Source: a virus. From it: a DNA stretch of 64,000 nucleotides. Position numbers and translations under genes: made by a program. Shown here piece by piece: positions 1 through 64,000 of the stretch (positions are counted from its first letter, which is position 1; each line of letters begins with the position of its first letter). The stretch covers positions 1 to 64,000 of IMG/VR virus record IMGVR_UViG_3300044908_000026; one strand, given 5' to 3'. The notes below the pieces were generated by a model. That model worked only from the letters and a program-made list of their open reading frames with translations, was not told the origin of the DNA and did no database searches.

Positions 1-37
1 AAACCCCAATGAATCCGCGATACACCAGCACCAGGTG

Positions 38-559
38 TTACCGCCGCACCTTCACGAGCTCGGTGCTGTGCTCGGCCGGCATCTCGCCTGGCCGCGATCC
101 TGTGCCACACACTGCAATTTGCACGAGAGTTGTTGCAGAATCCTGCAACAGCCCAGCTAGGCGTGCGCGTAACTCTACTGCTGTCATCAGGTTGCGCGAA
201 TGAGACGCCAGCGCACGGTGATGCAGCTGACCGTCCTTTGCGACCGTTTCAGCGTTCTGAATCCACGGTTCGAACCGCTTTTCGAGCTTCTCGACGGCGT
301 GTTGCAAGTCAGCGCGCAGGCGGTCCTGAGCGTTCTCTCCATCCCTGCCTGGGTTAGCTAACTCTTTCAATAAGTTAGAGGTTACGCTTTGAGACTGGAG
401 AGTTTTTGTGGCGCGACCGAGGAGAATCATCCGATAGCGGGAGAGAGTGGATGGATGCAACCCCTTTGCAACTGTTGCAGCAAGTTTGCGCAACGACTCG
501 CCCGCAAGAATGCCGTCAATGATTTGTTGGCGTTGCGGATGCTTTTCGACAGCGTTCAT
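38..559 (-). CDS. HTH protein, candidate terminase small subunit or regulator
   Basis: 173 aa from the ATG at 559. Residues about 8-45 look like a helix-turn-helix (IIDGILAGESLRKLAATV, then HPSTLSRY). The rest is helical, ending in a basic tail, with a segment HHRALASHSRNLMTAVELRA that resembles the oligomerisation region of terminase small subunits. It is on the same strand as the terminase large gene at 60.7-62.6 kb and would be upstream of it if the genome is circular. A promoter with an internal palindrome abuts the start, so an autoregulated DNA-binding protein is the alternative. There is no Shine-Dalgarno site. The coding call is firm; the role is inferred. Confidence 0.7.
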   Translation of the reverse strand: MNAVEKHPQRQQIIDGILAGESLRKLAATVAKGLHPSTLSRYRMILLGRATKTLQSQSVTSNLLKELANPGRDGENAQDRLRADLQHAVEKLEKRFEPWIQNAETVAKDGQLHHRALASHSRNLMTAVELRARLAGLLQDSATTLVQIAVCGTGSRPGEMPAEHSTELVKVRR

Positions 560-565
560 GGTCCT

Positions 566-594
566 ATGATGCACTTTCCACGTGGAACGGTCAA
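566..594 (-). promoter_or_regulatory. Promoter with palindromic operator for the HTH gene
   Basis: On the minus strand, TTGACC (594-589), a 17-base spacer and CATCAT (571-566) form a -35/-10 pair. The ATG lies six bases after the -10. The spacer contains the perfect 12-base palindrome TTCCACGTGGAA (576-587), placed where a bound repressor would block RNA polymerase. The predicted transcript would start at or very near the ATG, so it would be leaderless. Hexamers were matched by eye. Confidence 0.5.
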
Positions 595-605
595 GTATTT
601 GGTAG

Positions 606-830
606 TCAGGCACAAACGGTGACTTCGCCGGGCACCGCTTCGCCGTGCTCCAGACGGTCGGCAATCACTCGCAACGCGAGCGCTTCGACGGAAGCCAGGG
701 CTTGCTTGCGCGTTCGACCGTAGACCGTGACGCCAGGCAGAGCCGGGATGTCGGCGATCCAGCGCCCGTCCTCTTCACGAGAAAACTCGACTTTAAGGTT
801 GAACGCCCGTGCAGGAGTGGCTTGTTTCAT
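606..830 (-). CDS. HicB-like antitoxin-type protein (solo)
   Basis: 74 aa from the ATG at 830. It shows the HicB partial RNase-H-like fold pattern: a strand with EEDGRWIADIPALPGVTVYG, then a helix (TRKQALASVEALALRVIADRL) and a short C-terminal tail. HicB proteins neutralise the HicA mRNA interferase, but no HicA-like frame is next to it on either side, so it may act as an orphan antitoxin, perhaps against a host HicA, or as a regulator. There is no extra C-terminal DNA-binding domain. It precedes the HTH gene by 47 bases on the same strand. The family call is from pattern recognition. Confidence 0.7.
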   Translation of the reverse strand: MKQATPARAFNLKVEFSREEDGRWIADIPALPGVTVYGRTRKQALASVEALALRVIADRLEHGEAVPGEVTVCA

Positions 831-942
831 CGCTTCAAATTGAGTGTAACAGACAGTCCGGTGGGACAAATACAAGCAGGATACCTTTCCACCTGACGCA
901 CCGCGCCAGGACGATTCGACTCCCTCAGTTCTTCCGTTTTCA

Positions 943-1068
943 ATGTTCCGGGGACACATCAAGATCGGTGAGATGGAGCTTGAGTGTCATGTCTTGAATG
1001 ATGAGCGCCGAGTGTTCACTCAACGGGAAGTCGTGCGAGCAATCAGCGGCGGGCGCGAAAGTGCGTAA
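943..1068 (+). pseudogene. Short fragment resembling the start of P63C-type proteins
   Basis: 41 codons. The frame reads MFRGHIKIGEMELEC, then a DERRVFTQREVVRAISGG segment. This resembles the N-terminal strand-and-helix region (IGxxxxxCxVLxDGxRVLxQxxxxxALG) that I associate with P63C-domain proteins, but the frame stops where such proteins normally continue for hundreds of residues. No continuation is visible in the other frames. It could be a remnant or a small stand-alone protein. It diverges from the HicB-like gene. The intervals 831-942 and 1069-1139 hold nothing else I can support. Confidence 0.4.
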
Positions 1069-1139
1069 CTTGATTTAAGATTGAATTACTGGCGGGCAGT
1101 TTAGAAGGCAGCCAGCCAGGAATATGAAAGGAGAATAAA

Positions 1140-1298
1140 ATGTTTGAAACTGTGATCGAATACACACTTAGCGGCTGGCCGAATTGCTCGGTCCCCGATT
1201 GCGAATGGAAAGCCAATCTTCCACATCTGACCTGTTACGCTCACACTCACGGTTTGCCGGTGCGCCCATTCGATCAATACGAGGACTTAACCCCATGA
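1140..1298 (+). CDS. Small cysteine-containing protein, unknown
   Basis: 52 aa. The ATG at 1140 is preceded by a strong Shine-Dalgarno run (AAGGAGAAT) at the right distance, which is the best evidence for coding. Three cysteines and two histidines (CSVPDCEW, then LTCYAHTH) could bind a metal. It is the first gene of the rightward early operon with a ribosome binding site. I do not recognise a family. Confidence 0.6.
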   Translation: MFETVIEYTLSGWPNCSVPDCEWKANLPHLTCYAHTHGLPVRPFDQYEDLTP

Positions 1299-1372
1299 CC
1301 GAGCCACTTTCCCCATCAGTGCTCATGATTCAGGATCGCCGCATAAATAATTTCAATACAGCTTGCACGTAG
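1295..1372 (+). CDS. Tiny ORF coupled to the previous gene
   Basis: 25 codons. The ATG overlaps the TGA of the preceding gene (ATGA), the same coupling used throughout this operon. It has no domain and no independent ribosome binding site. It is kept only because of the overlap; it could be non-coding. Confidence 0.25.
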   Translation: MTEPLSPSVLMIQDRRINNFNTACT

Positions 1373-1391
1373 CAACGTAATGACGTACTGT
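1363..1391 (+). promoter_or_regulatory. Weak promoter candidate before the 1398 start
   Basis: TTGCAC (1363-1368), 17 bases, TACTGT (1386-1391), then six bases to the ATG at 1398. Each hexamer matches the sigma-70 consensus at only three of six positions. It is listed because the six-base gap to the ATG is the same as at 559, 23705 and 44513. Confidence 0.3.
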
Positions 1392-1397
1392 TGTGGT

Positions 1398-1607
1398 ATG
1401 GAAGCACTACAGGAAACCCGGCGGCTGGCCGACAGCATCGGCCACGGTCGCCTGATCGAGTTTACGCGCGAGCTGGCGCGGTCTGCCGCTTGGGACGCTG
1501 GCAATCGGTCGATGCTGGCTGGTGGGCGCGCAAAGTGGAACCACGAGGACTATAACGCCGCGTCTGCAGAGTTTGCGCGGTTGATGCCGATGGAGGATCA
1601 AAACTGA
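1398..1607 (+). CDS. Small protein, unknown
   Basis: 69 aa using the ATG at 1398. An in-frame ATG at 1380 would add six residues, but it lies inside the putative promoter. The protein is mostly helical (EALQETRRLADSIG, then LIEFTRELARSAAWDAG) with several Trp and Arg residues. It belongs to no family I recognise. Its TGA overlaps the ATG of the next gene. No Shine-Dalgarno site is visible before either start, consistent with a leaderless transcript. Confidence 0.6.
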   Translation: MEALQETRRLADSIGHGRLIEFTRELARSAAWDAGNRSMLAGGRAKWNHEDYNAASAEFARLMPMEDQN

Positions 1608-1831
1608 TGCCTGCACAAGTACCTCATGCGCCGCCTCGGTGGATTCCGAAGACAGCGGTTGTGGTGCTGGACGCGATCACGCCAGACCAGCACCCGCTTT
1701 TTCGTTTCATTCTCACCCGCAATGGGCATAATGTAGCGCTGTACGGCGGTCGCGCCAAGGCAGATCAGGACTGCCGTGATCGTGCCCTGCGGTTTCCCAA
1801 TGACGATTGGTCCGTCGTGGAGCGCACCTAA
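1607..1831 (+). CDS. Small protein, unknown
   Basis: 74 aa. The start overlaps the preceding stop (TGATG) and its TAA overlaps the next ATG (TAATG), so it sits in a translationally coupled series. Reading KTAVVVLDAITPDQHPLFRF, it looks like a small alpha/beta protein. No family is recognised. A long antisense frame (1598-2287) covers it, but the plus frame fits the operon. Confidence 0.6.
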   Translation: MPAQVPHAPPRWIPKTAVVVLDAITPDQHPLFRFILTRNGHNVALYGGRAKADQDCRDRALRFPNDDWSVVERT

Positions 1832-2028
1832 TGGCCGTAGAGCAAAGCACGGTTTATCGCTGTGAACACGTTTTTGCATCCGGCAAGCGCGAGGGGGAAA
1901 CCTGCGGGCACACCTGGACCTCGCGCAAGAAGAAGGTGCCGAGTATATGCCCGGTGTGCCGCTCGCCAAAGTGGAATTTATCGAACGGTGCCGCGAAACC
2001 TGAAGGGAGCCCCGATGGCACAGCCTGA
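1831..2028 (+). CDS. Small zinc-ribbon protein
   Basis: 65 aa. It has Cys/His positions YRCEHVF, ETCGHTW and SICPVCRSPKW. The CPVC knuckle with the upstream Cys residues makes a likely four-ligand zinc ribbon. Small zinc-ribbon proteins of this kind are common in phage early operons and their roles are mostly unknown. It is coupled to the preceding gene by TAATG and overlaps the next gene by 14 bases. Confidence 0.65.
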   Translation: MAVEQSTVYRCEHVFASGKREGETCGHTWTSRKKKVPSICPVCRSPKWNLSNGAAKPEGSPDGTA

Positions 2029-2164
2029 AACCGCTCGCGAAATGAAGCTGCTGCTCGAATCCTGGTTTCCATGGATCGGCTCGGATGAGCCGGTAGACGG
2101 GGCCGACGTTGTTCAGCGCGTTGTGGATCTGCACGCGCATCTTGCAAGGGAAGGACGAAAATGA
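2015..2164 (+). CDS. Small helical protein, unknown
   Basis: 49 aa. The ATG at 2015 has a GGGAG ribosome binding site and is preferred over the upstream start at 1862, which would run through the zinc-ribbon gene. The sequence is acidic and helical (ETAREMKLLLESWFPW). Its TGA overlaps the next ATG. Confidence 0.6.
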   Translation: MAQPETAREMKLLLESWFPWIGSDEPVDGADVVQRVVDLHAHLAREGRK

Positions 2165-2529
2165 CGACCACCACTTCAAAGCCGACGCCCGCGCAACTCG
2201 AAGTGCTGAAGCGCGCAATGACAAAGGGCTACTACGGCGACAAACCAGAGGGTCGCCTGATGTTACATGGATTCTCCATGCCGACACTCGGCATCCTTGT
2301 GGAGCGTGGATGGGTCGAGAAATACAAGTTTGTTCGCGATCCGCAACAACGGCATGACCTTGTGACGAGTTTTGAGGGTTGCCTAGCTGATGCGAAGTCC
2401 TCCCTTGATGCTGGCGATTGGAGGAAGGCTTTGGATGCGCTCGAAACTGCCGACGACATCCAAACCACCAGCGCGCGAGAGTATTACTGGATCACCGACG
2501 CCGGCAAAGCCGCACTGGAGGGAAAATGA
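2161..2529 (+). CDS. Winged-helix-like protein, unknown
   Basis: 122 aa. It begins with a Thr-rich stretch, then PAQLEVLKRAMTKGYYG, and ends with a segment (YYWITDAGKAALEGK) typical of small winged-helix proteins that end in an ITxxGxxAL turn and helix. It may bind DNA. The middle (residues 60-100) is a charged helical insertion. It is coupled by ATGA on both sides. Confidence 0.65.
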   Translation: MTTTTSKPTPAQLEVLKRAMTKGYYGDKPEGRLMLHGFSMPTLGILVERGWVEKYKFVRDPQQRHDLVTSFEGCLADAKSSLDAGDWRKALDALETADDIQTTSAREYYWITDAGKAALEGK

Positions 2530-2798
2530 CCACCACCGCCCGTTCCGTCAAACGCGAAACGCTCTCTACTGTGCGCGAGCGCGGCAAGTTGCGCCCGATT
2601 ATCGTGGAGCTCGCCAGCACGTACGCGAAACTTCGCTTGAAGGGGTGTAGGTACACTCTCACGATCACCTACAGCCAGATGATGCGCCTGGGCGCCGCAC
2701 GCCGTCCTCAGCCGGAGTTCTTTAAGGTGTTGCATATATTGCAAACCGCTACGTGTCGGGCCTTGCGAGTCTCACCGCCTATGGTTGATAATTTCTAG
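2526..2798 (+). CDS. Small basic protein, unknown
   Basis: 90 aa, highly basic, with the start at the ATG overlapping the previous TGA. It contains RGKLRPIIVELASTYAKLRL and TITYSQMMRLGAARR; the basic character suggests nucleic acid contact, but no fold is recognised. It ends the first block of the operon; an AT-rich intergenic region follows. Confidence 0.55.
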   Translation: MTTTARSVKRETLSTVRERGKLRPIIVELASTYAKLRLKGCRYTLTITYSQMMRLGAARRPQPEFFKVLHILQTATCRALRVSPPMVDNF

Positions 2799-2822
2799 TT
2801 ATCGTGCCTCTAGTCACGAGAA

Positions 2823-2851
2823 TGGCCAAGAACGCGCCTAGGCTGTATAAT
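2823..2851 (+). promoter_or_regulatory. Promoter candidate in the AT-rich gap before the SMR gene
   Basis: A perfect TATAAT (2846-2851) lies 17 bases after TGGCCA (four of six to TTGACA). The whole gap 2799-2938 is much more AT-rich than its surroundings. A second -10-like element (GATAAT, 2919-2924) is closer to the ATG at 2939. Either could drive the transporter gene independently of the early operon. Confidence 0.5.
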
Positions 2852-2938
2852 ATTGATAACACATAGGTTAACCGGATTTAATAACGTGCGTTTGCGATTG
2901 GTTACCCTTTTATCCGTTGATAATTCAATCGAACAACC

Positions 2939-3265
2939 ATGTCTGTCGCAAAACTGTGGGCGCTCATCGTACTCGGGGCGATGCTCACCATCGTCGGAGA
3001 CACATATCTCAAGCGTAGCCACGGCCTAGATCGCCTCGGCGATTTAGGGCTTGGGCTCTGCTTTTACATGCTCGGCTGTGTTCCCGTTATTTTTGCCTTT
3101 AAACAGGCAGATTTCAGCGTAGTCTTCATCGTTTGGGAATCAGTCACCCTTGTCATAGCGATCGGGATCGGTCGGATACTGTTCGGGGAAGCCGTCACCT
3201 TAGATCGATTGCTCGCCGTCGCCTTAGCAATTGCGGCGTTGATTCTCAGTGCTCGAGGTGGATGA
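2939..3265 (+). CDS. SMR-type small membrane transporter
   Basis: 108 aa with four hydrophobic segments (about residues 4-22, 35-53, 58-77 and 85-104). The pattern after TM3, WESVTLVIAIGIGRILFGE, and the final helix match the small multidrug resistance/EamA half-transporter plan. The usual early acidic residue may be Asp21, near the end of TM1. SMR proteins work as dimers in the inner membrane and export cationic compounds. A transporter with its own AT-rich promoter inside an early phage operon looks like a moron. The topology call is firm; the substrate is unknown. Confidence 0.7.
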   Translation: MSVAKLWALIVLGAMLTIVGDTYLKRSHGLDRLGDLGLGLCFYMLGCVPVIFAFKQADFSVVFIVWESVTLVIAIGIGRILFGEAVTLDRLLAVALAIAALILSARGG

Positions 3266-3361
3266 CCCTGTTGGCTCTTCGACCGTCAATCTTCCAAAGA
3301 TCTGGTTGCCGTATTTTTTAACGCGCGATCTTGCTCCTCGCAGGATGCCCATATATTTTGA

Positions 3362-3568
3362 TCGAGTAGCGATTTAGCGCAGTCCGACGCAACCGCACTC
3401 AGAAGCAGACGGCAGATAGACGAACTCGCCGACATCCTCGAACAAACGATAATCGAGTGGCGCGCGGCGCACCAGGCATTCTTCGGCGCGGATGCGCTCG
3501 CGGAATTTGACCGCCACCCGACGGTGGTAGAGGCGCGAGCTGCGATTGAGAGGGCGCGGAATGGCTGA
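3362..3568 (+). pseudogene. Open coding-like frame with no start codon
   Basis: The frame is open from the TGA at 3359-3361 to the TGA at 3566 and reads like a real helical protein (RRQIDELADILEQ, then EWRAAHQAFFG and VVEARAAIERARNG). It has no ATG or TTG, and its only GTG is close to the end. Its end overlaps the start of the next gene by eight bases, as a coupled gene would. It is likely a 5'-truncated or frameshifted gene. The stretch 3266-3361 holds nothing else I can support. Confidence 0.4.
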
Positions 3569-3845
3569 ATCTCCGATCAAGTACGATCTGACTGGTTCGT
3601 GCAGGGTGACTTGCATCACAGAAGATGCTAAAGACGAACCTTGGAGCGTTTACGTTCCTTCTCGCCTTTTATGGTCGCAGGCCGGGATGGCTGAACTGTT
3701 TCGAATTTGCCGCCTGCAATTAGCCGATCCAGCAGATTACCCGAACGATAACAAGATCCTAGAGGCGTGGGAGGCCTTTCACGTCGTCAATATCCAGGAA
3801 TGTGACGAGTTTGTGCTCGACATTGATTGGGAAGGGTCAGAATGA
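3561..3845 (+). CDS. Hypothetical protein
   Basis: 94 aa from the ATG at 3561; an in-frame start at 3546 is possible but adds only RGRG-type residues. It is acidic with two Cys near the start (TGSCRVTCITEDA) and a helical centre. No family is recognised. It is linked by ATGA to the HNH-type gene downstream. Confidence 0.65.
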   Translation: MAESPIKYDLTGSCRVTCITEDAKDEPWSVYVPSRLLWSQAGMAELFRICRLQLADPADYPNDNKILEAWEAFHVVNIQECDEFVLDIDWEGSE

Positions 3846-4279
3846 AACGCTCGGTCGCTCAAATCTGCCTCGGTCGGAAGCCGATACGTAAACGGCGCGC
3901 GAAGCCGAGGCGTGGCAGGGTCACCGACCCGAAGTACCTAGCGTGGATCAGAACGCTGCCATGCGTCGTCTGCAACGTGCTAGCCGACAATTCGGACTTC
4001 TCATGGCGGATATGGAGCCGGTTGGTTTATAACCGGCTTCAGAGGTCTCCCACCGAGGCGGCGCATTCCGGCCCACACGGACTTGGACAAAAAGCTGATG
4101 ACCGGCAGGCGCTCCCTTTATGTATGATGTGCCACAGAGAGGGGCCGAACAGCTACCATCGATTGAGCCGCAGATTCTTCGCGTTTCACGGACTAGACCG
4201 CGACATGATCGTCCAGGAATTAAATTCGCGCTATGACGCGATTTCGCTTGACACGCAGGCGTCATTTGACGCAATATAA
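3842..4279 (+). CDS. HNH/DUF968-type nuclease-like protein
   Basis: 145 aa. After a very basic N-terminus (residues 1-30) it reads DPKYLAWIRTLPCVVC, then EAAHSGPHGLGQKADD, ALPLCMMCHREGPNSYHRL and FFAFHGLD. The CxxC pair, the AHxGxHG segment and the CxxCH motif are the metal-binding beta-beta-alpha arrangement of HNH-type proteins grouped as DUF968 or phage recombination nucleases. It probably acts on DNA or RNA junctions during replication or recombination. There is a 19-aa insertion between the first CxxC and the AAH motif. Family fairly sure, substrate not. Confidence 0.7.
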   Translation: MKRSVAQICLGRKPIRKRRAKPRRGRVTDPKYLAWIRTLPCVVCNVLADNSDFSWRIWSRLVYNRLQRSPTEAAHSGPHGLGQKADDRQALPLCMMCHREGPNSYHRLSRRFFAFHGLDRDMIVQELNSRYDAISLDTQASFDAI

Positions 4280-4291
4280 TAACTGACCTGG

Positions 4292-4423
4292 ATGAAACGA
4301 ATAAACCTGAAGATCAATGATACTGAGCACGCGCAATTAAAGCGAGCGGCAGTTCCCCGAACCCTACAGGCAGTCGTAATGGAAGCGATTCGGGAGTGGC
4401 TTCGGAAGAGACGCAAGCAGTAA
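4292..4423 (+). CDS. Ribbon-helix-helix-like small protein
   Basis: 43 aa. A short basic strand (MKRINLKINDTEH) precedes helix one (AQLKRAAVPRT) and helix two (LQAVVMEAIREWLRKRRK), the arrangement of Arc/CopG-type DNA-binding dimers. It probably acts as a regulator in the phage. A terminator-like hairpin follows ten bases after its stop. Two other small RHH-like genes occur at 24685 and 44513. Confidence 0.6.
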   Translation: MKRINLKINDTEHAQLKRAAVPRTLQAVVMEAIREWLRKRRKQ

Positions 4424-4431
4424 TTCTTGGA

Positions 4432-4467
4432 ACGCGGGAGTAGGCGTACTCGCTCCCGCGTATTTTT
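4432..4467 (+). terminator. Rho-independent terminator or attenuator
   Basis: An eight-base perfect stem (CGCGGGAG at 4433-4440 with CTCCCGCG at 4453-4460, extendable by one A-T pair) with a 12-base loop is followed by TATTTTTC. It lies between the RHH-like gene and the next start with no clear promoter after it, so it could be a partial terminator or attenuator within the operon. Confidence 0.65.
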
Positions 4468-4471
4468 CGAT

Positions 4472-4645
4472 ATGACACGCGAAGATCAAACTATCGCACT
4501 CATGGCTGCAACGATTTACTCGGTCAAGACCGTGAGCAACACGCGGCGGGAGCGGCGCGACACCATGCAGAAGCAGGCAGTGATTGAGGCGCGCGAATTG
4601 TTTGACGCGGTGCTCGAATACGAGCCGCCAACGGAGGCCGAATGA
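4472..4645 (+). CDS. Small protein, unknown
   Basis: 57 aa from the ATG at 4472, just after the hairpin; the frame extends upstream to 4427 but that would cross the terminator stem. It has a helical and charged C-terminal half (KQAVIEARELFDAVLEYEPP). Its TGA overlaps the next ATG. No Shine-Dalgarno site is visible. Confidence 0.55.
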   Translation: MTREDQTIALMAATIYSVKTVSNTRRERRDTMQKQAVIEARELFDAVLEYEPPTEAE

Positions 4646-4818
4646 TCCTACGTTACTACCGCAACGAATCCGGCTTCCACGGGCGATTGAAGGATCGCCC
4701 TGAGATTCAGGCATCAGGCGAGAACCTTATCAAGATGGTCGGCGCGGTGCGGCTGGCGATGCAGGAAGCTGGCGAGGATGCCACAGTGGAAATCCAGATT
4801 GAGGAGGTATCGCAATGA
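4642..4818 (+). CDS. Small protein, unknown
   Basis: 58 aa, linked by ATGA to both neighbours. The sequence (MILRYYRNESGFHGRLKDR, then LIKMVGAVRLAMQEAG and an acidic end) is unlike any family I know. Its 3' end carries the strong GAGGAGGT ribosome binding site of the C-S-x repeat gene. Confidence 0.6.
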   Translation: MILRYYRNESGFHGRLKDRPEIQASGENLIKMVGAVRLAMQEAGEDATVEIQIEEVSQ

Positions 4819-5729
4819 CTTGGCTAGCAGACGCTCGCGGCAACAAATGTTCCGTGGAATATTTCGGCTCGAAAGAGGCCGCGCAAGCGGCGCTTGACGG
4901 CCTGAAGGATTGCGAAAACACCACTAACTGTTCGGGCTGTTCGGACTGTTCGGACTGTTCGCGCTGTTCGGGCTGTTCGGACAGTTCGGACTGTTCGCGC
5001 TGTTCGGGCTGTTCGGGCTGTTCGGACTGTTCGCACTGTTCGCACTGTTCGGGCTGTTCGGACTGTTCGGACTGTTCGCGCTGTTCGGGCTGTTCGGGCT
5101 GTTCGCACTGTTCGCACTGTTCGGGCTGTTCGGGCTGTTCGGGCTGTTCGGACTGTTCGCACTGTTCGCGCTGTTCGGGCTGTTCGGACTGTTCGGGCTG
5201 TTCGCGCTGTTCGGACTGTTCGCGCTGTTCGGGCTGTTCGGGCTGTTCGGACTGTTCGGGCTGTTCGCGCTGTTCGGGCTGTTCGGACTGTTCGGACTGT
5301 TCGGACTGTTCGCGCTGTTCGGACTGTTCGGACTGTTCGCGCTGTTCGGGCTGTTCGGGCTGTTCGGGCTGTTCGGGCTGTTCGGGCTTGGAAAACGCCG
5401 CACCTGTGGCTGGCGCTGCGCCTAAGATTCCGGTCATCCCGGTGGTTGCGGATCTGCACAAGCGCATTTATGAGGCCGCATCTCGACCTGAAGCGCTGGA
5501 CATGACTGCGTGGCACACCTGCAAAAAGACGCACTGCCGCGCCGGTTGGGTGATTGCGTTGGCTGGCCCTGAGGGGCGCGCATTGGAGCAGAGATTCGAT
5601 ACGAGTCTTGCGGCGATGAAGATTTATGATGCGAGTTGCCCTGGTTACAAGATCAATCCCGCGCGGTTCTTCGACTCCAATGAGGACGCTTTAGCAGACA
5701 TGAAAAAGTTGGCAGAGGCATCCCAATGA
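4815..5729 (+). CDS. Cysteine-rich C-S-x triplet-repeat protein
   Basis: 304 aa with three parts. Residues 1-38 are a small N-terminal domain (MTWLADARGNKCSVEYFGS) and residues 39-191 are 51 tandem C-S-x triplets. Residues 192-304 are a conserved-looking C-terminal domain with MTAWHTCKKTHCRAGWV. The triplet's third residue is only Gly (21), Asp (16), Arg (9) or His (5), and one Cys is replaced by Ser. From memory, similar N- and C-terminal domains flank Cys-rich repeats in other phage and bacterial proteins, function unknown. A Cys every third residue could give a metal-binding or disulfide-stacked solenoid. The strong Shine-Dalgarno site GGAGG implies good expression. Confidence 0.85.
   Translation: MTWLADARGNKCSVEYFGSKEAAQAALDGLKDCENTTNCSGCSDCSDCSRCSGCSDSSDCSRCSGCSGCSDCSHCSHCSGCSDCSDCSRCSGCSGCSHCSHCSGCSGCSGCSDCSHCSRCSGCSDCSGCSRCSDCSRCSGCSGCSDCSGCSRCSGCSDCSDCSDCSRCSDCSDCSRCSGCSGCSGCSGCSGLENAAPVAGAAPKIPVIPVVADLHKRIYEAASRPEALDMTAWHTCKKTHCRAGWVIALAGPEGRALEQRFDTSLAAMKIYDASCPGYKINPARFFDSNEDALADMKKLAEASQ
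4929..5387 (+). repeat. 51 tandem 9-bp units in the C-S-x gene
   Basis: 459 bp made of TGTTCG followed by GGC, GAC, CGC or CAC. Only two positions of the nine vary (G or C, then A or G), apart from one TGT to AGT change in unit 7. Length in multiples of nine keeps the frame, so the array can expand or shrink without breaking the gene. Because the unit contains no stop in any frame, all six frames are open across it. Confidence 0.95.
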
Positions 5730-6163
5730 GTACGGATTACGAACGCTTGGCCGATGGTGACGCGAAGGCAATTGCGCGCTTCCTCGAAGTGCGCGGCTTT
5801 AAGCGCTCCGTGAACTACGGTGGCGAAGTGTCCTACATTTCCGCAGACAGCGAATGGGCTGTGGAACTCAACGGAACAGAGTCTCTTTCAATCTGCAAAT
5901 TTACCGATGGTGACATCGACGGCGTTGCGACTGGCCGGTTTGAAACCGCTGGCGAGGAATGCTCGACGCTCGACGAACTCAAGGCCGAGATGTACTCAGT
6001 GGGCGCGTTGCCGTTCGAGTGTCCCAACTGCGGCGAAGTTGGCGGGGAGCCGCGCACCGCGACCAGCGAGCCGTTCCTGTACGGAGCCGACGCGGACGGT
6101 AATCGCGGCGAGATGCGCACCGAAACGATGGAAGGCTGCTCGAAATGCGTCAAGACGTACTAG
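5726..6163 (+). CDS. Hypothetical protein with two CxxC motifs
   Basis: 145 aa. The N-terminal 90 residues look like a small alpha/beta domain (ARFLEVRGFKRSVNYGGEV). The C-terminus has FECPNCGE and EGCSKCVK, a probable zinc ribbon split by about 38 residues. It overlaps the repeat gene by ATGA. Its role is unknown; two Cys-rich products in a row may be a functional link. Confidence 0.7.
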   Translation: MSTDYERLADGDAKAIARFLEVRGFKRSVNYGGEVSYISADSEWAVELNGTESLSICKFTDGDIDGVATGRFETAGEECSTLDELKAEMYSVGALPFECPNCGEVGGEPRTATSEPFLYGADADGNRGEMRTETMEGCSKCVKTY

Positions 6164-6171
6164 CTGGACTA

Positions 6172-6333
6172 ATGAGATTCCGCGTGCGTCTGGAGAGAAC
6201 CGAAACGTTTGATGTCTCGCTGGATGTGGCAAGCGAAGCGGAGGCTGACACGCAGGCTCGGGAAATGTTGGCGTACCGAGAACTTACTCCGCAGACGAGC
6301 GACGTTGAGACGGAAGTGAAGAGGGAGTCATGA
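6172..6333 (+). CDS. Small protein, unknown
   Basis: 53 aa from the ATG at 6172, nine bases after the previous stop; an upstream in-frame ATG at 6145 overlaps the previous gene. It is a beta-rich start (FRVRLERTETFDVSLDV) followed by an acidic helix, resembling small phage proteins with an altered-amino-acid-exchange-like repeat. No function is known. Its TGA overlaps the ATG of the annealing-protein gene. Confidence 0.6.
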   Translation: MRFRVRLERTETFDVSLDVASEAEADTQAREMLAYRELTPQTSDVETEVKRES

Positions 6334-7199
6334 GCGCAAACCAAGTTGTACCGATCCAGAATGCCGATATCGAGCGCGTGCTACTCACTGGCGATCTGTC
6401 TAAGTTGACGCCGGATCAGCGGCTTTCCTACTACAACAATGTGTGTTCAAGCTTGGGACTGAATCCCCTTACGAAGCCGTTCGCCTACTTGTCGCTCAAC
6501 GGAAAGACGGTGCTGTACGCGCTAAAGGATTGCACGGAGCAGCTTCGCAATATCCATGCGATCAGCTTGACGATCCCGGTACGCGAAGTGATAGAGGGCG
6601 TCTATGTGGTTACCGCTCATGCCGTGCGCGCCGACGGTCGCTGTGACGAAGCCACGGGAGCCGTCCCAATTGAAGGACTGAAGGGTGAAGCGCGGGCCAA
6701 TGCTCTGATGAAGGCGGAAACGAAGGCCAAGCGCCGTGTGACGCTTTCAATCTGCGGTTTGGGAATGCTTGACGAAACGGAGGCCGACAGTATTCCTGGT
6801 GCGCACCCGGAGTTTCCCGAGATTGACACCGGGGGGCATCCGGTTGGCACACGCGAAGCGCAAGAACACGTGCGCGACCGTAAATTAGCGGCCATCGCTC
6901 AACCGGCTGCGGAGCCAGCAGAGCCGTCCAGCCTGCCGGTGGACAAACCGAAGGTCGCTCCCAAGAACTTCGAGATGCTGGAGAAGTTTGCCTCGATCAA
7001 GGCCGACCTTAAAAAGATCACGGGCGACGACAAGAAGTACTACGAAATCCTCGGGGCGCACGGGCGACTCAAGAGCAGCGAAATACCAACGGTTGAAGAG
7101 GGGCGCACGATTTACGCGCAGATGAAGGAATGCTTTGTAGGCGCGATGGAAGCGCGCGGCGTGGACATGAAACGACAGAAAGAGGAACAGAATGGCTGA
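6330..7199 (+). CDS. Probable ssDNA-annealing recombinase (RecT/Rad52-like)
   Basis: 289 aa. Residues 1-150 read like phage single-strand annealing proteins: LTPDQRLSYYNNVCSSLGLN followed by PLTKPFAYLSLNGKTVLYA, and later AETKAKRRVTLSICGLGM. Such proteins pair complementary single strands in phage recombination and replication repair. The C-terminal 110 residues are a linker plus a helical tail. The context (DUF1064 nuclease-like, HNH-type and AT-hook-like neighbours) supports a DNA-metabolism role. The fold assignment is from motif memory, not a search; another DNA-binding family remains possible. Confidence 0.6.
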   Translation: MSANQVVPIQNADIERVLLTGDLSKLTPDQRLSYYNNVCSSLGLNPLTKPFAYLSLNGKTVLYALKDCTEQLRNIHAISLTIPVREVIEGVYVVTAHAVRADGRCDEATGAVPIEGLKGEARANALMKAETKAKRRVTLSICGLGMLDETEADSIPGAHPEFPEIDTGGHPVGTREAQEHVRDRKLAAIAQPAAEPAEPSSLPVDKPKVAPKNFEMLEKFASIKADLKKITGDDKKYYEILGAHGRLKSSEIPTVEEGRTIYAQMKECFVGAMEARGVDMKRQKEEQNG

Positions 7200-7431
7200 A
7201 ATCAAGACCGGACAGGCAATCGCTACGATCATTGACGTGCTGGACGGCGTTGCAATCGGAGATGTTCCGCGCGTTATGGCGTGCGTCCGGGAATACCTGA
7301 ACGGCGTCGACGGCGCGCATGAGCCTAAGATCGGACGCCCGAAGGGGTCACGCAATCGTAAGAAGGCAAGCACGCCCGCGCTGTCGGACGCGCAGAAGCA
7401 GGCGCAGGCGAGCTTGCCGGGAGCGGAGTAG
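7192..7431 (+). CDS. Small protein with AT-hook-like tail
   Basis: 79 aa. A helical N-terminal half (residues 1-45) precedes KIGRPKGSRNRKK, an AT-hook-like GRP core in a basic context that usually contacts the minor groove. It overlaps the annealing protein by eight bases and may be its accessory factor. The family is unknown. Confidence 0.65.
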   Translation: MAEIKTGQAIATIIDVLDGVAIGDVPRVMACVREYLNGVDGAHEPKIGRPKGSRNRKKASTPALSDAQKQAQASLPGAE

Positions 7432-7433
7432 CT

Positions 7434-7517
7434 TTGGTCACGAAGCGCGTGGACCTCTGGAAACGACGGCGCGAGGTGATGTTTGAAGCGATTGAGAAGC
7501 TGAAGGAGATTAAGTGA
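7434..7517 (+). CDS. Tiny ORF with TTG start
   Basis: 27 codons from a TTG at 7434, giving a very basic helix (TKRVDLWKRRREVMFEAIEKL). The stop overlaps the GTG of the next gene and its end carries that gene's AAGGAG site. The start codon is a guess; it is supported by the tight packing. Confidence 0.35.
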   Translation: MVTKRVDLWKRRREVMFEAIEKLKEIK

Positions 7518-7789
7518 CCCAGCAATCCTTCCGCCTCTGCGATCCAGCGGTCGACCAGCAGCCCGAGAAGCGGCGGCTGTCGAAGCAATGTGCGGCGATC
7601 CTCGCGCGGTTGAAAGAAGGGCCTGCTACTAACCGGGAACTTGTCGCGATCAGCCTCAACCATACGGGTCGCATTTCGGACTTGCGCCGCTCTTCTTACG
7701 TGATCGAGGTTGAGAGCCACGATCACACAACAGGACTTGTGGTGTACCGATTGGTCGAAAAACCGAAGGCGTTCCAATATCCAGATTGA
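7514..7789 (+). CDS. Winged-helix protein
   Basis: 91 aa from the GTG at 7514, with AAGGAG eight bases upstream. The centre reads QCAAILARLKEGPATNRELVAISLNHTGRISDLRRS, a helix-turn-helix with the NxxxRISDLR recognition helix common in phage helix-turn-helix proteins, followed by a beta wing (HDHTTGLVVYRLVE). It likely binds DNA as a regulator. Confidence 0.75.
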   Translation: MTQQSFRLCDPAVDQQPEKRRLSKQCAAILARLKEGPATNRELVAISLNHTGRISDLRRSSYVIEVESHDHTTGLVVYRLVEKPKAFQYPD

Positions 7790-7798
7790 GGTGAACTG

Positions 7799-8029
7799 AT
7801 GCACAGCCTGCTAAGCTGGCCCTACATCTCGCTCATGGTGGTGCTCCTATCTGGTGCCGCGTGGGTCAAGATGGGTCGCTCGCCGTTCTATTGGGGCGCG
7901 ATGGCGATGCTGCACCTGGAGACGATCAGGGTCCAGTTTGGAGCGACCTTTGCGTTCTCCGTGCGGCACTTCGCGGATAATTACTCGGGCGCTTTTGCGC
8001 GGTTGAAACGGGAAGTGTTGGATGTCTGA
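7799..8029 (+). CDS. Small membrane protein
   Basis: 76 aa. Two hydrophobic segments near the start (YISLMVVLLSGAAW and FYWGAMAMLHLET) suggest an inner-membrane hairpin with an amphipathic C-terminus. The ATG at 7799 has GAGGTGA upstream. The function is unknown; it is in the early operon and so is less likely to be a late holin. Confidence 0.6.
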   Translation: MHSLLSWPYISLMVVLLSGAAWVKMGRSPFYWGAMAMLHLETIRVQFGATFAFSVRHFADNYSGAFARLKREVLDV

Positions 8030-8177
8030 GTCGCGAGAGACGATCAAGCAAGAGGACGGTCTCCCGCTGGTCTATGTGGATAGCTTCGAGCCGCGCGAGT
8101 TGCTTGATTTGCTTGAGCAGATTCAGCGCAATGAACCATTCGTCCAGGACTTTAGGGAGCTGGAGAGCGGAGAATGA
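8022..8177 (+). CDS. Small acidic protein, unknown
   Basis: 51 aa, overlapping the previous gene by eight bases and the next by ATGA. It is strongly acidic, with helices (FEPRELLDLLEQIQR). No family is recognised. Confidence 0.55.
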   Translation: MSESRETIKQEDGLPLVYVDSFEPRELLDLLEQIQRNEPFVQDFRELESGE

Positions 8178-8440
8178 CATTAGCTAAGGGCCAGCGTTGG
8201 CGAATCGTGGCATGCGGGGTGCTGTGGGTGCGGATCACGCGCATCCAGTTACACAGCGACGGCGATTCCCGCATTCACTGGGTTGAGGATCGGGCCTTGC
8301 CGTGGGGCCGACTCAAGGGGAAAGATACAGGCTCGGTGTTTGTCGGGCGCATCGAGGAAGCCGCGCGTATAGACAAGGAACAGCGCGAGTTCGATGCGAA
8401 GTGGCGCGACACGGATTCCGTGGAGGTGCGCTATCGTTGA
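8174..8440 (+). CDS. Small beta-rich protein, unknown
   Basis: 88 aa. Repeated short strands (GQRWRIVACGVLWVRITRI) suggest an SH3-like barrel, followed by a charged helical tail. Coupled by ATGA. The function is unknown. Confidence 0.6.
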   Translation: MTLAKGQRWRIVACGVLWVRITRIQLHSDGDSRIHWVEDRALPWGRLKGKDTGSVFVGRIEEAARIDKEQREFDAKWRDTDSVEVRYR

Positions 8441-8453
8441 CGCACTGAGGCGC

Positions 8454-8528
8454 ATGATCGAGGGTGCTACTGACTCCAGCCGCGCGGCACGCGCGGCGCG
8501 ACGCGCAAGCAAGAAAGGGACGCGATGA
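8454..8528 (+). CDS. Tiny ORF before the RNA ligase gene
   Basis: 24 codons, extremely basic (SSRAARAARRASKKG). Its TGA overlaps the RNA ligase ATG. It is supported only by position and overlap. Confidence 0.3.
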   Translation: MIEGATDSSRAARAARRASKKGTR

Positions 8529-9553
8529 GGCAACTTGCAACAATTCAAGTAGTAACCGACGTGCAGCCGATTGAGAATGCGGACGCCATTGAGAAGATTC
8601 GCGTCCTTGATTGGTGGTGCGTGTCCCGAAAGGGAGAGTTCTCGAAGGGCGACCGATGCGTGTATTTTGAGATCGATTCCCTTTTGCCTGCATCTCATCC
8701 AGCATTTTCGTTTCTCGAAAAGGGAAGCCGCAAGGTGACCGTGCTATTGGATGGAGGCGCGACCGCTGAGGGCTACCGCCTAAAAACGGTGCGGTTGCGC
8801 GGCCAGATTTCGCAAGGTTTGGCGTTGCCGGTGAGCGCATTCGCGTTAGGAGTTGGGGTCGGTTCCGATGTTTCCGAAATCCTCGGCGTAGTCAAGTGGG
8901 AGCCGCCCATCTCAAAGCAACTGGCCGCCATTGCCCGAGGTCCGTTCCCATCCTTCATCCCTAAAACAGATGAGGAGCGCGTGCAAAATCTCGGAGATAC
9001 GATCAAGGCCCATGAGGGCGAGACGTTCTATGTCACCGAAAAACTTGACGGAAGTTCTGCCACATTCTACCGCACAGAGGAACGCTTTGGTGTTTGCAGC
9101 CGGAATCTTGATTTACTGGAAGGGAACATGTACTGGAACGTAGCGAAGGCACTTGATCTTGAATCGAGAGTGCCGGTCGGTTTCGCAATTCAGGGTGAGA
9201 TTATCGGTGAATCCATCCAGGGAAACCCCCTCAAACGCAAAGGTCACCAACTTTACGTTTTCAATGTCTATAACATCAACGAAGCGCGATTCCTGGATTT
9301 CGAGGACTTCATTATCTTCTGCACAGAGAAGGGCCTCCCTAACGTCCCGGTGGTTGATGCTGGATTGCTTCTTCCTGGAGACGCGGCTGCGCTGGTGGAG
9401 ATGGCAGATGGAAAGAGCCTACTGACACCAGAAGTTGATCGCGAAGGGCTGGTATTCCGTCCGTTGCGCGAGAAACGCGAACAGATGCGAGGCTCGGAGC
9501 AACGGCTTTCATTCAAGGCAATCTCGAACAAATATCTGTTGAAGGCTGGCTAA
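8525..9553 (+). CDS. RNA ligase, Rnl5/DRB0094 type
   Basis: 342 aa. The N-terminal domain (residues 1-130) has the pattern of the Deinococcus radiodurans ligase family: LATIQVV, then IENADAIEKI and KGDRCVYFEIDSLLP. Motif I is EKLDGSS (residues 172-178, Lys173 the adenylation site), motif III lies around QGEIIGES (223-230), motif IV is EGLVF (307-311) and motif V SFKAISNKYL (329-338). These ATP-dependent enzymes join 3'-OH and 5'-phosphate ends of RNA, often at nicks. All catalytic motifs appear intact. It is one of two unrelated RNA ligases in this operon. Confidence 0.88.
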   Translation: MRQLATIQVVTDVQPIENADAIEKIRVLDWWCVSRKGEFSKGDRCVYFEIDSLLPASHPAFSFLEKGSRKVTVLLDGGATAEGYRLKTVRLRGQISQGLALPVSAFALGVGVGSDVSEILGVVKWEPPISKQLAAIARGPFPSFIPKTDEERVQNLGDTIKAHEGETFYVTEKLDGSSATFYRTEERFGVCSRNLDLLEGNMYWNVAKALDLESRVPVGFAIQGEIIGESIQGNPLKRKGHQLYVFNVYNINEARFLDFEDFIIFCTEKGLPNVPVVDAGLLLPGDAAALVEMADGKSLLTPEVDREGLVFRPLREKREQMRGSEQRLSFKAISNKYLLKAG

Positions 9554-9555
9554 TA

Positions 9556-10197
9556 ATGACACCCGAGATCATCACTACCGAAGCCCAGCTGAAGGAGATC
9601 GAGAGGCGGGCACTATCGGCAAGCTCCGGATCAGGGCATTTTTCGAAAACTAATCGCTCATCAAACCCTGTTATCAACATCATGTTGCCGTGCGTCCAGG
9701 ATAGTCCCAATCTGGTCGCCAGCCTACGAGCGGCCTGGGCGCAGCGCGACGAAGCACTCCGTATTTGCCAGAAGCACGCTTTCGATTGCGGATGGGCGCA
9801 AAGCCGGTTGAACAACGAAGTCGCAGCAAACGAGCGGCTGTGCGCGGAGATCGAGAAGCTGCGGAAATCGGATGGTGTGGTGAGTCGCAACATGATCATC
9901 GCGGCGCTCGCGTGTGCGTTCGTCATCATGACGGCTTTCGCATTGGCGCTACGTAGTCAGGGGATTCGGGACGCAGCGGAAAGTGAGCAGCGAGTTAAGG
10001 AATTTCGCACTGATGCTGAGGCCGAGATCGTGCGTCAACGTCAACGCGGGGATGAGTGGAAATCAGACTTCGGAGTGTGCCTGAAGAAAGCGTGGAACGA
10101 CGAAGTGGAACTCGACCGCCTGCGCCGGAATCGGGCGATATTGGAACCGTTTATCCGCGAGGGAAGATTAGTGATCGTACAAGAAAGGGAACCATAG
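9556..10197 (+). CDS. Membrane-anchored coiled-coil protein
   Basis: 213 aa. A cytoplasmic-type N-terminal part with helices (residues 45-110) is followed by one strongly hydrophobic segment (about 113-133, IIAALACAFVIMTAFALAL) and a long charged coiled coil (QRVKEFRTDAEAEIVRQRQR). The ATG has no strong ribosome binding site, two bases after the ligase stop. The function is unknown; the architecture resembles a membrane-tethered scaffold. Confidence 0.65.
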   Translation: MTPEIITTEAQLKEIERRALSASSGSGHFSKTNRSSNPVINIMLPCVQDSPNLVASLRAAWAQRDEALRICQKHAFDCGWAQSRLNNEVAANERLCAEIEKLRKSDGVVSRNMIIAALACAFVIMTAFALALRSQGIRDAAESEQRVKEFRTDAEAEIVRQRQRGDEWKSDFGVCLKKAWNDEVELDRLRRNRAILEPFIREGRLVIVQEREP

Positions 10198-10556
10198 TGG
10201 CGAAAGCGAAACAGGAAGAACAAAAACCGCAGACCGATTTTCTGGCTACGATTCTCGACATGCGGGCGGGAAAAGTAGCGAGCGACATTAACCAGAAGTT
10301 CAACACGGTGCTAGACGCCGTGATCGCGACCGGCGGGAAAGGCGAGATCAACCTGAAGATAAAGATCAAGCCATCCGAGTTTGGCGAAGGCGGCACGGTC
10401 GTTCAGGTTCAGGCGTCTCACGAGATCAAGGCAAAGTCGCCAGAGCTTGTCACTGGACCGAGCACGTTTTTCGTGTCGCGCGACGGCACACTGACTCGCA
10501 GCGACCCGGCGCAGCAGGCGATGTTCGAGACGGAACCAATCCAGGAGGCGAAGTAA
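10197..10556 (+). CDS. Hypothetical protein upstream of DUF2303
   Basis: 119 aa from the GTG at 10197, which overlaps the TAG of the previous gene and follows AAAGGGAACC. The ATG at 10056 in the same frame would lie deep inside that gene. It shows a beta-rich centre (EINLKIKIKPSEFGEGG) and a variable tail. It is adjacent to the DUF2303 gene and may be a partner. The function is unknown. Confidence 0.65.
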   Translation: MAKAKQEEQKPQTDFLATILDMRAGKVASDINQKFNTVLDAVIATGGKGEINLKIKIKPSEFGEGGTVVQVQASHEIKAKSPELVTGPSTFFVSRDGTLTRSDPAQQAMFETEPIQEAK

Positions 10557-11402
10557 ATGGAATCGATCAACAAAGAAGCGATCACGGCAATCGTTGACTT
10601 GGCGCTCAAGGGGACTGTTCCACAGGCCGTTCCTGGCGGCAACATCCCTTATGCGCTGGAAGTCCTACCGGGCGGCGGTACGCATGTGCGGCCACTGACG
10701 GACCTGATTTTCAATGAGCACTCAGCTAAACCGGATCGGATCAAAACGAACGTTGCTGTGGGTGATGTTCATTCTTTCTTGGACTACTGGACGCTGTTTT
10801 CCGACCCGAACAGTCGGGTGTTCGCCGATGAGAACACTTCGCAAATCCGTGCGATCCTCGACTATCACGGTGCCGGCGAAGGGTCGCCACGGTGGGGATC
10901 GCACGTCCTTGTGCTGGCACCGAAGTTGTCCGAGGAGTGGACAGCGTGGACGGGCAAAAACAGCCAGCCGTTCACGCAACAGGCATTCGCGGAGTTTCTG
11001 GAGCAGAACTGCATGGATGTCACGACGCCATCGCCGGCCGATATGGTCGAGATCGCTAACGACCTGCAAGCAACAACGCAAATCGAGTTCGGTTCTTCGC
11101 AGCGACAGAGTTCTGGCCAGGTGCAGCTCAAATACGTCGAAACCGTCAGGGCCACAACGGGGTCCAACGTAATCGACGTGCCGGAGCGGTTCAAGATCAG
11201 CATTCCGGTGTTCGTCGGTGGCGATAAAGTGCCGATGGAGGCGTTCCTGCGCTTCCGGCCGAAGGACGGCAAGGTGACCTTCCACTACACGCTGATCCGT
11301 CCATACGAGGTGAAGCGCGCGGCATTTCAGGCAATGTCGGCGGCGGTGCAGGGCGGCGTCGGCGACTCGAAGATCATCAACGGCGAAGCTGTCAACAGGT
11401 AG
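10557..11402 (+). CDS. DUF2303 (YfdQ-like) protein
   Basis: 281 aa, full length for the family. Typical DUF2303 features are FLDYWTLFSDPNSRVFAD near residue 70, a YHGAGEGSPRWGSH segment near 103 and the C-terminal VPMEAFLRFRPKDGKV / FHYTLIRPYEVKRAAF. The family is common in prophages and phage early regions, and its function is not established. It starts immediately after the previous TAA. Family recognition is strong. Confidence 0.85.
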   Translation: MESINKEAITAIVDLALKGTVPQAVPGGNIPYALEVLPGGGTHVRPLTDLIFNEHSAKPDRIKTNVAVGDVHSFLDYWTLFSDPNSRVFADENTSQIRAILDYHGAGEGSPRWGSHVLVLAPKLSEEWTAWTGKNSQPFTQQAFAEFLEQNCMDVTTPSPADMVEIANDLQATTQIEFGSSQRQSSGQVQLKYVETVRATTGSNVIDVPERFKISIPVFVGGDKVPMEAFLRFRPKDGKVTFHYTLIRPYEVKRAAFQAMSAAVQGGVGDSKIINGEAVNR

Positions 11403-11404
11403 TC

Positions 11405-11806
11405 GTGACCACCCGCCTTTCAGCTTCGGAGGCAGCGGCGTTAATCGGAGGACGCCGCTCGAAGTACGGTGTGGATCGTAGCGAGGCGGGGAAGTCGGCG
11501 CGGACGTATGGCGGCCGCATTTTCGACAGTGTGGCTGAAATGAGGTATTGCCAACTGCTCGACATCCGCAAATTGGCGGGAGATATTCAGGATTTTTGGT
11601 GCCAGCAAGATATTCCGCTAGTGGTTAACGGAATCAGAGTGGCGAAGCTGATCGCGGATTTCAAAATCTTGCATCTCGACAACACCATCGAGTTTTGCGA
11701 CGTAAAGGGGTTCGCCACTCCTGCGTTTCGTCTCAAACTGAAGTTGCTGAAGGCCTGCCATCCGAATTTGAGATTTACCGTTGTGCCTGCAAAGGAGATT
11801 CGATGA
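11405..11806 (+). CDS. DUF1064 nuclease-like protein
   Basis: 133 aa from a GTG at 11405. It contains KYGVDRSEAG, FDSVAEMRYCQLL, IADFKILHLDN and EFCDVKGFATPAFRLKLKLL. This matches DUF1064, a restriction-endonuclease-like family with a PD-(D/E)xK-type core (here the Asp of IADF, the Glu of EFCDVKG and its Lys). It may cut branched DNA as a junction resolvase, which would suit the nearby annealing protein. Confidence 0.8.
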   Translation: MTTRLSASEAAALIGGRRSKYGVDRSEAGKSARTYGGRIFDSVAEMRYCQLLDIRKLAGDIQDFWCQQDIPLVVNGIRVAKLIADFKILHLDNTIEFCDVKGFATPAFRLKLKLLKACHPNLRFTVVPAKEIR

Positions 11807-11907
11807 CAAAAGAAGAGATGGCCGCAGTCCGCAAAGTGAAGCGTGAGATTTCGCGGCTGGGGCGGCTATGCGAACTCGCGGCCAATGCTCTGGAGAAAGC
11901 TCTGTGA
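11803..11907 (+). CDS. Small helical protein
   Basis: 34 aa. The ATG at 11803 overlaps the previous TGA and has AAGGAG upstream. It is one basic amphipathic helix pair (AAVRKVKREISRLGRLCELA). The function is unknown. Confidence 0.5.
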   Translation: MTKEEMAAVRKVKREISRLGRLCELAANALEKAL

Positions 11908-12113
11908 TCTGGGTTTGGCTCTCTCGCATCACGCCAGTCCGCTGGTTCACGGAGAACATGGACCGCCCGCAATGCTGGCGCTACCGCATCGCGTTCCCGG
12001 TTTTCTCGAATGCTTGGTGGTATGGTGACCATTGTGTAGGGCTTCAGCACTTTCCGCACTTCACGGCCGCCGTGGATCGCGTATACGCTGGAAAGTCGAT
12101 CATGCTGCCATGA
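11904..12113 (+). CDS. Small aromatic-rich protein
   Basis: 69 aa from the GTG at 11904, overlapping the previous TGA. It is unusually rich in Trp, Phe and His (IWVWLSRITPVRWFTENM, then SNAWWYGDHCVG). It is not clearly membrane-spanning. No family is recognised. Confidence 0.5.
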   Translation: MIWVWLSRITPVRWFTENMDRPQCWRYRIAFPVFSNAWWYGDHCVGLQHFPHFTAAVDRVYAGKSIMLP

Positions 12114-12196
12114 CCGCACTCGCCGAACAACCGCTTCGCGCCCGCGAACTCGTCAAAGACGGAGTTTGGCAGGTTCCACCAGAATTGCGCCCGTAG
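12110..12196 (+). CDS. Tiny ORF
   Basis: 28 codons, with the start overlapping the previous TGA. The sequence (QPLRARELVKDGVWQVPPEL) reads like genuine protein. Its function is unknown. Confidence 0.4.
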   Translation: MTALAEQPLRARELVKDGVWQVPPELRP

Positions 12197-12208
12197 GGAT
12201 GGCAGAGC

Positions 12209-12787
12209 ATGGCAGTGCGCGAAAGCGTTGAAACCACTACGCAAACCAGAACGAAAATCCTTCGGGTTACGGAAGTACTGGTTCAGGAGCAGCATCCCGA
12301 TGTGTTGGCGACCATGGAATCCCTGCCAGAGCCGGTAGACCTCGGCCCTCCACTGATCGAGCTGATTGCGCCCAAGGCGATTGCTGCGCCGCCAAGCCCT
12401 ATTCCTGCCGACAGCCCGGAGTTGGTACAGGAGTTGGTGGACCTGCATGTCCAGACCTCAGCCGACGGCACCGAGTTGGAGTTCGACCGCGAGTGGGAGC
12501 GGATTTGCGACATCGGGTGGGAATTGAGAAGGCATCGTGAGATCAAGGCTCAGGTCGATGAACTACTTGGATCTTGGATCGAACGCAATCGCGATAAGCT
12601 GCGTCATGTCGGTCTGAATTCTGCACCAATCCGAGAACTGTACTCAGTTTTTCACGCCGCGCTATTCGATATGTCCTCTGCGGCAGCGGCGAAACTATCC
12701 AGGGAAGTTGATGAGGCGCGATACGGAAAGTTTTGCGCCAAGTGTGGCTATCGAGAAAAGGATTGCGAATGCGAGAAAACTGCATGA
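12209..12787 (+). CDS. Hypothetical protein with C-terminal cysteines
   Basis: 192 aa. A variable, Pro-rich N-terminal third is followed by helices (LVQELVDLHVQ, then KAQVDELLGSWIERNRDKLR) and a Cys-rich end, KFCAKCGYREKDCEC, which could be a zinc knuckle. It overlaps the next gene by ATGA. The function is unknown. Confidence 0.65.
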   Translation: MAVRESVETTTQTRTKILRVTEVLVQEQHPDVLATMESLPEPVDLGPPLIELIAPKAIAAPPSPIPADSPELVQELVDLHVQTSADGTELEFDREWERICDIGWELRRHREIKAQVDELLGSWIERNRDKLRHVGLNSAPIRELYSVFHAALFDMSSAAAAKLSREVDEARYGKFCAKCGYREKDCECEKTA

Positions 12788-13026
12788 CCCAGTCCACCCT
12801 CCCTCTCGCTGGCCCGCACGCGCTGGAAGCGGAACTGCGCGAACGCTGCCCGTTGCTGGAGATCGAGTGCCGCACCGAGTTGAGGGCGCGGTTTGATTGG
12901 AAAATTGCCGAAGGTCGGCAAGACAGCGCGGTCGTCGTCAAGGCCGAACGGCAGTTTTGGTCCCAGGTGCGCACCGACTTTATTGAGAAGTATGACTGCT
13001 GGGCGGCTGAACGGGAGAACACATGA
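12784..13026 (+). CDS. Hypothetical protein
   Basis: 80 aa from the ATG overlapping the previous stop. It is a charged helical protein with three Cys, ending EKYDCWAAERENT. It is immediately upstream of, and coupled to, the AAA ATPase. No family is recognised. Confidence 0.6.
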   Translation: MTQSTLPLAGPHALEAELRERCPLLEIECRTELRARFDWKIAEGRQDSAVVVKAERQFWSQVRTDFIEKYDCWAAERENT

Positions 13027-14849
13027 GCGAAGAGTTGGAATTAGCAGAACTGTTGGCAAAAACACCGACGCAAGATCAGGGTAATCGCGCCGTGCCGCGC
13101 ACGGCGGGGGAGTCTCCTGCTCCGCCGCGACCGGCTACCGCGACGGATGTGGACTTCGCCCAATGGCAGATTGGTCCTAATGGAAAGTTCCGCCCTGGCG
13201 CAAAGACACGCGAGAGGCTTCCGAGTGGAATTTATCGCCTCGGTGTGGATGATTACGGCCCATACGTTGAACTCATCTCCATCGCATCGGACGACATCAT
13301 CGAATTGCCGGAGCCAGCACATGTGCGCGTTCTGAGTGGCATTCGGAAGTTCTGGTCCTCGCGGGACCGCTACGAGCGCCACGGGCTGCTATACAAGCGC
13401 GGCGTGCTGCTGTGGGGGCCTCCAGGCGGCGGCAAGACGACCACCACTCAGTTGCTCATGACGGAGATCGTCAAGGCGCACAACGGCATCGTATTGATCG
13501 CGCACGATCCGAATTTTACGGTAACGGCGTTGCGTTTCCTGCGGCGGATTGAACCGCTTCGCCCGTTGATCGTCGTATTCGAGGATGTGGATGAGATTGT
13601 CTCTAATTTTGGCGAGCACGCACTGCTTGCGGTTTTGGACGGAGAACACCAGACAGACAACGTGGTTTACGTGGCGTGCCCAGCTCCAGAGGTGAGAATT
13701 CTAAAGGCGGATTTGACTTGGGTGCGAGCGGACACTTTGAAGGCAGGGGATGAATTGATAGCATTCGATGAAGAAGGTCCGCAACGCAAATATCGGACTT
13801 CTGTTGTAAACTCTTGCCCAATAATTTCAAAACCTAGATACAGAGTGACGACGGAACAGGGAAGTCTAATTGTTAGCGTGGGACATCCGTTCTTAGTAAA
13901 ACGCAGCACTGGCAGATGGCACGAGTGGAAGGTTGTCGAGAGTCTCAAAAAAGGGGACAAGCTAGCGTCGGTCGGCGACACATGGGAAACCGACGAAAGC
14001 AGAGATGGTGGCTATTTGGCTGGGCAGTATGACGCGGAAGGATCTCTTAATTTCTCAACCAATCAGCATGGTTCATTAAGCTTTAGAGTTTGTTGGGGGC
14101 AAGTAATAGGAGCGCTATCAGAGAAGGTTTCGGATTTGTTGAGGGCTCGTGGCTACAAAATTGCTGCATTCAACAAGAAACCAGTGATGGGGAGAATCGG
14201 CAAGGGGGTCGGGAAATTGGGTCCGCACCAACCGCAAATTTCCTTCACTGTGAATGGAGGCAAGTGGGAAAACCTGAGACTACTAGGTTCATTGAGGCCA
14301 AGCCGTTTACTGGGTGACAAACGACTGCGTACAGCATGGGAGGGAAATCGTCTTTGCCCTAAGTACACAAACGTATTGTCAGTCGAATATCTTGGAGAAG
14401 GCGAGGTGGTGGCGCTGGACACTACGACCAAAACTTTTATTGGCGAAGGACTTCTCCAGCACAACACGACGAATTACCCGGAGCGGCTGGGCGCGCGCAT
14501 CGTCAATAGGCCGTCCCGCTTCGATGAGCGCATCAAGATCGGGATGCCGTCGCCGGAGGCGCGGTTCGTATATCTACGAAAAGCTGTCGGAGAATCCGAT
14601 GTGCCGCTGGAGAAGTGGGTCAACGATACCGAGAATCTGAGCATCGCACATCTACGGGAATTGGTCGTGGCAATCCTCTGTCTTGAGCAGGATTACGACA
14701 CCGTGCTGGCGCGCCTGAAGGCGATGGAAATTATGCCGAAGCCTGAAGACGGGTTCAAACGCAAGCAGTACGACATGCAACAAGCGCAGGCACGTGTGGC
14801 TTCGACGTGGACGTTTACCCCTCAAACGGGAGGCGGGAATGGCCTATAG
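13023..14849 (+). CDS. BCS1-like AAA ATPase interrupted by an intein
   Basis: 608 aa precursor. The host protein has a Pro-rich linker (residues 25-45), a beta domain (46-100), Walker A WGPPGGGKTT (131-140), Walker B LIVVFEDVDE (182-191), a sensor-1 strand ending VVYVA at 218, and after the intein TTNYPERLG and the arginine-finger region NRPSRFDERI. Splicing would give a 345-aa BCS1-type AAA ATPase, which usually unfolds or remodels protein complexes. The intein sits directly before the sensor-1 Thr-Thr-Asn, so the unspliced precursor should be inactive. It is coupled by ATGA to its upstream neighbour. Confidence 0.85.
   Translation: MSEELELAELLAKTPTQDQGNRAVPRTAGESPAPPRPATATDVDFAQWQIGPNGKFRPGAKTRERLPSGIYRLGVDDYGPYVELISIASDDIIELPEPAHVRVLSGIRKFWSSRDRYERHGLLYKRGVLLWGPPGGGKTTTTQLLMTEIVKAHNGIVLIAHDPNFTVTALRFLRRIEPLRPLIVVFEDVDEIVSNFGEHALLAVLDGEHQTDNVVYVACPAPEVRILKADLTWVRADTLKAGDELIAFDEEGPQRKYRTSVVNSCPIISKPRYRVTTEQGSLIVSVGHPFLVKRSTGRWHEWKVVESLKKGDKLASVGDTWETDESRDGGYLAGQYDAEGSLNFSTNQHGSLSFRVCWGQVIGALSEKVSDLLRARGYKIAAFNKKPVMGRIGKGVGKLGPHQPQISFTVNGGKWENLRLLGSLRPSRLLGDKRLRTAWEGNRLCPKYTNVLSVEYLGEGEVVALDTTTKTFIGEGLLQHNTTNYPERLGARIVNRPSRFDERIKIGMPSPEARFVYLRKAVGESDVPLEKWVNDTENLSIAHLRELVVAILCLEQDYDTVLARLKAMEIMPKPEDGFKRKQYDMQQAQARVASTWTFTPQTGGGNGL
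13677..14465 (+). mobile_element. Intein with LAGLIDADG-like motif
   Basis: 263 aa, from Cys219 to Asn481 of the ATPase. Block A is CPAPEVRIL followed by LKAGDEL, block B is VSVGHPFLV, block F reads SVEYLGEGEVVALDT and block G ends FIGEGLLQHN, with the penultimate His and terminal Asn present and Thr as the +1 residue. A single GYLAGQYDAEGSL (precursor 331-343) looks like one LAGLIDADG motif, and I see no clear second one, so the endonuclease is probably degenerate or small. The intein DNA also looks more AT-rich than its host gene. Confidence 0.9.
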
Positions 14850-15006
14850 CCGTAGACCACCCATCCCCACCTCGGAGAAGATCCGAGCCGCGATTGAGCG
14901 GCTGGTGGAGATTAACGCGGGTATCTCGGGGTCGGCGCATCTAGAAATTTCGCTCGTACTGGATGCGCTGAAGCAGACTGTGCGAGCCGTGGAGGGTCGC
15001 CGGTGA
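14839..15006 (+). CDS. Small helical protein
   Basis: 55 aa from the ATG at 14839 (ribosome binding site GGAGGCGGG), overlapping the end of the ATPase gene. The helices (SEKIRAAIERLVEINAG, then LEISLVLDALKQTVRAV) could dimerise. It overlaps the RNA ligase start by four bases. The function is unknown. Confidence 0.6.
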   Translation: MAYSRRPPIPTSEKIRAAIERLVEINAGISGSAHLEISLVLDALKQTVRAVEGRR

Positions 15007-16061
15007 TTTACGAACATTTCGCCGCGTTGCCCGATCTAATCGAGCGCAAGATGATCTCCGCGCGAAAGCATCCCGAGTTACCGCTGTGGATTTACAACTA
15101 CACTGTGCTCGCGCAGTTCACTCCGATAGCCGAGTGGACTCCAGCGATGTGTGATTGTCGCGGCCTGATTCTTGATGAGTCTGGAAACGTAGTTGGGCGT
15201 GCGTTCCGCAAGTTCTGGAACTATGAGCAAGTTCTTGATCGCATTCCAGTCTCCGAGCCATTCGAGGTATGGGAGAAATTGGACGGCAGCTTAGGGATCG
15301 TGTGCTTTTACCAGGGCAGGCGCGTGGTGTCCACGCGCGGCAGTTTCGAGTCCGAGCAGGCTCGATGGGCCGCGCAGTTCATGGACGCGCATTATCCAGA
15401 TTTCGCGCCGGAACGTGAGCGCATGAGTTATCTTTTCGAGATTATTTTTCCGAGCAACAGAATCGTCGTCGATTACGGCAAGCGGGAGGACATGGTCCTG
15501 CTATCGATCATGGACAATCTCGGTTTCGATCTGGATGGATACTTTGAAGCTGAGATGAGATTCCCAAAGGCGCGGCGCTACGATGGAATTCTAGAATACG
15601 AGTTTCTCGAAACCCTCGGGGAGTGCCCTGAGCACGCAGGTAACGAGGGCTTTGTGCTGCGTTGGCCGTCTGGTTTTCGCGCGAAGGTCAAATTCGCAGA
15701 ATATAAACGCCTGCATCGCCTAATTACGTCGTGCAGCACACGGACGATCTGGGAACTGCTACGCGCAGGGAAGGATACCTCCGAATTGATGGACCGCGTT
15801 CCTGAAGAGTTCGGAGTGTGGGTACGCGAGCAGATAGCGAGCCTTACGGAAGCACACAATCGGCTGATGGCCTGGGCGCACAGCACGTTTCAGGCTGCTC
15901 CCCAAAACGTAAGCCGCAAGGACTTCGCGGAGTACTCCAAGAAACAAACTCAGCCCGCATTACTGTTTTTATTGCTCGACGGCAAACCGATTGATGATGC
16001 CGTCTGGAAACTTGTTGAACCGAAGTGGGCGACGCCCTTTAGGAGAGATGCGGATGAGTAA
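15003..16061 (+). CDS. RNA ligase, T4 Rnl1-like
   Basis: 352 aa from the GTG at 15003, overlapping the previous TGA. It has the Rnl1-type lead-in CRGLILDE (52-59) and RAFRKFWNY (66-74), motif I EKLDGSLG (91-98, Lys92 the nucleotidyl-accepting Lys), motif III LFEIIFPSNRIVV (145-157), motif IV EGFVLRW (216-222) and motif V RAKVKFAEY (227-235). The C-terminal 120 residues would form the tRNA-binding helical domain. Rnl1 seals 5'-phosphate/3'-OH RNA ends, in T4 the anticodon loop of cleaved tRNA. It overlaps the end-healing kinase gene by eight bases, as expected for a repair pair. Confidence 0.88.
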   Translation: MIYEHFAALPDLIERKMISARKHPELPLWIYNYTVLAQFTPIAEWTPAMCDCRGLILDESGNVVGRAFRKFWNYEQVLDRIPVSEPFEVWEKLDGSLGIVCFYQGRRVVSTRGSFESEQARWAAQFMDAHYPDFAPERERMSYLFEIIFPSNRIVVDYGKREDMVLLSIMDNLGFDLDGYFEAEMRFPKARRYDGILEYEFLETLGECPEHAGNEGFVLRWPSGFRAKVKFAEYKRLHRLITSCSTRTIWELLRAGKDTSELMDRVPEEFGVWVREQIASLTEAHNRLMAWAHSTFQAAPQNVSRKDFAEYSKKQTQPALLFLLLDGKPIDDAVWKLVEPKWATPFRRDADE

Positions 16062-16914
16062 GACGTTGTTCATGATGCGCGGACTTCCGGCCTCCGGCAA
16101 GAGCACGCGCGCCAAGCAGATGCTGAAGGACTTCGGAACAGGCAACGCGAAGCGCGTAAACAAGGACGAATTGCGGATTCTGCTTGATGACGGCCACTGG
16201 TCTGGGCCGAACGAGAAATTCCTTATCGGGGTTCGCGATCACATCATTATCTCTGCGTTGAATGCTGGCAAGCACGTCATCGTAGACGACACGAACCTAG
16301 CGCCTAAACATCAGGCTCGCTTGCGCGAGCTGGCCCTTCTAGGTGGGGCGTCGTTTGAGATTGTGGATTTTTCCCATGTCGGTGTTGATGAGTGCATTGA
16401 GCGCGACCGCAAGCGCCCCAATTACGTCGGCGAAAAGGTCATCCGCGGCATGTGGGATCAGTTCTTGCGTCCAAAGAGGGGAGCGGCGCCGGCCGATCCG
16501 TGGCTTCCATCGTGCCTGATTGTGGATGTTGACGGGACCGTAGCGCAGATGAACGGGCGTGGACCGTTCGAGTGGAGCAGGGTCGGAGAGGATCTACCAA
16601 GAAGGCCCATAATCCGCGCGGTGCTGGCCTATGGCGTTCCCTGGATCTTTATGAGCGGTCGCGACGAATGTTGCCGAGCAGCCACAGAAGAGTGGCTGAC
16701 ACAGTATTTCGGAGCGCCTGGTCCGCTCCACATGCGGCCCGCTGGCGACTCGCGCAAGGACGCGATAGTGAAGCGCGAACTCTATGAGGCTCATATCCAG
16801 GGAAAATACAACGTGGAGGCAATTTTCGATGATCGCCCGCAGATGATCCGAGAATGGCAGGCGCTTGGCTTCGCGGATCGGATTTTCAACGTCGGCGATG
16901 GAACGGAGTTTTGA
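16054..16914 (+). CDS. T4-like polynucleotide kinase/phosphatase
   Basis: 286 aa using the ATG at 16054 (AGGAGAG site); an upstream ATG at 15991 lies within the ligase gene. The N-terminal kinase has P-loop GLPASGKST (10-18), the Asp of NKDELR (Asp38) and DDTNL (78-82). The C-terminal phosphatase is HAD-type with IVDVDGTVA (156-164; Asp158 and Asp160), MSGRDE (200-205) and FDDRPQ (258-263). The enzyme removes 3' or 2',3'-cyclic phosphate and adds a 5' phosphate, making ends ready for the ligase it overlaps. Length and motif order match T4 Pnkp. Confidence 0.9.
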   Translation: MSKTLFMMRGLPASGKSTRAKQMLKDFGTGNAKRVNKDELRILLDDGHWSGPNEKFLIGVRDHIIISALNAGKHVIVDDTNLAPKHQARLRELALLGGASFEIVDFSHVGVDECIERDRKRPNYVGEKVIRGMWDQFLRPKRGAAPADPWLPSCLIVDVDGTVAQMNGRGPFEWSRVGEDLPRRPIIRAVLAYGVPWIFMSGRDECCRAATEEWLTQYFGAPGPLHMRPAGDSRKDAIVKRELYEAHIQGKYNVEAIFDDRPQMIREWQALGFADRIFNVGDGTEF

Positions 16915-16987
16915 GGGAAATCCGTTGCCTGGAGAGCTGGCCGAGGTGATCGAGCGGTTGCGAGCGGCGCTGAGATTTAGGGCTTGA
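16898..16987 (+). CDS. Tiny ORF overlapping the kinase end
   Basis: 29 codons, starting inside the end of the kinase gene. It encodes a charged helix (LAEVIERLRAALRFRA). There is no clear ribosome binding site. The stretch to the next gene (16988-17110) holds only upstream in-frame extensions of the DUF1376 gene. Confidence 0.35.
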   Translation: MERSFEGNPLPGELAEVIERLRAALRFRA

Positions 16988-17110
16988 TTTTGGACGCGGG
17001 GCGTGAGAAAATTGGACTTCGGGCATAGCCTGAACGTGGCGGAGTTGCTCCCGACACGACGGTTGTTGACCGGGGGGAACTCCACGCCTCCCGGTCATTG
17101 CGTGGAGTCC

Positions 17111-17830
17111 GTGAGTAAAAAGTTACCGTTTTACAAGATGTACCCGGCTGAAGCAGACGCGGATGAAAACTTCCGCTTGATGAGCTTCGAGCAGCGCGGA
17201 CTGTATTGGACCCTGCTCGATCATGCTTGGCTGAATAGCGGGCTCCCCGCCGACCCCGAGGAAATCCGAGAGATGTGCAGGCTATCCAAGCACGACTTTG
17301 ACAGAATGTGGAAAAGAGTCTCCAAGTGCTTCAAGTTGGTGGGTTATCGGATGGTGAATCCTCGGCAGGAAATTGAGCGTTCTGAAGCTATATCGAAGAG
17401 CGAAAAGGCTACGTCCGCTGTACGGACGCGCTACGAACGTACTACGTCTGAAGATACGAACGTATCTATACGCGCGTCTGATTCTGAATCTTATTCTTCT
17501 TCTAAAGAAATAAATCCTAAAAAAGAAGAACAAATTTCTTCGCGCGCGCGAGGTGATTCCTGGAAACTTGACGAGGCTTTCGTTAACTTTTCTAGCCACT
17601 GGAATGGATCATGCACCGAATCAGACCTCGCTAAAGCCTTCCGGTTCGAATGGAACAGTATCGGATTCGAGCAACAGTTAGCCGCAAGCAAGCACGCCGT
17701 GGAGTATTTCAAGAACGTCGATCCTGCTTTCGTGAAACTCCCGCAAAACTACCTTGCTGACCGCGAGTGGGAACGGAAGCCGCGACCAGCGCCGATGAGC
17801 AAGCTCGAAAGGACTATGCGCGACCTGTGA
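17111..17830 (+). CDS. DUF1376 replication-type protein
   Basis: 239 aa from the GTG at 17111 (GGAG upstream); a GTG at 17003 would add 36 residues with no domain. Residues 5-90 match DUF1376: FYKMYPAEADADENFRLMS, RGLYWTLLDHAWLNSGLPAD and a winged-helix end. This domain is common in phage replication initiation proteins. A long Ser-rich, low-complexity linker (about 100-165) precedes a C-terminal helical domain with WNSIGFEQQLAASKH. The linker DNA is visibly more AT-rich. It is the best candidate for replication initiation in the window. Confidence 0.75.
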   Translation: MSKKLPFYKMYPAEADADENFRLMSFEQRGLYWTLLDHAWLNSGLPADPEEIREMCRLSKHDFDRMWKRVSKCFKLVGYRMVNPRQEIERSEAISKSEKATSAVRTRYERTTSEDTNVSIRASDSESYSSSKEINPKKEEQISSRARGDSWKLDEAFVNFSSHWNGSCTESDLAKAFRFEWNSIGFEQQLAASKHAVEYFKNVDPAFVKLPQNYLADREWERKPRPAPMSKLERTMRDL

Positions 17831-18021
17831 AACACTTTTCTAACAATGCCGACTACTACGACGCACTGAGACGCATCAGGAGTTACGACTCTGTGGAACG
17901 CCTTCGCAGGCGCGCTGAAAAAGACTACGGCCTTTCGCCGAATGAGGCTATCGAGATGGCCTACGAAAACGTGAAAGCGGAAGCCGAGAATGCGATTCGT
18001 GGAAAGCGCAGGCCAAAGTGA
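17827..18021 (+). CDS. Small basic protein
   Basis: 64 aa from the GTG overlapping the previous TGA. Its helices (YYDALRRIRSYDSVERLRRRA) are rich in Arg and Glu. Immediately after the replication-type gene, it may be a helper. No family is recognised. Confidence 0.55.
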   Translation: MKHFSNNADYYDALRRIRSYDSVERLRRRAEKDYGLSPNEAIEMAYENVKAEAENAIRGKRRPK

Positions 18022-18206
18022 GCGCGCCACGAATGCAGCACTGTTTCAATTGTGGGGAAGCACTCGGGGTTTACAAGAGCTACGCCGGAGACATCGAAGT
18101 GTGCGGCAAACCGGAATGCCTGCGTGAGGCCCGCAACGCAGAGCGACAGCAAATCGAAGAGGCGCAGTATGCCGCTGAGCGCGACGATTGGAGCACGTAC
18201 CGATGA
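18018..18206 (+). CDS. Small zinc-finger-like protein
   Basis: 62 aa from the GTG overlapping the previous TGA. HCFNCGEALG and EVCGKPECLREA supply four Cys in a zinc-ribbon arrangement, followed by a charged helix. The function is unknown. Confidence 0.6.
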   Translation: MSAPRMQHCFNCGEALGVYKSYAGDIEVCGKPECLREARNAERQQIEEAQYAAERDDWSTYR

Positions 18207-18691
18207 GTATCCATCGCTACATTCTGAGCCGCACCTGGAATACCCAGAAGCGCGGCGTCGTCAACTTCATCATGCTCAACCCATCGACCGCCGACGATGT
18301 GTTCGATGACGCGACTATCCGCCGATGCGTTGGATTTGCAAAGCGGTGGGGATTCTCAGGTTTGGCGGTGACCAACCTATTCGCGTTTAGGGCGACCGAT
18401 TCGAGGGAATTGGAACGGCTCGCTGGTGTGGATTTAGTCAGGGCGATTGGCGAAGAAAACGACGACACAATCCAACGGTGCGCCAGACACTCCGATGCAA
18501 TCGTGTGCGCGTGGGGCAATCGCGGAAGCCTGCGGGGGCGGGACCTTCAGGTCGCCGGTTCTCTCCTGGATGCCCACGAACTGCTCTGTATTCGCCGGAG
18601 TAAGGATGGTAATCCAGTTCACCCCGTGCGCGAGGCTTACACTGATGGACCGATCCCATTCATGTACAAGCGCATCGGAGTCTGTGTATGA
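18203..18691 (+). CDS. DUF1643 protein
   Basis: 162 aa from the ATG overlapping the previous TGA. Family landmarks: NFIMLNPSTADD (near residue 22), TIRRCVGFAKRWGFSGLAVTN, LFAFRATDSREL, then VCAWGNRG and the final FMYKRIG. DUF1643 proteins occur in phages and bacteria, and their biochemical role is not established. Length and motifs look complete. Confidence 0.85.
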   Translation: MSIHRYILSRTWNTQKRGVVNFIMLNPSTADDVFDDATIRRCVGFAKRWGFSGLAVTNLFAFRATDSRELERLAGVDLVRAIGEENDDTIQRCARHSDAIVCAWGNRGSLRGRDLQVAGSLLDAHELLCIRRSKDGNPVHPVREAYTDGPIPFMYKRIGVCV

Positions 18692-19029
18692 TCGACAAAG
18701 CCACAGCCAAGCGCCAAGTGATGCGCCTCGGGGGATTGCGCGACTTCCCGAAGGACAACGCGGAGGTGTTGCGCGATTTAATTTCGGCGCTGGAGTTGGC
18801 CGATTCAGATAAACAGGCCGATGAGTGCATCAGTTCGTTCGTGGACTTCGCGGACGATCAGACGCGGTGCCCACTGGCTCCGATGCTACGCCGATGGCTA
18901 TACGACCGCCAGGAGCAGCGTAAGCAGCACACCAGCGGATGCCAGAAATGCAAAGGCACCGGCATCGAGATCGTGGAAGTGAACGGCTATACTGGCGCGC
19001 GAGACTGCGCTTGCCGGAGGGCCGCATGA
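18688..19029 (+). CDS. Protein with DnaJ-like cysteine motif
   Basis: 113 aa from the ATG overlapping the previous TGA. The C-terminus has CQKCKGTG and a later CAC, like half of a DnaJ-type CxxCxGxG zinc motif. The N-terminal part is helical (residues 10-80). The function is unknown. Confidence 0.6.
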   Translation: MIDKATAKRQVMRLGGLRDFPKDNAEVLRDLISALELADSDKQADECISSFVDFADDQTRCPLAPMLRRWLYDRQEQRKQHTSGCQKCKGTGIEIVEVNGYTGARDCACRRAA

Positions 19030-19070
19030 TTCGCGAGCACTTGGCTAAACAGAAGGGAGCGGGAGGATGA
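19026..19070 (+). CDS. 14-codon linking mini-ORF
   Basis: It starts in an ATGA overlap and ends in an overlap with the ATG at 19067, carrying GGGAGGA for that gene. It is probably there to couple translation between its neighbours, not to make a functional peptide. Confidence 0.3.
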   Translation: MIREHLAKQKGAGG

Positions 19071-19387
19071 GGAAAGAAATCCTACAACATCTCAGCGAGA
19101 GGCCTATCATTCCATCGACGCGATTTAAGCCGGAATCACTAGTGGAGCATTGGGCGGCGCATAAAATACCTCGTGTGCCAGTCGTAGAGGGAGTAGTCAG
19201 GGAGGCGGTTATAATCCGAGCCCGATACCGTGATGACCAAGGACGGCGTTGTTCACGGTATGTCGCGGAGGTGTTCATCTGCAATAAAGACGAAAATGCC
19301 GCGTTGTTATTAGCCGAACAATGGGCCACAGCACACAACAGCTCCACGTCAGAGGCGATAGCAACGGACGGGGAGGCGCGCGCGTGA
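19067..19387 (+). CDS. Hypothetical protein
   Basis: 106 aa with the GGGAGGA site provided by the preceding mini-ORF. It has an alpha/beta pattern (VREAVIIRARYRDDQGRR, then RYVAEVFICNKDENAA). No family is recognised. Confidence 0.6.
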   Translation: MRKEILQHLSERPIIPSTRFKPESLVEHWAAHKIPRVPVVEGVVREAVIIRARYRDDQGRRCSRYVAEVFICNKDENAALLLAEQWATAHNSSTSEAIATDGEARA

Positions 19388-19614
19388 CCCGCATAGCGTT
19401 CACCCGCCCAATGGCGCGCTTGGTGGCCGCGCACAACCTCGGCTCGCGGTTGGGCATCGATTTGAGCAAGCCTTCGGCGCTGCTCACCGAATCGGATCTA
19501 GAAATCGTGTTGGAGCGCATTCCACGCTCGGGGCATACCGGGATGGCGTTGCGGCGGCGCGTGGCGAACGCGAAAGCGAAGCTGTGGATGAAGCGGGCGC
19601 GAGGTGCCGCGTGA
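19384..19614 (+). CDS. Small basic protein
   Basis: 76 aa from the GTG overlapping the previous TGA. It is highly basic with a helical C-terminus (GMALRRRVANAKAKLWMKRA). It may bind nucleic acid. The family is unknown. Confidence 0.55.
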   Translation: MTRIAFTRPMARLVAAHNLGSRLGIDLSKPSALLTESDLEIVLERIPRSGHTGMALRRRVANAKAKLWMKRARGAA

Positions 19615-19874
19615 AGAAACTGAGTGTGGCGTGCGGCAATCTAGAGCGTAAGGTACCGGGGACGGCTTGGCCGCTGCCGGAGCAGTGCTCGGTGGCCCAA
19701 GGAAGCGTGCAGCCGATTGGCTCCATAGCACGCCGATCCGAAGCCGGAGCGCGTCCAGGAGAACCGTTCGCAAATGTCCGGGTCGAGAACCGTGCGACCG
19801 CACTCAGTTGCATCTGTACTGGCGGCTTAATCTTCCGCAAGCTATCGGCGGCGCGGCGCATGAGCCAAGCGTAA
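19611..19874 (+). CDS. Hypothetical protein
   Basis: 87 aa from the GTG overlapping the previous TGA. Four Cys are scattered through it. Composition is less protein-like than its neighbours and another plus frame is also open here, so the call rests mostly on the overlap. Confidence 0.4.
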   Translation: MKKLSVACGNLERKVPGTAWPLPEQCSVAQGSVQPIGSIARRSEAGARPGEPFANVRVENRATALSCICTGGLIFRKLSAARRMSQA

Positions 19875-19882
19875 AAGCCGCT

Positions 19883-20146
19883 ATGGGCCTCAAACAACCC
19901 AGCGAAAGCGGGCGCCGCACGGACCCCGGAAAGGGAACGCGGTTCACAACGCGGGACTGCGGACAGGAGCGGAAAGGCATGGAAATAGGAGGCGCTCGCG
20001 ACGGGCAGAATTATGCGGGACCGTTCGACCCCAGACGCTTCGCTGGAGGTTCCAACGCCCGCAAAGCCGCTTCCGCTCAAATAGCGAAAATACCGTTTCC
20101 TCTGGCTCAGCACATTGCAAGGGTGTTCAAAGCGGAGGGCCGATGA
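19883..20146 (+). CDS. Hypothetical protein
   Basis: 87 aa from the ATG at 19883, eight bases after the previous stop; the frame extends upstream from a TTG at 19667, which I do not favour. It is Gly- and Arg-rich in the first half, ending ARKAASAQIAKIPFPLAQHI. Coupled by ATGA to the next gene. Confidence 0.5.
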   Translation: MGLKQPSESGRRTDPGKGTRFTTRDCGQERKGMEIGGARDGQNYAGPFDPRRFAGGSNARKAASAQIAKIPFPLAQHIARVFKAEGR

Positions 20147-20511
20147 TCCGCCGCAGCACGCCAATCCTCGACGATCTCGCGGCCAAAGTGCTTGCGAACG
20201 AACAGCAGCGCCTTTCGGAAGTAGTGCGCTGTGTGCGACCGCCAGGCTTCCGCAAACCGGCGTATCCGCTAGCGGAGTTTCGGCCGGCGACAGATGCGGA
20301 TCGCGAACTCGCGCAGAAGGTTCTCGAGAATGCGGGCAAACGGCGTGGCGGCCAGCGGATTCACACGGGACCGCCAGAATCACCAGCGAAGCGCAGGGAG
20401 GATTATTTGCGAGCTGTGGGCAGAGAGGAGCCGCTGGCGCTCCCGGCGCTAAAGAAGTTGGTGCAGAAGCAGAGGGATGTGCGGCGATCCAGAACGAGCG
20501 CAGGGGTCTAG
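20143..20511 (+). CDS. Hypothetical protein, possibly frameshifted at its end
   Basis: 122 aa from the ATG overlapping the previous stop. It is basic and helical (ILDDLAAKVLANEQQRLSEVV). The last residues (RDVRRSRTSAGV) look like off-frame sequence, while a protein-like frame continues one register over to 20651. See the separate entry. Confidence 0.5.
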   Translation: MIRRSTPILDDLAAKVLANEQQRLSEVVRCVRPPGFRKPAYPLAEFRPATDADRELAQKVLENAGKRRGGQRIHTGPPESPAKRREDYLRAVGREEPLALPALKKLVQKQRDVRRSRTSAGV

Positions 20512-20651
20512 GAATCGAACTCAAACCGTCGTACTATCAGCAAGCCGTCATCAATGCCGCCAAAGTCGCAGTGGAGGGGCTGGACGGGGTTCTGAATGAG
20601 ACGTTCAAGTTCGAGAGCGACGAACTGGAAGAAGCCGAGATTCCCGCATGA
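20481..20651 (+). pseudogene. Protein-like frame lacking a start
   Basis: This frame reads GIELKPSYYQQAVINAAKVA and then an acidic tail ending EAEIPA. Its TGA forms an ATGA overlap with the next gene, as real genes here do. The only in-frame start is a GTG about 28 codons from the end, without a clear ribosome binding site. It may be the displaced 3' end of the preceding gene after a frameshift. Confidence 0.4.
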
Positions 20652-21049
20652 CACGCGCACTCCCAGCCACGATGGCGGCCTGCTTGTGGCTCTGGCACCC
20701 GCTGCCCGCCAAGGCCCCACAAAGCGTCTACGTGCCGGGAAACTGCCCTATGCGCTGGCCGCTGGCCGTGCGTATTGCCCGTATCGAGGGATGGCCTGCT
20801 GGACTACCTGGGCGTCTCAATAATCCAGGAAGCTTGGCTTTCGCCGGCCAGCGCGGCGCCGTACGGGGTGATAGGGGGTTTGCTCGCTTTTCCGATGATG
20901 CGACCGGCTGGGACGCATTGGAAGCCGATCTGCAGGCCAAGGTGAACCGCGGGCTTGACCTGGTCGGGATTGCCCGGGCGCGGATCGGCCCAGGCGATGA
21001 GGATCTTGCGGATTACGTAGCGAAGCTCAGCGGGCGTCCTAGGCGTTAG
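20648..21049 (+). CDS. Lysozyme-like or P5-type protein
   Basis: 133 aa from the ATG at 20648. Residues 40-125 (VRIARIEGW, then RLNNPGSLAFAGQRGAV and GFARFSDDATGWDALEADL) resemble the NNPGNL-type domain of phage lysozyme-like and P5-type virion proteins. An Ala/Leu/Trp stretch at residues 5-22 could be an export or anchor signal. It is the last gene of the rightward operon. A GC-rich hairpin follows, with little U tract. It could degrade peptidoglycan; the catalytic residues are not obvious. Confidence 0.6.
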   Translation: MTRALPATMAACLWLWHPLPAKAPQSVYVPGNCPMRWPLAVRIARIEGWPAGLPGRLNNPGSLAFAGQRGAVRGDRGFARFSDDATGWDALEADLQAKVNRGLDLVGIARARIGPGDEDLADYVAKLSGRPRR

Positions 21050-21080
21050 CGCCCCTCTTTCCCCACATCCACGAACACCA

Positions 21081-21569
21081 TCACCTGGCTCCCCAGCTAT
21101 ACCCTAACATCACGTTCTTAATGCTCGGGCTCCCTGCTGTGGTCGTGCCTCGGTAGCCCACACCGAATGTCAGCCATCCGGTAGCCGTGATCTGCCGCAT
21201 GATAGTGCCGAACCCGCCGGTCGCCGCACTGAAGCTGGTCGCGCTGGGCGTTTGTGTAACGCCGCCCGTGGCGAGCAAGTCGATTCGCGCGTACCACTTT
21301 CCATGCGTCCAGCTTTTTGCTTTGAGGTTCAGCCCCATCGAGGCTGTATCGCTCGGCTTGCCTTTGAAGAATGTCGCGTCAATAGCGTTGTACTCAGATA
21401 GGCCGCTTGCGGCTGAAATCAGGATGTCGCCTGCGCAGGTCACGCCGAAGTTGTGGCCATTATAGGAAGGGCCGCAACCAACCCAATCGAATGAGGGTGG
21501 CAATGTTTGTGGAGCGGGCGTCTGCGCGAAGGCGCAGGAGGTAAGGAGGGCGAGAAGGGTCAGGCGCAT
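21081..21569 (-). CDS. Exported beta-rich protein, unknown
   Basis: 162 aa. A short signal peptide (LTLLALLTSCAFAQ, cleavage likely after AFA) precedes a Gly/Thr/Ser-rich beta-strand protein (ATGWLTFGVGYRGTTTAG) that could be a small outer-membrane barrel or a secreted domain. Its start overlaps the stop of the upstream minus-strand gene by ten bases. No family is recognised. Confidence 0.65.
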   Translation of the reverse strand: MRLTLLALLTSCAFAQTPAPQTLPPSFDWVGCGPSYNGHNFGVTCAGDILISAASGLSEYNAIDATFFKGKPSDTASMGLNLKAKSWTHGKWYARIDLLATGGVTQTPSATSFSAATGGFGTIMRQITATGWLTFGVGYRGTTTAGSPSIKNVMLGYSWGAR

Positions 21570-21808
21570 TGCTTCTTACTCCATGTCGCGTGAGTCTTCT
21601 CATCGAAACAGTTGAAATTCCCAAACTCGGCGATGGTGCGAGAGGTTTTGGGGTGATGCACCTCGGCCCAGTGCGTTGCGGAATCGTAGCCCTGCGCGAA
21701 GGCTTTTGCATCGCGCTTAGTTGTAAATAGCAGGCGTCCATGCTGCCGACGCATGGCAGGCGAGTTCTCCTCGATGTAACGATAGTAACGAACTACCCAG
21801 TTGCTCAT
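21560..21808 (-). CDS. Small hypothetical protein
   Basis: 82 aa from the ATG at 21808 with GAGGGAAGG upstream, preferred over the longer frame to 21904. A basic alpha/beta N-terminal part (VVRYYRYIEENSPAMRRQHG) is followed by a His/Trp-rich end. The function is unknown. Confidence 0.6.
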   Translation of the reverse strand: MSNWVVRYYRYIEENSPAMRRQHGRLLFTTKRDAKAFAQGYDSATHWAEVHHPKTSRTIAEFGNFNCFDEKTHATWSKKQCA

Positions 21809-22065
21809 TGCCTTCCCTCGTAGCCCACCCTCAACTTGACCACTTCCTTCGGATCGTTCCCGGTGCCAGTCATGATGAACAAGTCCTGATCGCTGGTTTG
21901 CCACGCCTGCTGTTTCCCATCGAGCGGCAGCGCCACGTCGATGCAGGCCGGGTGCTCGATGCTCGGCGGAGGAGCGGCGGCTGGCGACAGGAGCGAGGGC
22001 CGGGAGCAGGAGGAGAGGAGGAGGAAGGCGGCTAGGATGGCCAGTAAGAGCGGGAGGCGGGTCAT
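21805..22065 (-). CDS. Lipoprotein, possible outer spanin-like
   Basis: 86 aa. The N-terminus LPLLLAILAAFLLLSSC is a lipoprotein signal with lipobox LSSC, then a Pro-rich stretch (PAAAPPPSIEHP). That is the plan of Rz1-type outer spanins, but the protein is longer and has a C-terminal beta segment, and no inner spanin partner is evident. Coupled by ATGA to both neighbours. The lipoprotein call is firm. Confidence 0.65.
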   Translation of the reverse strand: MTRLPLLLAILAAFLLLSSCSRPSLLSPAAAPPPSIEHPACIDVALPLDGKQQAWQTSDQDLFIMTGTGNDPKEVVKLRVGYEGRQ

Positions 22066-22268
22066 TGCCCGGCCTCCGCGAGAGTAATGGTGGCGCGGGC
22101 GATCCGCAGGCGAGCTGCTGATGATGTTCCAGTGGGGGACAGGTTTGAGTCGGCTGCGTCGGCCATCATTTTCAGCGCCCGTAGTAGCGGCCCGGCGGCG
22201 GCATGGAGTGAGCAGAACTCAATCTTATACGACTCGCTCCGTCGATCTATTTTACAACCGCACTTCAT
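22062..22268 (-). CDS. Small protein with C-LHAAA motif
   Basis: 68 aa from the ATG at 22268, which overlaps the stop of the upstream 35-codon ORF; an ATG at 22277 is the alternative. MKCGCK at the start and FCSLHAAAGPLLRALKMM match a motif frequent in small phage proteins of unknown role. Confidence 0.6.
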   Translation of the reverse strand: MKCGCKIDRRSESYKIEFCSLHAAAGPLLRALKMMADAADSNLSPTGTSSAARLRIARATITLAEAGQ

Positions 22269-22372
22269 CCAGCCCATCCTTTCCGCTCAAATTGGCTGCC
22301 GGAAATCCTCACGCCTGAGATCGGCCAGCCGAAACGCCAGTCAGTCGGGAACGCTCCCAATGGAGAATCCAT
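22265..22372 (-). CDS. 35-codon ORF
   Basis: It encodes a Trp/Gly/Pro-containing peptide (SPLGAFPTDWRFGWPISG) and overlaps the next gene by ATGA. A GGGGG-rich stretch upstream may serve as the ribosome binding site. Confidence 0.4.
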   Translation of the reverse strand: MDSPLGAFPTDWRFGWPISGVRISGSQFERKGWAG

Positions 22373-22402
22373 ATGCGTACCCCCAACCCTTCCAATCTCA
22401 AG

Positions 22403-23044
22403 TTACGCGGGCTGCGGCCCCAAAAAGAACACCGCGTTCTCGGAATTGTCGATGAGTCCGTCGCCCGCGATGTAGAACAGGAAATTACCCAACCCGTTCG
22501 GGTCGGTGTACGGGAACCCCTGCGGCAACATCAAACCCTTCTGTGAAGGCTCGTACACTTTTACGACCGGACCTGGAATGCCAAGCTCCGCCGTATTCGC
22601 TCCGGTATATGGCCCGACCAGCGAAGTCGGAGCCGGAGGTGGCGCGGGAGGAGCTACGAACGGCGGCAGTGGCATGAGCGTCACGATCCCCGTATGCCCA
22701 GTCGCATTATACGGCGGCAGGCCGGGAAGATTCTGATTAGGCGGCGAGGTCGCCGTGTCTGGATTCGGCTCGCCAATGTAGCTGAATACCTGATATCCGG
22801 CCATCATCCGCTCAAGCATCACGCTCGACGGAAGATTGTTCGATGCCAGCGCGTCGATGATAGGGTCAACCTTGATGTGCAAGGCGAGTTGATTGGCGAG
22901 CTGTTGCCGCGCCAGGGCCGATAACGCCTCGCCGGGTTGCCCGAAGGTTCCCGCGAACAGCGGAAGCTTCGCCGGATTCTGGCCGGGGATGTAGGCTGCG
23001 TCAAAGGCCGCGAGTTGCGCGGCGGTGAAGTTCTGCGTGCTCAT
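22403..23044 (-). CDS. Hypothetical, possibly virion-associated protein
   Basis: 213 aa from the ATG at 23044 with GAGGAGA upstream; the longer frame to 23194 is not needed. The N-terminal half is helical (FTAAQLAAFDAAYIPGQNP) and the middle is Pro-rich (about residues 130-145). The C-terminus is hydrophobic and ends FFLGPQPA. No family is recognised. Confidence 0.65.
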   Translation of the reverse strand: MSTQNFTAAQLAAFDAAYIPGQNPAKLPLFAGTFGQPGEALSALARQQLANQLALHIKVDPIIDALASNNLPSSVMLERMMAGYQVFSYIGEPNPDTATSPPNQNLPGLPPYNATGHTGIVTLMPLPPFVAPPAPPPAPTSLVGPYTGANTAELGIPGPVVKVYEPSQKGLMLPQGFPYTDPNGLGNFLFYIAGDGLIDNSENAVFFLGPQPA

Positions 23045-23210
23045 TTTGATATTGTCTCCTCTGTTTTCCGTAACGGATACATCTTCTCGGGGCCGACGTA
23101 CAGATAGCACCTCCCTCTGCCGCTGGTGGAGTGGGGGCCATCCAGTCAGGACCGTTGAAGTCATGCCACATGAAGCTGTCCGTGAACCCGCCACTCCGTG
23201 GGTCTGCCAT
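23001..23210 (-). CDS. Small ORF, uncertain
   Basis: 69 codons from the ATG at 23210, overlapping the start of the next gene by 44 bases. The first half (SGGFTDSFMWHDFNGPDWMA) reads like protein and the second is Arg-rich. It could be a spurious frame. Confidence 0.35.
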   Translation of the reverse strand: MADPRSGGFTDSFMWHDFNGPDWMAPTPPAAEGGAICTSAPRRCIRYGKQRRQYQNEHAELHRRATRGL

Positions 23211-23219
23211 CACCCGCCC

Positions 23220-23573
23220 CTAGTTCCCCTGCGGAATCCCCGCGAAGTTGCCGAACGTCACCACGTCCCCGTTTGGCGCGGTCAGGTTCGCCGACATCGC
23301 CGTATTCGCCGATCCGTTGGCGATGGAGTCCACAACCGCTTGGATCTGGGTCGCCTGCGAGGCGTAAGCGGAGATCGAATACACGTCCTCGGACACTTCC
23401 GTGATTCCGGCTTGAGGAAAGCTGCCTTGTGGAATCGGATCAACCAAAAGTGTGATCTGGCCGTCGTTTTCGTCGGTGCCTGAGCACATCCCGGTCGGCT
23501 GTGTTCCTGCGAACGCCGCGAGCACATCTGAAAAGCCTGAGGGTAGCGTTATTCCGTTAATGGTGAGTTGCAT
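23220..23573 (-). CDS. Hypothetical protein
   Basis: 117 aa with AAAGGAGAC before the ATG. Beta-rich and rich in Ala, Thr and Asn (LTINGITLPSGFSDVLAAF, then SQATQIQAVVDSIANGSA). It leads a leftward set of small genes and diverges from the methyltransferase-like gene. No family is recognised. Confidence 0.65.
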   Translation of the reverse strand: MQLTINGITLPSGFSDVLAAFAGTQPTGMCSGTDENDGQITLLVDPIPQGSFPQAGITEVSEDVYSISAYASQATQIQAVVDSIANGSANTAMSANLTAPNGDVVTFGNFAGIPQGN

Positions 23574-23668
23574 GGAGTCTCCTTTGGAATCGAGTCGAGT
23601 ACGTGACCATCATAAGCGACTGCGCGGCGGGTGTCAAGGGGCTATCTCATTTTTGTATCACTTTTCTA

Positions 23669-23698
23669 TAGACGCGGATCGCGGAGTCGTGTTACGAT
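23669..23698 (+). promoter_or_regulatory. Promoter candidate, leaderless type
   Basis: TAGACG (23669-23674), 18 bases, TACGAT (23693-23698), then six bases to the ATG at 23705. The -35 is weak (four of six). No Shine-Dalgarno site precedes that ATG. The divergent gap 23574-23704 otherwise holds the minus-strand ribosome binding site. Confidence 0.45.
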
Positions 23699-23704
23699 TC
23701 GGAC

Positions 23705-24688
23705 ATGAAGATCCTCACGGGCATTCTCGTTGACCCCATGGGACACGGTTTCGGAGAGGTCACGCCGGAGCAAGAAATCAAGGACCATATCCACGACTAC
23801 TCGGACCTTCTTAAGCCAGATAAGCTCAAGCCTTATACCCTTCAGTCGGCCCGCGAGATTAAGCCTGGCACGAAGCTTGTTCTGTTTGATTACGGCGGCA
23901 TGATGCCTGGATCGGACGACCTGGTTTTGAGCGAGTGCCGCGCACTGCTCCAATGGGCGATAGACAACCCGTCGTCGCTTGTGATCGTCATATCGAGCTT
24001 TACTTACCGAAATCAAATTCAGTACGAGATGGAAGAAATGGGAGTGACGCCACATAACGTCGTGTGTCGAGAATCGCTTTCCAAAGATCCGATTCCGCTG
24101 TGGTTTAGAGTAAGTACTGAACCGGACCGGACTCCTATTCCAATCGAGACATTGGCGCATCCAATCGCTGGGCTGATGCCGGTCGGCGGAAAACTGCCGA
24201 ACGCTCAATGGTTCAAACCAAATAAGGTATTTACCTCCTGGTTTGTGAATCGTTTCAAAAAAGCTTGGCACGTGTATGAGGCCGGATGTGGGATGGGACA
24301 CACAACCAAGGCGCTTCGCGATGTAGGAATGGAAGTTACAGGCGTAGATGCAAACCGTAGGCCGGGATCGGTAGTTCGTGTCGAGATCGCAGATGCTACG
24401 GATTTCGATTACCGTACGGACCCTACCGTACTTATTTGCAGACCATGCCATGGTCCGTTTTGCGAAGCCGTCATACAAAGGGCCATCGCTTGTCGATCCG
24501 AGGCCATTGTATATGTCGGCATTGAAAAGAACGTCCGTGGGGATCTTGGTAAGTTCTGGAGGTTTTTCAGTCGAGAACTGGAGAATGCCGGAGAGGATAA
24601 AGAGGTGGTTTATGTATGGCGTCCTGTCTGGAATCAAACCACCGAAGTGCCCAATAAAACACGGAAATTGAGGACGTCCTCAAAATGA
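23705..24688 (+). CDS. Methyltransferase-like protein
   Basis: 327 aa. The C-terminal half has a class I SAM-binding pattern: VYEAGCGMGHTTKAL (190-204) as motif I and an acidic VTGVDANRRPG (211-221). The N-terminal half (KLVLFDYGGMMPGSDDLV, then LVIVISSFTYRNQ) looks like a separate alpha/beta domain I do not recognise. The substrate is unknown. It leads a rightward block of seven genes on a region flanked by minus-strand genes, with a leaderless-type promoter. Confidence 0.6.
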   Translation: MKILTGILVDPMGHGFGEVTPEQEIKDHIHDYSDLLKPDKLKPYTLQSAREIKPGTKLVLFDYGGMMPGSDDLVLSECRALLQWAIDNPSSLVIVISSFTYRNQIQYEMEEMGVTPHNVVCRESLSKDPIPLWFRVSTEPDRTPIPIETLAHPIAGLMPVGGKLPNAQWFKPNKVFTSWFVNRFKKAWHVYEAGCGMGHTTKALRDVGMEVTGVDANRRPGSVVRVEIADATDFDYRTDPTVLICRPCHGPFCEAVIQRAIACRSEAIVYVGIEKNVRGDLGKFWRFFSRELENAGEDKEVVYVWRPVWNQTTEVPNKTRKLRTSSK

Positions 24689-24837
24689 AACTCCGCCAAT
24701 TCCAAGCACGCCTCACCGACTCCGAACTCGCCCGCTTCAAGAAGTGGTGCAAATCCCAAAAGCCAGCCCGCTCGATGGGAGCCCAAATTCGTTATTGGAT
24801 CGAGTCCACCCTACAGGCGAAAAGGACGGGAAAATGA
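24685..24837 (+). CDS. Ribbon-helix-helix-like small protein
   Basis: 50 aa, with the ATG overlapping the previous TGA. A short strand (KLRQFQARLTDSELA) then helices (ARFKKWCKSQK and MGAQIRYWIESTLQ) fit an RHH or similar small DNA-binding fold. It may regulate this block. Confidence 0.5.
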   Translation: MKLRQFQARLTDSELARFKKWCKSQKPARSMGAQIRYWIESTLQAKRTGK

Positions 24838-25031
24838 GAAAACTGAAGCGGTATGTGGTGGGGTGCGACGGAGATGAACGTACCGTGTATGGTTGCAAGA
24901 ACATGTTCGGCGGCAACCAGTGGGCTGACCCGCTGACATTGAAAGAAGCGCAGCGCCTACTGCGATCTATGCCAGATTCGGTGATCTACAAGCTCGTCCC
25001 GGTGCGCTCTCCAAGGAAGAAGGGGAAATGA
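24834..25031 (+). CDS. Small hypothetical protein
   Basis: 65 aa from the ATG at 24834 (overlapping the previous TGA); the longer frame to 24744 is not favoured. Alpha/beta pattern (RYVVGCDGDERTVYG). No family is recognised. Confidence 0.55.
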   Translation: MRKLKRYVVGCDGDERTVYGCKNMFGGNQWADPLTLKEAQRLLRSMPDSVIYKLVPVRSPRKKGK

Positions 25032-25360
25032 AACCACCACCGACGCCAGAACAACTCCAATTCGCCTCGAATCTGCAACTGACCCTCGCCCAACGCGCTC
25101 GGGAGTTGTGCTGCAATATCTGCCGCCATTGCGAAGCTGCAAATTGGTGCCCATTTTGCGCCCGCATCCTCGCCGCGCTCCGGGAAGTCGAGCGCAACAA
25201 CCGCGAGATCGTCGCCCAATGGATGATGGCAAATGGATTCGCGACCGGCCACGGCGAGACGATTCAAGACTTACTCGCGGAACTGAAATGGCAGGTAGAT
25301 CTAATGAGCCAGGGCGACAAGTTTGGAATCGTTGCGATTCCTGGGAAACGGGGAGACTAG
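25028..25360 (+). CDS. Small protein with CxxC zinc motifs
   Basis: 110 aa. LCCNICRHCEAANWCPFC provides six Cys in 18 residues (residues 28-45), likely a zinc ribbon between helices. Coupled by ATGA to the previous gene. The function is unknown. Confidence 0.6.
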   Translation: MKPPPTPEQLQFASNLQLTLAQRARELCCNICRHCEAANWCPFCARILAALREVERNNREIVAQWMMANGFATGHGETIQDLLAELKWQVDLMSQGDKFGIVAIPGKRGD

Positions 25361-25364
25361 ATCC

Positions 25365-25907
25365 ATGCAGGACGCTAAAGAACTCGCAAGTGACTTGATG
25401 ACGCGGTTGCGAAAGCCTTACCTATTTGGGAACATGCCGATCCTTGTAGGGCTAGAAGATGAGATAGCAACGCTGATCGAATCCGTCCGCGCTGAACTCC
25501 ACAAGGAGCACGCCACCCTCCACGAAACCCTGCTATCGGCAGCACCTCACTGCTTGCAAGCGCGTTCAGCAGCGGCACACATCATCAGGGAGCGGGACTC
25601 ACTACGGGTCGAGCGCGACCGGCTGGTCGAGGCGCTGCAGCGGAGCGCCTGGACGCCCGCGCAATTCACTCGTCTGCGGGCGCTCTGTGCCAGCGGAATG
25701 CCGATACCACTAGACCTGATGGATTCCCTGCTCGCCGAACTCCGCGCGGCGCTCGCGGATAAAGAGCGGCTGGATCGGTTGATTCCTAAAATCACATATC
25801 TAAGCGAGAAGGGCAATCAGCTTTATTTGTCATCCGGTGGTCCAGCTTGCGGAGCCACTCCGCGCGAAGCCGTCGACGCCGCCCGAGGAAAGGAGAAACC
25901 GGAATGA
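25365..25907 (+). CDS. Helical hypothetical protein
   Basis: 180 aa from the ATG at 25365. Long charged helices suggest a coiled coil (HIIRERDSLRVERDRLVEAL, then LLAELRAALADKERLDRL). The C-terminus, SSGGPACGATPREAVDAA, resembles the end of small phage proteins with an HTxG-type turn. The function is unknown. Confidence 0.6.
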   Translation: MQDAKELASDLMTRLRKPYLFGNMPILVGLEDEIATLIESVRAELHKEHATLHETLLSAAPHCLQARSAAAHIIRERDSLRVERDRLVEALQRSAWTPAQFTRLRALCASGMPIPLDLMDSLLAELRAALADKERLDRLIPKITYLSEKGNQLYLSSGGPACGATPREAVDAARGKEKPE

Positions 25908-26302
25908 CCAACCCAACCACACCGGAGACGACGGAGCAGCAGCTCCTCCGTTTAGAACAAAAGATTGGCCATCAACGGCATGAGATCGAAAATCGCCTTA
26001 TCGAAATCGGCAACCTCCTCGGGTTCAAACGCAATATGGAAATGAACGTGGCGCATTGGTGCCCCGCGGAATTTAAGCGCCGACCGCTAGGTGGAATCGC
26101 GTGGATGGCTGAGCGTATCGCAACACTTCAAGCCGAACTCCAGTCGGCGCTCCATGACAAGGCCCTGCTAGAGCACGTGATGAATCACATGATGATCGTG
26201 AAGAGCGTTGGCCCCAACACTACAAGAATCTGGGATACCCGCGAGGCGATTGCAGAAGACAAGCGGGAGTTTGAGGAAGCCCAGGAGAATGAGAAACCAT
26301 GA
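25904..26302 (+). CDS. Coiled-coil hypothetical protein
   Basis: 132 aa, ATGA-coupled. Helical throughout (QQLLRLEQKIGHQRHEIENR, then AERIATLQAELQSALHDKAL). No family is recognised. Its TGA overlaps the start of the PEP-CTERM gene. Confidence 0.6.
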   Translation: MTNPTTPETTEQQLLRLEQKIGHQRHEIENRLIEIGNLLGFKRNMEMNVAHWCPAEFKRRPLGGIAWMAERIATLQAELQSALHDKALLEHVMNHMMIVKSVGPNTTRIWDTREAIAEDKREFEEAQENEKP

Positions 26303-26976
26303 AACTAGCCCTCACCCTGCTCGCTTTCGCCGCGCTCGCATCGGCCACCCCCACCTTCTCCGCAACCGCCTGGTGCGGCACGCAAGCCTACAGTGGTGGC
26401 TCCTGCTCTCTCACTGGCCCCACGTATCAGGAGTCTGTATCTTCGTTTGAATCGCCGTGGCAATCATGGGAGCAGTTCGGCGTCTCCACTCTATCTGGAG
26501 GTTCAGGCGGGACACAGGACGGATCGATCGCCACGGGGTTGCTTACCTACACGCAGACCGAGGAGATGGACGGAGTAGGCACCGGCATTGCCACGCTGGA
26601 CCTCTACGTCTGCGTTAGCGGAACCCTCCCGCCGAACGGATGGGCAAGTGTCACGTTCGGGCAGACGAAGGCTTGGTACGGGGATGGCTGCGGCCACGAG
26701 GAATTGACAACGCCGTTCAACTATGCGGTGCCGTTCGATTTGAGCATCACGGTAGAATCTAGCGAATCGTCGATTGATCTCGGAGAGGGCGAGCAGGGGC
26801 AGAGCTTCGTGGCGATCACTGGGCTGACGCTGCCGCCCGATCCACCGCTGGAGCAGAGCAGCGTGCCGGAGCCTAAGGCGTGGATGCTGGCCGGAGGAGG
26901 ATTGGTAATCATGCTGCTACTGCGAGGGATGGCGCGGAGGAATCGAATCGGGCAGGATGGGGACTGGAGCGCCTAG
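26299..26976 (+). CDS. PEP-CTERM sorting-signal protein
   Basis: 225 aa. Signal peptide (LALTLLAFAALASATPTFSA), a secreted beta-rich domain with four Cys (residues 25-185), then a C-terminal VPEPKAW, a Gly-rich hydrophobic helix (LAGGGLVIMLLL) and an Arg cluster (RGMARRNR). This tripartite end is the PEP-CTERM signal, processed by exosortase in Gram-negative bacteria that make extracellular matrix. A phage protein with it would be placed at the cell envelope by host machinery. Its TAG overlaps the convergent stop of the large minus-strand gene. Sixteen residues follow the Arg cluster, slightly long for the signal. Confidence 0.75.
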   Translation: MKLALTLLAFAALASATPTFSATAWCGTQAYSGGSCSLTGPTYQESVSSFESPWQSWEQFGVSTLSGGSGGTQDGSIATGLLTYTQTEEMDGVGTGIATLDLYVCVSGTLPPNGWASVTFGQTKAWYGDGCGHEELTTPFNYAVPFDLSITVESSESSIDLGEGEQGQSFVAITGLTLPPDPPLEQSSVPEPKAWMLAGGGLVIMLLLRGMARRNRIGQDGDWSA

Positions 26977-29900
26977 TTCACCCCGGTGATCTGCACCGGA
27001 CCAGCCGCAATAATATTCCCGCTGTTGTCCACGCGCTCAATGCGATAGTATACGGTGCGCCCTGGGATCGCCGGGAGCAGCAAGGTGCAGCCGCTAGAAC
27101 AGGCCGTGTAGCTCTGACTCGCGTCTCCGGCGAAGTAGTACGGGATCGTAGAAGTCGGCGATGGATTCGTCAGACAGGCTTCTTTCCGGTTGTAGGCGCA
27201 GTAATAATTCCCGGACCAATTTCCATTCGTCTCGTTCTCCGCGTATCCGAAGCGGAGTCGCGCATTCGCTACGTTGCTGGCCCCCGCAGTGATCGCTACA
27301 TTTACAAACGCCCCCCGCTGTACCGTGTCTGAGGGAGGGAGCGCCGGAGTCTTGATGCTCATAATGTCGTTTCTCATTCCCGACCCGTAAAAGTCTCCGC
27401 CGCTGAAAGTCCATGAGCCGTTGTAGGAGTTATGGGTAGACGCGAACACATTCTGGAAGTTGTAGCGGTTGGCGATCTTGCTCAACTGTCGGAAAGTACG
27501 TCCATCCGTGATAGTCAATGCCTGTCCGGTTTGCGCATACGTCGGAATGCCGTTGAGATTGAACTGATTCACTCCACCCGCCGTCTGGTCGATGGTCACG
27601 CCGCAGATGCTTCGGTTGTAGTCCCAACTCCCGCTGCCGCCGCAATAACCTGGACTCGGCCCGCTGTTGTGCGCGGACTGCGGGACGTTCACGTACACAT
27701 CGCCCACGGACGAGCCGCTTACGCACTCTCCTGCGATCCAGACAATGCAGAATTGCCAGTTGTGAAGCGAAGTCCCGTCAATCACCGAGGACGGCTTGCT
27801 GATGTCCTGAAGCAGGTAGCCCCCAGACCACATCACGTAAGGTGTTGACTTGAGCAACGCGGGCCACGATCCGCTCACGTAACCCCGGACGTTGGCCGCC
27901 GCGATGTGCCACAGTGCTCCAGTGACATTATCCGCCGTCTGCGCCCAAAGCTGATTGCTCGCGATGCTTATGTTGGACAACGCATTTGCGTCTGTCTCAT
28001 AGTTGGGGCTTGCGGGATAACGCGATACGCTACCATGACTCTGCACACCGCCCGCAGTCGCCCCAGACCAGGAATTAAACGGAGCCTGATCAACTGCAAT
28101 AAAACTACCCGGTTGCCCAGCGCCAGTTACCAGAGAAGAAGCGAATCTAGCACGCCCTCCCATATCCATTAAGCTGGTTCCGGAGAACGTCCAAAAGTCG
28201 GCATGACCATTGATCTGCATCGTATAGTCCGGGATCGCAGCCTGCCCAGTGGGGTCTGTGTTCAGATTCATCCAAATCGTGCCGCCTGAGGCGCTAGGGC
28301 CGCCAGAGCATAGCTCTCGAAGCGTCCATGGCGCGGTATGGGAGGCAATGTTCCCGTATCTGCTCTGCGTCCCATAAATAGTTGAATATCCAGCAGAGGT
28401 GTTCGGCGGGGTCCCGGGACCATTGTTCGGAGTTGCATACGCCCTAATAAACTGTCCGACTAGACCGGAGATAGAGACAAGTCGAAAGACCTCACCAGTG
28501 CTGCCATTCCCATCGTCAAAAAGCTCACCTACAGTCGTGTTGATCGGCGTCGAGCCGGATTGAATGAGATGCGAGTAGCTGCCGTTCCAGGAGCACGTCC
28601 CGAACATCGGAGCGCCCGGAGATGGTTGATTCCAGCAAACATCCAAAGCCGACAACGCCAGGGTGACACACTGGGAGATGCCGTTATAAGCGGAGTAGTT
28701 CGGATCGGTGATCCCGCTGCACGTCTGGGTCTGGGTGTTGTTCAGGCTGGTGGTCGTCTGGATGAGATAATCGCCCTGCCCGACGTTTCCCCCTGGAGCA
28801 AGATTCGGCTCCGTGGCGATGAACTTATACCCGTTCTGCGTCCCGGTTGCGTGAGTTCCGCAGAATCGACAGCCGTATCCAGAGTAGTCATTGACCATCG
28901 CCACGACGGAGTAAGGGGGAGATGCTGCCGGGTCCATGTCCCAACACCATGACATATAGTTTTGATTGTTTCCACCTCCAATCGAGCAAACTTCAACCCA
29001 ACCAGTTAACGCATCGGGCGGCGGCCCGAATGGGGCTAAATTTCCACCACTAAGCTGGCTTGGCGAGAACACCGGCAGTGCAGAATGGGCGGCGGCGTAG
29101 GCTGTTGCAACGGCTAGTGGAGTGTGATCGGCAGCGTCTGTGCCAACACTCGGAGTCACATTGTTGTAGGTATTGTTGCTGTTGTAAGGGAATGACGGGC
29201 AGTTGGCCGGGGTGATCTCCTGATAATTGTTCGGACACGATCCACTCGCAGCCGGATTGTAATAGCCGTCAACAATCGTGAGTGTCGCGGACGGCAGATG
29301 ATTCGGGGCGTTGGCATAATTCACCCAATGATTTTGGACCAAAGTGAACAGCGACCCGTTGATGTTATTAGAGACGGAGCCCCAATCGTTCTGGTGATTC
29401 CCAGTTACGCCCGTGGTGCAGTTCCCGGTGCTGCAACCCCCGAGGTAGGGCTCCATGAGTCCAAGGAACCGGCCTTTGCCGGAAACCTCTTCAATGAAAA
29501 ACATCGGGTGGTAGATGTTCCCGCCAGCCGCCCAGTCGCACAGCCTGCCCACTATCCCGTTTGCATCGGTAACGGTGTAGTTGGCGCAGAGTTCGTTGAC
29601 TCCGATTAGGGGCATCTGGACCACCATGTCTTCCCAGTCGGAGAAGGTGGACTGACCGCTTGAACCAGCGCAGTTCCCGCTGGTCGATCCGCTACACACC
29701 GTCAGGTTGCCGGTGGTATTCCCAGCCTTGCGGATCAACACGCCGAGCCCCTGATAGATGTAATTGTACGTTCCGTCCGCCGGCGGGCTGGCTATGGTGA
29801 CCGAAGCCGGGGAGGTTATCGCCGTGATCCGGTATGGACTTGTCGTGGCCGAAGGGGCCAACGCTAGATTGATATAAGACCCTGCGCTCATGCTGCTAGG

Positions 29901-31154
29901 TCGGAAAAATTCTCCACTTGCCCATGTGCATACGCCACTTGCTAAGGTACAGGTTCCAGTATGCGGCTGCATATCCGGACGCGTAAGGCGAGAGGTCGCC
30001 TGGTTCGCGAACCAGTAACCGAACACGGTCGCGTTGGTGCTGGTCCCATACACCGTAGAAGGATAGCCCGGAGCCGTGATCGCCCCCCCGGAGATTGCGC
30101 CCGAAGGCGGATAAGTGACCGGCGCGATACTTCCACAGGTCAGGGACTCCCAATCGCTCGCCCGGTTCACACCATCAAGCGTGATCGCCATCTGGAAACC
30201 CGCCGAAGCGGTCGCCCCCGTGCAGGCTATCTGAAAAGTCGCCTGGAAATCATCAGGGCTTAGATAGCCGCCCCACGTGTTCCCTCCGTTTTCTTGCGGG
30301 CAAGCGTCACTAGATCCAGGAGGCTGCAAACCATAAATTCCAACACAGAAGTTGGGTGCGGCAATAAACAGCGGATCTTGGTTCGCGCCGGAGTTCGTGT
30401 TGTTGATCGTCGCTCCGGTATTGTTGGACCAGTTGCCGTTACCAGCAGCGTCAAACGAATTGGCCGCAGGGGATGCGTTCAGGCCCATGTTGACCTGGTT
30501 AACAAACGCTGAGCCTGCGCCGCCATTTACCACGCCAAGCGAGAGGAGTTCAAACTGCACGCCGGTGGTCGGGTCTGTGATCCACGTGTTGCGGTCGATC
30601 ATAGGCCGGATCGTCGGCCACGCGAAATTATACGGCGCGGATGCGTTGAACGGAGCAGGCTCGGGGAAGGTGTTGCCTGTCGGCGGGTTCGCAGTGACGA
30701 ATGAGAAGTTCACCGTAGTGTCGGCGGTCAGCACTCCATAGATTGGACTTGCGGCGGGGAGCGCCCGCGAGGTCATGTGACTGTTGAGGTCAACTTGGGA
30801 CGTGCGGAGTCCCACAACCATCGTGTAAGATCCCGCCGACCCAACACTGCTCGACCGTGAACAATAATCCGCATTGGTGAACAGGGCTGGGTTTGTGTCG
30901 GCTAGCGGCAGGGTGTGCGCCGGATCGGAGTAGAGATCAACCGTGCAAGTTGAGCCGGTGTAGTGAACCGGGATGCTCGCCTGCGTTGCGGTTACCTGGA
31001 TCGTGCCGAGGGAAGCCGCACGGAGCACAAGGGGGATGAGGTACAATACCGCCATGAGAAACACACTAAGGTCTTTTTGGAAACGCTCCGGTATCGTCAT
31101 AATGATTGGGGTAACCTTCCTCGCTTGCATGGCAGCCATAAGGGTCTTGCTCAT
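26973..31154 (-). CDS. Large exported appendage-like protein
   Basis: 1393 aa from the ATG at 31154 (weak AAGGA site, 11 bases after the upstream gene; later ATGs at 31100 and 31055 are possible). A hydrophobic stretch FLMAVLYLIPLVLRAAS looks like a signal or anchor at about residues 32-49. The rest is a Gly/Ser/Thr/Asn-rich beta protein with many Cys pairs, no coiled coil, and C-terminal fibronectin-like strands (IPGRTVYYRIERVDNSG). It may be a tail spike or a secreted surface protein. Cys and Trp content is higher than usual in intracellular fibres, which fits export. The function is unknown. Confidence 0.6.
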   Translation of the reverse strand: MSKTLMAAMQARKVTPIIMTIPERFQKDLSVFLMAVLYLIPLVLRAASLGTIQVTATQASIPVHYTGSTCTVDLYSDPAHTLPLADTNPALFTNADYCSRSSSVGSAGSYTMVVGLRTSQVDLNSHMTSRALPAASPIYGVLTADTTVNFSFVTANPPTGNTFPEPAPFNASAPYNFAWPTIRPMIDRNTWITDPTTGVQFELLSLGVVNGGAGSAFVNQVNMGLNASPAANSFDAAGNGNWSNNTGATINNTNSGANQDPLFIAAPNFCVGIYGLQPPGSSDACPQENGGNTWGGYLSPDDFQATFQIACTGATASAGFQMAITLDGVNRASDWESLTCGSIAPVTYPPSGAISGGAITAPGYPSTVYGTSTNATVFGYWFANQATSRLTRPDMQPHTGTCTLASGVCTWASGEFFRPSSMSAGSYINLALAPSATTSPYRITAITSPASVTIASPPADGTYNYIYQGLGVLIRKAGNTTGNLTVCSGSTSGNCAGSSGQSTFSDWEDMVVQMPLIGVNELCANYTVTDANGIVGRLCDWAAGGNIYHPMFFIEEVSGKGRFLGLMEPYLGGCSTGNCTTGVTGNHQNDWGSVSNNINGSLFTLVQNHWVNYANAPNHLPSATLTIVDGYYNPAASGSCPNNYQEITPANCPSFPYNSNNTYNNVTPSVGTDAADHTPLAVATAYAAAHSALPVFSPSQLSGGNLAPFGPPPDALTGWVEVCSIGGGNNQNYMSWCWDMDPAASPPYSVVAMVNDYSGYGCRFCGTHATGTQNGYKFIATEPNLAPGGNVGQGDYLIQTTTSLNNTQTQTCSGITDPNYSAYNGISQCVTLALSALDVCWNQPSPGAPMFGTCSWNGSYSHLIQSGSTPINTTVGELFDDGNGSTGEVFRLVSISGLVGQFIRAYATPNNGPGTPPNTSAGYSTIYGTQSRYGNIASHTAPWTLRELCSGGPSASGGTIWMNLNTDPTGQAAIPDYTMQINGHADFWTFSGTSLMDMGGRARFASSLVTGAGQPGSFIAVDQAPFNSWSGATAGGVQSHGSVSRYPASPNYETDANALSNISIASNQLWAQTADNVTGALWHIAAANVRGYVSGSWPALLKSTPYVMWSGGYLLQDISKPSSVIDGTSLHNWQFCIVWIAGECVSGSSVGDVYVNVPQSAHNSGPSPGYCGGSGSWDYNRSICGVTIDQTAGGVNQFNLNGIPTYAQTGQALTITDGRTFRQLSKIANRYNFQNVFASTHNSYNGSWTFSGGDFYGSGMRNDIMSIKTPALPPSDTVQRGAFVNVAITAGASNVANARLRFGYAENETNGNWSGNYYCAYNRKEACLTNPSPTSTIPYYFAGDASQSYTACSSGCTLLLPAIPGRTVYYRIERVDNSGNIIAAGPVQITGVN

Positions 31155-31182
31155 ATTCCTTGGAACTATTGCTGGCCTGTAG
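31054..31182 (+). CDS. Small membrane ORF antisense to a gene start
   Basis: 42 codons encoding a basic start (RNTLRSFWKRSG) and one or two hydrophobic segments (IVIMIGVTFLACMAA, VLLIFLGTIAGL). It lies opposite the 5' end of the large minus-strand gene and the two strands share CATG at 31053-31056. It could be a small membrane peptide or a chance frame. Confidence 0.3.
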   Translation: MRNTLRSFWKRSGIVIMIGVTFLACMAAIRVLLIFLGTIAGL

Positions 31183-32224
31183 CGAATCCCAGTACTTCAA
31201 TTGTAACCTGAGTCCCATCGGAGTTTAAGACTTGGTAGAGCGGTTCAATGTAGGTGTTCGGAACATGCGTGGTAATAGGAGTTTGCGCGGTTCCGTTTAT
31301 CTCCCACGTAATCGTACCGGCACTCGAACTCGCGAAGGAAAACGAATAGTACGTAGAGGTGGCCACCGTCACTGTGGATGCCTGTGAAGTACAAGCGCTC
31401 CCATCGCAAGCTCGCAGCACCCAATGCGCGTCCGTTCCCGGTTCAAATACAACCCCTACGCAGAGATGGGAGGTTGTGCCGTCGCACACGGGCTGACCAA
31501 CCCCGCCCTGTTGTTGAAGCCCAAACCGATATGCGCCGTGAGAGGTAGAGGAAACATTGCGAACCGCCCATGCTTGCCCAGTAAAAGTCGCTGATGGATT
31601 GATCGCCCCTGCCCCGCTATAGTACTCCGCATAATTCCCGCTAGATGCCCCCGAGGAGGATGTCGAACCGCACTGGTAAAGTGACAGTGCCGTTCCGTTG
31701 GCCGCGCTGCCGCCATTATTATTTTGCGAAAACTCGAATGCACTTCCGCCAACTTGATTACTACAGAAGTTCTCCACCGTCCATCGCTGCGACAGATCGA
31801 ACGGATTGAAACTAACAGTGGATACAGATACCCCGATGCCGAAACCCGCACTCACGCCGCCCCCTCCCCCGCCACACGCCGCCGCCTGCGGATTGAGTAA
31901 CTGAAACCGCGTCCCGTCGTACTGCACATAGGCTACCGCTGTTGTCGTGAGATCGTTAGCAACAAGCGCCGTCGTTCCGCACTTTGTAATCGTCGGCGGC
32001 GATGCGATGCCGTTGACCGCAAGCGTGGGTCCACTTCCCGTATTGGCCGCTGCTGGAAGCCACGACACCCACATCCCGGCGTAGTAAGAGGCGAAGGGTT
32101 GCGGAACGGTGACAGTCTGCGCCTGTGCCGTCCCACCGCCAGCGGCGTAGGGCGGGATGAATCCGGGGGTCGCTTGCCCGAAGATCGCAACACAAGAGAA
32201 TAACAACAGAATGATCTTTTTCAT
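31166..32224 (-). CDS. Exported appendage-like protein
   Basis: 352 aa from the ATG at 32224, four bases after the upstream gene's stop. A clean Sec signal (KKIILLLFSCVAIFGQ) precedes a Gly/Ser-rich beta protein. Residues 45-115 (MWVSWLPAAANTGSGPTLAV) resemble fibre segments, and the C-terminal 150 residues look like a jelly-roll or lectin-like domain (YSFSFASSSAGTITWEING). It is probably a receptor-binding or surface-displayed protein. A signal peptide on a phage fibre is unusual. Confidence 0.65.
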   Translation of the reverse strand: MKKIILLLFSCVAIFGQATPGFIPPYAAGGGTAQAQTVTVPQPFASYYAGMWVSWLPAAANTGSGPTLAVNGIASPPTITKCGTTALVANDLTTTAVAYVQYDGTRFQLLNPQAAACGGGGGGVSAGFGIGVSVSTVSFNPFDLSQRWTVENFCSNQVGGSAFEFSQNNNGGSAANGTALSLYQCGSTSSSGASSGNYAEYYSGAGAINPSATFTGQAWAVRNVSSTSHGAYRFGLQQQGGVGQPVCDGTTSHLCVGVVFEPGTDAHWVLRACDGSACTSQASTVTVATSTYYSFSFASSSAGTITWEINGTAQTPITTHVPNTYIEPLYQVLNSDGTQVTIEVLGFATGQQ

Positions 32225-32228
32225 AATT

Positions 32229-34106
32229 TTAGTTTCCAGAACACACGAAATCGAACAGATATGCCGCCGCTGATACGTTAGCGATGGCCGCTGTGATTGT
32301 AAACGCCGTCGTGCTGGGCGTACCGTGGCCGATTCCAACCGAAACAATCCCGCCATTCTGCATAACGGTGCAATTCGGAGCCGTCCCGTAGGCCGCTCCA
32401 AACGTGACCGTAGCAATTGTGCCTGTGGTCACGGCGGTCGATGGGACACTGACGGTACCTACAAAATCCGTGCCGCTGATCGTCGGCGTGGTACCAATAG
32501 CACCCCCCGCCGCGACCGTGGGCGTGGAGTTGCCAACGAAGTGAAGCGCCTTGAGGGGCGAGGTTTGGTCAAACCCAATTGTCTTGACTCCAGCAGAAAT
32601 ACTGGAGGTCATATTCGTGCCCGTCAGAACCACGTTCGTACTCAGGAACGAACGCCAATCCACGCAGCCCGTTGAGGCTGATGGCAGGCAGGTGGTGAAA
32701 CTATCCCATGTGTTCGCCGTCGCTCCGGCCGTCAATTTGAACAGCGGCTTTACGTCGTTCGGAAATCCGCTCGCGCCGCTGTTGCCCGCTGCCAGCGGCG
32801 AAACAAACGCAACGCCGGTGAAGTTCGCCCCCGAGGTATCGCAAGCAATCGTTGTGGAGAGTCCCCAATAGCACCAAAATGACGTGGCCGTCGCCGCCCC
32901 AGTACTGAGTGTGATCGTCGGCGAGCCCGCTGCCAGCGACACAGCATAAGAACCAACTCCTAGATTCGTGTTGCCTGTCGGGATCAGCATCGTCACTACG
33001 GTGTTTGAGGTTCGCGTCACAGTCAGATCGGTAAGCTGGTTGGCGATGGTTGCACCGCCGCCACCGCCTGAATACTGCGGGATATTCAACGTATTTGTGG
33101 ATTGCGTATAGGTGGAGGCCCCGCTGCTTCCGGTCGTCGTCAGCGTGATTGGCAAATTCGTCAGATTGGTTGCGTTCCCGCTCGCTGGAGTGCCAAGTGC
33201 GGGAGTTACCAATGCAGGGCTGGTTGCTCTGACCACGCTCCCGGTACCCGTAGTCCCAAGTTCGCCGAGCACTCCGGAATTATTGATCTCGACGTTTCCG
33301 TTCGTTCCACCGCTGATCGTGGTCGTTCCCACCGTCAAACCACTGCCGCTCCCGAATAATTGCTGCGACCCGTCCGTCGCCAGCCCATAGGCCGCAGAGG
33401 CATGCCCTCCCGAGAACTCGCTCACCACATCCGCGGCAGTCTGCGCGATAAGCTGACGGCTGCTATTCGTCTTTGTCCCAGCCGCCGAAGCGGGCACGAC
33501 CGCCCCGTTCACATCAACCACCGTGGCGTTCGAGCAAGTTCCGATGAGGTCGCCTCCGAGCGTGCCGCAGCCCGCGCCTTGTGCTCCTGCGGGACCCACA
33601 CCGGCCCCGCCGTAGATCACGTACTCAACCGTGTAGGAGCCGCCAAGAGTGATGACCACATTCCCCGTTGAAGTTGAGTCGGAACACGCTACCTTGGCCG
33701 ACCCAGCAGTCAGGCAACTTACCCCAGCGGCGGTGTAATCACCGGAGCTACTATAAACGTCCACGTGTGGGTGAACGCCTTGCCCGTGCGTTGAGGCTAA
33801 GATCGTCGCCGTCGTGCTGGTGAACGTCCCGACATAGGGAGGCGTCCCCGAACTCCCCGTCTGCTGCGTCCACGTGTTGGTAGCCGTGCAAAGGTAGACA
33901 TTGTCCCCCGCCGTGGCGTTCGTGATGAATGCAGTTTGCCCCACCGTGCATGTCGCGGGAATGCCAGAAAGCGCCCCGATGTAAACGAACCCGCCGGAAC
34001 CGCCGCCACCCGAAGCCGGAGGCCACTGACCCCAGCCCTGCGCTTTCGCGCGACTCGCAGTCCCGATCATCAACAGGACTAAGGCACTCGCTCGAATCAG
34101 TCGCAT
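32229..34106 (-). CDS. Exported fibre-like protein
   Basis: 625 aa with AGGGAGAAA before the ATG. Signal peptide (LIRASALVLLMIGTASRAKAQ), a Gly/Ser linker (GGGGSGGF), then repetitive beta sequence typical of phage fibres (LPITLTTTGSSGASTYTQST and NPVLTxxxxT-like strands). The C-terminus has GAAYGTAPNCTVMQNGG and SAAAYLFDFVCSGN. It heads the leftward three-gene appendage block. Confidence 0.65.
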   Translation of the reverse strand: MRLIRASALVLLMIGTASRAKAQGWGQWPPASGGGGSGGFVYIGALSGIPATCTVGQTAFITNATAGDNVYLCTATNTWTQQTGSSGTPPYVGTFTSTTATILASTHGQGVHPHVDVYSSSGDYTAAGVSCLTAGSAKVACSDSTSTGNVVITLGGSYTVEYVIYGGAGVGPAGAQGAGCGTLGGDLIGTCSNATVVDVNGAVVPASAAGTKTNSSRQLIAQTAADVVSEFSGGHASAAYGLATDGSQQLFGSGSGLTVGTTTISGGTNGNVEINNSGVLGELGTTGTGSVVRATSPALVTPALGTPASGNATNLTNLPITLTTTGSSGASTYTQSTNTLNIPQYSGGGGGATIANQLTDLTVTRTSNTVVTMLIPTGNTNLGVGSYAVSLAAGSPTITLSTGAATATSFWCYWGLSTTIACDTSGANFTGVAFVSPLAAGNSGASGFPNDVKPLFKLTAGATANTWDSFTTCLPSASTGCVDWRSFLSTNVVLTGTNMTSSISAGVKTIGFDQTSPLKALHFVGNSTPTVAAGGAIGTTPTISGTDFVGTVSVPSTAVTTGTIATVTFGAAYGTAPNCTVMQNGGIVSVGIGHGTPSTTAFTITAAIANVSAAAYLFDFVCSGN

Positions 34107-34142
34107 GAAGATTTCTCCCTATTATGCTAAACTCTACCGCAG

Positions 34143-34901
34143 ATGGTCACCGCCATCAACCAGATTTTGACTTTCGTTGGGATCTACCATCCCAGCCCGA
34201 TTCGCTATACTTGGGCAGCGCTAACACTTCTATCGATCATCCTGCGTGCGCTTGCCATCCGGCACGTCGATCTATTCCCGGCGTTTCGTTTGTACATGGC
34301 TGCCACAATCTGTGCCACAATCTTCCAAAACAGCCCATCATGGGGCATTGTTGCCGAAATCCTGCTCATCATTCCTTTGGCGCTGTTCACAGTAGAAGTC
34401 CTATTTCGAGAATCATTCACCGTCGCCCATTATGCTGCCGTTTATGATCGCCAGTTCTCTGCGCTGGTCGGCCTGATCGCGCTCGGCGCGATGATGTACT
34501 TCGTGCCGCCTCCATACGCGGGATATTCCCATGCGCTCTACTACGCCCGCGTTTACTCAACAGAGATCGCCTTTGCTGTCGTCGTGAGTACGTCTGCCTT
34601 CGCGTGGTCGATGCGGGTTCGCGTGCCTGTGTTCATCCGCACACATGGGTTGCTTGCCGCTGCGTGGCTTGGCGCGATTCTGTGGGCCGGAGCCGTGCGC
34701 GGGCTGGATCGCTGGAACGTGGCCGTCATCTCAACCGCATGGCAAGTGGCATGCCTCATCATCTGGATGGCGGTCGCAGCGACTGGATCTCGCGGTAAAT
34801 CGCGCCCAACTGCTCCTGTAAGCGCAATTGATCTTCGTTCCGCTGTTGCCGCAGATCGTCGAACCTTCGGTCGTACTCGCGTAAATTCTCCGTCACGATG
34901 A
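34143..34901 (+). CDS. Polytopic membrane protein
   Basis: 252 aa with about seven hydrophobic segments (first near residues 24-38, last near 195-212) and a hydrophilic tail. The tail is read antisense to the end of the next gene (143-bp convergent overlap). It lies alone on the plus strand between minus-strand blocks, so it probably has its own promoter; TAAACT (34128-34133) is a possible -10. No transporter family is recognised. Membrane localisation is firm, function unknown. Confidence 0.6.
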   Translation: MVTAINQILTFVGIYHPSPIRYTWAALTLLSIILRALAIRHVDLFPAFRLYMAATICATIFQNSPSWGIVAEILLIIPLALFTVEVLFRESFTVAHYAAVYDRQFSALVGLIALGAMMYFVPPPYAGYSHALYYARVYSTEIAFAVVVSTSAFAWSMRVRVPVFIRTHGLLAAAWLGAILWAGAVRGLDRWNVAVISTAWQVACLIIWMAVAATGSRGKSRPTAPVSAIDLRSAVAADRRTFGRTRVNSPSR

Positions 34902-35076
34902 CGTGAACCAGATTCCGCACAGCCTCTTCGATAGGAGCACTTCTGCCTGTAGCCCTAGATAGTCTGGCCTGCATGCTCTTTATCACAGCACCCAGGATGC
35001 CAATGACCACCACCAAAGCAGCGACGATCTTCTGCCACAGAGTTGAATCCGGTTGAGTGCCTTGTGCGTCAAGCAT
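34759..35076 (-). CDS. Membrane-anchored coiled-coil protein
   Basis: 105 aa. One hydrophobic helix (IVAALVVVIGILGAVI, residues 17-32), then a charged coiled coil (EYDRRFDDLRQQRNEDQLRL). The one-TM-plus-coiled-coil plan is that of inner spanins or small lysis accessories. It is at the end of the lysis-type block, so a spanin-like role is possible but unproven. Confidence 0.6.
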   Translation of the reverse strand: MLDAQGTQPDSTLWQKIVAALVVVIGILGAVIKSMQARLSRATGRSAPIEEAVRNLVHVIVTENLREYDRRFDDLRQQRNEDQLRLQEQLGAIYREIQSLRPPSR

Positions 35077-35079
35077 TTA

Positions 35080-35643
35080 TCAGAGATTCTTGTGCGTCTC
35101 GCACCGAAGGATCTTGCGGACGCTAGGAAACGGTGCTCCGTAGGCGACTGCCACTTCATTTACTGTTTTACCGGAACTTTTCAACGCCCTCATCCCGAGG
35201 ATTTCCTCATTGGTGTACATCCTCGGAGGGATTCTGTTGCTCACGACGCGTCCTTTCGCGTTACGGTCGAGTACATTCTGCGCGTTGCTGCCTTCGAGCA
35301 AGTGACCGCGCATTGGATTGAACACGCCATCGATCTCATACCACCCGCGCGTGTCGTTGCGGACGCATGCCGGATTGTCGCAGGCGTGAAGTACGCACTG
35401 TCCCGGTGTGATCGGACGCCCGAGAGCTTCGGTGAGCGCGAAGACATGGACGGCGATGTTCTTGATCTTTAAAGTTTCGGATTCGGTCTGCCCAAGTTGG
35501 ATGCTAGCGTAGCCCCACCGATTTTTACCGCCAGTCCAAACCCAGCACGGACCGAGTTCTGGGTTACGCCCAGGGATTGGACCGTCTTTATCGACGTGAC
35601 TCCAGAAGCGCTTTGCGGCTGGTATGAAAGTTCGAATACGCAT
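35080..35643 (-). CDS. HNH homing-type endonuclease
   Basis: 187 aa from the ATG at 35643. An N-terminal FWSHVDKDG and GPCWVWTGGKNRWGYASI, then CVLHACDNPACV, an insertion, GHLLEGSNAQNVLDR (HNH core) and a C-terminal helix-turn-helix (VNEVAVAYGAPFPSVRKILR). This is the usual plan of free-standing phage HNH endonucleases. A 20-aa insertion between the second Cys pair and GHL is uncommon. It probably inserted as a selfish gene among the lysis genes. Confidence 0.8.
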   Translation of the reverse strand: MRIRTFIPAAKRFWSHVDKDGPIPGRNPELGPCWVWTGGKNRWGYASIQLGQTESETLKIKNIAVHVFALTEALGRPITPGQCVLHACDNPACVRNDTRGWYEIDGVFNPMRGHLLEGSNAQNVLDRNAKGRVVSNRIPPRMYTNEEILGMRALKSSGKTVNEVAVAYGAPFPSVRKILRCETHKNL

Positions 35644-35660
35644 AAGTCCAATTATATCAA

Positions 35661-35921
35661 TCAGGGCCAGGGGGGTCCAGGAGGATTGTACGTCACTTCC
35701 GCCGTCATCACATCGTAAAGCCATTCTCCCGTGACCGGCGTTCCGCCCTTCAGGTAAATTGCGCCGACGTTGAACCACTTCCCATCGGGGCTGTGGTCGC
35801 CGACGCTGGTGATGATGCCCGGCCAGAGCGTGCCGTCATCTTCGAGATACGGTGCCCATTGGCCGACTTGCGGCGCTTTGCCGCGCTGCGCTACTGGCGG
35901 TTTCGGTAGATTGTTGTTCAT
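35661..35921 (-). CDS. Small hypothetical protein
   Basis: 86 aa from the ATG at 35921 with GGGAGAA upstream; an upstream start at 35939 is possible. The sequence (APYLEDDGTLWPGIITSVGD) is beta-rich and ends in a Pro-rich tail. No family is recognised. Confidence 0.6.
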   Translation of the reverse strand: MNNNLPKPPVAQRGKAPQVGQWAPYLEDDGTLWPGIITSVGDHSPDGKWFNVGAIYLKGGTPVTGEWLYDVMTAEVTYNPPGPPWP

Positions 35922-35931
35922 GATTCTCCCT

Positions 35932-36087
35932 TCATCCACACGCGACCAAGTTTCCCTTGTAATCGCGCATCCAATAATCGTGCGGCGGTTGACAACGCGG
36001 GCACTCGAACAGATTCGCGGCCTGTCCTCGATGGTCGCTGAGTTGCGCCATCTGCGAGCCGCACCGTGGACATTTCGGGATGGTCAC
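35932..36087 (-). CDS. Zinc-ribbon mini-protein
   Basis: 51 aa from a GTG at 36087 (GAGGAAA site). PKCPRCGSQM and FECPRCQPP form a two-knuckle zinc ribbon, ending WMRDYKGNLVACG. The gene is short but the double CPRC pattern is convincing. The role is unknown. Confidence 0.6.
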   Translation of the reverse strand: MTIPKCPRCGSQMAQLSDHRGQAANLFECPRCQPPHDYWMRDYKGNLVACG

Positions 36088-36090
36088 AAG

Positions 36091-36444
36091 TCATGGTTTC
36101 CTCAGCAAGTTAATAAGGACCGCGATGATAGTTACGGCCCCAGCCGCCATCCACACCAATCGCTCAAGCGCCCTAAATCGTTTCTCGGAGTCTTCTCTCT
36201 GTGCGGCAATTTGGGCAACCAACGCTTGATGGGCATTGGAGTATTCAATCCTAGAAAGCAGGCCGCCAACCATACTGTCGAGCTGCTTGCGAAATTCGTT
36301 TAGCCCCTCCAGCCGGTAGTTGATCGAGGTTACCGCGTCCTTCCGCATCTCGTCCAGCAATTCCTGCTCGCGCCGCCCGGACACAAGACGCTCGTGCATT
36401 ACCGCCTTCACGACAGCTAGATCGCGCTGGATCTTATTAGGCAC
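36091..36444 (-). CDS. Coiled-coil protein with C-terminal membrane helix
   Basis: 117 aa. A long helical body (VKAVMHERLVSGRREQELL, then EDSEKRFRALERLVW) ends in one hydrophobic segment (MAAGAVTIIAVLINLL, residues 99-114). This matches a group of phage lysis-region proteins with a C-terminal anchor. It could help hole formation or link to the lysin; not proven. Confidence 0.65.
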   Translation of the reverse strand: MPNKIQRDLAVVKAVMHERLVSGRREQELLDEMRKDAVTSINYRLEGLNEFRKQLDSMVGGLLSRIEYSNAHQALVAQIAAQREDSEKRFRALERLVWMAAGAVTIIAVLINLLRKP

Positions 36445-36447
36445 AAG

Positions 36448-36717
36448 TTACTTAGTCTCCGTCACCACCGATGTTGCGGGCGGGTTGCCTGTTGTGGTTG
36501 CGGTCGTGCGGCTGGCGGCGAGAGCATGGCCAGTGATTAAGCCGAGCAAAGCACCAAGGACGGTGTCTGCGATCTCTCGCCCCCACAGAACAAGCTCCTG
36601 GTCGCGGGCGTCATGGACCAGATGCACGACCAACACAATGCAGGCTAGGAATACAAACACGAGCAAGAGCTTGTCGAAATTCTCCTGGACGAATTTGGAC
36701 CAACTCGTCGGGTTCAT
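36448..36717 (-). CDS. Two-helix membrane protein, holin candidate
   Basis: 89 aa with two hydrophobic segments (LLLVFVFLACIVLVVHLV at 17-34; ADTVLGALLGLITGHALAA at 50-68) and a short hydrophilic C-terminus. Size and topology suit a class II holin, and it neighbours the lysin gene. Overlaps the next gene by ATGA. Confidence 0.6.
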   Translation of the reverse strand: MNPTSWSKFVQENFDKLLLVFVFLACIVLVVHLVHDARDQELVLWGREIADTVLGALLGLITGHALAASRTTATTTGNPPATSVVTETK

Positions 36718-37001
36718 GGTTTCTCGGGCGGAGCTGGCGCTGTCGGAGTTGTAACGGTGACGACTGGCGACTGCGTTGAATTGGCGATGACCTCAGGACT
36801 CGACGGTTGCGAGATCGTACCGCCGCTGACTTGGCTATCCTTCGCGCTGACGCCGAAGCTCGCCAGCCCCCCCGCCATCGTAAACATTGCAATCGCCATT
36901 GCCCAGTTAGGAAAAGTGATGTAGTGAAGCTGCTGTGCAAAAAGAACGAAGGCGGAGGCGGCTGAAATTGCCGAAGTGACTGTGGTTCTCCAGGATTTCA
37001 T
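36714..37001 (-). CDS. Small membrane protein, holin-like
   Basis: 95 aa from the ATG at 37001 (overlapping the upstream stop). Two hydrophobic helices (ISAASAFVLFAQQLHYI and WAMAIAMFTMAGGLASFG) then a Ser/Pro/Thr-rich tail. Phages often encode such proteins in lysis cassettes. It may be a holin or antiholin partner of the adjacent membrane gene. Confidence 0.6.
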   Translation of the reverse strand: MKSWRTTVTSAISAASAFVLFAQQLHYITFPNWAMAIAMFTMAGGLASFGVSAKDSQVSGGTISQPSSPEVIANSTQSPVVTVTTPTAPAPPEKP

Positions 37002-37177
37002 AGGCCAGTCAACGCCTTTAATGTGGGCCACGTCACATACACCGACAGAAAAAACACACCCCAACAAAACGCAGCACTACCGTACCACGGAGCCGGGGCC
37101 GCTTGCCTCCACCACCACGATTGGCCCAATGCCGCGAGGAAGAGAAGCAAAACAGTTAGAACAGCAATAAACGCCAT
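36998..37177 (-). CDS. Small membrane protein
   Basis: 59 aa from an ATG with a strong AAGGAG. Two hydrophobic stretches (FIAVLTVLLLFLAALG and GSAAFCWGVFFLSVYVTW) separated by a Trp-rich turn. Ends in an ATGA overlap with the next gene. It belongs to the lysis-type block and has no family match I know. Confidence 0.6.
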   Translation of the reverse strand: MAFIAVLTVLLLFLAALGQSWWWRQAAPAPWYGSAAFCWGVFFLSVYVTWPTLKALTGL

Positions 37178-37189
37178 AAATTCTCCTTT

Positions 37190-37717
37190 TTATCCGATCA
37201 CCGTCTCTGCCTCTTCCTCCACAATCGAAACCGGAAACGGCCCGATTCCAGCCACAAGCGGTCGCACTTGCGTGAAGTCCTGTTCCCATGTTCGCAGACA
37301 CCCGTACGTCGGACGGAGCGCGTTGCTCCCGTTCGGAGGTCCGCTGTGGATCGCTAGCCCCATGTTCACGTCCAGCCCCTCGCTGGTCTGCCTCGCCCAA
37401 GCGTCCGAGGTGCCGTCGCCCTCTTGTGGGGTCAGCCAGATCACGGGAATTGCTCCGCTGTCGTCAGGCAGGCCATAGCCGTAGCGATTCTCGGGCGTGT
37501 CTGGAACGTGCGCCAATCGCGCGATATAGTTCCCGGTCGGAGTATCGCCGAATGCCTTCCGTGGATCGCGTGTAGGGTTGCCGTGCGCCGCAGCCGCCGC
37601 ATTGTCGCTCTTGCCGTCGCACTGGAACGGCCCGAGATTTGTTGAACCATCATCGTTCAGGAGCGACCACGTTCCGAGGATCAGACGGTTTGCGGGAAGT
37701 TGCGCGACGATTTTCAT
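37190..37717 (-). CDS. L,D-transpeptidase-like lysin candidate
   Basis: 175 aa. Residues 120-142 carry the YkuD-type catalytic pattern: His124 in AIHSGP, then 15 residues and TYGCLR (Cys140, Arg142). PTGNY (60-64) is like the ligand-binding start. The same fold in Tlde1-type and phage enzymes cleaves or exchanges peptides in peptidoglycan. The position beside four small membrane proteins suggests the phage lysin. No signal peptide, so release would need a holin. Confidence 0.7.
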   Translation of the reverse strand: MKIVAQLPANRLILGTWSLLNDDGSTNLGPFQCDGKSDNAAAAAHGNPTRDPRKAFGDTPTGNYIARLAHVPDTPENRYGYGLPDDSGAIPVIWLTPQEGDGTSDAWARQTSEGLDVNMGLAIHSGPPNGSNALRPTYGCLRTWEQDFTQVRPLVAGIGPFPVSIVEEEAETVIG

Positions 37718-37758
37718 TGGGGATTCTCCGGGCTGGTGAGCGTTGGGGGCTGCGTCAT
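37714..37758 (-). CDS. 14-codon linking mini-ORF
   Basis: It begins with a strong AGGAG site and an ATG overlapping the end of the upstream gene. Its TGA overlaps the lysin ATG. Like the one at 19026 it probably couples translation; the peptide itself may not matter. Confidence 0.35.
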   Translation of the reverse strand: MTQPPTLTSPENPQ

Positions 37759-38795
37759 AGTTCTCCTATCGCTTTGTACACGGCATAGCCGCCCAATCCA
37801 AAGCCAGCACCAAGAACTGCTTTCTTGGCGACCTCCTTGGCTATTTCAAGGGCCGCTTCTTTCGCACCCTTCAACTTCATCGCCTGCCTGTACTCGTTCA
37901 CGGCGTCGGTGTATAACTGACCTACCCCAGCCTGCTCAGCGGCGGCGGCATTGGCATCGTTAAGGGCTTTCGCCAAGCCTGCAACCTGAGCCTTCATGGG
38001 AGGAATCATCCGGCTGGCTTCATCCGCAGAAAGCCTCCCTGCGTTGCTGGCGAACAATCGGGACTGATCGTAGGTTAGGGGCTCTCCCCCTGGAGCCGTA
38101 GTACGTTGCAGAAATTTATTCACAACGCTCGGCATCGAAGCTCCGGCTTCCCTCAATTCCTGCGCTTTCAATGCTGGCGTGCTCGCGGCGGCCAGGTCAA
38201 CCGGAACGTCTTTAGCCGCCTGCATCACGGCCTGGAAATTCCTGCCAGCGCGCTCGGCATTGGGAATCGCATCAACGGCTCCAGGAATCGGGAGTCCTGC
38301 CTCTGCCGCCATCGTCGCGTAATGCCCTACTTGCTCGCCTGGACCCTGAGGTTGCGTCGCCGCATCAAACTTATCGCTGATTCCTGTCTTGTCGGCCAAG
38401 TAACCAGCGGCTTGGCCGATTGGTCCAGTCCCGCGCCGAAGGACTGCAGCAGCATCGCTTGCGAGGGTTTTAAGAGATCCTCGCGCAACTTGATCCGAAG
38501 TTCCCGGCGCTAACGCTTCCGCTACTGGAGCGCCTCCAGGAAACAGGCTGGCCGCTGCCGTGATGTATGGGTGCGCTTGCGCGAGGTTTTGAGCTTTCCT
38601 GAATGCCGTCGCCACGGTGCCGACCGGGGGTTGAAGCTGGGAAGGCAGCGGAGCAGGCATCGTAGTTCCAGGTAACGTCCCCAATCTCTCCATGCCGGGG
38701 ACCGGAGTGGATGCAGCGGAAATGGTAGGAGCATTTGCAGCGAACCAATCTCCGCTGGAAGGTGCTGGCGCGTTCTGAGCGAACCAATCGGCCAT
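37755..38795 (-). CDS. Internal virion-type protein
   Basis: 346 aa. It begins with two copies of a DWFAxNAP motif (MADWFAQNAP, then GDWFAANAP), seen at the start of ejection-type virion proteins in short-tailed phages. Then Ala-rich helices and a C-terminal Gly/Ala stretch (KKAVLGAGFGLGGYAVYKAI) that could enter a membrane. It follows two larger proteins with TAATG-type junctions, forming an internal-protein set. Confidence 0.6.
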   Translation of the reverse strand: MADWFAQNAPAPSSGDWFAANAPTISAASTPVPGMERLGTLPGTTMPAPLPSQLQPPVGTVATAFRKAQNLAQAHPYITAAASLFPGGAPVAEALAPGTSDQVARGSLKTLASDAAAVLRRGTGPIGQAAGYLADKTGISDKFDAATQPQGPGEQVGHYATMAAEAGLPIPGAVDAIPNAERAGRNFQAVMQAAKDVPVDLAAASTPALKAQELREAGASMPSVVNKFLQRTTAPGGEPLTYDQSRLFASNAGRLSADEASRMIPPMKAQVAGLAKALNDANAAAAEQAGVGQLYTDAVNEYRQAMKLKGAKEAALEIAKEVAKKAVLGAGFGLGGYAVYKAIGEL

Positions 38796-40903
38796 TAGTT
38801 TTTAACCACCGATGCCCCGAGGCTCTTGTAATGCTCAACCTGATCCTCTGGCACTGATTGAACAGCGCCATTCGGAGCCTTCATTCGGACCATTTTCCCG
38901 GGCTGCACGCTCCAGCCGTCTGCCTCCATCGCGGAGCGGGCCTTCCCGCTATCACCCCCGTTGAGCGAGTTGTAGTAATTGATGGTCGCCTTGTTCGGCA
39001 TGCGCCTTGGCCCGTCGTCCGGCACGCCCACATAGGACGCTTCGCTTCTGGCTTTGGTAAGATCTTCGGAAAATCTCTCGCGCCCCAGTGAAACCATCTG
39101 CTGCATCTGTTGAGGCGTGAGGGTGACGCCGGTCAGGTATCCGTCCTTATCGAATTTAGAGGCCATCCCCTGAAGCCAGGGACGCGAAGCGACCGCTTCT
39201 TTGATGATGTCTTTGGTGAGACGCGCGCCTTTCTGGAGTCCCATCGTCATCCCGAGGTGATTGGCGAGCAACGAGAGCATAGCCTGCTGATCGTTGTTTT
39301 TCAGGGCATCTTCCTGATTCTTCGCCATCACGTTGAAGCGTTCGGCGGAATCCAAGGCGGGAGCATACGTTTTGACGGCTGCCGTTTTCAGAGCGGTATC
39401 CGCTTTGTTGTCGCGGTTGCCTGCTACCGCTGCCGCCATGAGTGCGGCGTTATCCTTTCGGGCCTGAATCGACTCAACGGACAATTGCTCCCGCATGATC
39501 CGGTTCATCTCGGCTTGGTTCCCGGAATCAATACTCCGCTGCATGGAATCAATCGCGGCGGCGGGCATCGTATCGGGCGCATTTTGATATAGGGCCTTGA
39601 TTGCCGGGGGCGTCGGGAGCCAATTCGCCTGATCCGCGACCTTCTTCTGCCGCGCGACCTCTTGCGGGGTCGGACGCACGCGCGTCAATCCTGCGGCTTG
39701 ATCTTGCGGCCCCGGAGGAACGATGTTGTACCCCGGCAGTTTAGATTCCGGCGTGCTCTGCACAGCGGGTAGCGGAATCGGTTTATTCGCGCCAGCGAGC
39801 GGTAATTGAGGCGGTTGCTGCGGACCAACGAAATTCGGCGGCGCTTCGGGACTCGTCAGCATTGGAGGCGTGTAGGTCGGCGGCAGCGATTGAGCCGGTG
39901 TGACCAGGTTCTCGTAGCTGCCGGTGATGTCGTTCGGGCCTTCGGCCTGCTTCTGTCGCCGATCCTCCCGCACGTACCCCTGGTTCTCGCGAGCGTCAGC
40001 CAATTTTTGCGCGGATTCCTCTCGCTGCTGCTGGCGGTTCTCAATCTCGCTCTGGATGTTCTGCGCGTAGGACCGCTTCTGGAGGTCGGCAAGCTCCGCA
40101 TCGCTCGCAGCCTTGAGCGCGGCGTCCTCGCGGGCCGATTGCATTCCGCCGGGATGGAGCACCGCTCCGCCGATTGCCGGGCCGATGAGCGGCATCGCAG
40201 CCGCCAACATTCCGAGAATTTGCCGCTTTACGGTGATTGGATGATCCTCGATTTCCTTCAGGCGGTCGAGGCGATGCTTTATCAGCGCATCCGTGGCTGG
40301 CGTCGGGATCGTCGTGAGATCCTGTGGCGCGGCGGCTTGCGCGCCCGTTCCGCCATTCTGCACATCGTTGACGCTCATCACCCGGCGTCCAGTGGCCTCG
40401 GGCGCGGGCGCGCCCATTTCATCGGCCCCAACGTTGGCTACGCTATTGTAATCAGCCGATTTCTTAGCTGGGTTGTCCAATAGTCCAGGTGGTTTCGCCT
40501 CAGCCTTGAGTGCCTCGTTTGATGCTGGCGACGCTGCCGGTTCAGGAGGGGATGCGTCATTCCCCTGCAATCCTGGTTTCATCGGAGCAGAAGCGATCTC
40601 TGATGGCGTAGGTCCGCTAGGGGACTCCAGCAGCGGCCCAGGCTCATCCGGCTCATCAGATGGGCCACCGCTCCCGGATTGCGGCATCCAGCCATACCCG
40701 TTTCCCGACGCGCCGGTCAACGGACCCGCCTCCGGGTTCCCGGCATCGCTCACCTGATTCAATAAGCCGGGGTTATAGTTGGCCGAATCCGGGTTCAGTT
40801 CTCCGGGCGCAGCGTCAGGCGTGTAATCCTCATCAAGATCGGTCGCCATGAACGGCGGCGTCGTGATCGGCGAAGCTAGCGAGTTGAGGATGGATGCGCT
40901 CAT
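38795..40903 (-). CDS. Internal virion-type protein
   Basis: 702 aa. The N-terminal 330 residues are disordered-looking (Pro/Ala/Gly/Asp-rich), then helices (QREESAQKLADARENQGY, then DTALKTAAVKTYAPALD). The C-terminus reads ATINYYNSLNGGDSGKARSAM and MKAPNGAVQSVPEDQVEHY, a small domain common at the ends of phage structural proteins. Probably an ejection protein. No catalytic motif is seen. Confidence 0.6.
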   Translation of the reverse strand: MSASILNSLASPITTPPFMATDLDEDYTPDAAPGELNPDSANYNPGLLNQVSDAGNPEAGPLTGASGNGYGWMPQSGSGGPSDEPDEPGPLLESPSGPTPSEIASAPMKPGLQGNDASPPEPAASPASNEALKAEAKPPGLLDNPAKKSADYNSVANVGADEMGAPAPEATGRRVMSVNDVQNGGTGAQAAAPQDLTTIPTPATDALIKHRLDRLKEIEDHPITVKRQILGMLAAAMPLIGPAIGGAVLHPGGMQSAREDAALKAASDAELADLQKRSYAQNIQSEIENRQQQREESAQKLADARENQGYVREDRRQKQAEGPNDITGSYENLVTPAQSLPPTYTPPMLTSPEAPPNFVGPQQPPQLPLAGANKPIPLPAVQSTPESKLPGYNIVPPGPQDQAAGLTRVRPTPQEVARQKKVADQANWLPTPPAIKALYQNAPDTMPAAAIDSMQRSIDSGNQAEMNRIMREQLSVESIQARKDNAALMAAAVAGNRDNKADTALKTAAVKTYAPALDSAERFNVMAKNQEDALKNNDQQAMLSLLANHLGMTMGLQKGARLTKDIIKEAVASRPWLQGMASKFDKDGYLTGVTLTPQQMQQMVSLGRERFSEDLTKARSEASYVGVPDDGPRRMPNKATINYYNSLNGGDSGKARSAMEADGWSVQPGKMVRMKAPNGAVQSVPEDQVEHYKSLGASVVKN

Positions 40904-42543
40904 CAGTATCCCAGTGCGTTAGGCGCGCCAGCGGATGATCCTACGGCTGCTGTCGCCAATCCCTTCCCAAGTCCCTGCTCAAGCTGTCCGCTGAACGTCG
41001 AGTTGTTCAAACCCAAGCCCCATTGCGCGCCCGTCGCCGTCGCCTGGTTCATCGCGCCCAGCGTCGTCGCGTTCGCCGTGTTCTCCGCGCCGGTGTAGCC
41101 GAGCGAAGTATTGGCGTTCGCGTTCGCCTGACCCGTCGACCAGTTCAGGAAGTTGTTCTGGCCCGCGATCCGCGCATTGGCCGCTGCCTGGTAGGCCGCG
41201 CTCTGCGTGTTCGTCACAGCGGTATTCTGATTGAACGTATTCTGCTGCTGGTACATCGTGTTGGTTAGTTGGTTCTGGTACTGCTGGTTGGCGTAGGTTG
41301 TGTTCAACTGGTTGACGTTCGCCGCCAGATTCTCGCCAGTCGTTTGTCCGTATTCCTGACCCGCAGTCATCTGCTGTCCGACGTTTTGCTCTATGCCGAT
41401 ACCGGCATTACCGCCGTACATCGCGTTCTGATACGCCGCATTCGCTTCGTTCGTTGTGGCGCTCATGCCGAGATTGGCAAGATTCTGTTCCGCCGCGAGG
41501 CTTGACTGCTGATAGTTATTCGCTTCTCCCAATTGCTGGCCTAGCAGGTTCTCGCCCGCGCCCACCTGCATCCCGGACTCGGTCTGTTGCGCCCCCAGTT
41601 GAGTTTGCGCGTAATTCATCTCCAACGACCGCTGTTGGGCCTGCGCTGCGAGCGTGGCGTTCGTCACGGCGGCGGCAGATGCTTCGTCACCCTGCACTCT
41701 GTTCTGCTGCTGAAGCGCCGCTACGCTCATCGGATCGGCATTCCCCGATGCGAGTGCGGCGTTCTCGTAAGCCTGATTCTGCGCGGCTGTCGCGGCCCCG
41801 ACTCCGGTTGCGGCCTGGTTCTCGATCTGCTGAACCTGCGCGTCGCTCATGTTGTAGGTGTTCGGGTTCAGATCGTTGGTAAGCGATAGGTTCGCGTTCG
41901 TGTCTGCTGCTCCGATATTGCTCGCCGCGCCCGTGTACGCCCCTTCTACCGAGTTCAGGAATGAACCCGTTGGGTCGTAGGACAAGCCGGGATTGCTCAT
42001 CGCCGAGTCATAACCCGCACCCATGTTGGCTTGCGCGGTGCCGAGCGCAGTGTCCGCATTGGTCAAAAACTGCTGCTGGTTCCCTTGGCTGGTGTTGACC
42101 GTGTTGAGAATGGCGTTTGGATCAAAACTGTTGTAGAGCGAGTTCGGATCACCGAGCATCGCGGCGGATTGCGCTTGCGTCGGCGCGAGCGAAGCGTAGC
42201 CCTGTGGAGTGGTTTCACCTGCCTGATACTGACTTGTCTGGAGGATGTTTCCGAGTTCGTCGGTCGTGTAGCCGGGGGTGTTGCCAATGTTCGCGCCTTC
42301 AACGTTCGCGGCATTGGCGTAAGCAGATTGCGCGTTATTATAGTACTGTTGCTGGTTCGCGTCGTAGGCTTCTAGCTGGCTTCCAATGGCAGAGCTTGCG
42401 AGGCGATTCTGCATCTGCTGCGCGCCGGGATCTCCCAAGTTCGTTACAGGCACAACCATCCCCGGACTCATCATATTCGGCGTCATCGCCGTAGGCTGTT
42501 GAGTCTGGAGAATTGCGCTGTAATCGATTGGGGCTGAAGCCAT
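40903..42543 (-). CDS. Gln/Asn/Ala-rich virion-type protein
   Basis: 546 aa, extremely rich in Ala, Gln, Asn and Tyr with repetitive helices (AQSAYANAANVEGANIGNTP, then NQQYQNQLTNTMYQQQNTF). Low-complexity internal proteins of this kind occur in short-tailed phages. Adjacent to two other candidate internal proteins and coupled by ATGA. The ORF is certain, the role inferred. Confidence 0.6.
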   Translation of the reverse strand: MASAPIDYSAILQTQQPTAMTPNMMSPGMVVPVTNLGDPGAQQMQNRLASSAIGSQLEAYDANQQQYYNNAQSAYANAANVEGANIGNTPGYTTDELGNILQTSQYQAGETTPQGYASLAPTQAQSAAMLGDPNSLYNSFDPNAILNTVNTSQGNQQQFLTNADTALGTAQANMGAGYDSAMSNPGLSYDPTGSFLNSVEGAYTGAASNIGAADTNANLSLTNDLNPNTYNMSDAQVQQIENQAATGVGAATAAQNQAYENAALASGNADPMSVAALQQQNRVQGDEASAAAVTNATLAAQAQQRSLEMNYAQTQLGAQQTESGMQVGAGENLLGQQLGEANNYQQSSLAAEQNLANLGMSATTNEANAAYQNAMYGGNAGIGIEQNVGQQMTAGQEYGQTTGENLAANVNQLNTTYANQQYQNQLTNTMYQQQNTFNQNTAVTNTQSAAYQAAANARIAGQNNFLNWSTGQANANANTSLGYTGAENTANATTLGAMNQATATGAQWGLGLNNSTFSGQLEQGLGKGLATAAVGSSAGAPNALGY

Positions 42544-42558
42544 TGGTATCCCCTTAGT

Positions 42559-43029
42559 TTAGAACGTCTGGTTGATAGGCGGCGGACCCTGCGGCCCCGG
42601 ACCGCTCGGAGGCGGTGCGCTCATCGGCTGCGCCGGTGCCGTTGGCGGTGCGGCGGGTGCGCCCGTCATCCTGAGCCTTTGGATCATCGCTGGATTTTGC
42701 TGCGGAGCACCACCTGGAGGCATCGCGCCCTGTCCCGGCGGCGGACCCTGCGGCCCACCCGGAGCCGTCATCGGACGCGCGGGCGGCACGAACTGCTGAG
42801 GCGGGGCGGGTGCTCCAGGGGGCGGCATCGGGCGACCCGTCGGAGGCGGTCCCCCTGGGCCAACGGCAGTACTTCCCGGTTGGTAGGGCATCGGCGGAGA
42901 ACCACCAGCCTGGGGCATCAACTGAGACTGTGGCGCTCCCGCTTGGTTGCCCCACGCTGGACCTGTGGGCCGATTCTGATTGTTGCCCCATGCGGCTTGC
43001 GAATTGCCCGGAGGCATAGAGGGTGTCAT
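42559..43029 (-). CDS. Pro/Gly/Gln-rich protein
   Basis: 156 aa of mostly disordered sequence (GPGGPPPTGRPMPPPGAP), with one helical patch (NPAMIQRLRMTG). Three frames are open here because of the GC-rich composition, but this frame has a coupled position in the block and a ribosome binding site (AGGAGC). It may be a linker or virion accessory. Confidence 0.5.
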   Translation of the reverse strand: MTPSMPPGNSQAAWGNNQNRPTGPAWGNQAGAPQSQLMPQAGGSPPMPYQPGSTAVGPGGPPPTGRPMPPPGAPAPPQQFVPPARPMTAPGGPQGPPPGQGAMPPGGAPQQNPAMIQRLRMTGAPAAPPTAPAQPMSAPPPSGPGPQGPPPINQTF

Positions 43030-43063
43030 TTGGAAGCTCCTATTGTGAGTAATGTTAGCAAAA

Positions 43064-43897
43064 TCATGATGTTTGGAAAGTCAAACCTTCTAGGGAAATG
43101 TTCCCGATAGTTCCGAAACTGGAAACCGCAACCTGTCCATTCGCGGCAATCATCACAAAGGTGGTGTTGTTTCCGCCAGAGTTCCAACAAACAAGATTTA
43201 CCTGCTTGGCTGGCTGATAGCCGGAAGGCAGCGTGAAGGCGACCGTATTATTGCTGCCCGTATTGATATTTCCGCTTAGCCGTACGGAATCAATCCCCTC
43301 GGTTCGATACCGGGCTTGATTGTATGTGCTCGTGCCAGTGTTTGCCCAACCATTCTGAAAGCCAACCCCACCGCTGACATTCTGCCAAGGCCCCGGTGCC
43401 GGCTGACCAGCGACGGCAAAGGAAGATCCGTTCCAAATCCTGAGCGTGACGGTCTGATCCACACAGAGAGTTCCGAGTCCTGGACTCGCCAATTCGTCGA
43501 CAATAATCGTTCCGCCACTCGACCACGCGCCGGGATTGCTTCCAAGCGCGTATTTGATCGTGGTGCCGGTGGTTCCAGAGGTGGTCACTAGGTCAGTACC
43601 GTTGTAACCAGTAGGGGTGACGCCGGATAGAGAGAAACGCTGGCCCACGGCGAAGTTGTGGCTCGTGCTAACCGTGAGGGTGACGATGCCACCTGACCAA
43701 CTTGCCGCTGTGACGGTGTATGTATTGCCGGGGATATCGCCGGGGACCAGCGTCACCCACGCCAAATTAGGCAAGCCGTATTTAGCGAAGTCCATGTTGG
43801 AGCCGCGCGTGGCGATGTCGGCGGCGATGTTCTGGAAATCGGTAACGCCGGGTTTGGTGGTCGTCGTCCAACTTGCGGGGTTGAATAGTTCCGCCAT
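43064..43897 (-). CDS. Tail-fibre-type protein
   Basis: 277 aa. An N-terminal MAELFNPASWTTTTKPGVTDF and helical stub, then beta-rich sequence with a carbohydrate-binding-like C-terminal domain (VAFTLPSGYQPAKQVNLVC, then IAANGQVAVSS), which is common at the end of phage fibres and in receptor-binding proteins. It is a candidate receptor-binding protein. Confidence 0.6.
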   Translation of the reverse strand: MAELFNPASWTTTTKPGVTDFQNIAADIATRGSNMDFAKYGLPNLAWVTLVPGDIPGNTYTVTAASWSGGIVTLTVSTSHNFAVGQRFSLSGVTPTGYNGTDLVTTSGTTGTTIKYALGSNPGAWSSGGTIIVDELASPGLGTLCVDQTVTLRIWNGSSFAVAGQPAPGPWQNVSGGVGFQNGWANTGTSTYNQARYRTEGIDSVRLSGNINTGSNNTVAFTLPSGYQPAKQVNLVCWNSGGNNTTFVMIAANGQVAVSSFGTIGNISLEGLTFQTS

Positions 43898-43902
43898 GCT
43901 GG

Positions 43903-44085
43903 TTACACCTCGAAGTCAATGGGCTCGGGCTGCAATTTGCCGGAGTGGTCGGGGACCGTTCCGGTAGGGACCCCAGCCAAAGCGCAAGCAGCGGCCTCGG
44001 CAGTCGCCCGGTCTGGGGCCGTGCCGGTGAAGCGGCGGTTGTGGCCATTCTTGTCCACGATGGTGATGCTGAAAATGTATTTCAT
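43903..44085 (-). CDS. Small hypothetical protein
   Basis: 60 aa (YIFSITIVDKNGHNRRFTG, then a helix rich in Ala). It looks like a compact alpha/beta domain. Overlaps the upstream gene by ATGA. Confidence 0.55.
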   Translation of the reverse strand: MKYIFSITIVDKNGHNRRFTGTAPDRATAEAAACALAGVPTGTVPDHSGKLQPEPIDFEV

Positions 44086-44459
44086 TTGTCAGTTTCCTTT
44101 TCTGGTTCGAGTAATGGCATCAAGGCTAGGATCTGGTCAGCGGAGATGGCGGGTAACTTGTCAATGAGCAGGCGAGGCAAAGGCGAGCAGTCGATCTGCA
44201 CCTGCTCGGCACGGAACGGGGCGAGTTCGGCCTGCATCGCGGCCAGCTTGTTGGCAGGGACTTGGATCTGGCCGTCAGACTCCGTGCCATAGCGCCGGAA
44301 GATTTGCAGGTTGCCTTCGTGAGCGGCCTGGATCTCGGCGAGGACTTTGGTTAGGAATACAGCCACTTTGAAACCGTAGACAGGTGGGAGCGGGGCCTTG
44401 CGGAGGAAGGCGAGGGTGTCTGAGGCGTCGAGGAGTTGGCCGATGGTCAAGGTTATCAT
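44082..44459 (-). CDS. Helical hypothetical protein
   Basis: 125 aa, helical (TIGQLLDASDTLAFLRKAPL). It has the ITIGQLLxAxxAL start often seen in small structural accessory proteins. The ATG is at 44459. No family assigned; its upstream neighbour is the divergent plus-strand island. Confidence 0.55.
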   Translation of the reverse strand: MITLTIGQLLDASDTLAFLRKAPLPPVYGFKVAVFLTKVLAEIQAAHEGNLQIFRRYGTESDGQIQVPANKLAAMQAELAPFRAEQVQIDCSPLPRLLIDKLPAISADQILALMPLLEPEKETDK

Positions 44460-44476
44460 GAACCTACATTATCCCC

Positions 44477-44506
44477 TTGACAGCGTATTGCATTCTGCTG
44501 TACACT
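44477..44506 (+). promoter_or_regulatory. Promoter, leaderless type
   Basis: Perfect TTGACA (44477-44482), an 18-base spacer and TACACT (44501-44506), then six bases to the ATG at 44513. It is the clearest promoter in the window and drives the plus-strand three-gene island. No ribosome binding site fits between -10 and the ATG. Confidence 0.65.
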
Positions 44507-44512
44507 TGAGCC

Positions 44513-44653
44513 ATGAAGAAATCGAAAACATACCGGATCAGCGATGAGGGCATTCGGCTTGCAGCGGCTCTAGCAAAGAAACTCGGGGTTGCTGAGACGG
44601 CGGTAGTAGAACTTGCTATTCGCGGTCTGGCAAAGGAAGAAAAGATCAAATGA
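44513..44653 (+). CDS. Ribbon-helix-helix-like small protein
   Basis: 46 aa: strand (KSKTYRISDEGIR), helix (LAAALAKKLGV), helix (ETAVVELAIRGLAKEEK), the RHH plan. It leads an island with its own promoter, so it may regulate it. Overlaps the next gene by ATGA. Confidence 0.6.
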   Translation: MKKSKTYRISDEGIRLAAALAKKLGVAETAVVELAIRGLAKEEKIK

Positions 44654-44982
44654 CACTCTCCGAAATCAAACGTGAACTTCACGAATGGATCGCTCAGCAT
44701 GGTGGACCCGTGCAGTATTTCCACGTGCATGTCGGCTTTGACTCCTACAAGTGCGTTATCTGCCACTACGAATTACGATTCCATCTGCTTGAATACATTA
44801 ACAAGCAATGGGAACACGTTTACATCAACAGCATCGGCGCTCCACATTCTATTGCAGAGATCCAGGAATACGCCGACGAAGCGGTGCTCAAACTTTTAAT
44901 CAACACGGAACGATGGCCCCTTACTGAGTGGGCACTCGCCCCGCCGATTCCACAACTGACTACCATAAAGGAACCTCAATGA
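44650..44982 (+). CDS. Hypothetical protein
   Basis: 110 aa, with many aromatic residues and a CVICHYELRFH motif in the centre (possible Cys/His metal site). Coupled by ATGA on both sides. No family is recognised. Confidence 0.6.
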   Translation: MTLSEIKRELHEWIAQHGGPVQYFHVHVGFDSYKCVICHYELRFHLLEYINKQWEHVYINSIGAPHSIAEIQEYADEAVLKLLINTERWPLTEWALAPPIPQLTTIKEPQ

Positions 44983-45383
44983 AACTCGCACTCGCATCCC
45001 TCTTCATTTTCGCTACGTCCTTCGCGGCTGCTCAACCGACCACTACCACATTTGCATTGAACTTCAGTTCGACGCGCATCGCCCAGCTCAACAGCCAAGG
45101 GTTCATACTTCCCTCGCCACAGCTACCCTTTCTCCAGATATTCATCGTCAGTAACATACAAATCGGCAACGCGGCCTACACGATCTCCGTTTCATACTCG
45201 GACCCGAAGGGCAACCCTAAGGCGCAAACAGCTACCTGTACGGCGTCACAAACTCCATTCGGGCAGGACGGGACCACGCTGACCCAATGCCTCGTGTACT
45301 TAGACGCCATTAATGGTGCCACCGTCACGATCACTCCGCTCCTGCCTGTTGCCACATTGCCGTCCATCTCGGTACTGCCCTAA
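44979..45383 (+). CDS. Exported protein, unknown
   Basis: 134 aa. Signal peptide (LALASLFIFATSFAAAQ), then a beta-rich domain (TFALNFSSTRIAQLNSQGF) with two Cys (TATCTASQT, TQCLVYLD) possibly bridged in the periplasm. Last gene of the island; its TAA overlaps the convergent minus-strand stop. The function is unknown. Confidence 0.65.
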   Translation: MKLALASLFIFATSFAAAQPTTTTFALNFSSTRIAQLNSQGFILPSPQLPFLQIFIVSNIQIGNAAYTISVSYSDPKGNPKAQTATCTASQTPFGQDGTTLTQCLVYLDAINGATVTITPLLPVATLPSISVLP

Positions 45384-47395
45384 GTCACAATAACTCCGGC
45401 TATCACACTATACCCGGCAGTGATAGCGGCGGCCAGGGTTCCTGTGAACCCAGTCTGCCCGCCTATATTTATGATCGGATTACCTCCAGAGCCAGAGGTT
45501 GGCTGAATCTGTATAAGGTGAGCCCCGCTAACCGACGATCCGAGTTCTAAGATACCAGCAACGCCGCCTGTGACGTTCTGCCATCCAAACTGGCAAAACA
45601 TGTGGGTTCCTGTATAATCCAAAATTGCTAGGCCGTCTGCGACTGATACTATGGACATTACCGTGCCGCCATCTGTTACGATAAGACCAGCCGGATTGGA
45701 AGTAAAAGTTCCAGTAGGAACAGCGTTTGCAATAGTGGTAGTAAGGCCACCGGCGGTCACCTCAAACCCGTTTGTACAAGTGATAGTTGGGCTCGTAATT
45801 GAGATCGTCGCCGAGATCGTACCGGCTGTCAGCTTGGTTGCCGATAGGCTGGTAATGTTGGCGTCCGTGATCGTCGCGCTGGCGATCTTCGCCCCAGTGA
45901 TCGTAGCCGTAGCGATCAGCGCGTTGGTGATGACCCCCGTCCCGATGTTCGCCGTTCCAATGGTGGCGCTGGCAATGTTGGCCCCGGTGATGGTGGCAGA
46001 CTGGATTTGAGCCCCGGACACCGCAAGGTTGGCAATGAGTGCGTTGGTGATCGCCGCGTTCTGGATTGCCGCTGTGCCGACAGCCGCTGCCGCGATCGCC
46101 GTGCTGGTGACGGAGCCGGTAGCAAGGTTGGCAGCCTGGACCGCGAGCGAGGCCAGCAGCGGGTTGGTTATGGCAAGGTTCTGCACGTTGATTGTGGCGA
46201 CCGCTCCCGACCCGAGCAGGGAGTTCGTGATCCCCGCCGTCGCCACCCCGAACAGCCCGTTCACAATCGCCATGGACGCGGCAATGGTAGAGGTGATGAT
46301 GGCGCTCGCGTCCGTCGTACCTACCGTGGACCCATACACAATCGGGAAACTTGGGGTGATGCCGGGGACGATGTTATTACCCTGGAACACGCCAGACGCA
46401 TTGACGAGCCCAGCCACTAGCCACACAACAGCATTGGTCACGGCGGTCGGCGTGTCCAGTACAAAGCTATGGGGCGTGGTGAGTTGCGAGATGCCATCGG
46501 CGGGCGCAACCACCGGGCCGGCCTGAGTATAAAGCTGCCCGCCGTTTAGCACCGTCTGGTTCGCGGCAAGCGTTGGGTCAGTCCCCGCCATCGTCAGCAC
46601 CAATTGAAAGCACCAGCCGGGGATGACTGGCGTATCGGCCACCTGCACATACACTGGTGTCTCCAGCTTACCGGTGACATTGACCGGAGCCAAAGCATCG
46701 GCGACGATGGTGACCAGACCGCCAGACGCTATCGTTAGTCCCGTGATGTTGGTGCCGTTGGCAGGCGTGCCGGAAGCGACCGAGACAAGGGTAAAGGTTT
46801 GGCTTGGTGTCGGACTAGGCTGGTTCGCTTCCACCAACGTATTTTGAATTGGGCCGGATACCGAGTTCGCGTAGACACGGGATGGGATATTGATACTCGC
46901 ATTGATCCCTGGAGGTCCTGGAATGTTCGGGATTGTCAGGCGAGCAGCGAGCGCGCCGATAGGGAAGGTACCACAATCTATTGGCGTCCAAGGTCCGATG
47001 AGGGAAGCGGTGCCGGACAAGTCTGTAGTCCCAACCTGGACCGGCGTCCCGCTCGACTGATCCGGTACTTCTAAATAGATGTGGCAGCCTGTAATCGTGT
47101 CGCCGGGGTCGGTCGGTGGGGTCACTTGCACTTGCAGAGCGATGGCAAGGGTGTTTGGGTCGATGAATCCGGTCACCACAATCGCGGTGACATTCCCAGG
47201 CGGTGTCGTGCTCACCGGAATGGGCGGGAATGGAATATTAGAGATTTGAAACTGTGTGGATCGGCTGTTTTGATTTACAGATTGCTCAACGAGATTCAGC
47301 GCCTGCGCAATGTAAATATCCGTCACCCGCCCGCCGTTGCGAATCGAGTTCGTCAACGCGCCAATAGCCAGCGGACTGCTTGTTGTCGGCGTCAT
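45380..47395 (-). CDS. Tail fibre or tip protein with beta-helix repeats
   Basis: 671 aa from the ATG at 47395 overlapping the upstream stop. N-terminal helix (RVTDIYIAQALNLVEQSVN) and fibronectin-like domains (TAIVVTGFIDPNTLAIALQV). Residues about 440-540 (positions roughly 45.78-46.08 kb) contain alternating short repeats such as ATITGANIASATIGTANIG, resembling a pentapeptide-type beta-helix. A C-terminal globular domain follows. This is typical of a receptor-binding fibre stem. Confidence 0.65.
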   Translation of the reverse strand: MTPTTSSPLAIGALTNSIRNGGRVTDIYIAQALNLVEQSVNQNSRSTQFQISNIPFPPIPVSTTPPGNVTAIVVTGFIDPNTLAIALQVQVTPPTDPGDTITGCHIYLEVPDQSSGTPVQVGTTDLSGTASLIGPWTPIDCGTFPIGALAARLTIPNIPGPPGINASINIPSRVYANSVSGPIQNTLVEANQPSPTPSQTFTLVSVASGTPANGTNITGLTIASGGLVTIVADALAPVNVTGKLETPVYVQVADTPVIPGWCFQLVLTMAGTDPTLAANQTVLNGGQLYTQAGPVVAPADGISQLTTPHSFVLDTPTAVTNAVVWLVAGLVNASGVFQGNNIVPGITPSFPIVYGSTVGTTDASAIITSTIAASMAIVNGLFGVATAGITNSLLGSGAVATINVQNLAITNPLLASLAVQAANLATGSVTSTAIAAAAVGTAAIQNAAITNALIANLAVSGAQIQSATITGANIASATIGTANIGTGVITNALIATATITGAKIASATITDANITSLSATKLTAGTISATISITSPTITCTNGFEVTAGGLTTTIANAVPTGTFTSNPAGLIVTDGGTVMSIVSVADGLAILDYTGTHMFCQFGWQNVTGGVAGILELGSSVSGAHLIQIQPTSGSGGNPIINIGGQTGFTGTLAAAITAGYSVIAGVIVT

Positions 47396-49368
47396 CGGCG
47401 CACCGCCCAGGGGTAGTACCTTTCCCTTAAAGCACTCACCTTCATCCAATCACCCGGATTAACGCCGGACACGAACCGAATCGAGCACCGCTCCGATGTG
47501 ATGTAAAACTGCCGCCAGTACTCGACGCCGGGATTCACCGACAACTGAATCGGCTTGGTCCACTGCTTCGCTACCGTGCGATCAAGCCCGTAACTGGTAA
47601 TGACGGGCTGGCCCACTCCGGTCAATCGCGTATACGCCCCGACGTGCGCCATCACCGTTCCTGCCGAACCATCCGGCTGCGGCGCGCATTCCCACTGGAA
47701 ACTGATGCCAGCTTGATTCGGCGAAGCCCCCGGTTCCCAATCGTTCGGCCATGTGCTCGCATCATCCGTCTCGTTCATCTGCCGGAGCACCGGCCCCGCA
47801 GTCGCATCGCTCAACAGGAACTCTTGCCGCGAGGTCGAATTGTTCTGGCAAACACACAGACCGCGCGGCTCAAAACCACCCTGGATGTTCCACAGCGAGT
47901 ACCGAATGGTCGTGTAATCGAGTCCATCGGCGTAGTCGAACATCATCAGGTGCGAAGGTGTTGTCGCTCCGTCCAGCGGCACTGCTACAACGATTTCTTT
48001 GATGTCCTTGTTGTCCGACATCCGAATCGTCTGTGCCGCCGCCCAGTTGATTCGCCGCCAATCCGAATCCACCATGAACGTCAGCGGATTGTCCGCATAA
48101 TTTCCGTTGAAGATATAGAGCCCCGTGATGTGAACGACTGCCACCCACTCCCCCGATGATCCGACCAGCGTTCCGAATACACACGCCGCGCCGATCTTCG
48201 CATCGACCAGCGCCGGAGTCGGCCACGTAACCGGCTGACCTCCGGTGTCCTGGAACGCATAGGTCCAGTGCGGCCCGAGGACATAGAGCACGCTTTGAAA
48301 AACGAACCCAGAAGTGATCGCCTGAAACCCCGGCAGGAACACTTCATGAAACTGCTGCGTCAATTGCTGAGCATTGTTCGGTTCGCTCGCATAGAACACC
48401 GGCAAATTCTCGGCGTTCAGCGTCAGGTAAACCGACCGCTGCCCATAGATGATGCACATGAACGGCGAGAACGGCCCGTTTCCGCTTGAGTCCTGCGTCA
48501 AGAAGAACTGGTTGTTCGTAACGTCCGTGGCGTCCGCGATCAACGTCACGTCGTCGATGTCGATGGTAAAATTCACCGTCGTCGCGCCGCTCACGCCGTA
48601 CGTCTGCCCAGGCACGAGGAAGTACTGGAACGCATTCGTCGTGGCCGTCATGACGATCTGGATTTCGTCCACATCAGGCGGGAAGGTCACGCCGGAGATG
48701 ACACCGGTGATGGTTTCCCCGCCGGGCGCCACAATCGAGGAAGTCTGATCCGGCGTGCTCGTACCGCTCACAACAGGGCAAATCGGACCAGTAAACCCCG
48801 TGCGCGTCGTCATCACATAGCCGACAAAATGGGAGCCCGCAGTGACCGTTCCCGTTCCCGCATTAGCCAACGTAGGCTTACCGACAATAGGACCCTGAAA
48901 CGCTACATCCACTGCAATCGTGAAAAGCGAGTAAATTCCAGCGATCTGCATTTGCGCCGCGCCCGATCCAGCCGAATTAAACGTAGGCAAAAACAACTGG
49001 TTCCCGTTAGATGCCGGAGCGACCGCCTCAGCCGTCACCGAAAACAGCGGGAACCGCGATGGAGAAGAAAGATTGGCGACCCACTCAACCGCGCCGTCAG
49101 TCGCATTGTAGAGCACCAGATAGTTTCCAGCCGTCGATACCCCGTCTGGCGCTTTGATCCAGTTGAATAGCGAAGTGATGACCTTATTGGGATTCCAGAG
49201 CAACCCAAAACCGTTACGGGTCATTACCTCGCCGGGGTTGTACTCGCAGTTCAGCGAAAGGAGCGCTTCAGACGCTGGGACGCTGGCGGGGTCCGGGCGC
49301 AACCACGCGCCGCGAAAGTCCCCTACAATCGAATCCTGCGTCTGAACGCCGACGGGAAGAATCGCCAC
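47392..49368 (-). CDS. Tail hub/nozzle-like protein
   Basis: 658 aa from a GTG at 49368; the longer frame to 49647 lies within the upstream gene. It starts VAILPVGVQTQDSIVGDF and has repeated blades (YVTLNAENLPVFYASEPNN, then GEWVAVVHITGLYIFNGNY and HLMMFDYADGLDY), suggesting a beta-propeller like P22 gp10- or T7 gp12-type proteins at the tail hub. Its position after a connector-type gene agrees. Start codon is uncertain. Confidence 0.6.
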   Translation of the reverse strand: MAILPVGVQTQDSIVGDFRGAWLRPDPASVPASEALLSLNCEYNPGEVMTRNGFGLLWNPNKVITSLFNWIKAPDGVSTAGNYLVLYNATDGAVEWVANLSSPSRFPLFSVTAEAVAPASNGNQLFLPTFNSAGSGAAQMQIAGIYSLFTIAVDVAFQGPIVGKPTLANAGTGTVTAGSHFVGYVMTTRTGFTGPICPVVSGTSTPDQTSSIVAPGGETITGVISGVTFPPDVDEIQIVMTATTNAFQYFLVPGQTYGVSGATTVNFTIDIDDVTLIADATDVTNNQFFLTQDSSGNGPFSPFMCIIYGQRSVYLTLNAENLPVFYASEPNNAQQLTQQFHEVFLPGFQAITSGFVFQSVLYVLGPHWTYAFQDTGGQPVTWPTPALVDAKIGAACVFGTLVGSSGEWVAVVHITGLYIFNGNYADNPLTFMVDSDWRRINWAAAQTIRMSDNKDIKEIVVAVPLDGATTPSHLMMFDYADGLDYTTIRYSLWNIQGGFEPRGLCVCQNNSTSRQEFLLSDATAGPVLRQMNETDDASTWPNDWEPGASPNQAGISFQWECAPQPDGSAGTVMAHVGAYTRLTGVGQPVITSYGLDRTVAKQWTKPIQLSVNPGVEYWRQFYITSERCSIRFVSGVNPGDWMKVSALRERYYPWAVRR

Positions 49369-49379
49369 ATCACCATCCC

Positions 49380-50774
49380 TTACATCGCCCGGAGTCTGAT
49401 GCTCGACTGGAACCCGGCGAGCGACCCAAGGGTTCCGCCGTTGAGTGTCCCAAGCCGATCCCCGGCTCGCAGGAACCGTGAGTGCAATGCGACCAACGTC
49501 GCAAACACAGGTACGTTGATGGTTCCAGTGGTCAGGAATCCAGTGCTCGAATTGTCCGTCTGAAGAATAGTCCCGGCGCCGGGTGTCTGCGTCCCGGTAT
49601 CCGCCGTGATGCCTACAACCGCGCTGGTTCCACCGACGTGGGACCACTTGCCCGAGAAGTCCAGAACTTCGTAATCGCGATCCGCGATCCAGAACTCTTC
49701 GTTCGTTCCCACGGTCGAGTTCTGCGGATTGTAGTCGATTTGCACCTCGCCCATGTTTCCCGCGAAAGCCAACGTCACGAGCACGCCCGCGATAGCAGTA
49801 GGAGTTGCGGAGCCAGCCAGCAGCACAGCCACGCTGTCGGTAGCGTTGAATGATAGATTCGCGGCAGTTCCCAAGACAAACGCAGTTGGCGTGTTGGCGG
49901 TTCCTTTGAGCGTCAGCGCCGTCGCAATCGCCGTACCAGCGCCGGGGGCTGTACCGCTCGCATCCTTGGTCACATTCAGCGTCAAGGTTCCCGTCGCCGT
50001 CTCGGGAGTGGACACCAGCAGCGTGCCGTAAAGCAGCGTGCGCGGACGCATAGCGGTCATCAACGAAAGAGTCTGCACTGAAGCAGCGGGAGCAGCAACA
50101 TAGGAAACGAAATGGAATTGCGAGCCCGGCGTCATGTAGAGCGTGATTGTCAGCCCCACTAGAGTGGTCAGCGTACCCGCGAACACGATGCTGAGAGAAT
50201 CTCCAGGCTGGAGAACGATCAGCCCAGCTCCGGGATTCGCATTCGTAACGCTTATGCCGCGAGAAGCCCGCAGGTAGGGGGATGCCAACACGCCAGCCTG
50301 TAGGGTTTCTGCGGTTGCTGTCGTACTCAGCCCAAAGGTCCCAGTTTGGATTACCTTGCCGGTTCCGGGAGCCTGCTGAGTCCCGTTGACAGTGGCCTCA
50401 TGCGTGATCGAAGCCGTCGCGCCGGCGACCGTGCCGACAGTCGTCAGGATGCAGTTAATTCCCTTGATAGCCAAGGTGCGCGGCGTCGGATTGACAAAGA
50501 AAGCCTGCGTGACCATGTTCGCGTTCGGGTAAAGATGAATGGTGGTTGACTCGCGGACAGGGTTCACAACCGCCTCGCCGAGGCGCAGGTTGTTGTTGGG
50601 ATCGAGGCCGATCAGCGGAACCTCGTTCGTAAGGGTCGCGTCCCATGAGGACCATTGGTATCCGTTGCCGATGGACTGGTCGGTCTGATCCACCTGTCCG
50701 CCGGTTTCGATGCGTTGCATCCACGGAGCCTGAACTGCGGCCCATATGTTATTTACTGGTTTGCTGACTGACAT
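49380..50774 (-). CDS. Beta-rich structural protein
   Basis: 464 aa with duplicated jelly-roll-like domains rich in Thr, Gly and Ala (GTLTLNVTKDASGTAPGAG, then similar strands near residues 120 and 370). The internal repetition implies domain duplication. It may be a tail or head decoration protein. No motif allows a firmer call. Confidence 0.6.
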   Translation of the reverse strand: MSVSKPVNNIWAAVQAPWMQRIETGGQVDQTDQSIGNGYQWSSWDATLTNEVPLIGLDPNNNLRLGEAVVNPVRESTTIHLYPNANMVTQAFFVNPTPRTLAIKGINCILTTVGTVAGATASITHEATVNGTQQAPGTGKVIQTGTFGLSTTATAETLQAGVLASPYLRASRGISVTNANPGAGLIVLQPGDSLSIVFAGTLTTLVGLTITLYMTPGSQFHFVSYVAAPAASVQTLSLMTAMRPRTLLYGTLLVSTPETATGTLTLNVTKDASGTAPGAGTAIATALTLKGTANTPTAFVLGTAANLSFNATDSVAVLLAGSATPTAIAGVLVTLAFAGNMGEVQIDYNPQNSTVGTNEEFWIADRDYEVLDFSGKWSHVGGTSAVVGITADTGTQTPGAGTILQTDNSSTGFLTTGTINVPVFATLVALHSRFLRAGDRLGTLNGGTLGSLAGFQSSIRLRAM

Positions 50775-50783
50775 TTTGTCTCC

Positions 50784-51716
50784 TTAGCTGACGTAACTGT
50801 ATCCGTTCATCAACGGGTAATCGATCCGGCGCGGCCTGTACCGCTGCGGTCTTACTGGAATACCCTGTTTGGCTTTGAGCATGGGAACGATCAAAGCACG
50901 AAGAAACCCGCCGCCTCCGTCCGCGACTCCGCTTTCCCCGTAAGCGTCCATGCGCAACTGCGGACCCATCGGCAGCTGCCGCTTTGGGCTGAAGTGCGCC
51001 GCCGTCGCCGTTTTCAGGAAATTCAATTCGCGCCCGTTGGCGAAACCAATCACACCCGAAGGGGGAGGGTCTTCGCCCGCGTAGTACTGAATCCAAAGCT
51101 GGCGAACCTCGCTCGAGCCCTGAAACCAGAGGATATTATCCTGCCAGCACCAGAACCCGAGCGTCTGACCAACAGGGCCGGATGGAATACTCTGCTGGGG
51201 CAGCATCGGGATAAAGCTATCCGCAGACGACATCACGGTGCCGCCCGTGCCGTTCGACCCGCACACAATCGAACCGTTCAGCGTAAAGGCCGTTGGACTC
51301 GTCACTGTGATGAGCCAGTCCCGATTGATCCAGCCAGGCACGCCCTGCACGCCGTTCAGTTCCGCCCGCGAGCTCGTATTCAATCCGTGCGGAGCCGCCG
51401 TCGTGACGGTCTGCGGAGTTCCATCGGTGGTCGAGGTAATCGCCACGCTTGAAACGGAACCGCGCTCCCAAATCTTGTACGGCTCATCGAAGTCCGTCAC
51501 CCCAAGGGCACTCGGAAATAGCGCGCCGGTATTCGCGGACAGACTGAAATAAACCTCGCGCTGAATCACCGGCAACTGGAGTTTGATCGACAGGTCCATC
51601 ATCTCGCCGTAAGAGGTCTGAAAGTCGTCGATGATTTCCTGCGTAATCTCGCCGCTCGCGTCCCCAAGCGCGGACTGTGCGCCGGTTAGTATATCCTGGA
51701 CGGTGCAATCGCTCAT
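50784..51716 (-). CDS. Head-tail connector-like protein
   Basis: 310 aa. The N-terminal helical part (TVQDILTGAQSALGDASGEIT, then FQTSYGEMMDLSI) and a central beta domain (residues 80-165) resemble head-completion/adaptor proteins of short-tailed phages. The C-terminus is basic. Genome position between capsid and tail-hub genes fits. Confidence 0.6.
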   Translation of the reverse strand: MSDCTVQDILTGAQSALGDASGEITQEIIDDFQTSYGEMMDLSIKLQLPVIQREVYFSLSANTGALFPSALGVTDFDEPYKIWERGSVSSVAITSTTDGTPQTVTTAAPHGLNTSSRAELNGVQGVPGWINRDWLITVTSPTAFTLNGSIVCGSNGTGGTVMSSADSFIPMLPQQSIPSGPVGQTLGFWCWQDNILWFQGSSEVRQLWIQYYAGEDPPPSGVIGFANGRELNFLKTATAAHFSPKRQLPMGPQLRMDAYGESGVADGGGGFLRALIVPMLKAKQGIPVRPQRYRPRRIDYPLMNGYSYVS

Positions 51717-52246
51717 TGACGCCTCAATCGCGCGATCATATCTGACTGCGACGCCTTCAGCGGAATCCGCGTCTTTTTCTCGTTCTTGTCGGAAAACATC
51801 ACGTGATCGACCCGCGCGCTCTTACCGGCCAGTGAATCACCATCTTTCTCGGCCAGATGCCGCCCCATCCCCTTTTTCACATAAGCCAGCGTGACATGCG
51901 GCTTGAAGTCTGGAAATGTGCTCGTGTTCTCAGTTCCGTTCGAGATCGCGTGATGGAGTTCGTGCAACTGCGGCGAATCCACTTCAGCCTTGACCACATC
52001 GCCGTGTCCTGAATCGGGGAAATGAGATGTGCGCCCCATTCTGATGTCGAACTGAGGGTGCCTCGATACGATGCCCCTAACCGTACTCGGATCGTCTGAA
52101 TGCAGGCCGTACTTCACCGTGACATGCGGCTCCGTCTCTCGCCCCTTATCCACCAGCGCCCAGTCCGGTATCTTCGCCGCCGCGCGCCGGACGTGATCGG
52201 CCAGCGCGGGCGGTAGATTGAACTGGGTTGAGGCGAGAGAGGCCAT
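51713..52246 (-). CDS. 2H phosphoesterase (2'-5' RNA ligase-like)
   Basis: 177 aa. Two catalytic H-x-T motifs, EPHVTVKYGL (His41) and KPHVTLAYV (His117), 76 residues apart, define the 2H phosphoesterase fold. Members open 2',3'-cyclic phosphates of tRNA ends or cleave cyclic nucleotides; phage Acb1-type enzymes of this fold disarm CBASS. It lies among virion genes and overlaps the connector gene by ATGA. It could serve RNA repair with the kinase and ligases, or counter-defence. The fold call is strong, the substrate is open. Confidence 0.8.
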   Translation of the reverse strand: MASLASTQFNLPPALADHVRRAAAKIPDWALVDKGRETEPHVTVKYGLHSDDPSTVRGIVSRHPQFDIRMGRTSHFPDSGHGDVVKAEVDSPQLHELHHAISNGTENTSTFPDFKPHVTLAYVKKGMGRHLAEKDGDSLAGKSARVDHVMFSDKNEKKTRIPLKASQSDMIARLRRQ

Positions 52247-52247
52247 C

Positions 52248-53069
52248 TTATGCCGCTGCGATCTCCATCACTTCGTTGTAGCGGCCCGGATCGACGTTCT
52301 TGTTCACCCACTCGAACGCATCCTTGCCGACCTTCACGTTGACCGCCTGGCACGTCGCGCAGAACTTCGCGCCGACCGGCAGGATGTTCGCGCAGAAGGG
52401 GCACTTGTCGATCTTTCCGAAGGTCGTCTGATCCATCCACGGATCGCCCGCCGGATCGAGCCCCATCCATACTGCTGCTTTCTTGAATCTGACCTCGTTG
52501 TAAGCCTGATCGCGAGTTTTTTCGTTCGCGTACAACTTCCGCGCCTGAAGGACTTGACGCTCGCAATACCGGTACTCGCGGCGCTCGTAACGCTTCACCT
52601 CGGCGGCGAACTCCGGGAACTCCTTGCGAAGTGCATCGGTGCCCCATATCTCGCGAAACCGCGCATACTGAGCCTTCGTGCGCGGGCAATCAGGGGCGGC
52701 GGCGATCCAGACGGCCGGCAGAATCGTTTCCGAGTCCGCAGGCTCCCCGCCGGAGCCGCACCGCACGAGATCGTTGGCGATCTGGCGGGCAGTCGTCGCG
52801 CGATGGCTCGGCTCCCATCTGCCATATCCCATGTATTTTTTTTCAAACGCATCCCCGATGATGTGGATGCAGGGACAGTCCTTGGCGGTTTTGACCTCGG
52901 CGATGTGGTAGGTGTGCGAATAGCCTTCCTCTTTTTTGGTTTGGTAGGCTCGCCACTCTTTGATTTCGTTGAAGTGGTAGTTCACCAGCGGCAAGAGGTG
53001 CCCGATGTCTGGCGACAGTTCAGTGAAAATGCTCCCTGCGGGAGCGTCCGCTACTGCTAAATTGCTCAT
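52248..53069 (-). CDS. Hypothetical protein with C-terminal zinc ribbon
   Basis: 273 aa. A helical N-terminal part with Tyr/Trp-rich residues, a central basic coiled-coil-like stretch (EVKRYERREYRYCERQVLQ), and a C-terminal CPFCANILPVGAKFCATC zinc ribbon. It is in the virion block between the capsid and connector genes. Its role is unknown, possibly virion-linked. Confidence 0.6.
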   Translation of the reverse strand: MSNLAVADAPAGSIFTELSPDIGHLLPLVNYHFNEIKEWRAYQTKKEEGYSHTYHIAEVKTAKDCPCIHIIGDAFEKKYMGYGRWEPSHRATTARQIANDLVRCGSGGEPADSETILPAVWIAAAPDCPRTKAQYARFREIWGTDALRKEFPEFAAEVKRYERREYRYCERQVLQARKLYANEKTRDQAYNEVRFKKAAVWMGLDPAGDPWMDQTTFGKIDKCPFCANILPVGAKFCATCQAVNVKVGKDAFEWVNKNVDPGRYNEVMEIAAA

Positions 53070-53076
53070 AGTCTCC

Positions 53077-53664
53077 TCATCCTTGCTTTGTCAGCGGGAC
53101 CGAATACGATCCACCCCGTGCGCCTGGCACATGATAGGCGAAGTCGTCATCAATCATGTCGCGAATCTGCTGATCCTGCTTCTGATCCCGCTTCTCGGCC
53201 CGCTCGAACATCAGCTTCAGCGTCTTGTGATAGCCCAAATCCATCTGCCACAAAATCTGCTCGGCGCACTTGGCCGACATCTCTTCGGTCGGCTCCACGC
53301 CTACATCAATCGGATACACCGAAAACCAATACCCGTCCCTCGGATAAGCGTTGATCTTGCCAAACTTCTCGATCCACTCATCCTCGGAACACTCCGGCTC
53401 CGTCCACCGCGCCAAGCACCACTGCTCGACCGGATACAACGGACGTTGCAAGCGCCACTCGCATACCGGCACCTGCTCCTTGAAGCACTGCGTATGGTCC
53501 AGCGACCAGTGCTCGATCTCTTTCGTCCCCACGCGCTCCAGCACCATCAACTCGCCCGACGGCTTCCACTGAAACATGGACTGCCCCGAATACTTCCCGT
53601 AGGGTATCGAGGCAGTCCAGTCCTGGAGGATGCGGTTCAGGCGAACTAGCGTCTCAGTCGTCAT
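53077..53664 (-). CDS. Hypothetical protein in capsid region
   Basis: 195 aa, Trp/Glu/Cys-rich (EEMSAKCAEQILWQMDLGYH, EWRLQRPLYPVEQWCLARW). Helical and beta, no recognised domain. Follows the capsid gene and precedes the zinc-ribbon gene. Possibly a head accessory. Confidence 0.6.
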   Translation of the reverse strand: MTTETLVRLNRILQDWTASIPYGKYSGQSMFQWKPSGELMVLERVGTKEIEHWSLDHTQCFKEQVPVCEWRLQRPLYPVEQWCLARWTEPECSEDEWIEKFGKINAYPRDGYWFSVYPIDVGVEPTEEMSAKCAEQILWQMDLGYHKTLKLMFERAEKRDQKQDQQIRDMIDDDFAYHVPGARGGSYSVPLTKQG

Positions 53665-53670
53665 CCGCGA

Positions 53671-55005
53671 TCAATATCCGTAATCGCTAGTAGGTGTACT
53701 CAGACCTGTGATGAGCCCGTTCAACATTGGGTTGATGTTCGCGTAATTGAGCGTCGAAATCAGGTAGAACAGATCCCCGAAGGCGTACCCCGCGTTCGTG
53801 CTGGTCGCGGTCATCGGGAAGAACATGTCCCCCTTGAGGTCGCGGTAGAAGTCGGCGCCTGGCTTGTCGAGATACACGCGCAGCCAAGTGTCCACGTTCG
53901 GATAGTCGATGCGATCTGACCCCTGGAGCAAGTCCTCATAGTGAGTGACATCGCCAAAGGACACGCCGTCCTCTGTGGTCGGAAACGGATCGATCTGCGG
54001 TTGCTTGACCGCGTCGCGCAGGTAGAACTGCATCGACTGCACCTGGGCGCTCATCTGCGCGAGCTGGTGAGGGGATGCCAAGCCGATCAGTTTCAGGACC
54101 GACTGATTTCCGCCACGGACTTTGATGAGGTTCTTCAGCGCGAAAATCTGCTGGGCGTTGATCGTGCCACCGCTGGTGATCGCCGATGGATTGATCGAAG
54201 GATAAGTGGTGCGCGACAGGCCCAGGTAGCTGCCGGAGGTCGCAGTGGTGTTGGTGTAGTACAGACCATCGGCCCATGCTTCTGTCGGACCTGTTGACAC
54301 CGCACCGCCCAAGAACAGTAAATCTCCGTTCTGAACGGTCACCGAACCCATGTTGGTCAGGGTCACTTGCCGCGATGCTCGATTGATCGAAAACACGCGA
54401 GGCAAATTGTCCGGGCTGACAGCGGAGGTGCGCCATGTGGAAGCTCCGGTAGAATCCGTGACTTCCACATCCAAACCCTCGATCAGCAGCCGGGTGCCGA
54501 ACTCGGGGTCCATTGTGAGCGTCTGGTTTCCGCTCGACACCGCGCCAGCCGTGGTGACGATTCCGATCTGGCCGTTGTTACCGCCGAGGTTGTGGAAGGT
54601 CACATCCTCGCAACGCGCCATATTCGGCGCGCCGTCTTTCATCGTTTCCTTGAAGACGTTGACGACGGACTGATCCGTAGTCTGCGATCCGACGCGCGAC
54701 GCGTAGGTCATCTGGAAGCCCATCTTCACAGCGAAGTAGGTCTGGATGAACTGCGCTACCGCGAACCCGGTGCCCAATCCGGTGTTTCCGCCGTCAAGAT
54801 TGGCCGCGCCGAACTTGCCGGCCGGTTGAGTCTTCAGCGGAATACGGAAGTCGTCCGCATTTGTCGTCTTGGTGATGCGGTAGGATTCCGTCCCCTTCAT
54901 GACTCGCTGGACGGCGAGGTTCGAACTTTTTTGGTAAATCTCCGGCAACACGCCCTTACGCAGGGTTTCGATGTTGGCGTTCAAAATGTCTGTTAACGCT
55001 TGCAT
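53671..55005 (-). CDS. Major capsid protein candidate
   Basis: 444 aa from the ATG at 55005 with AGAGGAAA upstream. N-terminal helix (MQALTDILNANIETLRKG), then HK97-like features: a long mixed alpha/beta P-domain, GGNTGLGTGFAVAQF, a Gly/Thr-rich A-domain and a C-terminal INPMLNGLITGLSTPTSDYGY. It is next to the scaffold-like gene and portal in the usual order. The capsid call rests on length, position and style, not on a diagnostic motif. Confidence 0.7.
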   Translation of the reverse strand: MQALTDILNANIETLRKGVLPEIYQKSSNLAVQRVMKGTESYRITKTTNADDFRIPLKTQPAGKFGAANLDGGNTGLGTGFAVAQFIQTYFAVKMGFQMTYASRVGSQTTDQSVVNVFKETMKDGAPNMARCEDVTFHNLGGNNGQIGIVTTAGAVSSGNQTLTMDPEFGTRLLIEGLDVEVTDSTGASTWRTSAVSPDNLPRVFSINRASRQVTLTNMGSVTVQNGDLLFLGGAVSTGPTEAWADGLYYTNTTATSGSYLGLSRTTYPSINPSAITSGGTINAQQIFALKNLIKVRGGNQSVLKLIGLASPHQLAQMSAQVQSMQFYLRDAVKQPQIDPFPTTEDGVSFGDVTHYEDLLQGSDRIDYPNVDTWLRVYLDKPGADFYRDLKGDMFFPMTATSTNAGYAFGDLFYLISTLNYANINPMLNGLITGLSTPTSDYGY

Positions 55006-55115
55006 GGCTTTCCTCTGAGAGCGGCGCACATGGCGCGGCCCGAGATGCGCAAGCTAAAGACTAGCCGTCGTACCGGAGAAAAACCTAGAAGTCTTGTGGA
55101 TAGCGAGAGGGCCGA

Positions 55116-56435
55116 TTACCAGTCCTTAAACGCTTCTCCAAAAGTCTTCGCATTCTTCATGATCGCCGCTTTCGCGTCGATGCCATTCGCCGCCGAAGGA
55201 GCAATCCCGTTTGCCGGTAGTTCGTTCGGAGCGCTGGTACGTGCTCTGTCGTTCGCTGCTGTGGCCTGCTTGACTACGGCGACGCCCCGTCGATTCAAGA
55301 TAGCCCTTGCGTTTTCCGCGAGGACTTGCTTGGCGATGGATCGCCGATATGCCGCGACTGCGGCAATACTCTCAGGAGTGCGCAACAGATCGGCTTCTCT
55401 GCGAAGCCCATCACGCTGTTCCTTCCATACCGGGTTAGCGTCTTCCGCGTCCCGGATGGATTTGACCAATTCCTGTTCAATCAGACCTAGGGTAGCTGCC
55501 CCATCGGGCAGCTTTTCGTAGCTGGGGCGCACGCTATTGACCATAGCGGCGACTTCCTCTTGCCATCCCTGATTCTCCGCGCTGTCGATCCAGTTATCCC
55601 ACGCGATCTTGTTAGCAGCGCGGTCGGCGGCTTCCCGCGCCGCGACTGCGGCTTCGCGTGCCTGAATCGACTGGCGCTCTTGCGCTACTGGATCGACCGT
55701 GATACCCTTCAGGATTTCATCGGTGGGCTCGTGCCTGCCCTTGCCGTCCGCAGATGTCAACTCCATCTGAAGCCGCTGGATTAAGTACACGCGCTGTTCG
55801 CGCAGTTTTTCATCAGTCGTTTGCCGCGCCCGCTCTTTCAGCCCTTCGATCAGTCGCGCATTGAAATTACTTCGCAGGAAGTTGAAAGCGTCCGGCTCGA
55901 CAGCGGCGAGCTTCAGCGCGGCTCGAATTGCCAAAAACCCGAACGCCTTCGGGTTATTCTGCTGAAGGAACGTGGCGAGGACAATGTCGTCAAGGGTTTT
56001 GCTGGCTGTGACTTGATCTTGCGTAGGAACCGCCAGGTAAGACGTAATCAGCAGATCGGCGGCATTTGCCTTTGATAATGCAGCTTCAATCCGGCCACCC
56101 GCTTCGCAATCCTTGATCGTTACCCCTGGGAAGAGTTCCTGAAGGGCCTTGACAAGATCATTGGCGGCAAATAACTGCTTGGCTTTCTTGGCCCTTAGCG
56201 TGATAGTCGCGCCGTCAGAAGAAGGCGTTCCGTCGGCTGCGCTGACGGGCTCGGCGAGATCCTGTGTGTCCGCAGGGACGATGGTGGATGCGTCGCCAGC
56301 GGGGACTATCGCCGTATCAGGAGCAGTTTCGACAACCACAGGAACGGATGCGAAAGCGGCGTCGATGGACGAATTGAAATCGGACGGCCCGGTTGCTGGA
56401 ACGTCTACGACTGCTACTGCTGATTCATCGGCCAT
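55116..56435 (-). CDS. Scaffold-like protein
   Basis: 439 aa. A variable, acidic N-terminal part (residues 1-80) then long charged coiled helices (QAREAAVAAREAADRAANK, then LRREADLLRTPESIAAVAAY) and a basic end. Such helical, low-complexity proteins between portal and capsid genes are usually scaffolding proteins that guide capsid assembly. Confidence 0.65.
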   Translation of the reverse strand: MADESAVAVVDVPATGPSDFNSSIDAAFASVPVVVETAPDTAIVPAGDASTIVPADTQDLAEPVSAADGTPSSDGATITLRAKKAKQLFAANDLVKALQELFPGVTIKDCEAGGRIEAALSKANAADLLITSYLAVPTQDQVTASKTLDDIVLATFLQQNNPKAFGFLAIRAALKLAAVEPDAFNFLRSNFNARLIEGLKERARQTTDEKLREQRVYLIQRLQMELTSADGKGRHEPTDEILKGITVDPVAQERQSIQAREAAVAAREAADRAANKIAWDNWIDSAENQGWQEEVAAMVNSVRPSYEKLPDGAATLGLIEQELVKSIRDAEDANPVWKEQRDGLRREADLLRTPESIAAVAAYRRSIAKQVLAENARAILNRRGVAVVKQATAANDRARTSAPNELPANGIAPSAANGIDAKAAIMKNAKTFGEAFKDW

Positions 56436-56478
56436 GAAAAATCAACTCTACTCTCTTTTGTTTTGGAATGCAAGTCTC

Positions 56479-58899
56479 TCATTGCAGAGGCAGTCCTCCA
56501 GTATCCATCCCGGTTGGTGCTCCGGGCGGCATCATCGAAGGCGCTCCCGGCGTCAGCGGGTCACCCGGAGGTGGCAATCCAGCTTGCTCATGGGCCGGTT
56601 TTAATTGGTGCTGGTGGACCGCCACGTCCATCTTGTTGATCGTGTCGAGCGATGGACCCGCATTCGGCGGGAAGTCTATTCCGTATTTCTGGAGGACCGC
56701 CATCTCCTGCTCGCTCGGAGCTTTGTCCAAGGCCAATGTCATCGAAAGCTTCGGCGGAGGCATCGGCGGCGGCGGCGGTACAGCGGCTTGCTTCGCGGCC
56801 ATCAGATACGCCCGTACGTTCGCATATCCCGGCGTCAGTGCGCGCGACTGCCCCTTGAGCAAAGCGGACTGGCAGAGGCTAACCACAATGGCCGGCGGGA
56901 ACACGACCGGATCGAGCGGAATCGAAGGCTGAGGAGGCGGAGTCGGACCCGGCAATCCCGTGGTCGGATCTGGCTGCGCCGACTGCTGAATCGGAGCGCC
57001 GTTCCAAAGCTGATCGATCACGTCGCGAATCGCCTCAGCAGCTTCGAGGTCTGGATTCTCCAGGTCTGGGAGATCCAGGTACGCCGTCATCGCCTCGAAG
57101 TTAACCGGGTCGAAAATCTTGAGATTCGTAGTCAATTGCGGATTGTTCGTAATCATCTGCAAGAGATCGGCTTGCCGCTCGGCGAACGTGCGCGGCATGA
57201 CCGTTCCCCCCTTGATCGTCCAAGACGAATTGCGGATCAGATCGAGGTCGATTGTTTGACCGCCGAACGATGGATTCGATTTGGCAGTCTTAATGTAGAG
57301 GTTGACCGAGTTCGTATCCGCCTCTTCGTAGAAGTGCGTCATGTTATTGGCGACGGTCCCCAACTGCATGAGTCCCTGCGTCAACATCATTCGCGCCTGC
57401 CCAAGCGTGAGATTCGGCGGCATCGCGCCCCACAACTGCTCGGGCAGACCTAGCATTTGCTGAATCAACTCATCCACCACCACCATGAAAGGCGCAAGCG
57501 CCTGAGAGGGGTCGTCGCCCTGCAACTTGTAAGCTGCGTTGGAGAATCCCTCCCCGGCTTTGGGAATCCCCTCGATAAACATTTCCGGCGAGTAGCGCAA
57601 CTGATTCATCGACTTCGCGTCGAAATAATCGGGGTTGAGCAACCAGCGGGCAATCGCGCACTCAAACGTATCGGCCGCGATATTAAGCATGTTCGAGTAG
57701 AAGTCATCGAGGCCGAACATGCCCCACGAAATCCCGTCCGCAAAAACGTAATCCGACATCGACGGGAGGCAGGCACAAAAACGCTCTCGGAAATCCTCGC
57801 GCTTCAGGACAATCGGCACGCCGGCGGCCCGGACGAGTTTGAGGCCGTCGGGATACAGACTGTGAACGAGTGCGCGAGCAGTATCCTCCTCGATCAATTC
57901 CATGTCATCCGGGGAAATGTAATTCTGCCGATAACCCCAGATGTTGTCGTTCCACGCGCGCGGCGCGCCGAATTGCGATTGCGCGGAAGATCGAACCATC
58001 ACGCCTGTCGCGTCTGAGGCTCCATCGCCCCCAAAGGGACTCCCGCCGCTCTTACCTACCAGTTTGCGGGCATTCGGATGCGCACGCATGATTGCGCCTT
58101 TGTGCTTTTCGCACTCCAGGATCAGTCGAGGGGATTCCTTGAAAACCTGAACGCTGAATGGGATCGAGTAGAAGTATCCGTTCAAGAGCGTGAGTTCTAC
58201 CGAGGAATTGGGAACTTCGCTGGGTGCGCCTTGCACCGGCACCGTCGCCACGTTAGGAGAGCCGCACGAGGCGCACTCCGGTCCTGGTGTCGGTGCAGTT
58301 TGGTTGCAATCAAGGCATTGCTGTCCTGGGCTCACGTTGGGCACCGACGTGAACCCGAAGCGCTTGCCGTCAGTTACCGTACGGACGTGTCCGAGGGTCG
58401 TTCCGTGCTTGAACAAATAGAAAGCGAGCCGGTCGTTTATTCCGCGCAGATCGCGCTCGCCCGCGAATTTTTGCAGGAGCAAGTTGACTTGACGCGCACC
58501 GCGCCGGTCATTCTCATTCGTCGGATCGTTTGGCTCCGCGCTAGTGTTATAGAATGGCCTTCCACCAAGAGTCGAAACGAATTTGTCCCGGTAACTGCGC
58601 GTCTTTCTAGGATTGTAGTCGAGCGCACGACTCCCGGTCTGCTGCTGATTGCCGGTCTGCACACCGAAGGTCGTCAGCGTGACGATGCCATTGTTATCAA
58701 TGTTTGGCGCGATATTCTGAATACCGCGATCAAAGGCGTCGGCACGTTCCAGTCGGAGCAGTTGGATGACCCGCTCCGCTTCATAGTCGGGGTCGATGGA
58801 TTCGGTGACGAGTTTCTGAATTGCGGGCAGAACTTTAGCGAGCACATCCGGCGTGACGCCGGGATCGACTTCTATGAGTGCTAATTGTTCGTCGGTCAT
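56479..58899 (-). CDS. Portal protein with internal zinc ribbon
   Basis: 806 aa. The layout (DPDYEAERVIQLLRLERADAF, a tyrosine-rich core such as NGYFYSIPFSVQVFKESPR and IAWRYLTLG-type helices, then ALVHSLYPDG) fits large portals of short-tailed phages. Cys195, Cys198, Cys209 and Cys212 (QQCLDC, ECASC) form an embedded zinc ribbon that I do not associate with portals. The C-terminal 150 residues are Pro-rich. It lies between the small head genes and the scaffold. Confidence 0.7.
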   Translation of the reverse strand: MTDEQLALIEVDPGVTPDVLAKVLPAIQKLVTESIDPDYEAERVIQLLRLERADAFDRGIQNIAPNIDNNGIVTLTTFGVQTGNQQQTGSRALDYNPRKTRSYRDKFVSTLGGRPFYNTSAEPNDPTNENDRRGARQVNLLLQKFAGERDLRGINDRLAFYLFKHGTTLGHVRTVTDGKRFGFTSVPNVSPGQQCLDCNQTAPTPGPECASCGSPNVATVPVQGAPSEVPNSSVELTLLNGYFYSIPFSVQVFKESPRLILECEKHKGAIMRAHPNARKLVGKSGGSPFGGDGASDATGVMVRSSAQSQFGAPRAWNDNIWGYRQNYISPDDMELIEEDTARALVHSLYPDGLKLVRAAGVPIVLKREDFRERFCACLPSMSDYVFADGISWGMFGLDDFYSNMLNIAADTFECAIARWLLNPDYFDAKSMNQLRYSPEMFIEGIPKAGEGFSNAAYKLQGDDPSQALAPFMVVVDELIQQMLGLPEQLWGAMPPNLTLGQARMMLTQGLMQLGTVANNMTHFYEEADTNSVNLYIKTAKSNPSFGGQTIDLDLIRNSSWTIKGGTVMPRTFAERQADLLQMITNNPQLTTNLKIFDPVNFEAMTAYLDLPDLENPDLEAAEAIRDVIDQLWNGAPIQQSAQPDPTTGLPGPTPPPQPSIPLDPVVFPPAIVVSLCQSALLKGQSRALTPGYANVRAYLMAAKQAAVPPPPPMPPPKLSMTLALDKAPSEQEMAVLQKYGIDFPPNAGPSLDTINKMDVAVHQHQLKPAHEQAGLPPPGDPLTPGAPSMMPPGAPTGMDTGGLPLQ

Positions 58900-59231
58900 G
58901 CCGCAGGCGTACTCTTCGCCGCGATACTCGCCACTGTCTCATGGAAGGTCTGCATCTTCCCCTGCTTCCACTCTTTCGCTCCGGTTTCTGGCGGCGGACC
59001 CTCGCGCCGCTCGCGCTGAATCTCGACCGGAAACTTCACAGCCAGCAGTCTGTTATTCAGCGCTACTTCACGATCAGAGAACTCGCGCCTCAGTTCATCG
59101 AACCGACCGCGCTCTACCTCCAGTTGCCCGCGCAGCGATAGCACCTCGTCGCCGAGGCGCACATTCTCATCGCGAAGTTGGCGATAGTCCGCGAACCACA
59201 GAAGGAATCGCTGCTGGAGATTGAGGCTCAC
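58896..59231 (-). CDS. Coiled-coil head-region protein
   Basis: 111 aa. Residues 10-65 form a strong coiled coil (QLRDENVRLGDEVLSLRGQL). The C-terminal part is Lys/Glu-rich. ATGA-coupled to both neighbours. The function is unknown, possibly head assembly. Confidence 0.6.
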   Translation of the reverse strand: MSLNLQQRFLLWFADYRQLRDENVRLGDEVLSLRGQLEVERGRFDELRREFSDREVALNNRLLAVKFPVEIQRERREGPPPETGAKEWKQGKMQTFHETVASIAAKSTPAA

Positions 59232-59908
59232 GCTTTGCTTATGTGAACCGCTTTCGTGTAACCTTGTGCCCGTGCGTCCGCTTCTTCTTTGGCATTCGCA
59301 GCCACGGTGTCAGTCAAGCCATCGCCGCTCATCACCTTCGGAAACTCGGACTGCGGCGCATCGGCTTTCTTGTCCGAGATTGCAATAGGATCGGCGGGAC
59401 GGAGCGATGCACGATACAGCATCCGCGCCTGATCGGTCACGGTCGCCTCGCCAGCAAATGCTTCGATGTCGGCCTTCTTGAAGTGCTTGGCATCGACGAT
59501 CATGCGCGCGCCCTGAGAGTTGGAACGCAAGGAGTCGTACAGCGAGAATCGAGAAAACTTGCCTTCGGCAAACCGATCCGAGATCCATGCGACCATTTCC
59601 GCCGCATCGCTCGATGAGTGCGAGAGGCCGGGGAACTCCGCGAGATAGCCGTCCTTGCGGGCCTTCGCTTCATCGTCGGCGCTGTTCACTTCGACAGACA
59701 CGCCGTCGGCCTTACTGAGGGTCTTGGGGTAAACGTCGCCCGGATTGGTCAGCGCCTTCGCGATGAATCGCGGCCCGTCCGTCTTGACTTTACCTTCCCA
59801 ATCCGCCTTGACGGTTTGAAAGTGCGCTTCGCTGCCCGGTTCAGGCTCCGTGCTTGCCAACGGCCCGGAAACGCCGTGCGGTGTTGATCTCAATTGTGTT
59901 GCGTCCAT
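59228..59908 (-). CDS. Hypothetical protein
   Basis: 226 aa. It contains SSSDAAEMVAWISDRFAEG, KALTNPGDVYPKTLSKADG and NAKEEADARAQGYTKAVH, the latter a motif (EEAxxxxxGY) found in phage head-region proteins. Role unknown. Confidence 0.6.
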   Translation of the reverse strand: MDATQLRSTPHGVSGPLASTEPEPGSEAHFQTVKADWEGKVKTDGPRFIAKALTNPGDVYPKTLSKADGVSVEVNSADDEAKARKDGYLAEFPGLSHSSSDAAEMVAWISDRFAEGKFSRFSLYDSLRSNSQGARMIVDAKHFKKADIEAFAGEATVTDQARMLYRASLRPADPIAISDKKADAPQSEFPKVMSGDGLTDTVAANAKEEADARAQGYTKAVHISKA

Positions 59909-59961
59909 GTTGTTCTCCCTTGTGCGGCCAGAGGCCGGTTATATTTTTCGGCGCGGGATTA

Positions 59962-60189
59962 TTACCCCGCGTAAAACAATCTCAATCTGTGGTCAAAATC
60001 TTGTTCTGCCTGCTCGAATTGCTCCACTGAGATAATCTCCGCTTTTGGGTTATTGCGCATTACGACGGCGGTTGCGCTTGGGACGAGCCGACGAACCTCG
60101 CTACGAATGAAATCATCCCACGACTGCGCTCCAGCACCGACGGATTCCGTGTACTCCCGCAATAGCAGTTTCTTGAGTTCTTCGATCAT
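59962..60189 (-). CDS. Small helical protein
   Basis: 75 aa, helical (IEELKKLLLREYTESVGAG), ATGA-coupled to its upstream neighbour at 60186. No family is recognised. The gap 59909-59961 holds a ribosome binding site and nothing else. Confidence 0.6.
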   Translation of the reverse strand: MIEELKKLLLREYTESVGAGAQSWDDFIRSEVRRLVPSATAVVMRNNPKAEIISVEQFEQAEQDFDHRLRLFYAG

Positions 60190-60395
60190 GTTTTCTTCAA
60201 TCTTGCGATCATCGCGTGTGCTTTCGCGTCGATGGTTTGTTTCTGACTTTCGGTGATATTGCCAGCGTGAAGCGCGCGGCTTGAACCCGACAGAGCTGCG
60301 CGGGCATGATTGGGGTCATTAATCGGAAAGCGACCGCTGGTAAGGGCGAACTCGCTCGAAGGAATTTTCTCGCGATCTGCGGCACTCAGTTTCAT
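60186..60395 (-). CDS. Small protein of the KLSAADR type
   Basis: 69 aa. MKLSAADREKIPSSEFAL, then SGRFPINDPNHARAALSGSS and ITESQKQTIDAKAHAMIARL match a short phage-associated motif family that I believe is DUF6582-like. ATGA-coupled. Role unknown. Confidence 0.65.
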   Translation of the reverse strand: MKLSAADREKIPSSEFALTSGRFPINDPNHARAALSGSSRALHAGNITESQKQTIDAKAHAMIARLKKT

Positions 60396-60727
60396 TGCGG
60401 CGCTCCCGGCGGCATTCCGCCCATCGGCGGTCCTTGTGGCGAGGTCCCTGCTCCGTCATGCTGCTTGCCCGGCCTAAATTCGCAGCAATAATCGGTAGGA
60501 TCGACCATGCTCCAATCACTTGAATGCGGCGGGAAACGTTGGCACCTTCCGCTCGATGGCGCGAAGGCATAGCACGTCGCGCACGAATCTCCGCTGGTGT
60601 CCTTCTCGCCCGCATCGTCCGCGTCAGGTTCTCGATCTGGCGGAGCGAGCGGCCCTGGTCCGTCCTTGTCGTCGGGCTTGCCAGCGATAATCAGCAGACC
60701 TTTTTTGGGCGGTCCCCCAGGTGTCAT
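60392..60727 (-). CDS. Cysteine-containing small protein
   Basis: 111 aa from the ATG at 60727, which overlaps the terminase stop. A central CATCYAF, GRCQRFPP and YCCEF region gives five Cys like the small CATC...RCxRxPP phage proteins near terminase genes. The C-terminus is Pro/Gly-rich. Role unknown. Confidence 0.6.
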   Translation of the reverse strand: MTPGGPPKKGLLIIAGKPDDKDGPGPLAPPDREPDADDAGEKDTSGDSCATCYAFAPSSGRCQRFPPHSSDWSMVDPTDYCCEFRPGKQHDGAGTSPQGPPMGGMPPGAPQ

Positions 60728-62619
60728 TGCAATCGTCCCCCTTGCTTCAGCCATTCTCTACGAACCGCCAACCTGTTCCGTCCCTGAATCACGATACCGC
60801 TAACGCCAATCTCTTTCTCTATGGCTTTGCGCGTCATCATCTCGATAGAGTGCGGACTCAAGCCGCCGCCCATCTTGCCCGCGACCGCAGCCACACGCGC
60901 ATCAACGCGCACGTTCAGCGGCGCGAGTCCTTCGCCTTGACGTTCTTCGCTCAGCATTCCCATGCGAGCTGAATCGTAAGGATCGTCGCCCGGCCTGCTC
61001 TCGGTCGCATCGACCTTTGCAACGTCGTTTTTTCCAGGAACGTGCATGAGCGTTGGTAAACATCGTATCAGTTCCCGGCACTCGCGGCTAATCTGCCATT
61101 TCGGTAGAACTTCCGCGCTCGCTGTGAACTCAGGCTGATTCATATACTCCTGAAACGCGACCAAGCCTTTTTCTTCGTAGAGGCGGTCGGCAAACGCGGT
61201 ATCTGGCATGACCGCCTGTTGCAGTGGCCGGAAGCGCAAAAGCGTTTGAAGGTGCATGGCTCCAGCGACACGATCTGTGTTAGCGCGAACGAGAGTCAGC
61301 ATTGTGGTGGACTGCTCTTGCCGGCGGCGCTGAAGCGAGCGCAGGGCCTTTTCGGAATCCTCGAACAACCGTTCCTCTTCGGTGAGATCAGAGACGAACG
61401 CGCTGCCCGGTCCCAAGATTTTTGCGATACCTACGGCAATCTGTGAAGCCACGGTGTTCTCGCTTTCGCGCTTCGCGTAAGCGTCTGGCGAAAGGAAAAT
61501 GTTCATGTGGCGAGACTCAAGGCCGTCGATGTCCTTTCGCGATTCACGTGCGATGAGAACACCCAACTCGACAGGATCGAGACGGTTAATTGAAATTTCC
61601 TTGTACGTGTAGACTTGACCCCACGGAGCCTTGCAGTGCCATTGAATATCGCTCGGATGGATATAGCCCCAATCGAGCGACATCCACCGATGAAACCACG
61701 GCTCCAAGCGCACATTTTCCGGTTCGTAAACATGCCTTGCATTCGGGGGTTCCCCGAGAAGCGGTCCGTTTGGTCTGAAATCGCGAAAAAAAGCGCCGCT
61801 GAGGGAGCGCCAATCCGAGTCGCGCCACGCCCTTCTCAGCGACTCCGGTTCAATCGAGTTAAGCCACTTCTCGTATGCGCCCTCTCCAAGCCTGAGAGCG
61901 GTAACCTTGCCCTTGTCCGGCCCTTCGTTTTCGTCGAGTTCGTAGTAGTGGTAGAGGTACGGATTGTCTTTGTAGGTCGAAGGAACGAACACGCGCGACT
62001 TGCCAAATTCGTCCACGAGCTTTTCGTATTTCGGGAGCTTTCCCGATAGGTAATCTTCGATCCGAAAGTATTCCATCAACCATGCTTGCCCAGGCGCACC
62101 GCCTTCTAAATCGCCGCCGCCGGGATTGAACGTCAGCATGATTTGCGCGACGAGTTCGGCCCACTTGGAGCGGCACGAACCCATGATGCGGTCGTGGACT
62201 TCTTTCGAGGGCAGCATTTCGGCCTGGTCTATCAACATTCTCTGATACTGCGGCCCGAGGTACTTTTCGTAGCCTCTGTCGCCAAAATGCCCAAATGTTA
62301 CCTTCGCTCCCGTGCGCCACGTCGCTTGCGCTGGATTTCCTCGGGTGATGGTAGCTCCGGTAGGACCCCACATGGCATCCGCGCGGTCGAGCAAGTCGTC
62401 CAGATCGTTGGCTTGGTTTCTCAGAACCAGGCCGCGAAAATTCTTGTTATTGAAGTAGGCGATGTCGTTCGGGTGGGGATTCTTTCCGGCCGCTATAGCC
62501 TTTTGCATCCGGTCTGGATTTCCCTTGAAAGCCATCCACGCAAGCCCTAGTTCCGTTTTTGCGGAGCCACGGGAACCTGCCTCAGAAATTTCGTCCGCCG
62601 TTGAAAAGAAGGCGTGCAT
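60724..62619 (-). CDS. terL: Terminase large subunit
   Basis: 631 aa from the only in-frame ATG at 62619. Walker A is GSRGSAKT (15-22). The Walker B strand MLIDQAE (128-134) has Gln132 where Glu is normal. The nuclease domain shows LDWGYIHPSD, FLSPDAYAKRESEN and GDDPYDSARMG. The packaging motor cuts and pumps phage DNA into the head. Walker A so near the start is unusual: the frame is open upstream to a TAA near 62790 (including GEVPCECEYNPQ), but lacks ATG, GTG or TTG, so the N-terminus may begin at an unusual codon. Confidence 0.85.
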   Translation of the reverse strand: MHAFFSTADEISEAGSRGSAKTELGLAWMAFKGNPDRMQKAIAAGKNPHPNDIAYFNNKNFRGLVLRNQANDLDDLLDRADAMWGPTGATITRGNPAQATWRTGAKVTFGHFGDRGYEKYLGPQYQRMLIDQAEMLPSKEVHDRIMGSCRSKWAELVAQIMLTFNPGGGDLEGGAPGQAWLMEYFRIEDYLSGKLPKYEKLVDEFGKSRVFVPSTYKDNPYLYHYYELDENEGPDKGKVTALRLGEGAYEKWLNSIEPESLRRAWRDSDWRSLSGAFFRDFRPNGPLLGEPPNARHVYEPENVRLEPWFHRWMSLDWGYIHPSDIQWHCKAPWGQVYTYKEISINRLDPVELGVLIARESRKDIDGLESRHMNIFLSPDAYAKRESENTVASQIAVGIAKILGPGSAFVSDLTEEERLFEDSEKALRSLQRRRQEQSTTMLTLVRANTDRVAGAMHLQTLLRFRPLQQAVMPDTAFADRLYEEKGLVAFQEYMNQPEFTASAEVLPKWQISRECRELIRCLPTLMHVPGKNDVAKVDATESRPGDDPYDSARMGMLSEERQGEGLAPLNVRVDARVAAVAGKMGGGLSPHSIEMMTRKAIEKEIGVSGIVIQGRNRLAVRREWLKQGGRLQ

Positions 62620-62776
62620 TTGCGGATTGTACTCGCACTCACATGGGACTTCGCCGGGGCGATGCCCAATCTGGAAATGATGCGTAGCGCACCTTACGGG
62701 ACGAAACGCAACCTGCGCGGCTTTTGCATGGGCGTCGGCGATGACAACCTGCGGTGCTGTGTTTTTGGCTCGCGTA

Positions 62777-63250
62777 TTAGAACCCGCTTACGCTGATTTG
62801 CACGCCAGTTGCGGACGCGAGAATTTTCATGCCGCCCGTGAACGTCCGGCACGTACTGATAAATTGACCTGGTTGAACTTGCGAACTCGGTGCTCCAATG
62901 ACCGTCCATGTCGTCCCTTGGCTGGAACTCGTCGGGGTTATGGGAACGGCGTTGAAGAAAATCCAGGGAGTAGCTTGGATGTCTTCGAGTGTTACGTTGA
63001 CCGCGGACGAACCGGGAGCCATAGAAAGATCCAGTTGGCAAACATACAGGGTCCCCGTAGGCATGTTTGGATTGCCGCCGGTTGTCGAAGAGAGCGTTGT
63101 GAGATTGCTGAGGCTGGTCGGAATCGCCTGCCCTTTTATATACCAGGAACGGGATGGAAGTTGTGGTTGCCAATCGGCCTTGGCCGCGAAGAACGGGAAT
63201 GCGATCAGCACGAGCGCAATGGCAATCTGAACAGCAGTCGATTTCCTCAT
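62777..63250 (-). CDS. Exported protein, unknown
   Basis: 157 aa. Signal peptide (AVQIAIALVLIAFPFFAAKA) then a beta-rich domain with two Cys (LYVCQLDL and STCRTFTG). Sits just upstream of terL on the same strand. The function is unknown. The interval 62620-62776 is the start-less terL-frame extension. Confidence 0.65.
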   Translation of the reverse strand: MRKSTAVQIAIALVLIAFPFFAAKADWQPQLPSRSWYIKGQAIPTSLSNLTTLSSTTGGNPNMPTGTLYVCQLDLSMAPGSSAVNVTLEDIQATPWIFFNAVPITPTSSSQGTTWTVIGAPSSQVQPGQFISTCRTFTGGMKILASATGVQISVSGF

Positions 63251-63543
63251 TTGATTCCTCTCATTTTAAGCGGGTGTACTTTCGGAACACTAACCATCGG
63301 AGGTGCCCCAACTTTCCGCAATGCGGCCATACTGCCCGAGAGCGGCGTCCCTGATGCGAAGTTACCGGCGGGTTCTTTCAATCCTTCGAGTCCAGCGTCC
63401 CCACTGAGCGCCATCCCGATTGCCTGCGCTTTGGGTCGGACGTGCTCAAGGTGGGCGATGTTCGCGCCGACGTTATACCGCTTCGGCAGAAATGCCGTGG
63501 GCTTCTTGACCGTAGGCATCTTGAGTGGGGTGATGCCGGTCAT
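63247..63543 (-). CDS. Hypothetical protein
   Basis: 98 aa from the ATG at 63543 (overlapping the upstream stop); an ATG at 63555 is less likely. It contains FLPKRYNVGANIAHLEHVRP and ALSGDAGLEGLKEPAGNF. No family is recognised. ATGA-coupled to both neighbours. Confidence 0.6.
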   Translation of the reverse strand: MTGITPLKMPTVKKPTAFLPKRYNVGANIAHLEHVRPKAQAIGMALSGDAGLEGLKEPAGNFASGTPLSGSMAALRKVGAPPMVSVPKVHPLKMRGIK

Positions 63544-63830
63544 GCAGCACTCCATTGCTCTAGCGATGTTTGCCCGAGGTACATCTCATAGAGCGGGTGC
63601 AGCCCATTGGCTTTGATATACATCGGCCTGCCGTTCCGACTCCATGCGTCGTACACAGCCGCTCGCGCACTGGATCGTTGATGGAGTTCATCGTAATCGA
63701 AACCTTGTTTTTTGCCGTAGCGGATATTGTTAATCCAGGGCCATCGTTCTGTTTCAGATCGTCCGCGAAAGCGCTCGCGTAGAAATTCAGGCAATCCCAT
63801 TATCTGAGCTTCCGTTAGTTCCGGTGTCAT
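63540..63830 (-). CDS. Hypothetical protein
   Basis: 96 aa. Basic and aromatic-rich (GRSETERWPWINNIRYGKK, then YEMYLGQTSLEQW). The ATG at 63830 overlaps the stop of the J-domain gene. No family is recognised. Confidence 0.6.
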   Translation of the reverse strand: MTPELTEAQIMGLPEFLRERFRGRSETERWPWINNIRYGKKQGFDYDELHQRSSARAAVYDAWSRNGRPMYIKANGLHPLYEMYLGQTSLEQWSAA

Positions 63831-64000
63831 TTCGCCAACCTCATGCCTGCTTCGGCGAATGCCGGCGCTGCCGGGTGAATGCCCAGCGAGCGATCATACG
63901 CCTCACGCCCCTCGCTCAACACGTCCCATGCCCTCTTGACTTGCTCGAAAACCTTCCGGCCCGCAGGATTGTGATCCGGGTGATAATCCTTAGCCATCTC
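63827..64000 (-). CDS. J-domain (DnaJ-like) protein, partial
   Basis: The gene continues beyond the right edge. The visible C-terminal part reads AKDYHPDHNPAGRKVFEQVK then AWDVLSEGREAYDRSLG, the HPD motif and helix III of a J-domain. The Met in frame at 63997 may be internal, as the usual helix II precedes HPD. J-domains stimulate host DnaK/Hsp70. Ends with an ATGA overlap. Confidence 0.75.
   Translation of the reverse strand, partial: EMAKDYHPDHNPAGRKVFEQVKRAWDVLSEGREAYDRSLGIHPAAPAFAEAGMRLAK

Follow-up and report, generated by a model that had tools for sequence, protein, structure and literature searches.

A probable two-module RNA-repair cassette of known kind in an uncultivated mid-sized phage

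The virus record IMGVR_UViG_3300044908_000026 encodes a T4 Rnl1-like RNA ligase, a T4 Pnkp-like kinase/phosphatase, and an Rnl5/DRB0094-type ligase, which probably make up an RNA-repair cassette of known kind, built of two modules: Rnl1 with Pnkp, and Rnl5. The window comprises 64,000 bases of the 68,029-base record, which bears a 127-base direct end repeat; based on this repeat, the record probably represents the complete genome (∼67.9 kb) of an uncultivated phage.

The RNA-repair gene cluster and its genome

The recognizable genes between 8525 and 16914 all lie on the plus strand, and many of them overlap or abut. An AAA+ ATPase gene is linked to the Rnl1-like gene by a small ORF of 55 amino acids (14839-15006, plus strand, sharing its frame with the ORF at 14794-15006), which overlaps the former by 11 nt and the latter by 4 nt; the Rnl1-like gene in turn overlaps the Pnkp-like gene by 8 nt. 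Promoter-like and terminator-like sites in 8525-16914 showed no excess over shuffled sequence. The overlapping genes fit a single transcription unit with coupled translation and, as far as arrangement goes, the single strand, the overlaps, and the unremarkable number of promoter-like and terminator-like sites agree with the one operon of the original prediction. A neighbor within this stretch, a DUF1064 protein at 11405-11806, matches a Holliday-junction resolvase family.

The first of the three enzymes is an ATP-dependent RNA ligase of 342 amino acids (8525-9553, plus strand) with an OB-like N-terminal domain followed by a nucleotidyltransferase domain, matching PF21189 (the N-terminal PHA02142 OB domain) and PF09414, respectively. 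It matches TIGR02306 (RNA_lig_DRB0094) over residues 3 to 340 (E 1.7e-59, 201 bits against a cut-off of 151) and the Naegleria Rnl5-type ligase NgrRnl (PDB ID: 5cot, E 2e-72), with active-site residues K173, D175, E225, E307, and K331 corresponding to K170, D172, E227, E312, and K326 of NgrRnl. By analogy, the phage Rnl5 is expected to seal 3'-OH/5'-phosphate nicks in RNA. Rnl5-type ligases are also common on large Chitinophaga contigs (L128-L138, L146), where they are 45 to 48% identical to the phage protein.

The Rnl1-like ligase (15003-16061, plus strand, 352 amino acids, GTG start) has PHROG 562 as its best family match (E 7e-50) and also matches PF09511 (E 2.5e-11) and T4 Rnl1 (PDB ID: 2c5u, E 2.7e-7). 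It scored only 33 bits against NCBIfam TIGR02308, the T4 RnlA equivalog with a cut-off of 242, and we therefore describe it as Rnl1-like and not as an RnlA ortholog. An AlphaFold model of the protein (mean pLDDT 87) identifies T4 Rnl1 as the closest solved structure (PDB ID: 5tt6, E 5e-15, about 19% identity), and second by fold comes the ligase domain of the fungal tRNA ligase Trl1. Residues R53, K70, K92, E146, E215, K228, and K230 correspond to R54, K75, K99, E159, E227, K240, and K242 of T4 Rnl1. Two further T4 residues, F77 and K119, reported to be essential in T4 Rnl1, are replaced by W72 and R112, positions at which the relatives (A1) vary too. The Pnkp-like protein (16054-16914, plus strand, 286 amino acids) combines an N-terminal P-loop kinase with a C-terminal HAD phosphatase, matches PHROG 505 (E 1e-76) and T4 Pnkp (PDB ID: 1ltq, E 6e-24), and is identical to T4 Pnkp at 15 of 15 residues checked.

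These matches bear out the three enzymes that the original prediction had named at 8525, 15003, and 16054, the last of them overlapping its upstream neighbor. The intact motifs claimed for them hold for the catalytic residues checked in all three enzymes but not for F77 and K119 of T4 Rnl1, and the catalytic lysine is present in both ligases (K173 in Rnl5 and K92 in the Rnl1-like protein). The two ligases had also been called unrelated, which is too strong, as both carry the same KxDG nucleotidyltransferase motifs.

The genome around these genes offers few landmarks. No DNA-level match to known phages was found over the first 25 kb of the window, a phage terminase is detectable by remote similarity only, and the lineage appears as a mid-sized one almost devoid of recognizable virion genes. 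The terminase and other minus-strand genes lie far from the plus-strand RNA-repair cluster. A scan of bacterial genomes with the terminase, made in search of the host, found none, and scans of viral contigs returned nothing for the Rnl1-like protein and a single fragment for the terminase, leaving no close relative that shares the cassette for comparison. We detected no tRNA gene in the whole phage genome and no match to Rfam families or structured RNAs in the window, and RtcB, the RlaP nucleotidyltransferase, and KptA, which were sought in the same genome, were not found.

Three other genes in the window deserve mention in their own right. An ORF of 304 amino acids at 4815-5729 consists mostly of Cys-Ser-x repeats, a 9-bp unit occurring 51 times at 4928-5388, and 2939-3265 encodes a small multidrug resistance (SMR)-type membrane protein (PF00893, E 3e-8). 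On the minus strand, 51716-52246 encodes a 2H phosphoesterase that has two HxT motifs, both intact, matches PF13563, and scores above the cut-off for the anti-CBASS protein Acb1; judged on these matches, it is a possible second counter-defense gene. We left it out of the RNA-repair cassette because it sits in the minus-strand block and also matches Acb1.

Kinase, ligases, and tRNA genes across virus records

We compared 50 virus records chosen for carrying Rnl5, which are often fragments and are not phylogenetically independent. Rnl1 was present in 20 of them and a polynucleotide kinase match in 22, and the kinase was found in 19 of the 20 records with Rnl1 as against 3 of the 30 without (Fisher p about 1e-9, uncorrected for kinship and fragmentation among the records). 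Where Rnl5 and Rnl1 occur in one record, they lie on the same strand in 18 of 20 cases and within 6 kb of each other in 11 of 20. Records with all three genes include G043 and G044, together with G035, G037, and G038, which resemble Aeromonas T4-like phages as judged from their Aeromonas matches. Since the kinase tracks Rnl1 and not Rnl5, we take Rnl1 and Pnkp to be the tRNA-repair pair and Rnl5 to be a separate module, and the two ligases probably act on different breaks. The placement of both ligases and Pnkp in a single repair pathway finds no support here, Rnl5 usually occurring without a polynucleotide kinase.

On this evidence, tRNA repair by the Rnl1-like ligase and Pnkp is likely. The assignment agrees with the original prediction and draws on homology, on the catalytic residues, on the overlap of the two genes both here and in the Arthrobacter phage Bauer, on the co-occurrence of kinase and Rnl1, and on a fold near those of T4 Rnl1 and Trl1. 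Counting against it are the distance of the Rnl1-like protein from T4 Rnl1, at about 19% identity, and its score below the RnlA cut-off. By analogy with the T4 homologs, a host nuclease would cut tRNA in the anticodon loop, Pnkp would strip the 2',3'-cyclic phosphate or 3'-phosphate and phosphorylate the 5'-OH of the tRNA halves, and the Rnl1-like ligase would rejoin the halves via a ligase-AMP intermediate, allowing phage translation to continue on the repaired tRNA. Rnl5 would seal base-paired 3'-OH/5'-phosphate breaks independently of Pnkp, its targets probably being tRNA or other structured RNA. As the phage lacks tRNA genes, the substrates would likely be host RNAs. We are less sure of the role of Rnl5 than of tRNA repair by Rnl1 and Pnkp.

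It is possible but not probable that Rnl5 serves tRNA maturation or quality control and not counter-defense, traveling with phage tRNA genes and the ribozymes that process them; in the present phage it would then be a remnant of such a tRNA and ribozyme set or would act on host tRNAs. Among phages with theta ribozymes, 54.5% carry a DRB0094 ligase, an enrichment of 140-fold, and most theta ribozymes in phages are located at tRNA genes (PMC10879173). In the Arthrobacter phage Racecar, Rnl5 likewise lies amid tRNA genes, and we found a tRNA gene within 1 kb at 13 of 78 Rnl5 loci against 7.0 expected, near-duplicate loci included. However, the available flank contains no tRNA gene at 57 of the 78 loci, and the window phage itself has neither a tRNA gene nor an Rfam RNA match. 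We retain the reading of Rnl5 as a repair module, one that stands apart from Rnl1-Pnkp and is linked to tRNA genes in some phages.

A different substrate is also conceivable. DRB0094-type ligases require RNA on the 3'-OH side but can tolerate DNA on the other, so that Rnl5 might mend RNA-DNA junctions or nicks in hybrids during phage replication in place of cleaved RNA. The resolvase-like DUF1064 neighbor would suit such a role, but Rnl5 is found associated with tRNA genes and with Rnl1, which speaks against this reading, and we regard it as unlikely. Very improbable is a main function of the Rnl1-like protein in virion assembly, with RNA ligation secondary, as for T4 gp63 in tail-fiber attachment: the full name of PHROG 562, 'RNA ligase and tail fiber protein attachment catalyst', makes a non-repair role possible, but the nucleotidyltransferase residues are all intact, the gene overlaps Pnkp in the plus-strand cluster far from the terminase and minus-strand genes, and co-occurrence with a kinase would be unexpected for an assembly factor.

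An intein-bearing AAA+ ATPase near the ligases

Between the Rnl5 gene and the Rnl1-Pnkp genes sits a BCS1/YjoB-like AAA+ ATPase gene (13023-14849, plus strand; PF00004, E 8e-7) that is interrupted in its active-site region by an intein of 263 amino acids (13677-14465, plus strand). The intein starts with Cys and ends with His-Asn before Thr, occupies the conserved insertion site VYVA/TTNYPE, and matches NF038136 (E 4.5e-10) and PF14890 (E 5e-4), each below its cut-off. The fold of the AAA+ family is nearest to those of Bcs1 and YjoB. A scan with a relative identified 66 viral ATPase loci, and none of these homologs, which are 303 to 359 amino acids long, carries an intein-sized insert.

An Rnl5-type ligase lies within 4 kb at 31 of the 66 ATPase loci, in every case upstream of the ATPase gene and on its strand; at 4 of these 31 the two genes directly abut or overlap. 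An intact Rnl5-type match elsewhere in the record was found for only three more ATPase records. Thus, in 31 of the 34 records with both genes the ATPase lies no more than 4 kb downstream of Rnl5, as against 1.4 expected by random placement, the records not being independent of each other. The AAA+ family falls into four groups at 60% identity, and a ligase neighbor is seen in three of them. Individual loci show variations on this arrangement. At L157 (G058:33522-33608), a 32-codon Rnl5-type remnant immediately upstream of the AAA+ gene suggests that an ancestral Rnl5-ATPase pair has decayed; on a Cloacimonadota MAG contig (L149:166-2191), about 950 bases separate the two ORFs into which Rnl5 is split, and the AAA+ gene follows directly; and in a large phage record (L215), it is Rnl1 that stands directly upstream of the ATPase.

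Many members of the AAA+ family have no ligase, and Rnl5 and Rnl1 are both missing from the records of the five relatives closest to the window's ATPase (L111-L115). For this reason, we held the ATPase back from the repair system and treat it as a lead and not as a finding. In one of these records (L112), a nearby gene downstream of the ATPase resembles a terminase by eye. A DUF1643 protein encoded at 18188-18691 of the window shares 61% identity with a DUF1643 protein of L111, the phage record with the closest AAA+ relative.

The limited literature that we searched contained no description of a pairing of Rnl5 with an ATPase, and gene neighborhoods make the ATPase a possible undescribed partner of Rnl5-type ligases. 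We speculate that it could be a dedicated partner of the phage enzymes that pulls apart ribonucleoprotein, for example, or removes a bound nuclease, and thereby would let the ligase reach nicked RNA; we consider this specific proposal doubtful. The motor-like ATPase beside Rnl5 is the only fresh clue in a gene set that is otherwise already known, and its recurrence there offers a specific, testable starting point for working out the action of Rnl5.

Comparison with known RNA-repair systems

T4 uses Rnl1 and Pnkp in a tRNA-repair pathway (PMC3400036, PMC2610378), and its genome encodes a second ligase, Rnl2, in addition to these two enzymes (PMC3400036). In both the window phage and T4, a kinase-phosphatase and an Rnl1 ligase are thus accompanied by a further RNA ligase from a different family. 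The two phages differ in the second ligase, which is of the Rnl5/DRB0094 type in the window and is the nick-sealing Rnl2 in T4, and, unlike T4, the window phage has overlapping ligase and kinase genes and no tRNAs of its own. The window Rnl5 in turn matches the ligase of Naegleria gruberi and DRB0094 of Deinococcus over its whole length, sharing their domain architecture and active-site residues, but is phage-encoded.

Among phages, Racecar (MN234206) comes close in content, with Rnl5 (gene 161), an Rnl1-like ligase (gene 181), and a polynucleotide kinase (gene 183); protein identities to the window are 32 to 39%. In contrast to the window phage, Racecar has a 194-kb genome with many tRNA genes, and its Rnl5 gene is flanked by tRNA genes and separated from Rnl1 by about 13 kb. 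Both ligases are also present in the Arthrobacter phages Mimi and Talia1610. Bauer (OP580516) has the Rnl1-like and Pnkp genes overlapping in the same order as here, with proteins 38 to 39% identical and an overlap of 4 nt as against 8 nt in the window; no Rnl5 was seen within the 8.9-kb region of Bauer that was examined.

Several RNA ligases in one genome, together with kinase/HAD phosphatase enzymes, are also a feature of jumbo phages, such as BcepSauron with RtcB, Rnl1, and Rnl2, and a 2021 review proposed non-redundancy for the ligases of phages that have several (PMC7824862). The window phage shares this multiplicity with the jumbo phages but, at 67.9 kb, is not itself jumbo, and neither RtcB nor RlaP was found in it. 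The suggestion that a second ligase provides wider or substrate-specific repair is plausible by analogy and has already been published for phages in general (PMC7824862). Given T4, Racecar, the Aeromonas-type records, and this review, the original prediction restates an existing hypothesis, and the gene set is already known in kind and is not rare. T4 and many other phages mend host-cut tRNAs with such a toolkit, and with the present genome this T4-style set of RNA-repair enzymes reaches a new mid-sized phage lineage.
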